Shown: one piece after another, positions 1 through 27,027 of the stretch | Layout of the letters: every line of letters starts with the position of its first letter | Numbering within the stretch: the first letter of the stretch is position 1 | Virus record (IMG/VR): IMGVR_UViG_3300005588_000086 | Coordinates: 1 to 27,027 of that record | Source: a virus | Length of the DNA: 27,027 bases | Reading direction: 5' to 3' (one strand) | The notes under the pieces: generated by a model | Told to the model about the DNA's origin: nothing | The model's database searches: none | The model's input: the letters and a program-made list of their open reading frames with translations, nothing else | Program-made: the position numbers and the translations under genes

Positions 1-1
1 A

Positions 2-886
2 GAAGTATCAAGAGAAATTATTGATGGGGTTGCAGAATCTTCAGTGATTATGCAATTAGCAACACGTGCTCCTAATATGAGTAGAGCTCAAAGAAGAATG
101 CCTGTATTATCAGTTCTTCCTACTGCTTACTTTGTTAATGGAGATACAGGATTAAAACAAACTACTTCTCAAGAATGGGGAAATAAATATTTAGATGCTG
201 AAGAAATTGCAGTTATTGTTCCTATTCCTGAATCAGTTTTGGCTGATGCAGATTACGATATTTTTGAAGAAATTAAACCACGTTTGATTGAAGCTATTGG
301 TATTGTATTTGATCAAGCTGTTATGTATGGTACAAATGCTCCAGCATCTTGGCCAACTGATTTAAAAGCGGCAGCAACTGCAGCAGGAAATGCAGTTACT
401 TTAGGTACTGGTACAGATTTATACGATGATCTTTTAGGTGAAAGCGGTGTTATCTCTGCTCTTGAATTAGACGGATATATGGCTAATGGTCATGTAGCAA
501 TTATGTCTATGAGAGGAAAATACAGAGGATTACGTGATGCTGATGGAAATCCTATTTTCAGAACAGGTATGAATGAATCAACTAATTACACATTGGACGG
601 AGCTCCATGTATGTTTCCTAAAAATGGTGCAATGGATTCATCAGTTCTTCAATTTTCTGGTGATTTTAAACAAATTATTTATGCTATCCGTCAGGATATC
701 ACTTATAAAGTTTTAGATCAAGCAGTTATTACTGATGGTGACGGAAACATTGTTTACAACTTAGCTCAACAAGATATGGTTGCTTTGAGAGTTGTTTTGA
801 GAGTGGCTTGGCAAGTTCCTAATCCTATTAATAGACTTCAAGAAACTGAAGCAAATAGATATCCTGTTTCTATTCTATTACCGTAG
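2..886 (+). CDS. Major capsid protein, HK97 fold (5' partial)
   Basis: The reading frame is already open at base 2 and runs through the first internal ATG at 44, so the gene begins upstream of the window and only its C-terminal ~294 residues are here. The translated part starts with a helix-like stretch (EVSREIIDGVAESSVI) followed by a region with RMPVLSVLP and a conserved-looking Phe-Val-Asn segment, the pattern of the HK97-type major capsid E-loop/P-domain junction, and continues through an alternating strand/helix domain ending with VSILLP. HK97-family coat proteins build the icosahedral head. It is followed 12 bases later by a putative head decoration gene, the usual place for one. No scaffold or protease can be judged because they would lie to the left. 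The family call rests on sequence feel and position, not on a search. Confidence 0.8.
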   Translation, partial: EVSREIIDGVAESSVIMQLATRAPNMSRAQRRMPVLSVLPTAYFVNGDTGLKQTTSQEWGNKYLDAEEIAVIVPIPESVLADADYDIFEEIKPRLIEAIGIVFDQAVMYGTNAPASWPTDLKAAATAAGNAVTLGTGTDLYDDLLGESGVISALELDGYMANGHVAIMSMRGKYRGLRDADGNPIFRTGMNESTNYTLDGAPCMFPKNGAMDSSVLQFSGDFKQIIYAIRQDITYKVLDQAVITDGDGNIVYNLAQQDMVALRVVLRVAWQVPNPINRLQETEANRYPVSILLP

Positions 887-898
887 GAGTTGACGTAA

Positions 899-1489
899 AT
901 GTTTTATCCTAAAGAGAGAACTAGAATACGTGTTCAATCTGACATTGCAAAATATCCTCTAGATAGAGTAACATTAGGTATTTTTTCAGTAAGTCCAAGT
1001 GCAAAAGCTGTAGCCGATGTTTTGGCTGCGACCGCATTATTGGCTGCTGAAACTACTATAAGTACAGGATTCACAGATCCTGATGTTCCAAGAAACGTAA
1101 GATTGACTTTGACAGAAACGGCTGCTGATGTAGCTGCTGTTCAAGGTGTTGTTAATGGAACAGATATGGCAGGCAACGTTATTGCAGAAACTATGCCTGT
1201 ATTTACTGAAAATACGTTAGGTACCGTAGTTGGATCTAAAGTATTTGCAACAGTTACTTCAATTGTAATACCAGCTATGGACGGAGCGGGGGTAGAAATA
1301 TCAGTTGGCTCTGGAGACTTAATTGGGATTCCTGCAATTCCTATCTCAGCAGCATTAAAACCAGTTCAGGTTAGTGCCACTGCTATCACAATTACAGCAG
1401 ATCTTACTAATTTAAATGGAAATAATTTCACATTAGATGCAGGTGAGTTTGACGATTCTGAACATGAAGTTTTATTGTATTTAAGCTAG
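899..1489 (+). CDS. Probable head decoration / minor structural protein
   Basis: 196 residues directly after the capsid gene, with an SD-like GGAGTTGACG before ATG 899. The protein is rich in Thr, Val, Ala and Gly, has no charged clusters, no signal peptide and no membrane segment, and looks like a beta-rich fold: it has alternating Thr/Val strands and a central part (about residues 55-140) of the kind TTISTGFTDPDVPRNV followed by repeated turns with Asn-Gly-Thr and Gly-Ser-Gly-Asp. Similar short beta-sandwich proteins often follow major capsid genes in Gram-positive siphoviruses, where they bind the outside of the capsid. That role is an inference from composition and position; I do not recognise a named family with certainty. 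A terminator lies immediately downstream, so it closes the capsid transcription unit. Confidence 0.55.
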   Translation: MFYPKERTRIRVQSDIAKYPLDRVTLGIFSVSPSAKAVADVLAATALLAAETTISTGFTDPDVPRNVRLTLTETAADVAAVQGVVNGTDMAGNVIAETMPVFTENTLGTVVGSKVFATVTSIVIPAMDGAGVEISVGSGDLIGIPAIPISAALKPVQVSATAITITADLTNLNGNNFTLDAGEFDDSEHEVLLYLS

Positions 1490-1495
1490 ATTAAT

Positions 1496-1518
1496 AAAGG
1501 GAGGAAACTCCCTTTTTT
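1496..1518 (+). terminator. Rho-independent terminator after the capsid genes
   Basis: GGGAG (1499-1503), a GAAA tetraloop, and CTCCC (1508-1512) form a GC-rich stem, extended by AAA/TTT pairs (1496-1498 with 1513-1515), and are followed by TTTTTT. It lies 7 bases after the stop of the decoration gene. No promoter was found directly after it, so it probably attenuates rather than stops transcription into the head-tail joining genes, favouring capsid protein over the connectors, which are needed in few copies. Confidence 0.85.
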
Positions 1519-1541
1519 ATAATATCTGAAAGGAGATATTA

Positions 1542-1796
1542 ATGAAAGTTAAAGTGTTAAAACAAACAAGAATTTATAATGAACCAGCAAGAATTGGTGA
1601 TGTTATTACTATTCCTGATGTTAATCATGGTTTAGAAAATGCAATCTTTCATCGAATTGTTGAAGTTATTGAAGAACCAAAACTAGTTCAGGAGAAAGAC
1701 ATAGTGGATGACTCTACTGTGGATACTGGCCCGTACGAAGAGGATGAAATTATCGACGATACTCCTACTGTAAACAAAGCAACTAAAAAGAAATAG
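1542..1796 (+). CDS. Small acidic protein between capsid and connector genes
   Basis: 84 residues with a strong AAAGGAG site before ATG 1542. The N-terminal half (about 1-45) looks like a small beta fold (MKVKVLKQTRIYNEPARIGD), similar in shape to the short beta-barrel proteins often coded between capsid and head-tail connector genes. The C-terminal half is low complexity: strongly acidic (EEDEIIDD) and then a basic KATKKK end. I do not recognise a defined family. Its position between head and connector genes suggests a virion or head-assembly role, but nothing in the residues proves it. Confidence 0.6.
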   Translation: MKVKVLKQTRIYNEPARIGDVITIPDVNHGLENAIFHRIVEVIEEPKLVQEKDIVDDSTVDTGPYEEDEIIDDTPTVNKATKKK

Positions 1797-1849
1797 TATA
1801 TATCGTCGTAGAAGAAAAAACCTATTGAGAGGGAAAATAGAGGTGAATA

Positions 1850-2251
1850 ATGGCATCATTATATGAACCTTATGCCGCTCTTTCTGATTATGAAGAATAT
1901 ATAGGGGAAACTATTACTGATACAGATGAGCAGAATAGAATTACCCTTCTTCTTTTAAGAGCAAGTGAAATTGTTAATCAACTCACTTATATGAACTACG
2001 ATTCAGATGATGAAGATCATGTTGAGGCAGTTAAGCTTTCTACATGTAGCCAAGTGCAATTTTGGGAAGAATACGGATATGGAGCTGATAGTATTATTGG
2101 TTTTGAATCTGTTAAGATAGGATCCTTCTCTATCAAAGGAAAAGGAACAGGATCTAACGCATCTAGTAATCCTTATACTTTACACACAGGCGCTATGAAT
2201 TACTTGGAAAGAATTTTACTGTTATCAAGAACTGGGGTTAAGTTAAGATGA
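1850..2251 (+). CDS. Head-tail adaptor (HK97 gp6-like connector)
   Basis: 133 residues beginning MASLYEPYAALSDYEEYIG, a typical start for the helical DNA-packaging/head-tail adaptor proteins of Gram-positive siphoviruses (SPP1 gp15, HK97 gp6 class). The family binds under the portal as a ring and extends the DNA channel. Visible features are a helix of hydrophobic repeats (LLLLRASEIVNQLTY), a central helix with EAVKLSTCSQVQFWEE, and a later part with FESVKIGSFSIKG as a beta hairpin, then a C-terminal helix ending RTGVKLR; this helix-helix-strand layout fits the family. It is the first of a compact set of joining genes and overlaps the next gene by four bases (ATGA), so the two are likely translationally coupled. 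Confidence 0.7.
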   Translation: MASLYEPYAALSDYEEYIGETITDTDEQNRITLLLLRASEIVNQLTYMNYDSDDEDHVEAVKLSTCSQVQFWEEYGYGADSIIGFESVKIGSFSIKGKGTGSNASSNPYTLHTGAMNYLERILLLSRTGVKLR

Positions 2252-2577
2252 AGATACCTAATTTTATGTTAAAGCATAAATGTTCATTGAAAAACTTTGT
2301 TAGTGCAACTCCGACTGGAGATGAATTTGAAACAGAAGTGGCAAATATAAAATGTTATTTTGAAGATAAAGTTAAATGGAATAAGCAGGATAATAATGAT
2401 GGACATCAAGATGAATTTTTTACAAGGATTTACTTTAATAATTCGTCATTACTTCCTGAAGAAATATTAACTGACTCTGAAATAACAATTGTAGGTAAAT
2501 CTAAAACCTATATAGTTGTTAATGCACAAAAGTTTACTCAGCAAAGACATGCGCATTGGGAGTTGATTTGTAGATGA
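2248..2577 (+). CDS. Head-closure / head-tail joining protein
   Basis: 109 residues, four-base overlap with both the upstream adaptor and the downstream gene. The size, the Lys-rich start and the mostly beta-strand character (IKCYFEDKVKW, FFTRIYFNN, SEITIVGKSKTYIVV) match the SPP1 gp16 / Phage head-tail joining class, whose beta-barrel plugs the connector after packaging. The order adaptor, closure protein, gp10-like protein, tail terminator, tail tube is the standard arrangement in siphoviruses and supports the assignment more than any single residue does. Confidence 0.6.
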   Translation: MKIPNFMLKHKCSLKNFVSATPTGDEFETEVANIKCYFEDKVKWNKQDNNDGHQDEFFTRIYFNNSSLLPEEILTDSEITIVGKSKTYIVVNAQKFTQQRHAHWELICR

Positions 2578-2939
2578 CAGAATTTAGCTTAGAATGGCAC
2601 GGGGAAGAAATTTCAAAAGAGGTATTAAAAGCTGTTGAACAGCAAATAAAAAAAGAAACTGAAGTATTATTGGGAGCAAGCATGGTTGAAGTCCCTTTCA
2701 TGGATGGGGATCTACAGACATCTGGCGACACTGATATTTCAATAGAAGGACAAAAGGTAATTGGCACAGTTTTTTATGATACTCCATATGCTGTAAGATT
2801 ACATGAACATCCTGAATATAATTTCGGAAATGGACGAAAAGGTAAATATCTTGAAGATCCTTATAATGCATTAGAAAAACAGATGTTAAAAAGAATAGAG
2901 GATGCTGTTAGATTTGTTTTATCTGGACTTAATTTATAG
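2574..2939 (+). CDS. HK97 gp10-like / minor capsid tail-completion protein
   Basis: 121 residues with an N-terminal helix (EVLKAVEQQIKKETEVLL) then the segment VPFMDGDLQTSGDTDI and the motif YDTPYAVRLHEHPEYNFGNGRKGKYLEDP. The pattern 'hydrophobic-x-TGxLxxS ... YAxxxHE ... KYLExP' is characteristic of the gp10-like/Minor_capsid_2 proteins that lie between head-closure and tail-terminator genes. In known phages these are needed to finish the tail or join it to the head. It starts in an ATGA overlap with the preceding gene, and a good AGGAGG site near its own end serves the following tail terminator gene. Confidence 0.65.
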   Translation: MTEFSLEWHGEEISKEVLKAVEQQIKKETEVLLGASMVEVPFMDGDLQTSGDTDISIEGQKVIGTVFYDTPYAVRLHEHPEYNFGNGRKGKYLEDPYNALEKQMLKRIEDAVRFVLSGLNL

Positions 2940-2949
2940 GAGGTAATCT

Positions 2950-3384
2950 ATGTATATTGCAATTGATATGGCAACAGCTATAAGCAATGAAATAACTATT
3001 CCAGAATTAACATATACTCCTACGACTTCAGTTGGTAATATCTTTATAAACGTTTTACCGAAATCAAGTGACAAGCCTGAATGCTTAGCAATTTATGAAT
3101 TACCAATGCCAAGTAATGATGAGACATATGATAACCCTGATGGGAATGTTAGTGAAAACGTCAAATTAATTTTAAGAGGTGAGAAGCAAAATAAACTCAC
3201 AACTTATGAACTGGCAAAACGTTTATATAACTGGCTTAAGGCGAAAGATAATTGGTTACTTTATGGAGAGGGAAACAGACGGATCTTTAAAGTTTGGCCT
3301 ATGGGAATTGGATTTATGGGGGAAGACGATAATGGATTCCCAGAATATGTAATAAAGTTTAATATTGACTTAGTAGTCACTTAG
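2950..3384 (+). CDS. Tail terminator protein
   Basis: 144 residues, with TAGGAGGTAATCT upstream of ATG 2950. Tail terminators (lambda gpU, SPP1 gp17 class) cap the top of the tail tube and dock it to the head. The protein shows an N-terminal helix (MYIAIDMATAISNEI), then a strand-rich middle including NVKLILRGEKQNKLTTYELAKRL, which has the 'strand, turn, long helix' feature of the family, and a C-terminal strand with the ending VIKFNIDLVVT. Its place directly before the tail tube gene is the main support. Confidence 0.65.
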   Translation: MYIAIDMATAISNEITIPELTYTPTTSVGNIFINVLPKSSDKPECLAIYELPMPSNDETYDNPDGNVSENVKLILRGEKQNKLTTYELAKRLYNWLKAKDNWLLYGEGNRRIFKVWPMGIGFMGEDDNGFPEYVIKFNIDLVVT

Positions 3385-3397
3385 GAGGTTATAAATA

Positions 3398-3901
3398 ATG
3401 GAAAAGAACACGATGTTTGATTTGATTTTAGATTTTTTCACAAAGATCTTAGCTCAAGATGAATCTTTCTATGTTAATACAGGGACAGTAGCAGTGCCTG
3501 TTTGGACTGAAATTAAGGGAGTACAATCTTATTCTTTCGAATCAACGAAAACTATGGCAGATACAACTACTTATGATAGTGCTGGTGTCAAAGAACATAT
3601 TCCTAACGAAGTTAGTTATAAATTAACTTTAGATATGTTATACGATACTGAATTGGCTACTCCTGAAGGGGCACCTACTACTGGCGGTGTTAGGGATGAA
3701 GGCCAATTAAAACTAGAAACATTAGGTAATGCAGTAGGATCAGCTGGAATTGGTCAATTTAAAATTGATAATGGACAATTAGTAGAATTAACATTCTCAG
3801 GATCGGTTGCTTATAGTGAAGGTGGAAGAAATGAATCGACTTCATTTAAGGCAACAGTAAATGTTACAGGGGCTGTAACTAGAGAAGTACTTGCACCTTA
3901 A
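3398..3901 (+). CDS. Major tail tube protein
   Basis: 167 residues with TAGGAGG before ATG 3398. Typical major tail protein features are visible: an early segment in which the tube protein is described by 'WTEIKGVQSYSFES', a loop with TTTYDSAGVKEHIPNE, central strands (SYKLTLDMLYD) and a C-terminal segment FKATVNVTGAVT resembling the last beta strands of the tube fold. Many copies polymerise into the hollow tail tube around the tape measure protein. Position between the tail terminator and the frameshifted chaperone genes supports the call. It lacks an added Ig-like C-terminal domain. Confidence 0.8.
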   Translation: MEKNTMFDLILDFFTKILAQDESFYVNTGTVAVPVWTEIKGVQSYSFESTKTMADTTTYDSAGVKEHIPNEVSYKLTLDMLYDTELATPEGAPTTGGVRDEGQLKLETLGNAVGSAGIGQFKIDNGQLVELTFSGSVAYSEGGRNESTSFKATVNVTGAVTREVLAP

Positions 3902-3918
3902 GATGAAAGGATGATTTG

Positions 3919-4251
3919 ATGAGTTATAAAGATTTTGATAAGTTTTTTGAAGAATCAGAGGAATCTAATAAGATTGCCGTTTCAATTAAATTATTTGGAA
4001 AAGTTTATACATTACCTACTGAAGTTTCAGCTGTAACTGTGCTTTTAAGTTATAAGGCAACTAAAGAAGGCAGAGCTTTTTTAGACAAGAATGAGGAGAT
4101 CGTTCTAATGTTTGAATTATTAGGTAATGATAACATTGAAGAATGGATAGATCTTGGTATGTCAGAGGAACATTTATATTCAATTTTTAAGTGGGTACTT
4201 ATGGGATGCCCGGATGATCCAGAAGATCAAGATGAAAATGAAAAAAAGTAA
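3919..4251 (+). CDS. Tail assembly chaperone, gpG-like
   Basis: 110 residues. I take ATG 3919 as the start because AAAGGATG gives SD spacing; a TTG three bases upstream is also open. The protein is mainly helical and acidic, with a C-terminal tail rich in Asp and Glu (DDPEDQDENEKK). This size and position, between tail tube and tape measure genes, is that of lambda gpG-type chaperones, which coat the tape measure protein until the tube assembles. The last codons GAA AAA AAG form a slippery site, so a fraction of ribosomes continue in the -1 frame (see the entry at 4248). Confidence 0.8.
   Translation: MSYKDFDKFFEESEESNKIAVSIKLFGKVYTLPTEVSAVTVLLSYKATKEGRAFLDKNEEIVLMFELLGNDNIEEWIDLGMSEEHLYSIFKWVLMGCPDDPEDQDENEKK
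4242..4248 (+). other. Programmed -1 ribosomal frameshift site (A AAA AAG)
   Basis: The heptamer A AAA AAG is in the correct phase for a tandem -1 slip (0-frame codons GAA-AAA-AAG-TAA), one codon before the stop. After slipping, reading continues GTA ATA AAC ATT GAT CTA ATG GAT, exactly in frame with the downstream chaperone part. This is the classical slippery sequence used in the gpG/gpGT genes of siphoviruses. Confidence 0.85.
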
Positions 4252-4508
4252 TAAACATTGATCTAATGGATATATTGCTATCATATTGGTCGCTTGTTGA
4301 GTCTGATTTTCAAAGGGAATATAATATTGATTTAATCAAAATAAAGACTATGACTTGGCGACGATTTAGGACTTTAACGTTCGGGTTGTCGCCTTCTTCA
4401 TTGTTTATGCAAATTGTTTCAGACAAATACAAACAGGCTAAAGAACTTTCAGAAATGATTACGGATCAGGATCAGAAAGATCAGTTATGGAATTCTTGGG
4501 GAGTTTAG
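4248..4508 (+). CDS. Tail assembly chaperone, gpT extension (made by -1 frameshift)
   Basis: The frame entered after slippage at 4248 adds 86 residues to the gpG-like protein, giving a fusion of about 196 residues (3919-4508). The extension is helical with WRRFRTLTFGL and ends in a helix SEMITDQDQKDQLWNSWGV. The internal ATG at 4266 has no recognisable SD sequence upstream, so this part is unlikely to be made alone. In lambda and many Gram-positive phages the T part contacts the tail tube protein while the G part binds the tape measure; the same division is inferred here. The tape measure gene follows after 10 bases. Confidence 0.8.
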   Translation, partial: VINIDLMDILLSYWSLVESDFQREYNIDLIKIKTMTWRRFRTLTFGLSPSSLFMQIVSDKYKQAKELSEMITDQDQKDQLWNSWGV

Positions 4509-4518
4509 GAGGTACAAG

Positions 4519-6219
4519 ATGGCAGTAAAAGTTGGTGAATTAACCGCATTTATCAATGGTAACAATAAAGGATTAGATAGTACACTTTCAGATTCTAAAT
4601 CAAAAATGAAATCTACAGGAGCTCAATTAGGTAAAATTGCAGTAAAAGGAGCTGCTATTGTAGGATCGGCTTTGGCTGGAATTGGAATTGCGTCTTTAAA
4701 ATCATTTGGTACTTTTGATACATCTATGAGAAAGGTTAGTACGATCATGGATGAGAATGTAGTATCTTATGAAAATATGAAAAAAGGATCTATTGATTTA
4801 TCTAATCAAATTGGGATTGATGTCTTAGATATAAATGAATCATTATACCAGATGATTTCAGCTACAGGCGATACGGAAAATGCTTTAGCATTAGTTGAAA
4901 TTGCAGGTAAAGCTTCAATTGGTGGTTTTACAGATGTTACGACTGCAGTTGATGGGCTAACTTCTGTAATGAATGCTTTTGGAGAATCTGGACCAGAATC
5001 AATGCAAAGAATAAGTGATGAAATGCTTGTTGCACAAAATGTAGGTAAGACTACTTTTGGAGAAATGGCAGGTTCTATTGGTAAAGTTGCACCGATAGCT
5101 AATTCTTTAAATGTAACAACACAAGAATTATTTGGAAGTATAGCAACTTTAACTAAAAATGGTATTAAAACAGCCGAATCAGTTACTGCATTAAAAGGTG
5201 CTTATTCAAATATTGTCAAACCTACAAAACAAGCAACTGATGAAGCAGAAAAATTAGGATTACAATTTTCAGCTACACGTTTGGCTCAAGTAGGATGGGC
5301 TGCTTTTATTGATGAAGTGGCAGCAGCTACTGATGGAAATACAGAATCAATGGCTAATTTATTCGGATCCGTTGAAGCTTTAAATGCTATGTTAATTTTA
5401 ACAGGAGAAGAAGGTGGAAAAGATTTTGATAATGCTATGACAGAAATGGCAGATTCTGCCGGATCTACTCAAGCAGCTTTTGAAACAATGGATGAAGGAA
5501 TAGCTGATTCAATGGAAGATCTACAAAATCATTTGAAAAATACTTCTATTCAAATTGGGGAAGAATTAGCTCCAATGGCAGAAAATTTATTAATTAAAAT
5601 AGATGATTTAGTTTTAGGTTTCAGTCAATTATCTGATGAGCAAAAAGAATCAGCAGTTCAAACAGGATTATGGATTGGAGGAATTTCTATTGGTATTATA
5701 ACTTTAGGTGCAATTGCTGGAGCAGTTACAAAAATAGCAACATTTGCTCATTTAGCTGCAGGTGGTTTGTCAGCAATAGGCGCGGCTGCAGGTGGAATTT
5801 CTGCCGGTGCAGTAGTTGCCGCGGCCGCAGCCGTAGCAGCAATGGCTTATGCTTTACCAAAAATGTATGATGATATTCAGAATTGGATGCAACCGGAAGC
5901 AATAGCTGAATTTGAATCTTATATGGATAATCCTTACCAATGGAAACAAGGGCAAAGGCAACAACAAGATTATGATAGATATCAAAGACATATGGAGAAA
6001 ATGTATCCAGAAGCACCAACTTCAGAAGAATTAGGTTTTGTTAAATGGTTGGAAGCAAGTGGTATTGGTGAACTAATAGTTAAAGGTAGTCAAGCCGATC
6101 CTGGGAATGTATTCCATATTGATATTCACGGAAATGAAATAAAAGAAGAAATTGACATAGATAACATTGGTGATAAACTAATGGATAGATTAAATAAAGC
6201 AGGATTCTTTAAGGAGTGA
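4519..6219 (+). CDS. Tail tape measure protein (TP901-like)
   Basis: 566 residues, AGGAGGTACAAG before the ATG. The first ~350 residues are the TP901-type tape measure domain: an N-terminal Gly/Lys-rich start, a segment FDTSMRKVSTIMDENVVSYE, the motif SLYQMISATGDTENALALVE and the Ala/Gly-rich helices that follow. About residues 384-447 form a long hydrophobic Gly/Ala-rich stretch with membrane-like segments, as many tape measure proteins have for DNA passage through the host membrane. The last ~110 residues are polar and acidic. Tail length scales with tape measure length, so at roughly 1.5 angstrom per residue this predicts a short tail near 85 nm. No lysozyme or peptidase domain is seen. 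Confidence 0.9.
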   Translation: MAVKVGELTAFINGNNKGLDSTLSDSKSKMKSTGAQLGKIAVKGAAIVGSALAGIGIASLKSFGTFDTSMRKVSTIMDENVVSYENMKKGSIDLSNQIGIDVLDINESLYQMISATGDTENALALVEIAGKASIGGFTDVTTAVDGLTSVMNAFGESGPESMQRISDEMLVAQNVGKTTFGEMAGSIGKVAPIANSLNVTTQELFGSIATLTKNGIKTAESVTALKGAYSNIVKPTKQATDEAEKLGLQFSATRLAQVGWAAFIDEVAAATDGNTESMANLFGSVEALNAMLILTGEEGGKDFDNAMTEMADSAGSTQAAFETMDEGIADSMEDLQNHLKNTSIQIGEELAPMAENLLIKIDDLVLGFSQLSDEQKESAVQTGLWIGGISIGIITLGAIAGAVTKIATFAHLAAGGLSAIGAAAGGISAGAVVAAAAAVAAMAYALPKMYDDIQNWMQPEAIAEFESYMDNPYQWKQGQRQQQDYDRYQRHMEKMYPEAPTSEELGFVKWLEASGIGELIVKGSQADPGNVFHIDIHGNEIKEEIDIDNIGDKLMDRLNKAGFFKE

Positions 6220-6223
6220 TGGT

Positions 6224-8890
6224 ATGCCATTAACAATTAATGTGGGGACTACGCCAACTAACGTAATTTCACAATTAAAAACAAAAAGCTTAAAAATAAT
6301 AAGATTATCATCTACTAAAAATACTTTTACAGCTAAATTTAATTGGTTTAGTGATTCTTCACCTGCAGATTATAGCTTTAAAGTAGGTGAAGAAATTATA
6401 GTTGCAGATGGTAGTACGACTCTATTTGGTGGAATAATCCAAGCATGCCCTAAAGTTAGATTGGGGCCAGGGATCTATGAATATACTTTATTTTGTACAG
6501 GATATGAACAGATTCTTTCAAGAAGAACAATTAGTGTAGCAAATTATTCAGGTACGTGTGGTGATCTAGCAGAATTAATTGCTACAAATTATCTTATTAC
6601 AACAAGTGATACATCTGAAGGAATGTCTTTAGGAACATTTGATGATGGGACAGATTTAACAAATTTAAATGAGGCTATTATATCAATATCAAAATTATAT
6701 GATACATTAGCAAAAGCCTCTGGATTTAAATGGTGGGTTGATGATGATAAAGAAATAAATTTTACTAAAGAACCTACGATTACTCAAGCACCTTATGATT
6801 TATTTCAAGCAACAGGAGACGCAAGAAGGCTTAATGATGTAAGAAATCCATCTAATTCTCCAGATTTATCAAATTTTAGAAACAAACAATTTTTCGTAGG
6901 TAAAGGGCAAAGTGGACAAGTTTTGTTTGGATCGGCTGAAGATTCTGCTAGTGTTACAGAAATGGCTACAAGATATGGATCCGGAGTTCATGGATCTATA
7001 GAATATGATAGCAAAGTAGAAACTTATACAGAAGCAAATGAAGCGGCTGCAGCTCTGCTTCAAAAACATAAAAATGAACCTAATCAATTTATATTTCAAA
7101 CAGAAGAAACAGGATTTGATATTAATCAATACTTTGATTGTACTTGGCCAGAACTTGATATTTCTACTGAAACAAGATTTGTAATTTCAAAAATAATAAT
7201 TAGAGATAAAGGTCGTTTCTTGTTATATGAAGTATATGCAGATGAGCGTATTGAAATAGTTGGAGAAGATTATGTTAATGCTCCTCCTATGGTATGGACA
7301 GAAAAATTTGGTAAAATGTCAACATCTGAAGAAGGATTAGGAAGTCCAGATTCAGGAGCTACAGATACTTATAGTGTATATGTATTTGAGGAGCATACGG
7401 ATACCAATCCAACTGATTTAACGAATGCTGCTCCTCTTACACTAGAAGCAGAAGCAATAATTAGTTTTCCAGCACATGCTTTCTTTGATGTGTCTTTGAC
7501 TGGTACTAATGGAACTTATTCAACAACTCCAATTGAGATCACATGTGAAGTTTATAAAGAAGTATGGAATGGAACATCTTATGATACTCCTACTCTCGAA
7601 CAAACGTTTACTTTTGTAGGACATTCTACTTTAGATCAATCATGGCATATAAGACACCCATTTAAAGATCTTCAAGTAGGAACTTATAGATTTTCGGCAA
7701 AATTATTAATAGGATCCGGAAATACATTTACTATAAATGATGATAATGATTTTAGAGTATGGATTACATCCCAAGGAATTAAAGCAGCTAATGGAGACTA
7801 TGTACCATTACCAGATCCACCAGTACCAGGCCCTGAGGGATATTTCATTGAACAGCTGGATTATATTACACACGAATCATCTTATGACGGAAATTACAAT
7901 GACTTAATTTGGTTAGATGATACGCATTGCATGTTGGCATATTATTCAAATGTCTTAAAACAATCCATAAAAGTATTTAGTGTAGATTCAAATTATGATT
8001 TAACGCTTGTTGATTCTTTAGATTTAACAGCAAGAGGAGAATGGACCAGTTTAATTCAATTAAGTAGTACAATGTTTGTTTGTGTTTATACATCGTCAGG
8101 AAATCAATATTATGATGTATTTACTATGGATGGTAGCTATAATTTAACTTTTTTAAATTATAATACATTTATTTCTGATCTTGATCAGCAAAGTTTGGTT
8201 AGAATCGATGATACACATTTTATTACAGCACAGAGAGGAGCAGACTCGGATGGATTTATAAGAACATATAGTGTTGATGGACTTGGAGTACTAACACAAG
8301 AAGATGCATTGGAACATGATACAGCTTTTGGTAGTTATAACAAATTAGCACGAGTAAGTGATTCAAATCTTTATGTATTAGCTTACAGAGGGGGAACAGG
8401 AGGACATTCTATTAAAACTTTCACTGTTGATGGATCATATGAAATTACAGAGGTAGCCAGTTATAAACATGAGACAATAAATGGCAGTAGACAATCTTTA
8501 GTAATGATAGATGATACGCACTTTGCTTTAGCTTATGATAGAGGTTCAGATGGAATTGTAAAAACTTTTAGCATGGATTCTGATGGAACTAACATAGCTG
8601 AAATTGATAGTATAGTGGAAGCAATGGGTTTTGATGAACCTTCTTTAGTTTTAATAGATTCAACACATCTAGCTTTAGCACTTAGAGGAACTGACAATGA
8701 TGGATATATAAATACTTATAGTTTTGATGAATCTTATGATAACTTGACAGAGATTGTCTCATTTGAGCATCAATCAGGAGCCGGATATTATAATGCAATG
8801 ATTATGCAAGACATTAGTCACCTTACACTAGCATATGGTGGATCAACTAGTGGATATATGAAAACATTTGGCTTAATAGAAGAACCATAG
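6224..8890 (+). CDS. Tail hub / receptor-binding protein with C-terminal beta-propeller
   Basis: 888 residues with AAGGAG before ATG 6224. The first ~350 residues look like a baseplate hub (gp27/Tal-like): it contains the SLKIIRLSSTKNTFTAKFNW start, a strand-rich FKVGEEIIVADGSTTLFGGII segment of OB/barrel type, and a WWVDDDKEINF element common in hub proteins. Residues ~370-530 form another beta domain ending in a Pro-rich linker (PDPPVPGPEG). From ~540 to the end there are seven repeats of about 48 residues. Each has a hydrophobic strand, a (D/S)(D/S)THF-type turn, a second strand and then xSVDxxY. I read this as a seven-bladed propeller that could bind a host surface ligand. No Dit gene separates it from the tape measure, so it may be the only tail-tip protein. 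Confidence 0.75.
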   Translation: MPLTINVGTTPTNVISQLKTKSLKIIRLSSTKNTFTAKFNWFSDSSPADYSFKVGEEIIVADGSTTLFGGIIQACPKVRLGPGIYEYTLFCTGYEQILSRRTISVANYSGTCGDLAELIATNYLITTSDTSEGMSLGTFDDGTDLTNLNEAIISISKLYDTLAKASGFKWWVDDDKEINFTKEPTITQAPYDLFQATGDARRLNDVRNPSNSPDLSNFRNKQFFVGKGQSGQVLFGSAEDSASVTEMATRYGSGVHGSIEYDSKVETYTEANEAAAALLQKHKNEPNQFIFQTEETGFDINQYFDCTWPELDISTETRFVISKIIIRDKGRFLLYEVYADERIEIVGEDYVNAPPMVWTEKFGKMSTSEEGLGSPDSGATDTYSVYVFEEHTDTNPTDLTNAAPLTLEAEAIISFPAHAFFDVSLTGTNGTYSTTPIEITCEVYKEVWNGTSYDTPTLEQTFTFVGHSTLDQSWHIRHPFKDLQVGTYRFSAKLLIGSGNTFTINDDNDFRVWITSQGIKAANGDYVPLPDPPVPGPEGYFIEQLDYITHESSYDGNYNDLIWLDDTHCMLAYYSNVLKQSIKVFSVDSNYDLTLVDSLDLTARGEWTSLIQLSSTMFVCVYTSSGNQYYDVFTMDGSYNLTFLNYNTFISDLDQQSLVRIDDTHFITAQRGADSDGFIRTYSVDGLGVLTQEDALEHDTAFGSYNKLARVSDSNLYVLAYRGGTGGHSIKTFTVDGSYEITEVASYKHETINGSRQSLVMIDDTHFALAYDRGSDGIVKTFSMDSDGTNIAEIDSIVEAMGFDEPSLVLIDSTHLALALRGTDNDGYINTYSFDESYDNLTEIVSFEHQSGAGYYNAMIMQDISHLTLAYGGSTSGYMKTFGLIEEP

Positions 8891-8904
8891 AATAGGAGGT
8901 TAAA

Positions 8905-9192
8905 ATGAATCAACCAATTGTAAGAAGGTATAATCCTGAAGCATGTGATTTAAAACATCGCGGATTAAATACAAGAGTTAAACAAAATGAAGAAGATATT
9001 ACAGATCTAAAAGCAATTGCAATTAGGTTGACAACTTTAGCCGAGAATAGCCAAAAATCTTCTTCAGGCTGGATTAATACCCCAGCTGGATTACTAATAT
9101 TAAAGGTAAGTTTATTCGTAGTGATAGCCTTAATTTGTACCGCTACGGGTATTAATATATTCCAACTATTAAGTCAAGGAGGTGTAGTTTAA
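8905..9192 (+). CDS. XhlA-like lysis-associated membrane protein
   Basis: 95 residues, TAGGAGGTTAAA before ATG 8905. The layout is that of XhlA/haemolysin-type proteins: a polar N-terminal part predicted as coiled coil (LNTRVKQNEEDITDLKAIAIRLTTL), then one membrane segment near residues 66-87 (LLILKVSLFVVIALICTATG). Such proteins lie beside holins in Bacillota phages and assist lysis or anchor to the tail/hub. It overlaps the holin gene by one base and precedes the endolysin, so it belongs to the lysis cassette. Confidence 0.6.
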   Translation: MNQPIVRRYNPEACDLKHRGLNTRVKQNEEDITDLKAIAIRLTTLAENSQKSSSGWINTPAGLLILKVSLFVVIALICTATGINIFQLLSQGGVV

Positions 9193-9497
9193 TGGATAAC
9201 GTTTTAGAATTTATTCAACCAGAATTATTTATTTTAATTCCAGTATTATTTGCTTTGGGATTATTTCTTAAACTTAAGAAGGATTTCAAAAAAGAATATA
9301 CTATCCCATATATTATCTTAGGAATTTCAATTGTCCTTTGTCAATTGTATATGAGCATAGTTTTAGAATTAGGTTTTGCTCCAAAGATCTTTATCATTTC
9401 ATTTATTCAATCAGTTTTAATTGCAGCTGTTCCCGTATTTGGAAATGAATTAATTAAACAAGCAGTTGTTAAAAAGAAAGACGATATAGGAAACTAA
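9192..9497 (+). CDS. Holin (A118-like, phage_holin_5_2 type)
   Basis: 101 residues, starting with FIQPELFILIPVLFALG and two or three membrane segments (about residues 10-24, 40-58 and 66-84), ending in a positively charged tail KKKDDIGN. The opening 'xxPELxxLIPVLxxxG' motif is the signature of A118-type holins. Holins accumulate in the cytoplasmic membrane and open it at a timed moment, releasing the endolysin. The gene sits between the XhlA-like gene and the amidase endolysin, as expected. Confidence 0.8.
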   Translation: MDNVLEFIQPELFILIPVLFALGLFLKLKKDFKKEYTIPYIILGISIVLCQLYMSIVLELGFAPKIFIISFIQSVLIAAVPVFGNELIKQAVVKKKDDIGN

Positions 9498-9519
9498 TCA
9501 CTATTTAAGGAGTGACATT

Positions 9520-10344
9520 ATGAAATTGACAAGCAGTGAATTAAAGGCTTTAGAATGGGGAAACGAGAACATTAAATTTGTAGGAACTAGTAATACTAAT
9601 AAATGGAAGACCAGATATTCAAATCACTATAAAAGAGCTTTTACCCCAACTACAATTGTTGATCATATTTCAGAAGGAACCATGTCATCTTTGATCGATT
9701 GGTTTACTTCAAAAGGTAATACAGGATCTTCTTCTCATTTTGGTATTTCTAAGAAAGGGGAAGTAGTTCAATTTGTAAAGATTGAAGATAGAGCTTGGTG
9801 TAATGGATTAATTAAAGATCCATCAGCAGATATGATACATCAAGTTGGATTAGATATTAATCCTAATCAATATACTATTTCAATTGAACATGAAGGAAGA
9901 TATCGAGAAACGAAAGGAGCATTAACTGCTGAACAATTAGAAGCAAGTATTAAAACTCATGCTTACATTATTGCTTATGTCAAAAAACATTTTAACTTTG
10001 AAATACCAGTAAATAGAAAACATATTATCGGACATTATGAAATTGATGCAATCAATAAAATTAATTGCCCAGGCAAAGATTTTCAATGGTTTGAATTAGT
10101 GCAAGAAGTTCAGATTCTATTAAATCAAAATACTCTTCTTGATATAGAAGGACATTGGGGAGAAGAATTTATGAAAAGAGCAGTTAAACTAGGATTAGTT
10201 GAGGGATATGGTGGGAAGTATATGAAACCAGATAAGCAAATGACTAGAGCAGAAGCAATTACTTTAGCTGTTAAAACTTACGACAAGGTGATTAATGATT
10301 TAGTTACTATTATAAAGGACTCTTTAAATGATTTACAGAGTTAA
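9520..10344 (+). CDS. Endolysin: N-acetylmuramoyl-L-alanine amidase (Amidase_2) with one SLH domain
   Basis: 274 residues, AAGGAG before ATG 9520. Residues ~25-200 are an amidase-2/PGRP domain, a zinc enzyme that cleaves the bond between MurNAc and the stem peptide: His49 (IVDHIS), His172 (GHYEID) and Cys183 (NCPG) are the expected zinc ligands, with the SHFGIS motif at 72-77 and IEHEG near 122-126. Residues ~208-250 read DIEGHWGEEF... TRAEAI, a single SLH repeat that binds pyruvylated secondary wall polymers. No signal peptide, so export depends on the holin. One SLH copy instead of the usual three is unusual. It is followed by a terminator. Confidence 0.9.
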   Translation: MKLTSSELKALEWGNENIKFVGTSNTNKWKTRYSNHYKRAFTPTTIVDHISEGTMSSLIDWFTSKGNTGSSSHFGISKKGEVVQFVKIEDRAWCNGLIKDPSADMIHQVGLDINPNQYTISIEHEGRYRETKGALTAEQLEASIKTHAYIIAYVKKHFNFEIPVNRKHIIGHYEIDAINKINCPGKDFQWFELVQEVQILLNQNTLLDIEGHWGEEFMKRAVKLGLVEGYGGKYMKPDKQMTRAEAITLAVKTYDKVINDLVTIIKDSLNDLQS

Positions 10345-10348
10345 TCTC

Positions 10349-10378
10349 AGCCATCGAAAGATGGCTTTTCCTGTCTTT
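10349..10378 (+). terminator. Rho-independent terminator after the lysis cassette
   Basis: AGCCATC (10349-10355), GAAA loop, GATGGCT (10360-10366), then TTTTCCTGTCTTT. It closes the late operon 5 bases after the endolysin stop and lies just before the promoter of the replication operon. Confidence 0.85.
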
Positions 10379-10388
10379 ATATATTTAT

Positions 10389-10417
10389 TTTACATTTTCT
10401 CAAAATTGTAGTATAAT
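10389..10417 (+). promoter_or_regulatory. Sigma-A-type promoter for the replication operon
   Basis: A -35 hexamer TTTACA (10389-10394, five of six to consensus) and a perfect -10 TATAAT (10412-10417) are separated by exactly 17 bases. It lies between the terminator and the first gene of the replication operon (10457). The leader would be about 35 bases with an AAAGGAG site before ATG 10457. Confidence 0.8.
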
Positions 10418-10456
10418 AAGAAAAAGCACTTACAACACTATGAAAGGAGCAATACT

Positions 10457-10954
10457 ATGGGCAGAACGTTTTTAGATTATACAGTGAAAGAATTAAGAGA
10501 TACTGCTAAAGAAAAGCAAATTGTAGGAAGATGGGATATGAATAAATCTCAACTTATTGCAGCCATTCAAGAATCTGATAGATTAGGAATGGAATATGAT
10601 CAACCTGTAAAAGATGAAGGACCGGATCCATTTGATAAAATGTTAGAAGAAAAAGTAGTAAAATCTTACCCTACTAAGGATACAAAAGCTAGATATAGAG
10701 ACAATGCAGAAGTAGGAACTTTAATTGCATTTTATGTTGGGCCGAGACTTATGACTGCAATGATCAAAACAATTAAACATAATGATTTAATTGTAGAAAC
10801 AAAAAGAGGATCCAAGTTTACGGTAAATAAAGAAAATGTAGTTTGGTTTAAAACAGGAGAAAGATGGCCTAAATTTATTTATCAAGAATTGAAAGGTAAG
10901 CGAAATGACAACCAAGAAAATCACAGTCAAGCAAAAAACCGATCAAGTCATTGA
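10457..10954 (+). CDS. HeH/Rho-N-like DNA-binding protein, first gene of the replication operon
   Basis: 165 residues. The N-terminus (about 7-38: YTVKELRDTAKEKQIVGRW followed by NKSQLIAAIQ) has the helix-extended-helix pattern of the Rho-N/SAP/HeH/LEM-type modules, small domains that bind nucleic acid in other proteins. A middle segment is acidic. The C-terminal ~70 residues (GTLIAFYVGPRLMTAMIKTI, then HNDLIVETKRGSKFTVNKENVVWF) look like a small SH3-like beta-barrel, as in many nucleic-acid-binding proteins. It is the first gene after the promoter. The downstream gene starts 50 bases inside its 3' end. Function unknown; a role in DNA handling is an inference. Confidence 0.6.
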   Translation: MGRTFLDYTVKELRDTAKEKQIVGRWDMNKSQLIAAIQESDRLGMEYDQPVKDEGPDPFDKMLEEKVVKSYPTKDTKARYRDNAEVGTLIAFYVGPRLMTAMIKTIKHNDLIVETKRGSKFTVNKENVVWFKTGERWPKFIYQELKGKRNDNQENHSQAKNRSSH

Positions 10955-11399
10955 TGAATATGCTGATTTATTAACTAAAAAGAAGTCAATTGAAAATGAT
11001 CTTGCTGGATGCAAAGCAGAATTAGAAGAGTTAGTTGAATCTTATTACCCTGATGAAAAAGAATTTAAATCTGTTTCTGGAATTATACTTAAGTTAAAAA
11101 AATCTTTAACTGTGGTTTATGATCCTGATCTTATTGAGAAATTACTTAAAAGTATTTCAAAGGATCTGGCTGAGGAAACAGTTAATAAGAAAATCATTAT
11201 TGATGATTATGTAGGTTTGATAAACTATCTTTCAGAATGCGGAGTAGATCCTAAAATATTTAAATCTTTCTTGTCGGTAGAAAAGACTGTTAAAAGTGCT
11301 GATATAAATAAATTGCATGAGAAGGGAATAATTGAATTAGAATCTCTAAAACCGTGTATTATTTCAGCTAAATTATCTAAATCATTTGGAGTAAAATAA
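10905..11399 (+). CDS. Unknown protein in the replication operon
   Basis: 164 residues, start chosen at ATG 10905 after AAAGGTAAGCGA; this overlaps the previous gene by 50 bases in another frame. It is Lys/Glu-rich and predicted helical, with a coiled-coil-like N-terminal part (IDEYADLLTKKKSIENDLAGCKAELEELVESYY). The start and helical character resemble phage Gp157/host-nuclease-inhibitor-type proteins, but I do not recognise a clear family motif and make no functional claim. Its end shares one base with the start of the primase gene (TAATG), so coupling with the primase is likely. Confidence 0.55.
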   Translation: MTTKKITVKQKTDQVIDEYADLLTKKKSIENDLAGCKAELEELVESYYPDEKEFKSVSGIILKLKKSLTVVYDPDLIEKLLKSISKDLAEETVNKKIIIDDYVGLINYLSECGVDPKIFKSFLSVEKTVKSADINKLHEKGIIELESLKPCIISAKLSKSFGVK

Positions 11400-12319
11400 T
11401 GTTACCTTTAGAAGCAGTTTTGAAATATTATAATCTTTTAAGATATGAATCAAAATACAAAATTGTTTGTCCCTTTCATGAGGATGTAAATGCAAGTTTA
11501 CAAATTGATTTGGATAAGCAGTTTTGGTTTTGTTTCGGATGCCAGATCGGAGGGGGATCTATAGAATTTGTTAAGTATGCAGAGGATTCCCTAAATGATA
11601 TGCAAGTACATATGCTTCACGCCAAGATAACCAAGAATTGTGAATTAAAAGGTAAATCTCTGGTAAAGCAAAGAAGTAAAGCAATTGAATCAGATGCAGA
11701 TTTGTACTTAGCTGCTCAAGATTATTATTTCAATTTAAAATCCCAAGATTGGGAAGTTGACAATGATCCAGATGTAGAATATATGATAAAAAGGGGATTT
11801 ACAAGAAAAGTTTTAACTGAATGTGGGATGAAGTTAGCTTATAATAACAACTATCCAATAGTCTTTCCTATGTATGATGAGGACAAATTTAGAGGATGGG
11901 TACGTAGAACCACTAATCTAGAAATTGAAAAGGACAGAAAGTATCTTTATAATAAAGGATTTTCTAGGAGAGACACTATCGTAGGAGATTATCATGCAAA
12001 AGTAGTTATGATTGTTGAAGGATACATGGATCGGCTAAAAGCAATTCAGTTTGGAATGAAATATGTAGGAGCTATCTTAGGGTGGAAAATTACTGAGGAG
12101 CAAATACAAAAATTAAAGGATGCAGGAGTTGAGGAAATAATCTCAGGATTAGATAACGATGAATGTGGTAAGAAAGGGACACGTGTATTGAGGCAACATT
12201 TTAAAGTTACAAGATTTCAATTTAAAAAAGGCATAAAAGACATTGGTCAAATGGATCAAGCTTTATTTGATAAATGTAAAAAGAAAACAATGGAAAAGAG
12301 GAGGAAAGATAATGGGTAG
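11399..12319 (+). CDS. DNA primase, CHC2 zinc-finger and TOPRIM (DnaG-type)
   Basis: 306 residues. Zinc finger: Cys24-x2-His27 and Cys45-x2-Cys48 (CPFHED ... FCFGC), the CHC2 motif that positions template DNA. TOPRIM part in the C-terminal third: IVEGYMD (about 204-210) with the catalytic Glu, and GLDNDECGKKG with the DxD-type metal residues. It makes RNA primers for phage DNA synthesis. No helicase domain follows, so unlike T7 gp4 this primase is separate and needs a helicase from elsewhere or from outside the window. The gene overlaps the upstream ORF by one base and the downstream SSB by eight. Confidence 0.88.
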   Translation: MLPLEAVLKYYNLLRYESKYKIVCPFHEDVNASLQIDLDKQFWFCFGCQIGGGSIEFVKYAEDSLNDMQVHMLHAKITKNCELKGKSLVKQRSKAIESDADLYLAAQDYYFNLKSQDWEVDNDPDVEYMIKRGFTRKVLTECGMKLAYNNNYPIVFPMYDEDKFRGWVRRTTNLEIEKDRKYLYNKGFSRRDTIVGDYHAKVVMIVEGYMDRLKAIQFGMKYVGAILGWKITEEQIQKLKDAGVEEIISGLDNDECGKKGTRVLRQHFKVTRFQFKKGIKDIGQMDQALFDKCKKKTMEKRRKDNG

Positions 12320-13103
12320 TATTGTTGATAAAATGAAAAATAATATTAAAAGCTCAGGCGGAAGTAGAAAGAAAATCTTATATGTAGGGGATGGGCAAAA
12401 GAGAAGGGTCCGATTCTTACAAGAATTAGATCAAGGCTTAGTTTTAACTTTTCATGATAGTTTTACTTTAGGTGTGAATGCACTTTGTTTAGACGATACG
12501 TTTGGGCAACCTTGTAAGCATTGTGGGAATGATGCTCTTAGAACACGTGAAATGTTTGGATTTTTAATCTTTGATTATGAGGATTCTGAAATAAAAGTAT
12601 TCTTATATGCAGCTAATAACTTTTCACCACTTCCTCAGATAATTGTATTTGCTGACACTTATGGTACAGTTACAGATCGTGATTTTGTAATTCATAGAAA
12701 TGGTAAAGAAAAGAAAACATCATATTCTGTAGTTCCATTAGATCCAGCTAAAATGAGAAAGCAACCTAAAAAACCATCTAAATCTGCTGTTCTAAAAATT
12801 ATTGCTAAAGCATTTCCTCAAGGGGATGATGATACAGACGATTATGATGATGCAGTTGAACAAGTTGAAGATGAGGAAGTTTGGGATGATGATGAATATG
12901 CAAATAAATCTCCTAAAGAATTATATAAACTTTGCAAAGAAAAAGATCTGGATCCTGATCAGAAACAACCGAAAGAATACTATATTGAGTTATTGAAATC
13001 CGATTCAGTTGATGATGAAGACTGGGATAATGAAGATGATGAAGACTGGGATGAGGATGGTGACAGTAATGATGAAACAATTCCAGATGTTGATGAGTGG
13101 TAA
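12312..13103 (+). CDS. Single-stranded DNA-binding protein, T4 gp32-like zinc type
   Basis: 263 residues from ATG 12312, chosen because GAGGAGGAAAGATA precedes it (the frame is open 23 codons further upstream). Residues His48, Cys59, Cys68 and Cys71 reproduce the His-x10-Cys-x8-Cys-x2-Cys spacing close to the zinc ligands of T4 gp32. The protein begins with the basic N-terminal segment needed for cooperativity and ends in a strongly acidic tail with many Asp and a final DEW. Between two acidic blocks sits a short HeH-like unit KSPKELYKLCKEKDLDPDQK. It would coat single strands during phage replication and interact with the polymerase and RecA coded downstream. Confidence 0.8.
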   Translation: MGSIVDKMKNNIKSSGGSRKKILYVGDGQKRRVRFLQELDQGLVLTFHDSFTLGVNALCLDDTFGQPCKHCGNDALRTREMFGFLIFDYEDSEIKVFLYAANNFSPLPQIIVFADTYGTVTDRDFVIHRNGKEKKTSYSVVPLDPAKMRKQPKKPSKSAVLKIIAKAFPQGDDDTDDYDDAVEQVEDEEVWDDDEYANKSPKELYKLCKEKDLDPDQKQPKEYYIELLKSDSVDDEDWDNEDDEDWDEDGDSNDETIPDVDEW

Positions 13104-13458
13104 AAATGGTGATGACATTTTAAGAACAATATTTGATATTATTATTGAGAATGAAAAGAATTTTAATGATGATATTTTACCTAAAGATGATCCTGTTAAG
13201 TTTTTTACAATGATATCTGCTATGATAGTTGAGGCAGGGGAAGCATTGCAAGAAGATAAGAGATGGAAGATTCTTGTAGGTAACAAAAGGGAATACGAAA
13301 AAAATGATGACAAACAACTTGAGGAATTGGCAGACGTTTTTATTTATGGGATAGCTGCAATATTATATGCAAACTTTGATTATGATATGTTCATAGAAGC
13401 TGTTCTACAAAAACTGCAAATTGTTCATGAAATATCTTTGGAAGGAGCAAAATTATGA
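13093..13458 (+). CDS. MazG/dUTPase-like all-alpha NTP pyrophosphohydrolase (probable dCTPase/dUTPase)
   Basis: 122 residues from ATG 13093 (13087 is an equally open alternative); it overlaps the SSB gene. Key residues of the all-alpha NTP-PPase superfamily are present: Glu47 and Glu50 (VEAGEAL), Glu54, the pair RWK at 57-59, and Glu78-x2-Asp81 (EELADVF), the ExxE...ExxD magnesium set. These enzymes turn dNTPs into dNMP and pyrophosphate. T4 uses one (gp56) to destroy dCTP so that only the modified form enters DNA. Placement beside the carbamoyltransferase and dCMP hydroxymethylase-like genes suggests the same task here, but the base specificity cannot be read from the motifs. Confidence 0.78.
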   Translation: MSGKNGDDILRTIFDIIIENEKNFNDDILPKDDPVKFFTMISAMIVEAGEALQEDKRWKILVGNKREYEKNDDKQLEELADVFIYGIAAILYANFDYDMFIEAVLQKLQIVHEISLEGAKL

Positions 13459-15272
13459 TCGTATTTGGTATTAGTTTAAGTTATAATTCATCGGCATGTG
13501 TCGTTGATTCTAAAAGAGGAATTATGCACGCTATATCTGAGGAAAGATTTACTAATGAAAAGAATAGTAGAGATTTCCCAATCAATGCTTTGAGATCTTG
13601 TGTTGATTTTATTTTAGAAAGTGATTTATATAGAGATGAGATTGTCAAATTTAATGTTGCTATTACATCTTATGAGACTTTAAACTCTAGAGATCTTAAA
13701 TACTTTCCAGATCTAAAGGATTCAGAAAGATCTAAGGATTTTTATTCTACTGTTACAAGATATATTAAAAACAGAATTAATGATTTAAGATCAAGTAAAT
13801 TTCATTATTTTAGAGCAGATCATCATTTATCTCACAGATTGCCTGCTGTTGCTTTAAGTGGATTTGTTGGAAACTTTAGAAATAAAGCAAGAACAATTGC
13901 TATAACTTATGATGGTTTTGGAGATGGGCAATGTGCTACTATTTATGACACAAAGACGCAAGCTGTTTTGGATTCAGTTCCAATGTATAATAGCTTAGCT
14001 TTAGTTTATCAGTTTGTTACAGGAGCTTTAGGATTTACTGAGCATAAACATGAGGGGAAAATAACAGGATTATCTGGCTTTGGATCTCCTATTTATGTTA
14101 ATGAATTTGAAAAGATAATTAAGTTTGATCCAGAAATTAAAGATTTTGACTCAGTTTATTTAGACACTATTTGTAATTTAAAAGCATTAGCTTACAACAA
14201 GTCACCTTTTAATACTAACATTAAATATTTTAGTAATTTCTTACTTTTAAGACAAACAGTTTATGAGATGGTTGAAAATCTAAAAAGACATGACGCATCA
14301 CGAGAGGATATTGCAGCATCACTTCAAAAATATGTAGAGATGCAAATAACAGACTGGATAGATTCTACTTTATATAAAAATGAAATCGGAGATGAACATT
14401 TGAATTTTGTTTTATCTGGCGGATTATTTGCAAATGTAAAGTTAAATTTTGAACTAAAACGAAACTTTGGTTTAAAGAATATATTTGTTTATCCTGCTAT
14501 GGGAGACGAAGGAACTTGTGTTGGTGCAGCTTTAGCATTTTTACAAACTAAAATGAATAACAACTTTATGAGTGAATTATGTTTTTCTAGGGATATTCTT
14601 TATAATGGACTTACTTTAGAAGAACAATTAGAAGCTGTAGAATTGAATCACATTTTTATTGAAGAATGTATAGATTTGGATATTGATTTTGATAATTATG
14701 ATTTGATTGCCGATCCTACTGAAAATCAAAAGATCTCAGTATTTGCTAATAACCTAGCTTTAAATAAAATTGTATGTACTTCTATTGGTGATAGTGAATT
14801 CGGGCCTCGTGCTCTCGGTAATCATTCTATATTCTTTGATGCTACTAAAGAAGAGACAAATACTGAATTAAATAAAAAATTGAATAGAACAGAATTTATG
14901 CCTTTTGCTCCTATTGTTTTAGACATATTTGCAGATGATCTTTTCGAACAATATGAAGGTGCTGAAAAAACATGTAAGTATATGACTATTGCTCTTCCTT
15001 GTAAAAAGGATTTTAGAGAAACTTATTTGGCAGCAGTTCATGTTGATGGAACAGCAAGGCCTCAAGTTATAGGCTACAATGATAATGAAACTATTTATAA
15101 AGCAATTCATGCCTATTTCAGAATTACAGGAAATAAAGCTCTTGTAAATACAAGTTTTAATTTACACAACTTCCCTATTATTAGAGATCCACAGATAGCT
15201 ATAAGTTCATTTTTAAAAGCTGATCTTGATGTTTTAATCTTGGATAATCTAATCATTATTAAGAGAGGATAA
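13455..15272 (+). CDS. NodU/CmcH-type O-carbamoyltransferase (probable 5-hydroxymethylcytosine carbamoyltransferase)
   Basis: 605 residues, four-base overlap (ATGA) with the pyrophosphatase gene. Both parts of the family are complete. The Kae1-like N-terminal domain has HHLSH (123-127), DGFGDG (153-158), GKITGLSGFG (201-210), SGGLFANVKLN (321-331) and the PAMGDEGTCVGAA loop (347-359). The C-terminal transfer domain has FGPRALGNHSI (449-459), FMPFAPIVL (481-489), VDGTARPQ (530-537) and LVNTSFN (563-569). Family members form carbamoyl-AMP from carbamoyl phosphate and ATP and transfer the carbamoyl to a hydroxyl. The neighbouring hydroxymethylase supplies a likely hydroxyl, so 5-carbamoyloxymethylcytosine is the best guess for the product. 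Confidence 0.92.
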   Translation: MIVFGISLSYNSSACVVDSKRGIMHAISEERFTNEKNSRDFPINALRSCVDFILESDLYRDEIVKFNVAITSYETLNSRDLKYFPDLKDSERSKDFYSTVTRYIKNRINDLRSSKFHYFRADHHLSHRLPAVALSGFVGNFRNKARTIAITYDGFGDGQCATIYDTKTQAVLDSVPMYNSLALVYQFVTGALGFTEHKHEGKITGLSGFGSPIYVNEFEKIIKFDPEIKDFDSVYLDTICNLKALAYNKSPFNTNIKYFSNFLLLRQTVYEMVENLKRHDASREDIAASLQKYVEMQITDWIDSTLYKNEIGDEHLNFVLSGGLFANVKLNFELKRNFGLKNIFVYPAMGDEGTCVGAALAFLQTKMNNNFMSELCFSRDILYNGLTLEEQLEAVELNHIFIEECIDLDIDFDNYDLIADPTENQKISVFANNLALNKIVCTSIGDSEFGPRALGNHSIFFDATKEETNTELNKKLNRTEFMPFAPIVLDIFADDLFEQYEGAEKTCKYMTIALPCKKDFRETYLAAVHVDGTARPQVIGYNDNETIYKAIHAYFRITGNKALVNTSFNLHNFPIIRDPQIAISSFLKADLDVLILDNLIIIKRG

Positions 15273-15276
15273 TAAT

Positions 15277-16701
15277 ATGAAAAATTTAAGTATTAATGCT
15301 AGAACTGCAAATGATGCATTCTTAAAAGTACTTAAAGCTTTGAGAGAGGACGGGGAAACCTGTTCTCCTCGTGGTTTAAAGATTACTGAATTATTAAATG
15401 TATCTATAAGTATTGAACATCCTAAAAACAGATTGATCACATTTCCTGAAAGAGCTATTAGTTTACCTTTTGCTTTTGGGGAATTTCTTTGGTATTTAAG
15501 AGGAGCACAGGATTTAGAAACAATGTCTTATTATTCAAGTCTAATGAAAAAATTTTCAGATGATGGTAAGACTTTAAACTCAGCTTATGGATATAGAATC
15601 TTTGGTAGACATAAATCTATAAATTTTAATCAGTGGGATGAAGTAGTTAGTAAACTTCGTCAGGATCCTGATTCAAGACAAGCAATAATCCATCTTCATA
15701 CTCCTAACAACCAACCTACAAAAGATGAAGTTTGCACATTATCTCTTCAATTTCTTATTAGAAATGGAAAGTTAAATATGATAACTACTATGAGAAGTAA
15801 TGACATATATTATGGATTCACATATGATGTTTTTAGTTTCACGTGTATGATGGAAATGATCGCATATGAACTGGATATTGAAATGGGAACTTACTATCAT
15901 AACGTAGGTAGCATGCACATTTATGAGGATAAGATGCATATGTTATCTGATGACTTTTTAATGGATCCACTAAATGAATATGTAATTAAGCACACTCCGG
16001 ATCTTAATCTCGATGGATTATCTAGAGGAACTACAGAACTACAAACCTTCTTTGCTTTTGAAAGATTAACTCGTCAGAATGAATGCTTTTTAAGTTATGC
16101 TCCTAACAATAATTTCTTAAAAATTGCTAAGAAAGTTCTGCTACAATATAGTATTACAAAGCATTATGAAAAATCTAGTTTTACAGGTAATCATAGAGCA
16201 TTTATTGATTCATTATATTATGATAATATTTATGATTGGATGATGTTTAACTTTTATTTCAGAAAAGAAGAAAGATCTTTATTTATAGCAGAAGGAGCAG
16301 ACGGATCTGGTAAAACTACTTTATGTCAAAAAATAGAATGTGATAAGATATTCCACTTTAAGTCTCCAAGTAAAGATTTTAATCCCCTTATTTATATTCA
16401 ATCTTTGAAAAGTTCAGGATCTAAAGTTCTGGATAGAAGTTTTATTTCAGAAATGATTTATAGTGAATTCTTTAGAAGATCAAGTATTATTGAACCATCT
16501 TTTGAATTAGCTTTGTTAGATTGTTTGGAAAAACATCCATCAGTTAAAGTAGTTATTTTAATGAATAATAGACATTATTTAGATGAGCAGGATCTGGTAA
16601 AAATAGGAAAGAATAATATTTCTAGATTAAATGCTTTATACAGATCTTTTGCTAATATGGTTTTAATTCCTATTTGTATCCCTACTAGGATTAAGGAATA
16701 A
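15277..16701 (+). CDS. dCMP hydroxymethylase-like (thymidylate synthase fold) fused to a dNMP kinase
   Basis: 474 residues. Residues 1-~290 are a thymidylate synthase fold: nucleophile Cys153 (EVCTLSLQFLI), RSND at 173-176, GFTYD at 180-184 and H214/Y216 (SMHIY). In thymidylate synthase the position of Asp184 is the dUMP-selecting Asn; T4 dCMP hydroxymethylase has Asp there in the same GFxxD context, which points to dCMP as substrate and hydroxymethyl transfer from methylene-tetrahydrofolate. Residues ~335-474 are a P-loop kinase: GADGSGKTT at 340-348 and LDRSF at 385-389, like thymidylate/deoxynucleoside monophosphate kinases. The fusion would make 5-hm-dCMP and then 5-hm-dCDP. A dUMP hydroxymethylase or an ordinary synthase is possible but less likely. 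Confidence 0.85.
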   Translation: MKNLSINARTANDAFLKVLKALREDGETCSPRGLKITELLNVSISIEHPKNRLITFPERAISLPFAFGEFLWYLRGAQDLETMSYYSSLMKKFSDDGKTLNSAYGYRIFGRHKSINFNQWDEVVSKLRQDPDSRQAIIHLHTPNNQPTKDEVCTLSLQFLIRNGKLNMITTMRSNDIYYGFTYDVFSFTCMMEMIAYELDIEMGTYYHNVGSMHIYEDKMHMLSDDFLMDPLNEYVIKHTPDLNLDGLSRGTTELQTFFAFERLTRQNECFLSYAPNNNFLKIAKKVLLQYSITKHYEKSSFTGNHRAFIDSLYYDNIYDWMMFNFYFRKEERSLFIAEGADGSGKTTLCQKIECDKIFHFKSPSKDFNPLIYIQSLKSSGSKVLDRSFISEMIYSEFFRRSSIIEPSFELALLDCLEKHPSVKVVILMNNRHYLDEQDLVKIGKNNISRLNALYRSFANMVLIPICIPTRIKE

Positions 16702-16703
16702 TT

Positions 16704-19409
16704 ATGCCAGATATTCATAGACATGATGAATTTAGTTCTTTTGACGGTTTTGGTAATCCCACTGAGTTGGCCAAACTTGCAAAAGAACTAGGATATACAG
16801 CACTAGGAATAGCTAATCATGGATCAGTTAGCGGATTAGTACTACATTATAAAGCATGTAGAGAGGAAGGAATTAAACCTATATTAGGAGTAGAAGCCTA
16901 TTTTCTTCCAGTATTTAAGAAACAACGTAAAAAGTATCATTTATGTTTATTTGCTAAAAATTTACAAGGCTATCAAAATATAATGAAAATTATGACAATT
17001 GCAGAAATGGAAAATAAGTATTATTCCGGCACTGTAACTTTTGAACTTTTAGAAAAATATCATGAAGGAATTATTTGTACTTCAGCATGCTTAGCAGGTT
17101 ATACATCTCAAGCAATATTGGCAGGCAATATGGCTTTGGCCAGAAAATCTCTTGTTAAGTTTAAAGAAATATTTGGAGATGATTTTTATATTGAGATCCA
17201 GCCTTATGATTGTTGGGATAATGATGACATAGAAGTTCAAAAAGATGTTAATCTTGATTTAATGGGATTTGCATATGATTTAGATATCAAATGTATAATG
17301 ACATCAGATAGTCACTATGGTAGAAAAGAAGATTTTGATACGTATCTAAAAATGCATGAAATTGGCAATCATAACTATGACATAGTAAAAACTTATGGGG
17401 AAAGATATATGCCAACATACGCCCAACTTGGAAGGAGATTTGTCAATATTTACGGTGAATCAAGTTTTGAGGATCGGTTCAATAATGGAGTTAAAGAATA
17501 TGCAAAACAAATGCTAAGAAATCTTAAAGAAATAGAAAATAAAGTAGAATCAGATATACTTGAAGATTTACCTTTGCTTTTACCTAAACTTGATGATAAA
17601 ATTGATAGTACAAAATTATTAAAAGAAAAAATACAAGCAGGCATGAAGAAAAGAGGAAAGACTTCAAAAGGATATCTTGATAGAGTTAAGCAAGAATTTG
17701 ATGTAATTAAGTATCACGGATTTGAAGATTATTTTCTTATAGTTGCAGATTATGTAAATTTTGCAAAAGATAATGATATTGAAGTTGGGCCAGGAAGAGG
17801 ATCTGTTTGCAATTGTCAAATAGCTTATTTTCTTGGAATAACAGAAGTTGATTCTTATGCACATAAACTTGATTTTAGAAGATTCCTTAGAAAAGATAAA
17901 AAGAAGCTTCCTGATATTGATTTAGATTTTGAAACTAGTAAGCGACAAATAGTTATTGACTATTTAATAGATAAATATCCAGGGCATGCATCTCAAATAG
18001 CATCTTATGGATTATATCAAGTTGATAATCTTTTGAATGATCTTGTTAAAGTTTGCGGAGTTCCAAAGGATGAAATAAAAGTTATAAAATCTCATGCATC
18101 TAGATTTGTAGAAAAAAATGGAAATAATAAAGAAATGAATTTAAAATCTTTAAATGCAGATAGCTATACAATTTATTTAAATAAGATTTATAAAAATATA
18201 TTTAAGCATTTTACTAAACTTTATAAAAATGTTAGATATATGAGTGTACATGCTGGGGGAGTAGCAATTACTGGAGGAAATATTACAGACTATTTGCAAC
18301 TAAGATTAATAAAAGAAAAACCAGTTTCATGTTATAATTTAAACGATGTAGAATTTCTGAATGTAATTAAATTTGATATACTAGGGCTAAAAACAGAGAG
18401 TATAATTAATAATTTGAAAAATATTACAAATGATGCTTACGATGAAAGTTGGCTACAGGATCCAGAATGTTTAAAGAATTTTGCAGAAGGAAAAACAGAT
18501 GCTATATTTCAATATGAAAGTAGTACAGCTAAGGAGATCCTAAGAATGATAAATGCTAATAATTTTAAAGATGTAGTTGTAGCCTCAGCTTTAAATAGGC
18601 CAGGCCCTTTGAATTTTAAAACTCATGAACTTTATGCATCTCAAAAATTAGATGGTAATTTTGAACATGATCTATTTTATAAATATACAAAAGACACATA
18701 TGGCACATTAGTTTTTCAAGAACAACTTCAACAAATTTGTGTAAATATTGGAGGCCTATCTTGGGCAGATGCTGACAAAGTAATGAAAGCTTTAAAAAAT
18801 GTTGGAATTGAAAGTGTAAAGGAAGAAATGGATGCCATTAAATTAGAAATGACAGATAAGTTTGTAATAGGTGCAGTTAAAAAAGGGATTCCTGAAAATG
18901 AAGCAAGAGAAATGTTTACAAAATTATTAGTATATTCATTTAATGAAGGACATGCTACAGGCTATACAATAGTATCTTTTCAAGAAATGTATTATCGTTG
19001 TCATTATCCTATAGAATTCTGGTCAATTAAATTAAAGTATACAACTAATGAAAAGAACATTTTTAAATATAAAGTTAATGCTATTATGGATGGTGCAATT
19101 TTATTCCTTCCTCATGTTAATTATTCAGCTTATTCTTCTTTACGGAAAATAGAGGATGATACAGTTATACAAGAAGGGCTAACAGCAATCAAAGGAATTG
19201 GAGCAAAAGCTGCTGAATCAATTGAAAAAGAAAGAAATAAGAATGGGCCTTTTAGATCTAAAGAAGAATTTATAAAACGATGTAGAAATAGAGCAGTTCA
19301 CAAAGGTGTAATTAAAAAACTAGATGAAAAAGGAGCTTTGGAATTTAGCAAAAAAAGATATATCTCTCGTTGTGTAAAATACAATGCAACATTTTATGCG
19401 AAAGGATAA
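16704..19409 (+). CDS. DNA polymerase III alpha subunit (DnaE-type)
   Basis: 901 residues, starting 2 bases after the fusion gene. The N-terminus is a PHP domain (HRHDEFSSFDG at 5-15 and ANHGSVSG near 37-44). The C-family polymerase core is clear: GPGRGSVCNCQIAYFL and PDIDLDF (about 403-409, acidic residues 404 and 406), matching the paired catalytic Asp of bacterial DnaE. Near the C-terminus a helix-hairpin-helix is visible (AIKGIGAKAAESI). At 901 residues it is shorter than the ~1100 of typical bacterial DnaE, so the C-terminal OB/tau-binding region is reduced. It is a phage-encoded replicative polymerase that would have to accept the modified cytosine nucleotide. No beta clamp or 3'-5' exonuclease is seen nearby. 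Confidence 0.93.
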   Translation: MPDIHRHDEFSSFDGFGNPTELAKLAKELGYTALGIANHGSVSGLVLHYKACREEGIKPILGVEAYFLPVFKKQRKKYHLCLFAKNLQGYQNIMKIMTIAEMENKYYSGTVTFELLEKYHEGIICTSACLAGYTSQAILAGNMALARKSLVKFKEIFGDDFYIEIQPYDCWDNDDIEVQKDVNLDLMGFAYDLDIKCIMTSDSHYGRKEDFDTYLKMHEIGNHNYDIVKTYGERYMPTYAQLGRRFVNIYGESSFEDRFNNGVKEYAKQMLRNLKEIENKVESDILEDLPLLLPKLDDKIDSTKLLKEKIQAGMKKRGKTSKGYLDRVKQEFDVIKYHGFEDYFLIVADYVNFAKDNDIEVGPGRGSVCNCQIAYFLGITEVDSYAHKLDFRRFLRKDKKKLPDIDLDFETSKRQIVIDYLIDKYPGHASQIASYGLYQVDNLLNDLVKVCGVPKDEIKVIKSHASRFVEKNGNNKEMNLKSLNADSYTIYLNKIYKNIFKHFTKLYKNVRYMSVHAGGVAITGGNITDYLQLRLIKEKPVSCYNLNDVEFLNVIKFDILGLKTESIINNLKNITNDAYDESWLQDPECLKNFAEGKTDAIFQYESSTAKEILRMINANNFKDVVVASALNRPGPLNFKTHELYASQKLDGNFEHDLFYKYTKDTYGTLVFQEQLQQICVNIGGLSWADADKVMKALKNVGIESVKEEMDAIKLEMTDKFVIGAVKKGIPENEAREMFTKLLVYSFNEGHATGYTIVSFQEMYYRCHYPIEFWSIKLKYTTNEKNIFKYKVNAIMDGAILFLPHVNYSAYSSLRKIEDDTVIQEGLTAIKGIGAKAAESIEKERNKNGPFRSKEEFIKRCRNRAVHKGVIKKLDEKGALEFSKKRYISRCVKYNATFYAKG

Positions 19410-19412
19410 TTT

Positions 19413-20354
19413 ATGAATAATAAAGATTTAAAGAAAATAATGGATGTGGCTAAAAGTATTACAGTCAAGCAAGGGGAAGGAGCTATATTTCATTTAGGAT
19501 CGGCGGAAGCAAATCTTGGAGTCGAAAGATGGTCAACAGGAATTGTGGAATTAGACAATGCTATTGGAGGGGGGATGCCAAAAGGTAGACAAATTGAAAT
19601 ATTTGGCCAAGAATCTACAGCAAAAACATCTTTAGCTTATCACTTATGTGCCCAACATCCTATTTGTTTATATATTCCAGCAGAAGGTACATTTGATCCT
19701 TTAAGAGCAAAATCTTTTGGGAATACTCCGAAACAAATGTTGGTATATAGAAACTGTAAATATGCTGAAGATATAATTAATAAGATCTTGGATTTCGCAA
19801 GAGCTGGGATCCCGTTAATAGTTGTAGATTCAGTGCCAGGGATGCAATGTAAATCTGAATATGATCAAGTTGAAAAGGATGCAGAAAAGCAACCTCAATA
19901 TGGTCAATTATCTAGATTATTTAGTAGGACGATGAAAAATATTGAAGATACAATTGAAAGAACAGGAACAACAATTATTTGGGTTAATCAAGTAAGAGCT
20001 AAAATAAATGCTTCAGCTTTTGGAGAACAAGATGACTCCCCAGGAGGAAAAGCATTTAAGCATTATATTTCTTTAAGAATTAAAACTTATAGAAGAGAAT
20101 GGATCAATGTTCCTAATAAGAATCCTGCATCATCTTCAACAAATGAAAGATGTGGATTGATTCAAAAAATTAAGATTTTGAAATCAAAAGTTTGTGCTCC
20201 TCAAGAAGAAAGAGAATTACCAATGTTTTTCCTTTATGGATATGTTTCTTTCGATGATCTTCAAGAGAAAAGAAAGATTATTATGAAAGCTAATAATGAG
20301 AAATACAAGAAAAAGAAAGAAGATGAAGAGAATGAAAACTGGGATGACGACTGA
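19413..20354 (+). CDS. RecA/UvsX-type recombinase
   Basis: 313 residues, AAAGGA before ATG 19413. It has a RecA core: the ATP loop GQESTAKT (65-72), the catalytic Glu in IPAEGTFDP (Glu91), Walker B IPLIVVDSVPG (133-143) and the L2-region VNQVRAKINAS (191-201). One oddity is Ala at 70, where the Walker A usually has Gly before the Lys. The C-terminus is acidic (EENENWDDD), as in RecA. It would promote strand exchange for phage recombination-dependent replication together with the SSB and resolvase. Shorter than E. coli RecA (353), so the C-terminal domain is reduced. Confidence 0.88.
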   Translation: MNNKDLKKIMDVAKSITVKQGEGAIFHLGSAEANLGVERWSTGIVELDNAIGGGMPKGRQIEIFGQESTAKTSLAYHLCAQHPICLYIPAEGTFDPLRAKSFGNTPKQMLVYRNCKYAEDIINKILDFARAGIPLIVVDSVPGMQCKSEYDQVEKDAEKQPQYGQLSRLFSRTMKNIEDTIERTGTTIIWVNQVRAKINASAFGEQDDSPGGKAFKHYISLRIKTYRREWINVPNKNPASSSTNERCGLIQKIKILKSKVCAPQEERELPMFFLYGYVSFDDLQEKRKIIMKANNEKYKKKKEDEENENWDDD

Positions 20355-20604
20355 TAAATATCTTATCTATAAACTAACTGCTAAAGATATACCTGCTGAT
20401 TTCACAGGAATGGTCATTTGTATTCAACCGTGTAGTCCTGATTATTTTATGCATGAATATATTAAAGCAGGAACAGTTTTAACTTGTATAGATGGGATGG
20501 TATATATGACAGATAAATTTGGATTTGATAATATAATTTGTCAAGTGGAATCGGAGTATTTTGAAGAACACTTTGGGATCAAATATTATGGATTAAAATA
20601 TTAG
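20344..20604 (+). CDS. Small unknown protein after RecA
   Basis: About 86 residues (from the ATG at 20344 that overlaps the RecA stop; upstream in-frame ATGs at 20323 and 20332 are possible and no SD sequence clearly decides). The body has beta-strand character (MVICIQPCSPDYFMHEYI, then TVLTCIDGMVYMTDKFG) with four Cys. I do not recognise a family. It precedes an AGGAGG site for the next gene, so the three small genes after RecA probably share one transcript. Confidence 0.6.
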   Translation: MTTDKYLIYKLTAKDIPADFTGMVICIQPCSPDYFMHEYIKAGTVLTCIDGMVYMTDKFGFDNIICQVESEYFEEHFGIKYYGLKY

Positions 20605-20613
20605 GAGGATATT

Positions 20614-20811
20614 ATGATGAAATTAGACGTAACAATGTATAAAGTTATAGGGGAAGGAGAACCTGCTTTGGAAACTACAATACATGGATCGGCTTGGGTT
20701 AAGCCTATAAAAATTGCAGATAACTTTGGGGAAGTAACGGAAACTCGTGTAATGACAAGAGACAAAGAGGATATTGATAAGTATACAATAGGATATATTT
20801 TCTATGTTTAA
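20614..20811 (+). CDS. Small unknown protein
   Basis: 65 residues, strong TTAGGAGGATATT before ATG 20614 (a second ATG follows at once). Sequence is mixed beta (VTMYKVIGEGEP, then GSAWVKPIKIADNFGEV) and charged. No recognised family. The following gene begins inside its last codons, so it is translationally coupled. Confidence 0.6.
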   Translation: MMKLDVTMYKVIGEGEPALETTIHGSAWVKPIKIADNFGEVTETRVMTRDKEDIDKYTIGYIFYV

Positions 20812-21043
20812 ACTTAAAAGAAGTAAATTTATGACAGTATATTTAACATTATCTAATGGACATCGTCATGTTGCCATAATCAAAGAGAATCTATTCAGAA
20901 GAATAACGGGACATGCAAGACTTCCCAGACTAATTCCAATTTCAGTCTCAAAGAAAGAATATCAAAAAGCATTCATTAGAAGGGCTCATGTAATTAAATA
21001 TGAGATCTTATCATGGGAGGAAAAGCATGACATTAAAAGTTGA
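20804..21043 (+). CDS. Small basic unknown protein
   Basis: 79 residues, ATG 20804 eight bases inside the previous gene; a later ATG at 20831 is possible. It is Lys/Arg/His-rich (HRHVAIIKENLFRRITGHARLPRL), so nucleic-acid binding is possible but not shown. It overlaps the next gene start by 17 bases. No family recognised. Confidence 0.5.
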   Translation: MFKLKRSKFMTVYLTLSNGHRHVAIIKENLFRRITGHARLPRLIPISVSKKEYQKAFIRRAHVIKYEILSWEEKHDIKS

Positions 21044-21221
21044 TATCGTACAATGGATTATGGGAAAACCATATGCTATGACAGTATCTGGTAAAGCCAT
21101 TCCTCTATCTGTTATTAAAGGAGTAGTTAATCCAGGATGTACATTAATTGAGTTAGATCCTAATGATGAGGATATGTTATTTAAAGTTGGTAACCCTGAA
21201 GAAAAGAAATGTGGAGGATGA
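21027..21221 (+). CDS. Small unknown protein
   Basis: 64 residues; ATG 21027 is chosen because GGGAGGAAAAGC precedes it (the frame is open nine codons upstream). Beta-like content (KVDIVQWIMGKPYAM, then KGVVNPGCTLIELD) and a Cys near the end. No family recognised. Overlaps the previous gene. Confidence 0.55.
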   Translation: MTLKVDIVQWIMGKPYAMTVSGKAIPLSVIKGVVNPGCTLIELDPNDEDMLFKVGNPEEKKCGG

Positions 21222-21245
21222 CCGAATAAGTAAGGAGGCCAAGTT

Positions 21246-21404
21246 ATGGCTAAGGGTATAAAAGGTGATAAAATAAATAAGATTAAAAGAGTTAACAAGA
21301 ATACAATTCATGTTATTTTCAAAAATGGTGCAATATTAGAATTTAAAGCATCAATGGTTGATTATGAAGATTGTGAGTTAATATCTTATGTAGTTGAAAG
21401 GTAG
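21246..21404 (+). CDS. Small basic protein, 52 residues
   Basis: AAGGAGG site 11 bases before ATG 21246. Sequence is rich in Lys and Asn at its start (KGIKGDKINKIKRVNKN) and then forms two strands (HVIFKNGAILEFKAS, CELISYVVER). Its size and the strong ribosome site make it a likely real gene; function unknown. The downstream nuclease starts 5 bases after its stop. Confidence 0.55.
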   Translation: MAKGIKGDKINKIKRVNKNTIHVIFKNGAILEFKASMVDYEDCELISYVVER

Positions 21405-21409
21405 GATAT

Positions 21410-22291
21410 ATGAGTTTAAGGGATCAAATCATAGATCAAATAGAAAAAGACAAGCAGCCTAATAATAAATCAAAAGGCAGTACCAAAAAGCCCTTAGAAG
21501 CTAAAATAGCTACAAATAGAATATCATCAGCTAATGCTATAAACCTGCTAAGAATAGAGACAGCATTTGATAAATTATTCTATATGAGGGAAAATTTAGA
21601 AGAAGAACGGGCAGGATTACATTGTTCTCATATTATAAAGGGAGATAGTGAATTCTGTTATAGGGCAGCTGTATTATCGTTACTCTTTAAGCAAAACCAA
21701 GGGGAACATATTAGTGCTGGCTTAAAAAGGATATTTGCTGCCGGTGATAATATTCATGAGAAGTGGCAAGATTTCTTTGATAAATCTGGTAAATCAGAAG
21801 GAATGCAGATTAAAGGTGTAGGAAATGAAGAAAGGGCTTTTAGTAGCATTTATGAAACATATTATACGCCAGATAGTAAAATAATCACCTTGTGGGACAT
21901 GTATAAATATATTCTAGAGATCAAATCAATGAATACATTTGCTTTTAAGAAGGCAGTTGCTGAACCGAACCCACGAAAGAAACATCCCAAAGCCTTCGTG
22001 CAGTGTCAAATGTATATGCATTTTGAAGGAATTCCTTTTGGAATCATATTATTAGAAGATAAAAATGATCAGAATTACCATGTGATATTCATTCAGTATG
22101 ATTCTGAGGTAGTTAAGCCATTCATCCAAAGGGCACAAATGGTTCAGACTCTGAAGCGTGAGTTCCTTTCAGATGGTACTCTACCCCAGAAAAAATGCAA
22201 AGGCTGTAATGACAAGAAAGCTAAGAAATGTGTGATGAGAGATGCCTGCTTCCAAGTTGGGATAGGCAGGATCAAGTTTAAGGCAAAATAA
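21410..22291 (+). CDS. Cas4/RecB-like PD-(D/E)XK nuclease with probable Fe-S cluster
   Basis: 293 residues from ATG 21410. Metal/active-site residues of the RecB-Cas4 fold are visible: His116 (IHEKW), Asp155 (TPDSKI), Glu170-x-Lys172 (LEIKS) and a Gln/Tyr pair (QCQMY, 198-202). Four C-terminal Cys (263, 266, 274, 280) plus Cys83 (EFCYR) could ligate a 4Fe-4S cluster, as in Cas4 and AddB. It is predicted to be a single-strand exonuclease in phage recombination or DNA degradation. It stands alone: no cas1/cas2 nearby, so a CRISPR role is not suggested. It sits between small unknown genes and a resolvase in the replication/recombination block. Confidence 0.8.
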   Translation: MSLRDQIIDQIEKDKQPNNKSKGSTKKPLEAKIATNRISSANAINLLRIETAFDKLFYMRENLEEERAGLHCSHIIKGDSEFCYRAAVLSLLFKQNQGEHISAGLKRIFAAGDNIHEKWQDFFDKSGKSEGMQIKGVGNEERAFSSIYETYYTPDSKIITLWDMYKYILEIKSMNTFAFKKAVAEPNPRKKHPKAFVQCQMYMHFEGIPFGIILLEDKNDQNYHVIFIQYDSEVVKPFIQRAQMVQTLKREFLSDGTLPQKKCKGCNDKKAKKCVMRDACFQVGIGRIKFKAK

Positions 22292-22374
22292 CTGTTCGAT
22301 TTAGGCTCACCTTTTATATATATTATATATATATTTTGGTAATAGATTATTAATAGATTAGTTAGGAGAATACG
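22292..22374 (+). other. AT-rich intergenic segment with a short tandem repeat
   Basis: The 83 bases between the nuclease and the next gene contain a run of TA/AT steps (22312-22337) and a direct repeat of the 10-mer TAATAGATTA with 11-base period (22340-22349 and 22351-22360). Easily melted DNA here could serve an origin or a regulatory site, but there is no set of iterons and no promoter with a clear -35 box, so I make no firm call. Confidence 0.35.
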
Positions 22375-22593
22375 ATGAGTAAAGAAAATGAATTTACAAA
22401 TATGAGTGACGGAGTGAATGATGGTTTTGTTTTATTTTATGTGAAAGATGAAAATGTATATCCGATTGCTTTAACCAAAGAACAAATGCAAATGTTAGAT
22501 ATTGTTATACCAACAGCATTAGGAAGTAAAGTAAATATAGTTGATATGCCAATGGCAACAGTTAAAAATTTAAAGGATGAGAATAATGGGTAG
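22375..22593 (+). CDS. Small unknown protein
   Basis: 72 residues with TTAGGAGAATACG before ATG 22375. Mixed helix/strand: polar start (MSKENEFTNMSDGVNDG), then a strand FVLFYVKDENVYPIAL and the end KNLKDENNG. No family recognised. Overlaps the following gene by eight bases. Confidence 0.55.
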   Translation: MSKENEFTNMSDGVNDGFVLFYVKDENVYPIALTKEQMQMLDIVIPTALGSKVNIVDMPMATVKNLKDENNG

Positions 22594-22840
22594 AAAGAAA
22601 GTTAAAGGAATTAAACAAGGAAAGTTTAGAATTGTTGTAGATGGACAAATGATTAATACCCAAGTATATATGGATTATGAGGGTAGATTTATTATGGTTA
22701 AAGGAAAAAGAATAAAAGTAAATTGGGATCCTGCAGAATCTAGATTTTATACACCAATTATTTGTAGCAGATCAGATGTAGATCCTGAGTATAGAAACAA
22801 AATGAAGATACTAGAACAAAGGTTATTTGGAAATGCTTAA
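22586..22840 (+). CDS. Small basic unknown protein
   Basis: 84 residues from ATG 22586; AAAGGATGAGAATA gives the SD for this start, and an ATG three codons upstream at 22577 is also open. The protein is Lys/Arg-rich with short strands (KQGKFRIVVDGQMINTQVYM) and resembles a small basic nucleic-acid-interacting protein, which is a guess. It precedes the resolvase gene and overlaps it by about eight bases. Confidence 0.55.
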   Translation: MGRKKVKGIKQGKFRIVVDGQMINTQVYMDYEGRFIMVKGKRIKVNWDPAESRFYTPIICSRSDVDPEYRNKMKILEQRLFGNA

Positions 22841-23447
22841 TCTGAAACATAAAAAGATTGTTATTGGTTTGGATCAGTCATATGAGAATTGTGGTATATC
22901 TATTGCTGTTGATGGTAAGTTAAAACGATGTACCTCACTTAGATTTAAAACCACAGATACTAAATCAGAAAAACGTAGATTATTAAGAGAGAGATTGGGT
23001 AAGTTATTTATTACCTGTTTATTCAGAGCAGGAAACGTGACAGTAATATTCGAAAGAATTAGATTATTTTCTGGAGGTAACATTAATCAATCATATTTAA
23101 TTGAAACAGGAAAATTAATTGGATCTATATTGGATAAGGCTTATCAATGTGGCATAACCTGCTACTCAGTTGACACCAGATCTTGGAAATCTAAAATCTT
23201 AGGAAGTAGTAAAACCTTTGATAAGTATGCTGATTGGGAGAAACCTGAGAAGGCAGCAGCTATAGAATTTATTCAGGCTCTAGGATTTGATTGTAGATTA
23301 CTGGATAAGAATGGAAATCAAAAAATAGTCACAAAAGGTAAAAAGAAAGGAACACTGAAATGGAATGATGATATGGCAGATTCTGGTTGTATTGCTCTAT
23401 ATGGATTCCTACCTGAATCACAACAGAAACTACAACTTGAAGAATAA
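22833..23447 (+). CDS. RuvC-like Holliday junction resolvase
   Basis: 204 residues from ATG 22833 (a TTG at 22827 is also open). The RNase H-fold acidic residues are in place: Asp14 in the first strand (VIGLDQSYENCGISI), Glu in VIFERIRLF, and the paired Asp of NDDMADSG near the C-terminus, followed by the CIALYGF helix. It fits the phage RuvC/YqgF-type resolvases that cut four-way junctions before packaging. It ends the replication/recombination operon; after it comes a new promoter. Confidence 0.8.
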   Translation: MLNLKHKKIVIGLDQSYENCGISIAVDGKLKRCTSLRFKTTDTKSEKRRLLRERLGKLFITCLFRAGNVTVIFERIRLFSGGNINQSYLIETGKLIGSILDKAYQCGITCYSVDTRSWKSKILGSSKTFDKYADWEKPEKAAAIEFIQALGFDCRLLDKNGNQKIVTKGKKKGTLKWNDDMADSGCIALYGFLPESQQKLQLEE

Positions 23448-23458
23448 TCATAAAAGTA

Positions 23459-23486
23459 TGTACATTTCACATCAGTGTGGTATAAT
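23459..23486 (+). promoter_or_regulatory. Extended -10 promoter for the accessory operon
   Basis: TGTACA (23459-23464) as a weak -35 and a perfect TATAAT (23481-23486) with 16-base spacing; TGG before TATAAT gives an extended -10. The context GG-TATAAT-AAGAA is almost identical to the promoter at 10412-10422 (AG-TATAAT-AAGAA). Transcription would start around 23493, exactly at the base of the structured RNA described next. Confidence 0.75.
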
Positions 23487-23493
23487 AAGAATG

Positions 23494-23665
23494 TGGATGA
23501 GCGGATCGAATATAAAACGTGACACATGTTGTACCCGATAAACTATATAGAACATTGGATCAAAACCTTGATTCAGAAATAATATTCCTTAAGCATTGTG
23601 TCCTTAAGGTTCGGGAAAAAGTAGTCAGATGCCATTTGGCTGACAGGTATTCGAATCCCCATCTA
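23494..23665 (+). ncRNA. Candidate structured RNA or structured 5' leader
   Basis: By eye pairing: a closing helix of three parts (23494-23499 with 23660-23665; 23503-23506 with 23655-23658; 23507-23512 with 23648-23653), then internal hairpins GGATCAA/TTGATTC (23557-23563, 23568-23574, loop AACC), CCTTAAG/CTTAAGG (23587-23593, 23603-23609), and GTCA..GCC/GGC..TGAC (23624-23644), plus a long-range pair CCCGA (23534-23538) with TCGGG (23611-23615). It begins at the predicted transcription start. There is no ORF with a ribosome site inside. It could be an independent small RNA or a leader that controls the operon from 23693. No known family recognised; tRNA and tmRNA do not fit. Confidence 0.55.
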
Positions 23666-23677
23666 AATCAACCAACA

Positions 23678-23695
23678 ACCTAGGAGGGTAAAATG
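23678..23695 (+). repeat. Repeated ribosome-binding module, copy 1
   Basis: The 18-mer ACCTAGGAGGGTAAAATG occurs identically at 23678-23695 and 23858-23875, each ending in the start codon of a short gene. It contains a CCTAGG palindrome and a strong AGGAGG site, and both copies are preceded by related ATCAAC sequence. A weaker version (AAGGAGGACGGTAAAATG) precedes the third gene at 24060. Probably a copied translation-initiation cassette. Confidence 0.7.
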
Positions 23696-23851
23696 AGAGA
23701 ATATTTATTAAATCAATTGGAAGAAATTAAAAAGGATATAACTAGAACTTTAGAATCTGGTAAAACAATAAACTTAGATCTTGTAGATTCTTATAATCAA
23801 ATGTTAAGATCTATCGAAGATTTAGATAATCAAATTGAAATTTACTGTTAA
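23693..23851 (+). CDS. Short unknown protein, 52 residues
   Basis: ATG 23693 follows the ACCTAGGAGGGTAAA site. Helical and charged with heptad-like Leu/Ile spacing (MREYLLNQLEEIKKDITRTL, then QMLRSIEDLDNQIEIYC). No family recognised. First gene after the structured leader. Confidence 0.6.
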   Translation: MREYLLNQLEEIKKDITRTLESGKTINLDLVDSYNQMLRSIEDLDNQIEIYC

Positions 23852-23857
23852 TCAACT

Positions 23858-23875
23858 ACCTAGGAGGGTAAAATG
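23858..23875 (+). repeat. Repeated ribosome-binding module, copy 2
   Basis: Identical to the 18-mer at 23678-23695, again ending in an ATG. The two copies lie 180 bases apart and are preceded by similar ATCAAC sequence. Confidence 0.7.
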
Positions 23876-24046
23876 TTAAATATGAATTTGAAAGAAAAGA
23901 TATTTACTGATTGGAATGAATTTTATGAAAACACAGATTTACTGATAGAGGATTTGGATTTAAATTACTATTATGAAGATATGGAAACTGGAAGATTTTC
24001 ACTAAGTAAATTTAGTGGTGGATCTAAAGTAGCAATCTGGTGGTAA
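23873..24046 (+). CDS. Short unknown protein, 57 residues
   Basis: ATG 23873 after the second repeated ribosome site. The sequence is acidic and aromatic-rich with a LEDLDLNYYYEDMETGRF-like stretch and ends in IWW. No family recognised. The aromatic/acidic C-terminus is odd for such a short protein and could be a protein-binding tail. Confidence 0.55.
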   Translation: MLNMNLKEKIFTDWNEFYENTDLLIEDLDLNYYYEDMETGRFSLSKFSGGSKVAIWW

Positions 24047-24059
24047 GGAGGACGGTAAA

Positions 24060-24182
24060 ATGTTAGAAATATTTATGGAAGGATTTCAAATAGGATTATT
24101 TATAGGAGCCATTATATTTTCTGTAAGTTTTGTAACTCATAAGCATTTGAGAGGAGATCCAGATGAGAACACTAACTCTTGA
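24060..24182 (+). CDS. Short membrane protein, 40 residues
   Basis: AAGGAGG site before ATG 24060. One hydrophobic segment (about residues 11-25: IGLFIGAIIFSVSFV) and a polar tail (HLRGDPDENTNS). A single-span inner-membrane protein is likely; role unknown. It overlaps the following gene by 20 bases. Confidence 0.55.
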   Translation: MLEIFMEGFQIGLFIGAIIFSVSFVTHKHLRGDPDENTNS

Positions 24183-24327
24183 AAGAGACCAATATCAAAC
24201 TACACCAAACAAAAATCATTATGATGTATTTACACTTGAAGATATGTATCTAATGTTTGACATAGAAGGAGAATGTTTTGGATATGAATTTGAAGATGGC
24301 AAGTTTGCTAGACTGATAATTGAATAG
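24163..24327 (+). CDS. Short acidic protein, 54 residues
   Basis: ATG 24163 follows GAGAGGAGATCCAG. Acidic, with strands in the second half (CFGYEFEDGKFARLIIE). No family recognised. It starts within the preceding short gene and ends shortly before a strong terminator. Confidence 0.5.
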   Translation: MRTLTLERDQYQTTPNKNHYDVFTLEDMYLMFDIEGECFGYEFEDGKFARLIIE

Positions 24328-24346
24328 ATATAACAGGATCTTAAAT

Positions 24347-24395
24347 AAAAAGGCTTTAGCTGACAATCATTGGTGTATTCAGTTAAAACCTTTTT
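24347..24395. terminator. Strong terminator, probably bidirectional
   Basis: A 17-base stem pairs 24347-24363 (AAAAAGGCTTTAGCTGA) with 24379-24395 (TCAGTTAAAACCTTTTT), with one mismatch and one wobble pair, and a 15-base loop. It is flanked by A-run and T-run on either side, so it can work for both strands. It closes the first accessory group; the next gene starts at 24429. Confidence 0.8.
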
Positions 24396-24428
24396 GTTAC
24401 ATAACCTATTATTAGAAAGGAGTTTCAT

Positions 24429-24545
24429 ATGATTAGAATAGATTTTATGGATTTAGTTGCATTAGCAGTAATTGGAACAATATGGGTGGTATTCTTAATT
24501 GGAATCGCTTACTATAATATCAAAGCTAGAATCTTAAGGATGTGA
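24429..24545 (+). CDS. Short membrane protein, 38 residues
   Basis: AAAGGAG site before ATG 24429. One central membrane segment (about residues 9-27: LVALAVIGTIWVVFLIGIA) followed by a basic end (NIKARILRM), which suggests a single span with the C-terminus inside. Similar to the other small membrane protein at 24060 in design but not in sequence. Function unknown. Confidence 0.55.
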   Translation: MIRIDFMDLVALAVIGTIWVVFLIGIAYYNIKARILRM

Positions 24546-24573
24546 AGAAAAAACGACAAGAATTGAGGTATAT

Positions 24574-24747
24574 ATGAATATGAAAATTGTACAGGAAACA
24601 GTTGAAGGTTTAGAGAAAAAGATTAAAGAAGAACAAAAATGGTGTGCAGATAATCACCATGATATTGAAGGTAGATCTGAAAGGATCAAGAAAATATTAG
24701 ATTTCAGATCTAAAATAACAATCTTAAAGAATAGGAGAAGATTATGA
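24574..24747 (+). CDS. Short helical basic protein, 57 residues
   Basis: ATG 24574 with GAGGTATAT before it (a second ATG follows at 24580). Lys/Glu-rich, predicted coiled (MKIVQETVEGLEKKIKEE, then ERIKKILDFRSKITIL). No family recognised. Its stop overlaps the next start (ATGA), so the two are coupled. Confidence 0.55.
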   Translation: MNMKIVQETVEGLEKKIKEEQKWCADNHHDIEGRSERIKKILDFRSKITILKNRRRL

Positions 24748-25025
24748 CTACTCAAAAAGCTTTTGATTTAATTAAAGTAATTACGGAATTAGATGAAGAA
24801 TACACAATTTCAGTTATTAGAGGAAATTATGAACATATATTTTGTCCATGTACTAAAAATTTTAATTATTGTATTTCAGAAACTGGGCTTGAACGTACTC
24901 AAAAACCTGTATCTTTGAAAGATTTAACAAGACATTTAATTCAAGTAAAACATGACAATTATATTGATAGACAAATGCATTATTTTATCTGTCATGATTG
25001 TAAAACAGTCTATATTGTAGAATAG
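24744..25025 (+). CDS. Small protein with paired Cys (possible zinc ribbon)
   Basis: 93 residues from ATG 24744. Cys pairs CPC (about 34-36) and CHDC (near 83-86), plus single Cys and several His, suggest a zinc ribbon, with the rest mixed helix and strand. Such small zinc proteins are common in phage accessory regions, often as host-takeover or regulatory proteins, which cannot be claimed here. It starts by ATGA overlap and is followed by an AGGAGAG site. Confidence 0.55.
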   Translation: MTTQKAFDLIKVITELDEEYTISVIRGNYEHIFCPCTKNFNYCISETGLERTQKPVSLKDLTRHLIQVKHDNYIDRQMHYFICHDCKTVYIVE

Positions 25026-25035
25026 GAGAGATCTC

Positions 25036-25275
25036 ATGAAAATAAGAAGAGAAATAAAAAGTAAGATGTTGTGGAATATTTTAACATTATATTTTGATAT
25101 AAAAATAGTATTTTTATTTTTAAGTAAAGCTATTATAGCTAAATTGAGAAGGGACTTAGAAAGTTGCAATACAAATATGGCAATCTTGATAATACATTGG
25201 ACTATGTCTAGTCAATTGGTGAAATTTGAAACCAAGAATTATATCTTTTCACACCAGGAAAATGAAATTCAGTAA
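25036..25275 (+). CDS. Small basic protein with hydrophobic segment
   Basis: 79 residues, AGGAGAGATCTC before ATG 25036. A basic start (MKIRREIKSK) is followed by a hydrophobic stretch (about residues 12-35: LWNILTLYFDIKIVFLFLSKAII) and another near 49-54, so membrane association is possible. No family recognised. Overlaps the next gene by 14 bases. Confidence 0.45.
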   Translation: MKIRREIKSKMLWNILTLYFDIKIVFLFLSKAIIAKLRRDLESCNTNMAILIIHWTMSSQLVKFETKNYIFSHQENEIQ

Positions 25276-25588
25276 TCCATATTTTACTATTGAGGAAAAA
25301 TTAAGCCTATTACAAAGATGGATTTTAGTACATAGTATGTTATATTACAGATTCAATTCTGCAATAGCTACAGATCAAAGATTTGATGATACTTGTAAAC
25401 AATATTTAGAATTAAGAAATACCAACCCTTTTGCTAAAGGAAGATATGATTATGCTTTTGAAGGATTTGACGGATCAACTGGATTTGATTTAGAATCTAA
25501 GTTATCTGAACATCATCATTGGTTGGTACAGCAAGATGCTTATCTGGTAATGAAAAATAAAAACAGAAAGGACATAAAATTATGTTAA
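25262..25588 (+). CDS. LigA-like protein (NAD-dependent DNA ligase domain Ia-like)
   Basis: 108 residues from ATG 25262, chosen because CCAGGAAAATG places an SD before it; the frame is open further upstream. The segment LLQRWILVHSMLYYRFNSAIATDQRFDDTCKQYLEL resembles the N-terminal Ia domain of LigA, in which Tyr/Asp residues bind the nicotinamide part of NAD+ (pattern YYxxxxxxxxDxxFDxxxxxL). A later FDGSTGFDLESKL segment is typical of the short LigA-related proteins seen in Bacillota phages. The ligase catalytic domain (KxDG) is absent, so it cannot ligate alone; its role is unknown. It starts after a hydrophobic unknown gene and ends inside the next gene. Confidence 0.55.
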   Translation: MKFSNPYFTIEEKLSLLQRWILVHSMLYYRFNSAIATDQRFDDTCKQYLELRNTNPFAKGRYDYAFEGFDGSTGFDLESKLSEHHHWLVQQDAYLVMKNKNRKDIKLC

Positions 25589-26073
25589 AACAAATTGATG
25601 ATACAATAGAAGCAATCAAAGCTTTTTTAAAATTATCTGAAGCTTTATTGGAAGTTCTAGAAGATTTAGTACAAAAAGAATGTATGGGAATTCCAACTAA
25701 AGATTATTCAGAATCAACAATTGAAATGGATTCAAGAGAAAATGGAGGCTATGCAGGAGTTGCTATCAATGTCAAAGATGGAGTAATAGTTAATGGTCAA
25801 TCATTTGATGCAGATGATAATGAAAATATTGAAGCTATCAATCAACTCATTAATCAAAATAGAGGAACAGAAGCTTATAATGAATGTAGTTGTCATGGGG
25901 ATTGTATTTGTCGTTCTGAATATGATGAAGATTGTGAAGCAGATCAAGAAGAACATATTTGTACATGTACTCATGAGGATCAATGTGACAATTGTAAATG
26001 TAAAAAAGGACTTACTGAAGGAGAAAAATTTCTTAAAAGAATACAAAACGTTAAAGCAACTTTCGTAGAATAA
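25582..26073 (+). CDS. Cysteine-rich small protein (possible metal-binding cluster)
   Basis: 163 residues from ATG 25582, which overlaps the previous stop. The first half is helical with Leu/Glu repeats (IKAFLKLSEALLEVLEDLVQ) and then a short strand region (GYAGVAINVKDGVIVNG). Residues 102-140 hold ten Cys and three His in a dense CxC/CxxxC array (CSCHGDCIC ... CTCTHEDQCDNCKC), typical of metal-binding clusters such as metallothionein-like or knuckle motifs. I do not recognise a family. A strong AAGGAGG site for the next gene follows the stop. Confidence 0.55.
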   Translation: MLKQIDDTIEAIKAFLKLSEALLEVLEDLVQKECMGIPTKDYSESTIEMDSRENGGYAGVAINVKDGVIVNGQSFDADDNENIEAINQLINQNRGTEAYNECSCHGDCICRSEYDEDCEADQEEHICTCTHEDQCDNCKCKKGLTEGEKFLKRIQNVKATFVE

Positions 26074-26082
26074 GGAGGATAT

Positions 26083-26214
26083 ATGTTAGGAAGATTACTT
26101 TGTAGGATCGGTATTCATAAAAATGTTAAAGTTTATTTAAAAAGAAATAAACCATATCCAAGAGAGATACATTGTATTAGATGTAAGAGGATTTTAACTA
26201 AAAGATTGAAATAG
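26083..26214 (+). CDS. Short zinc-knuckle protein, DUF1660-like
   Basis: 43 residues, AAGGAGG site before ATG 26083. It begins MLGRLLCRIGIHK and later has CIRCKRILTK; the pattern MxxLxCxxGxHK...CxRC is that of the small DUF1660-type phage proteins with a CxxC knuckle (function unknown in that family). It is followed by GAGGTGAG for the next gene. Confidence 0.6.
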   Translation: MLGRLLCRIGIHKNVKVYLKRNKPYPREIHCIRCKRILTKRLK

Positions 26215-26224
26215 AGGTGAGATC

Positions 26225-26545
26225 ATGAAAGAAAATTTATATCAAGCAGAGATTGGATTCTTAGGAATGTTCCCAAAAGAAAAACCAGTATTAACAGAAG
26301 TTTTACTTAATAAATTAAATACATCTTTTAAAATTATGGTAAACGCATCTCAAGTTACTGCAGATGGGAAAAAAAGTAACTGGATGTTTATGGCTAATAA
26401 TGATAAATCTGGGCCATTAACTTTAGACACAGAAAGAGAAGCAATAAAATTTGTTGAATTTTTAGTTAAGCAAGGCATGGATCCTTGGAATGTTAAAATA
26501 ATTCAAGAATTATACTTCAATTATGGAGGTGAGTTCTTTGGTTAA
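26225..26545 (+). CDS. Unknown protein, 106 residues
   Basis: AGAGGTGAGATC before ATG 26225. Mixed helix and strand with NWMFMANNDKSGPLTLD in the centre and aromatic residues near the end (YFNYGGEFFG). No family recognised. The final codons carry the ribosome site (GGAGGTGAG) of the next gene, which starts inside this one. Confidence 0.55.
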   Translation: MKENLYQAEIGFLGMFPKEKPVLTEVLLNKLNTSFKIMVNASQVTADGKKSNWMFMANNDKSGPLTLDTEREAIKFVEFLVKQGMDPWNVKIIQELYFNYGGEFFG

Positions 26546-27027
26546 AGGAAGAGAAAGAACTCAAAAATGGTATTTAGAAAATGAAAAACATGTAATGTCA
26601 TTTTTGGGATTAACTCCTTGTAAAGGATCTGGTAATGGAGCTGTTGAAAAAGAGGATGGATATAATGATAAAGTTTTGGCTCAATTGAAATCTACAGATA
26701 AAATGAGTTATAAAATGGATCATTTTGATTTAGAGAAATTAAGCTATCATGCAATGTATAGCAATAAACTTCCTCTATTTGTTTTAGAATTCTTAAAATA
26801 TGATGAATTATGGCTATGTTGTAAAGTTGAAGATATATTAGCAATAGTTGCATCTTTATTTGAAGAATCACTCATTCAATATTTTAAAGAAGATCCGGAC
26901 GTAATATTAGATCTGGATTTATCTGAGGATCCAGAAGAAGAAATTGAATGGAAACCACCAAAAGCTATTAAATCTGATGGTTTTGATAAATATAATCAGG
27001 ATCGGAAAAAACGTTATGAAAAGGAGT
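26538..27027 (+). CDS. PD-(D/E)XK-type endonuclease / resolvase-like protein (3' partial)
   Basis: Open to the end of the window (163 codons). I take TTG 26538, eight bases after GGAGG; a GTG at 26529 is also in frame but sits on the ribosome site. The part around residues 28-90 shows KGSGNG, EKEDGYND and LAQLKST followed by a helix (FDLEKLSYHAMY) and a strand PLFVLEFLK, which is the layout of archaeal/phage Hjc-type and restriction-like nucleases. The usual Glu-x-Lys is here Gln-x-Lys (QLK), a variant seen in some members of the superfamily. Assignment is tentative; the end of the protein is missing. Confidence 0.5.
   Translation, partial: MVKGRERTQKWYLENEKHVMSFLGLTPCKGSGNGAVEKEDGYNDKVLAQLKSTDKMSYKMDHFDLEKLSYHAMYSNKLPLFVLEFLKYDELWLCCKVEDILAIVASLFEESLIQYFKEDPDVILDLDLSEDPEEEIEWKPPKAIKSDGFDKYNQDRKKRYEKE

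Follow-up and report, generated by a model that had tools for sequence, protein, structure and literature searches.

Gene organization of the locus

The window, i.e., the whole stretch of DNA that was analysed, is a linear IMG/VR virus record of 27,027 bases and constitutes a fragment of the genome of a virus from gut-type bacteria. Head and tail genes are followed by a lysis part (a holin and an amidase carrying an S-layer-homology domain) and then by a replication block with the following order:

11399-12319, + strand: primase (CHC2 zinc finger and Toprim), flank (PF01807, 3.3e-14)
12312-13103, + strand: ssDNA-binding-protein (SSB)-like gene, left border of the slot described below (phrog_14578, 1.2e-6; conserved left neighbour in relatives)
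13093-13458, + strand: all-alpha NTP pyrophosphohydrolase, MazG/dUTPase_2-like (PF08761)
13455-15272, + strand: class III O-carbamoyltransferase (CT), 605 aa (PF02543, 1.8e-26; PF16861, 1.3e-46)
15277-16701, + strand: hydroxymethylase-kinase fusion, whole ORF
16704-19409, + strand: DnaE-type DNA polymerase, right border of the slot and synteny anchor (PF07733, 2.4e-59)
19413-20354, + strand: RecA/UvsX-like recombinase, flank (PF00154, 3.1e-41)

The earlier note had placed a three-gene cassette at 13093-16701. The ORFs lie at these positions, and the Pfam and PHROG profiles agree with the content proposed for it: a pyrophosphohydrolase, a CT and a hydroxymethylase/kinase fusion, followed by DnaE. 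Neighbouring genes of the cassette overlap or are almost contiguous. For the pyrophosphohydrolase, the open frame extends back to 13009, and the likely start is ATG 13093 (or 13087), overlapping the SSB stop at 13101-13103; the CT start overlaps the preceding stop as ATGA, and Shine-Dalgarno-like sequences lie upstream of the CT, fusion and DnaE starts. The PHROG scan of the window also gave a phrog_1601 match (2e-72), and neither an Rfam match nor a tRNA turned up. In line with the earlier note, no glucosyltransferase was detected in Pfam and PHROG scans of this 27-kb linear fragment, and the PHROG and other scans found no sugar genes in it. A search for T4-type glucosyltransferases in twelve records returned nothing, with a control that likewise yielded no positive.

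The carbamoyltransferase belongs to a hydroxymethylase-linked phage clade

The CT consists of a Kae1-like N domain (aa 4-360) and a YrdC-like C domain (aa 431-603), with PF02543 and PF16861 each matched over the whole model. Its AlphaFold model, for which the alignment was built without isolate sequences, had a pLDDT of 75.7 and a pTM of 0.79, and aligned over the whole chain with GdmN, NovN, VtdB and TobZ at TM 0.72-0.74. The iron ligands of GdmN are two His and two Asp (PMC9633730); the corresponding residues in the window's CT (H123, H127, D153 and D351) are invariant in 119/119 phage CTs. Both domains and the iron ligands that mark class III O-carbamoyltransferases are present in the window's CT. 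Identity as a NodU/NolO nodulation-factor enzyme was rejected, with a score of 106.5 against the 1000-bit NodU cut-off and no sugar genes found in the window.

A phage CT making 5-carbamoyloxymethylcytosine from 5hmC, which the earlier note had mentioned, is indeed on record. In the MetaGPA study, a phage CT from a contig with a thymidylate synthase (TS) homologue converted 5hmdC to 5-carbamoyloxymethyl-dC in the presence of carbamoyl phosphate and ATP (Yang et al., 2021; PMC8670742). That enzyme converted 5hmdC in DNA, 5hmdCTP and, weakly, RNA, and did not convert 5hmdUTP (PMC8670742). Conversion of free 5hmdCTP was about 60% and that of double-stranded DNA several-fold less (PMC8670742), so carbamoylation may precede polymerisation. 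Co-occurrence of CT and TS was limited to modified contigs (PMC8670742). Our literature search found no later paper on 5hmC carbamoylation.

Scanning viral contigs with the window's CT as a single protein returned only an identical fragment (L002), which made profile scans necessary. The comparison sets comprised 119 distinct phage CTs and 75 cellular CTs. The window's CT fell in a clade of 19 of the 119 phage CTs (support 0.964); a second tree (IQ-TREE) gave 98% for this clade and 96% for the 14-member subclade that holds the window. A D-type hydroxymethylase, i.e., one with the gp42-like residue pattern, was encoded near 18 of the 19 clade members compared to 0/100 of the other phage CTs (Fisher 2e-20, a nominal value since the sequences are related and phylogenetic counts are not independent events). 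The exception (L107) lies on a short, 14.8-kb contig. None of the 75 cellular CTs fell inside the clade, and none had a TS homologue in its flank. The window thus shows the MetaGPA-type linkage, a D-type TS homologue next to a CT from a clade of TS-linked phage CTs. One cellular match (L329, 39%) was discarded; its CT frame was broken, no TS homologue lay nearby and its neighbours appeared by eye to be of bacterial sugar type.

The order MazG, CT, hydroxymethylase::kinase, DnaE recurred in three further phages (L033, L049 and L181) with CT and fusion protein identities of 35-42%, which indicates that the cassette is more than a chance arrangement. Runs of separate kinase, hydroxymethylase and CT genes were present in L104, L105 and L186. 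Another row (L253: CT, PRA-PH, kinase, hydroxymethylase, dCMP deaminase) was close to the MetaGPA co-occurrence set.

The catalytic base site of the window's CT lineage

Alignment with the 119 phage CTs identified one unusual codon:

13482-13484, + strand: codon of CT Y10, at the site of the general-base His of GdmN (H27) and TobZ (H14)

H27 of GdmN is the general base deprotonating the acceptor hydroxyl, and the H27N protein is inactive (PMC9633730). All 14 members of the window's subclade carry another residue at this column (Tyr in the window, Phe in 12 relatives, Ser in one), compared to His in the other 105 phage CTs, namely the five His-type members of the clade, which include those of Xp15, Effie and Bacteroides phages, and all 100 outside it. 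A CT lineage without the GdmN/TobZ base His is a new feature. H197, which lies on a pocket loop corresponding to GdmN loop 3, is invariant in the same 14 proteins but found in about 1% of the 100 phage CTs outside the clade, and is a candidate substitute base. The idea that loss of the base His is unique to the window's lineage did not survive the cellular control, where it was absent at the same column in about 30 of 75 CTs (His in 45/75 by alignment, some of the non-His cases being alignment shifts). The general-base His thus does not appear to be a strict criterion of the class III family. As CTs of other families are without it there too, its absence was given less weight.

Four residues (L8, S12, F155 and Q186) were present in 19/19 members of the window's clade and rare elsewhere; the loop holding residue 155 is the one that contacts the acceptor in GdmN (PMC9633730). 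At the MetaGPA differential positions (TobZ numbering), the window has W408 replaced by T and R423 by H, and keeps G421; the text of that paper gives these positions without the modified-contig residues.

The base site leaves an unlikely alternative in which the final base differs from O-carbamoyl-hmC: CTs of the subclade lacking the base His would use another acceptor or another chemistry and yield an undescribed cytosine derivative, or would depend on a substitute base such as H197. The residues at both columns, Phe, Tyr or Ser at the base site in 14/14 and H197 in 14/14, speak for such a departure. However, His-type CTs linked to hydroxymethylases have the same acceptor-loop residues (L8, S12, F155 and Q186), the base His is by alignment also missing from some cellular CTs, and the cassette contains no amine-making or other tailoring gene. 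We consider O-carbamoylation of hmC to be the better prediction. Since the base His of GdmN/TobZ is missing from the window's CT, whose lineage is sister to that of the nearest isolate relatives, its acceptor chemistry is a prediction. The functions given for the subclade are likewise predicted from sequence.

Predicted nucleotide enzymes of the cassette

The N-terminal part of the fusion has a TS fold, with PF00303 covering residues 15-226:

15277-16017, + strand: hydroxymethylase domain (~aa 1-247), predicted dCMP 5-hydroxymethylase (PF00303, 2.6e-29)
15826-15828, + strand: codon of D184 (T4 D179, E. coli TS N177), the cytosine/uracil determinant (alignment, literature)

Its best solved relative was the CMP 5-hydroxymethylase MilA (1.6e-42); the same search found thymidylate synthases (best 1.9e-18) and T4 gp42 (1.3e-14) more weakly. 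In an alignment of the window, T4 gp42, SPO1 gp29 and about forty phage homologues, E69, S102, Y104, R134, D150, C153, S174, D184, H214 and Y216 were the same residues as in T4 gp42. The single departure among the listed sites was Q135 in place of R124, which is common to SPO1 gp29 and many relatives. The set expected of a gp42-type enzyme (Asp at the D179 site, C153, E69, S174 and R134) is thus present, and Thr, the T4 gp42 residue, occupies the second MetaGPA position (147 in E. coli numbering). Selection of cytosine depends on Asp replacing Asn at E. coli position 177; deoxyribose is selected by a Ser/Arg pair and ribose by Ala/Lys, and a double swap in MilA reverses its preference to dCMP (PMC5175136, PMC6400193). 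The gp42-like residues (D184 and Ser/Arg), together with the finding that no NCBIfam thymidylate-synthase model reached its cut-off on the fusion, lead us to predict dCMP as the substrate. Hydroxymethylation rather than methylation is suggested by the relatives and the neighbouring CT.

Two other identities were rejected: ThyA (Asp, not Asn, at the 177 site; best NCBIfam ThyA score 84.7 bits against a cut-off of 174.55) and a MilA/BcmA-type CMP hydroxymethylase (Ser174 and Arg134 instead of Ala176 and Lys133). One phage (L101/L181) encodes a separate Asn-type thymidylate synthase besides its fusion and offers an internal control, indicating that the fusion is not that phage's source of dTMP. 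Asp at 184 would also fit a dCMP methylase, whose product would offer no acceptor hydroxyl; closeness to MilA and the lack of a ThyA-type C-terminus speak against this. With a pLDDT of 51, the fold prediction for the fusion was of too low quality and was left out of the analysis.

It is very unlikely, in our estimate, that the TS-like domain makes a different pyrimidine, such as hm-dUMP (as SPO1 gp29 does), 5-methyl-dCMP, or hm-CMP (as MilA does). This would accord with MilA being the best solved relative and with the SPO1 gp29 alignment spanning a longer stretch, but SPO1 gp29 has Asn where the window has Asp184, the window has Ser174/Arg134 instead of the MilA Ala/Lys pair whose swap turned MilA to dCMP, and a methylated product would offer the CT no hydroxyl to act on. 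Production of hm-dCMP is the reading that we carry forward.

The C-terminal part of the fusion is a P-loop domain:

16273-16701, + strand: thymidylate-kinase-like P-loop domain (~aa 333-474), predicted hm-dCMP kinase (motifs; phrog_761, 3e-8)

It contains the P-loop EGADGSGKTT and the DR motif LDRSFIS. The PF02223 match in the window (0.006, 16.8 bits) was below the cut-off of 27, and at the same position in L033 (2.6e-7, 31.0 bits) and L049 (1.6e-7, 31.7 bits) it was over it. Free-standing homologues of the domain lie directly before the hydroxymethylase gene in L102, L104 and L186, with a CT beside them, and other thymidylate-kinase-like genes occupy this place in L105, L183 and L253. By these relatives, the prediction that the fused domain is a nucleotide kinase is well supported. 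The kinase half of the fusion proposed earlier is retained as a predicted nucleotide kinase, thymidylate-kinase-like in type. Fusion of genes that are separate but adjacent elsewhere argues that the two steps are coupled.

The pyrophosphohydrolase matched PF08761 dUTPase_2 (E ~5.5e-5 to 7e-5), the Pfam family that also includes T4 gp56 (2e-5), and carries the motifs ExxE (EAGE, residues 47-50) and ExxD (ELAD, residues 78-81); both marks of a gp56-type dCTPase, the family match and the ExxE..ExxD pair, are thus found in it. Homologues were present in the slot of 28 relatives. By analogy with T4 gp56, it presumably removes dCTP. Members of the all-alpha pyrophosphohydrolase family act on several NTPs.

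Predicted pathway

In T4, gp56 destroys dCTP, gp42 makes hm-dCMP and gp1 phosphorylates hm-dCMP. By the same logic, the pyrophosphohydrolase of the window would lower dCTP to dCMP, the fused enzyme, as its residues suggest, would hydroxymethylate dCMP with methylene-tetrahydrofolate, and its own kinase domain would phosphorylate hm-dCMP, with host nucleoside-diphosphate kinase completing hm-dCTP as in established T4 logic. The CT would activate carbamoyl phosphate with ATP as carbamoyl-AMP and transfer the carbamoyl group to the hydroxymethyl oxygen, with either hm-dCTP or, at the fork, (single-stranded) DNA as the acceptor; the published enzyme accepted both in vitro. The phage DnaE, encoded by the next gene, would copy the modified genome, and the benefit is presumably escape from host DNA nucleases; the earlier note had proposed that the modification would protect the genome against restriction and Cas nucleases.

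A CT that acts on a sugar, another small molecule or a surface glycan (NodU/NolO-like), with the nucleotide-enzyme neighbour incidental, has the least chance of being correct: the fold is the same as in NodU, TobZ and GdmN, and some cyanophage and jumbo-phage CTs lie among glycosyltransferase and sugar genes, but no sugar genes were found in the window, no cellular or cyanophage CT falls in its clade, which instead goes with D-type hydroxymethylases, and 106 against 1000 bits is far under the NodU cut-off. The gp42 residues, the clade linkage of the CT and the published enzyme (PMC8670742) support, as a prediction, the earlier proposal that the cassette makes 5-carbamoyloxymethylcytosine. We believe that the cassette very probably does so for the phage genome, as one exchangeable module of the SSB-DnaE interval.

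The SSB-DnaE interval holds variable gene sets

A polymerase-profile scan yielded about forty relatives with DnaE 45-55% identical; 38 loci, window included, had both borders of the slot. The order primase, SSB, slot, DnaE, RecA holds across the loci while the slot content varies. The slot was empty in 5/38 loci (SSB stop within 70 bases of dnaE). A D-type hydroxymethylase occupied 15/38 slots, accompanied by a CT (window, L033, L049), by radical-SAM genes, in most cases with glycosyltransferase-like genes (L034, L044-046, L050, L055, L056, L079), or by other genes, some of them glycosyltransferase-like (L020, L025, L032, L038). ThyX was found in 8/38 slots, most of which also held a nucleoside deoxyribosyltransferase, a YfbR-like HD protein, a small kinase and a methyltransferase, and a C5-cytosine methylase in 1/38 (L040). 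In these slots, a D-type hydroxymethylase never occurred together with ThyX, nor a CT with glycosyltransferase-like genes. Further slot cases were L007, L008, L105 and L181.

The CT-bearing polymerases required four changes on the tree, and a single clade was rejected (AU p=0.0065). Modules therefore seem to enter and leave a fixed place, and their enzymes suggest that they modify DNA bases. The presence of other base-modification sets in the same interval of relatives indicates that the CT cassette is one exchangeable module. On balance, we favour the view that in this tailed-phage family the SSB-dnaE interval is a dedicated, exchangeable socket in which base-modification modules (the CT cassette, hydroxymethylase with glycosyltransferase/radical-SAM genes, ThyX sets, cytosine methylase, or none) replace one another, so that related phages should carry chemically different DNA.

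Implications and comparison with known systems

Carbamoylation of 5hmC was published in the MetaGPA study of 2021, and the chemistry is thus not new. New here are the hydroxymethylase-kinase fusion, a CT lineage that lacks the base His, and the location in an apparently exchangeable SSB-DnaE slot. So far documented for a single assayed enzyme from metagenomes, the base modification can now be linked to a well-defined operon that recurs and encodes a hydroxymethylase-kinase fusion, and isolates (Xp15, Effie and the Bacteroides BF phages) are within reach of LC-MS at once. The CT lineage that has lost the catalytic base His poses a concrete enzymological question. The slot provides a ready list of candidate base-modification pathways in closely comparable phages, including the radical-SAM and ThyX sets; with a gene set that very probably replaces cytosine by a capped form in the window and other DNA-modifying sets at that position in relatives, it resembles a socket into which different disguises can be plugged.

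The MetaGPA pathway resembles that of the window in having a CT near a D-type TS homologue and an all-alpha pyrophosphohydrolase, and in its predicted base, 5-carbamoyloxymethylcytosine. Compared by published description, the window differs in its fusion of hydroxymethylase and kinase and in the direct adjacency of the cassette to DnaE; its CT lacks the GdmN/TobZ base His, with G421 kept. Isolates including Xanthomonas phage Xp15, Acinetobacter phage Effie and Bacteroides BF486P2 carry CTs that belong to the window's clade, and a D-type hydroxymethylase is encoded no more than 1.5 kb away. Their CTs are 27-29% identical to the window's, keep the base His and have Thr at R423, and their hydroxymethylase is a separate gene. 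MilA, of mildiomycin, is the best solved homologue of the hydroxymethylase domain, but its ribo-specificity residues A176/K133 are Ser/Arg in the window.

The T4 enzymes gp56, gp42 and gp1 follow the same logic of dCTPase-like enzyme, dCMP hydroxymethylase and kinase, with the active-site residues of gp42 conserved in the window. In contrast to T4, no glucosyltransferase was detected in the window, which has a CT instead, and its kinase is thymidylate-kinase-like and fused. The nearest relatives of the replication module are Agathobaculum phage AB434P2 and the fecal phage MT837767 (polymerase 49-50% identical), in which MazG, D-type hydroxymethylase and DnaE are ordered as in the window; in MT837767, the primase and SSB also lie upstream and a free kinase lies within the slot. 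In place of the CT, these two phages carry TagD-like cytidylyltransferase, HAD/kinase-like and glycosyltransferase-like genes.

Other genes in the window

The S-layer-homology domain carried by the endolysin amidase suggests a host whose cell wall polymer is of the S-layer type, in agreement with the Clostridia-type relatives. The two genes resembling Holliday-junction resolvases belong to different PHROG families. Among very small genes, each of two short ORFs lies downstream of the same leader, CCTAGGAGGGTAAAATG.

9520-10344, endolysin amidase with S-layer-homology domain
21410-22291, Cas4-domain-type exonuclease
22827-23447, Holliday-junction-resolvase-like gene
23679-23875, two short ORFs with identical leader
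26523-27026, Holliday-junction-resolvase-like gene

Alternative occupants of the SSB-DnaE slot

In L040, one of the related viral records (L-numbers), the chief occupant of the slot between the SSB gene and dnaE was a C5-cytosine DNA methylase. The L055-type set, which also occurs in L044-L046 and L056 and partially in L034, L050 and L079, predicts 5-hydroxymethylcytosine (hmC) bearing a sugar or tailored in another way. In L008 and L007, a D-type hydroxymethylase is adjoined by TagD-like cytidylyltransferase, HAD/kinase-like and glycosyltransferase-like genes, suggesting hmC that carries a nucleotide-activated polyol or sugar. The ThyX set of L057, with counterparts in L023, L024, L039, L043 and L072, comprises MazG, nucleoside 2-deoxyribosyltransferase, YfbR-like HD nucleotidase, ThyX, a thymidylate-kinase-like protein and a methyltransferase, and is possibly a separate thymine-type modification pathway.

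L040:7669-9051, C5-cytosine DNA methylase (PF00145)
L055:5476-10008, D-type hydroxymethylase, radical-SAM protein and glycosyltransferase-like genes
L008:2740-6940, minus strand, TagD-like cytidylyltransferase set
L007:401-5582, TagD-like cytidylyltransferase set
L057:6417-10026, ThyX set

Additional and divergent thymidylate synthase-like enzymes

The L101 phage has both the carbamoyltransferase cassette and a separate Asn-type thymidylate synthase. Bacteroides phage BF486P2 (L004) encodes two differing D-type hydroxymethylases; where the alignment places T4 E60, the first is missing the conserved Glu. The hydroxymethylase homologues of L028, L029 and L052, neighboured by duplicated genes of unknown function, perhaps catalyze an altered reaction: the cytosine-determining Asp is retained, while T4 S94 is replaced by Tyr and T4 D145 by Arg.

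L101 contig 36600-37700 (L266), Asn-type thymidylate synthase
L004:10495-11256, first D-type hydroxymethylase
L004:13328-14008, second D-type hydroxymethylase
L028:8126-8815, L029:9192-9938 and L052:8296-8982, hydroxymethylase homologues with residues altered relative to T4 gp42

Follow-up and report, generated by a model that had tools for sequence, protein, structure and literature searches.

A predicted dCMP hydroxymethylase fused to a nucleotide kinase-like domain in a putative cytosine-hypermodification operon of a tailed phage

Hydroxymethylating enzymes of the thymidylate synthase (TS) family are recognized by a signature that consists of an Asp three residues before the catalytic Cys, plus Ser-x-Tyr, and in the CMP hydroxymethylase MilA the K133R and A176S substitutions jointly shift the substrate from CMP to dCMP (T4 ternary-complex paper, PMC6400193). 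In contigs of phages with modified cytosine, carbamoyltransferase genes adjoin those of TS homologues, and an NTP pyrophosphohydrolase domain is among the commonest neighbours of these carbamoyltransferases (Yang et al. 2021, MetaGPA, PMC8670742). One such carbamoyltransferase forms 5-carbamoyloxymethyl-dC from 5hmdCTP as well as in single-stranded DNA; this characterised enzyme, which takes carbamoyl phosphate and ATP, also modifies free 5hmdC (PMC8670742). No report of 5-carbamoyloxymethyl-cytosine later than the discovery of this base in 2021 was found in a literature search.

The locus described here belongs to a virus record of 27,027 bases and 31% G+C, referred to below in its entirety as the window, in which one strand carries all head, tail, lysis and replication genes. 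Positions 15277–16701 (+ strand) encode a 474-aa protein, with the Shine-Dalgarno sequence AGGA before the ATG, that consists of a pyrimidine (dCMP-type) hydroxymethylase domain (residues 1–330; 15277–16266, + strand) and a P-loop NMP-kinase-like domain (residues 333–474; 16273–16698, + strand). The presence of a dCMP-type hydroxymethylase and a nucleotide-kinase-type P-loop domain in a single chain, as claimed in the original prediction, is well supported. A literature search, judged by titles and abstract openings, yielded no report of a hydroxymethylase-kinase fusion; this is a new domain architecture within a pathway that is already known.

The N-terminal domain matches the thymidylate synthase family of Pfam (PF00303) over residues 1 to approximately 330 at 2.6e-29, far beyond chance, and the family profile match spans residues 2–330. 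Among proteins of solved structure, the best relative by sequence is MilA (1.6e-42), with the canonical synthases (1.9e-18) and T4 dCMP hydroxymethylase (dCH; 1.3e-14) well behind; the family profile also places MilA closest, and the predicted fold is nearest to MilA (Z 33–34). Alignment with T4 gp42 (a fetched public record, L089), which had been proposed as a check, matched all the T4 dCH signature residues: E69, S102, Y104, D150, C153 and D184 of the fused protein correspond to E60, S94, Y96, D145, C148 and D179. The residue on which the assignment to dCMP had been based, D184 in the context GFTYD, aligns with Asp179 of gp42 (GFRND), at a position where the SPO1 dUMP hydroxymethylase has Asn; the latter enzyme also has Ala at position 102 (numbering of the fused protein). 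Cys153, R173-S174-N175-D176, H214 and Y216 are all present at the residues initially named. Furthermore, R134 and S174 align with the switch positions K133 and A176 of MilA and are the dCMP-type residues. Judged by all residues that can be tested, the N-terminal domain is of the dCMP type.

In the C-terminal domain, the P-loop GADGSGKTT occupies residues 340–348 of the same 474-aa chain, as originally reported. The Pfam Thymidylate_kin match is weak (0.046, under the cut-off), and phrog_139 (deoxynucleoside monophosphate kinase) is not listed at E 0.1. The C-terminal part used alone matches phrog_761 at 1.1e-9; the kinase of Lactobacillus phage ATCCB is found at 5e-12 with 32% identity in a two-sequence comparison, and the match to the kinase family profile, which itself included the window sequence, is 3.1e-24. 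Walker A and the DR...Y motif, both invariant in the phrog_761-type family, are kept, and the D, R and Y of the LDRSFISEMIY motif are invariant across 28 kinase-family sequences. The model of the whole chain was built with hydroxymethylase alignment rows only, and its kinase half and linker are unreliable; the kinase was folded alone because the combined whole-chain alignment misplaced the kinase rows. The confident portions of the predicted models are single domains. The AlphaFold model of the isolated kinase domain (pLDDT 83.5) is nearest to YorR of prophage SPbeta (Z 13.1, rmsd 2.5, 135 residues, 20% identity), the crystal of which contained a guanine nucleotide, followed by polyphosphate kinase 2 and then thymidylate kinases. 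Structure prediction, the other proposed check, places the two halves near MilA and near a group that includes thymidylate kinases, respectively. Confidence in the activity of the kinase is limited because the domain is short, at 142 aa, and because most relatives have R-x-x-R type arginines that the lid segment here, LDEQDLVKIGKNN, lacks (as do the kinases of L078 and L094); activity or specificity may be reduced in consequence. The same kinase family also takes part in a different, likewise unusual fusion in Bacillus phage G gp315 (L006 1450–2445), where it is joined C-terminally to a domain of the uracil-DNA-glycosylase superfamily (PF03167, 1.5e-12).

Relatives were fetched from viral and bacterial collections by alignment-based scans, and their ORFs were scanned for both families. 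Only one of the 195 distinct TS-family ORFs, that of the window, is fused to a kinase, in agreement with the initial impression that the combination is uncommon. A separate kinase gene adjoins 90 of the 195, usually with overlap, and lies directly upstream in 80 cases and directly downstream in 10; it is located farther off within the fetched DNA in 47 cases and is absent from the fetched DNA, where many loci are partial, in 57. Loci retrieved by the kinase profile inflate the kinase count, and adjacency is already common in the initial hydroxymethylase-based set alone. Two long TS-family ORFs, of L136 and L155, were considered as fusions in the reverse order but rejected: their N-terminal extensions are out-of-frame read-through, and no Walker A motif is present.

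Of the 138 TS-family ORFs whose locus includes a kinase, 137 have the dCMP-type Asp, vs 44 of the 57 whose locus does not; this is an informal count among related sequences. This distribution bears on the substrate of the kinase. The joined domain could be a general dNMP kinase, acting on dTMP, dGMP or dCMP and fused for coordinated expression, with hm-dCMP having no special role and without channelling: the family is annotated as thymidylate kinase (phrog_761), the fold is close to those of YorR and thymidylate kinases, and the dNMP kinase of T4 accepts several substrates. We consider this reading unlikely but still deserving of weight, given that the kinase accompanies the dCMP-type and not the Asn-type enzyme (with the caveat that the sequences are not independent) and that kinase and hydroxymethylase form tight, overlapping gene pairs. 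From the gene neighbourhood, one may reasonably infer that the kinase takes hm-dCMP.

With respect to the junction itself, the hydroxymethylase profile stops at residue 330 and the kinase starts at residue 333. The domains are joined end to start, since these boundaries lie about where hydroxymethylases and kinases encoded by separate genes have their end and their beginning, respectively; the fusion would have originated by loss of a stop between two separately encoded neighbour genes. An alternative is a sequencing or assembly artefact, in which an indel removed a stop and the natural state is two overlapping genes as in the relatives. The junction is covered by one contig only, an exact probe having retrieved no second contig that spans it, and 10 relatives have a hydroxymethylase gene followed by a separate kinase gene, some overlapping. 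However, no Shine-Dalgarno sequence was found before the two in-frame starts that lie close upstream of Walker A (ATGs at 16240 and 16243; there are no others), unlike most neighbouring genes (those starting at 13455, 15277, 16704 and 19413 each have one); no homopolymer of at least 5 occurs between 16174 and 16327, and the codon-position composition is continuous through the junction. Taken together, an assembly error at the junction is unlikely, and we give the artefact a distinctly lower probability than the general kinase. The fused protein, used as a single query against viral contigs, retrieved no relative. One further contig, IMGVR_UViG_3300005589_000157 (L088), encodes a carbamoyltransferase 100% identical to that of the window and probably stems from a separate assembly of the same virus; it ends at window position 15401, 125 bases into the fusion gene.

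The gene at 13455–15272 (+ strand), which ends 4 nt ahead of the fusion gene, encodes a 605-aa carbamoyltransferase of the TobZ/NodU type (PF16861, 1.3e-46; PF02543, 1.8e-26). With both the N-terminal (PF02543) and C-terminal (PF16861) carbamoyltransferase domains next to a dCMP-type TS homologue, this protein, a relative of the characterised enzyme, is likely a 5-hydroxymethylcytosine carbamoyltransferase. Among the fetched loci its closest relatives, in L167, L208, L096 and L008, are all found in loci with separate kinase and hydroxymethylase genes, and kinase, hydroxymethylase and carbamoyltransferase are three linked genes in these four loci and in the phages Xp15 and HHU4. Immediately upstream, at 13009–13458 (+ strand), lies a gene for an all-alpha NTP pyrophosphohydrolase of the dUTPase_2 family, possibly a dCTPase or dUTPase (phrog_173, 1.9e-5); its PF08761 match of 23.6 bits is just over the cut-off of 22.9, and its start, a TTG with no clear Shine-Dalgarno sequence, is uncertain and the gene overlaps that of the carbamoyltransferase. 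Since a carbamoyltransferase gene and a dCTPase-like gene adjoin, carbamoylation is the probable purpose of the hydroxymethyl group. Downstream, the next gene of the operon (16704–19409, + strand) encodes a DNA polymerase III alpha-type polymerase (PF07733, PF02811, PF17657; phrog_405, 2.3e-214) and is followed by one for a RecA/UvsX-like recombinase (19413–20354, + strand; PF00154, 3.1e-41). Elsewhere in the window there are two distinct Holliday-junction-resolvase-like genes (22827–23447 and 26523–27026; phrog_159 and phrog_2002) and, 3′ of the tape-measure gene, an 888-aa ORF (6224–8890) that matched no PHROG at E 0.01.

In phages that hypermodify thymidine, P-loop kinases act on the hydroxymethyl-pyrimidine in DNA. 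By extension, the kinase of the fusion could phosphorylate the base hydroxymethyl group, in DNA or in a nucleotide, in the manner of the ViI/M6-like 5-hmdU DNA kinases, for further chemistry, and a group-transfer enzyme is indeed present in the operon. Nevertheless, the phages ATCCB and nattely encode a beta-glucosyltransferase after the kinase and hydroxymethylase. This enzyme requires hmC with a free hydroxyl, which is easier to reconcile with a kinase that acts on the nucleotide phosphate than with one that acts on the base. The characterised carbamoyltransferase also uses free 5hmdC (PMC8670742), and the fold and profile of the domain are of the thymidylate-kinase/YorR type; accordingly, we regard phosphorylation of the base as very improbable. 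Least probable of all is the reading of the N-terminal domain as a flavin-dependent dCMP 5-hydroxylase of the HY126 AfhB type instead of a hydroxymethylase: the AfhB entries (9iqc and 9iqu, which name a riboflavin-dependent monooxygenase and dCMP hydroxylase) are the next fold match after MilA at Z 24.6, but MilA is about ten Z units higher and also top by sequence, and the hydroxymethylation signature, with its water-activating Asp and Ser-x-Tyr, is intact.

The analysis shows the domain identities, signature residues, gene order and recurrent neighbour pair, while both activities, the sequence of reactions, the resulting base and its role for the phage are what we infer. The fused protein is probably a bifunctional dCMP to hm-dCMP to hm-dCDP enzyme of tailed-phage hypermodification, with subsequent carbamoylation to 5-carbamoyloxymethyl-dC. 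Under this scheme, the upstream dUTPase_2-family protein probably depletes dCTP and supplies dCMP. The N-terminal domain would then hydroxymethylate C5 of dCMP with methylene-tetrahydrofolate and water via a covalent adduct at Cys153, Asp184 would recognize the cytosine and Asp150 would activate the water, and the C-terminal P-loop kinase would convert hm-dCMP to hm-dCDP. A host NDP kinase could yield hm-dCTP, to be incorporated by the phage Pol III-type polymerase, and the carbamoyltransferase would modify either the nucleotide or single-stranded DNA to give 5-carbamoyloxymethyl-cytosine. The operon thus probably makes a carbamoylated cytosine that hides the phage DNA from host defences; in particular, the modified base should shield the genome from restriction. 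Channelling of hm-dCMP between the two sites, as envisaged in the original prediction, is possible. A stricter version, in which hm-dCMP is handed from site to site and the carbamoyltransferase acts on the nucleotide pool to give 5-carbamoyloxymethyl-dCTP before replication, appears doubtful, on a par with the general dNMP kinase.

The operon offers a compact candidate for the entire route to 5-carbamoyloxymethyl-cytosine. The fusion and the recurrent neighbour pair also suggest a testable function, that of a hydroxymethyl-cytosine nucleotide kinase, for the widespread and loosely named "thymidylate kinase" family phrog_761, and both predicted steps could be assayed coupled, from one purified chain. 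Two cultured phages are candidates for carbamoylated cytosine: Acinetobacter phage HHU4, with carbamoyltransferase, kinase and TS homologue close by, annotated as hypothetical (L091 5986–9899), and Xanthomonas phage Xp15, with the same three genes clustered and the kinase labelled as a DNA polymerase subunit (L092 5989–9412). In Bacteroides phage BF486P2, two annotated dCMP hydroxymethyltransferase genes are found near a carbamoyltransferase gene (L093 8495–9256 and 11328–12008).

Compared with the known systems, the new elements are the kinase as a regular partner of the hydroxymethylase and the single hydroxymethylase-kinase chain; the carbamoyltransferase and the kind of pathway are known. 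T4 gp42 and the gp1 dNMP kinase carry out the same reactions as predicted here, in the same order and with the same hydroxymethylase signature residues, but as two proteins, and the kinase of the window belongs to phrog_761, with phrog_139 not listed. MilA, from the mildiomycin pathway of Streptomyces, is the closest solved protein in sequence and fold and shares the Asp-type recognition of cytosine; however, CMP is its preferred substrate and it lacks a kinase domain, whereas the fused protein has the dCMP-type R134 and S174. Among solved structures, the nearest kinase fold, YorR of the Bacillus prophage SPbeta (2axp and 3kb2; Z 13.1 and 13.0), is a stand-alone protein with 20% identity to the fused kinase domain. 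The MetaGPA operons resemble the window in that genes for a carbamoyltransferase and a dCMP-type TS homologue lie side by side and an NTP pyrophosphohydrolase is near, although the text mentions neither a kinase nor a fusion (PMC8670742), and in the window hydroxymethylase and kinase form one chain. Finally, L096, L167, L208, L008, Xp15 and HHU4 encode the same three families in close linkage, but as separate genes with the kinase ahead of the hydroxymethylase, whereas in the window the carbamoyltransferase gene is upstream, the hydroxymethylase comes first and the kinase is C-terminal.
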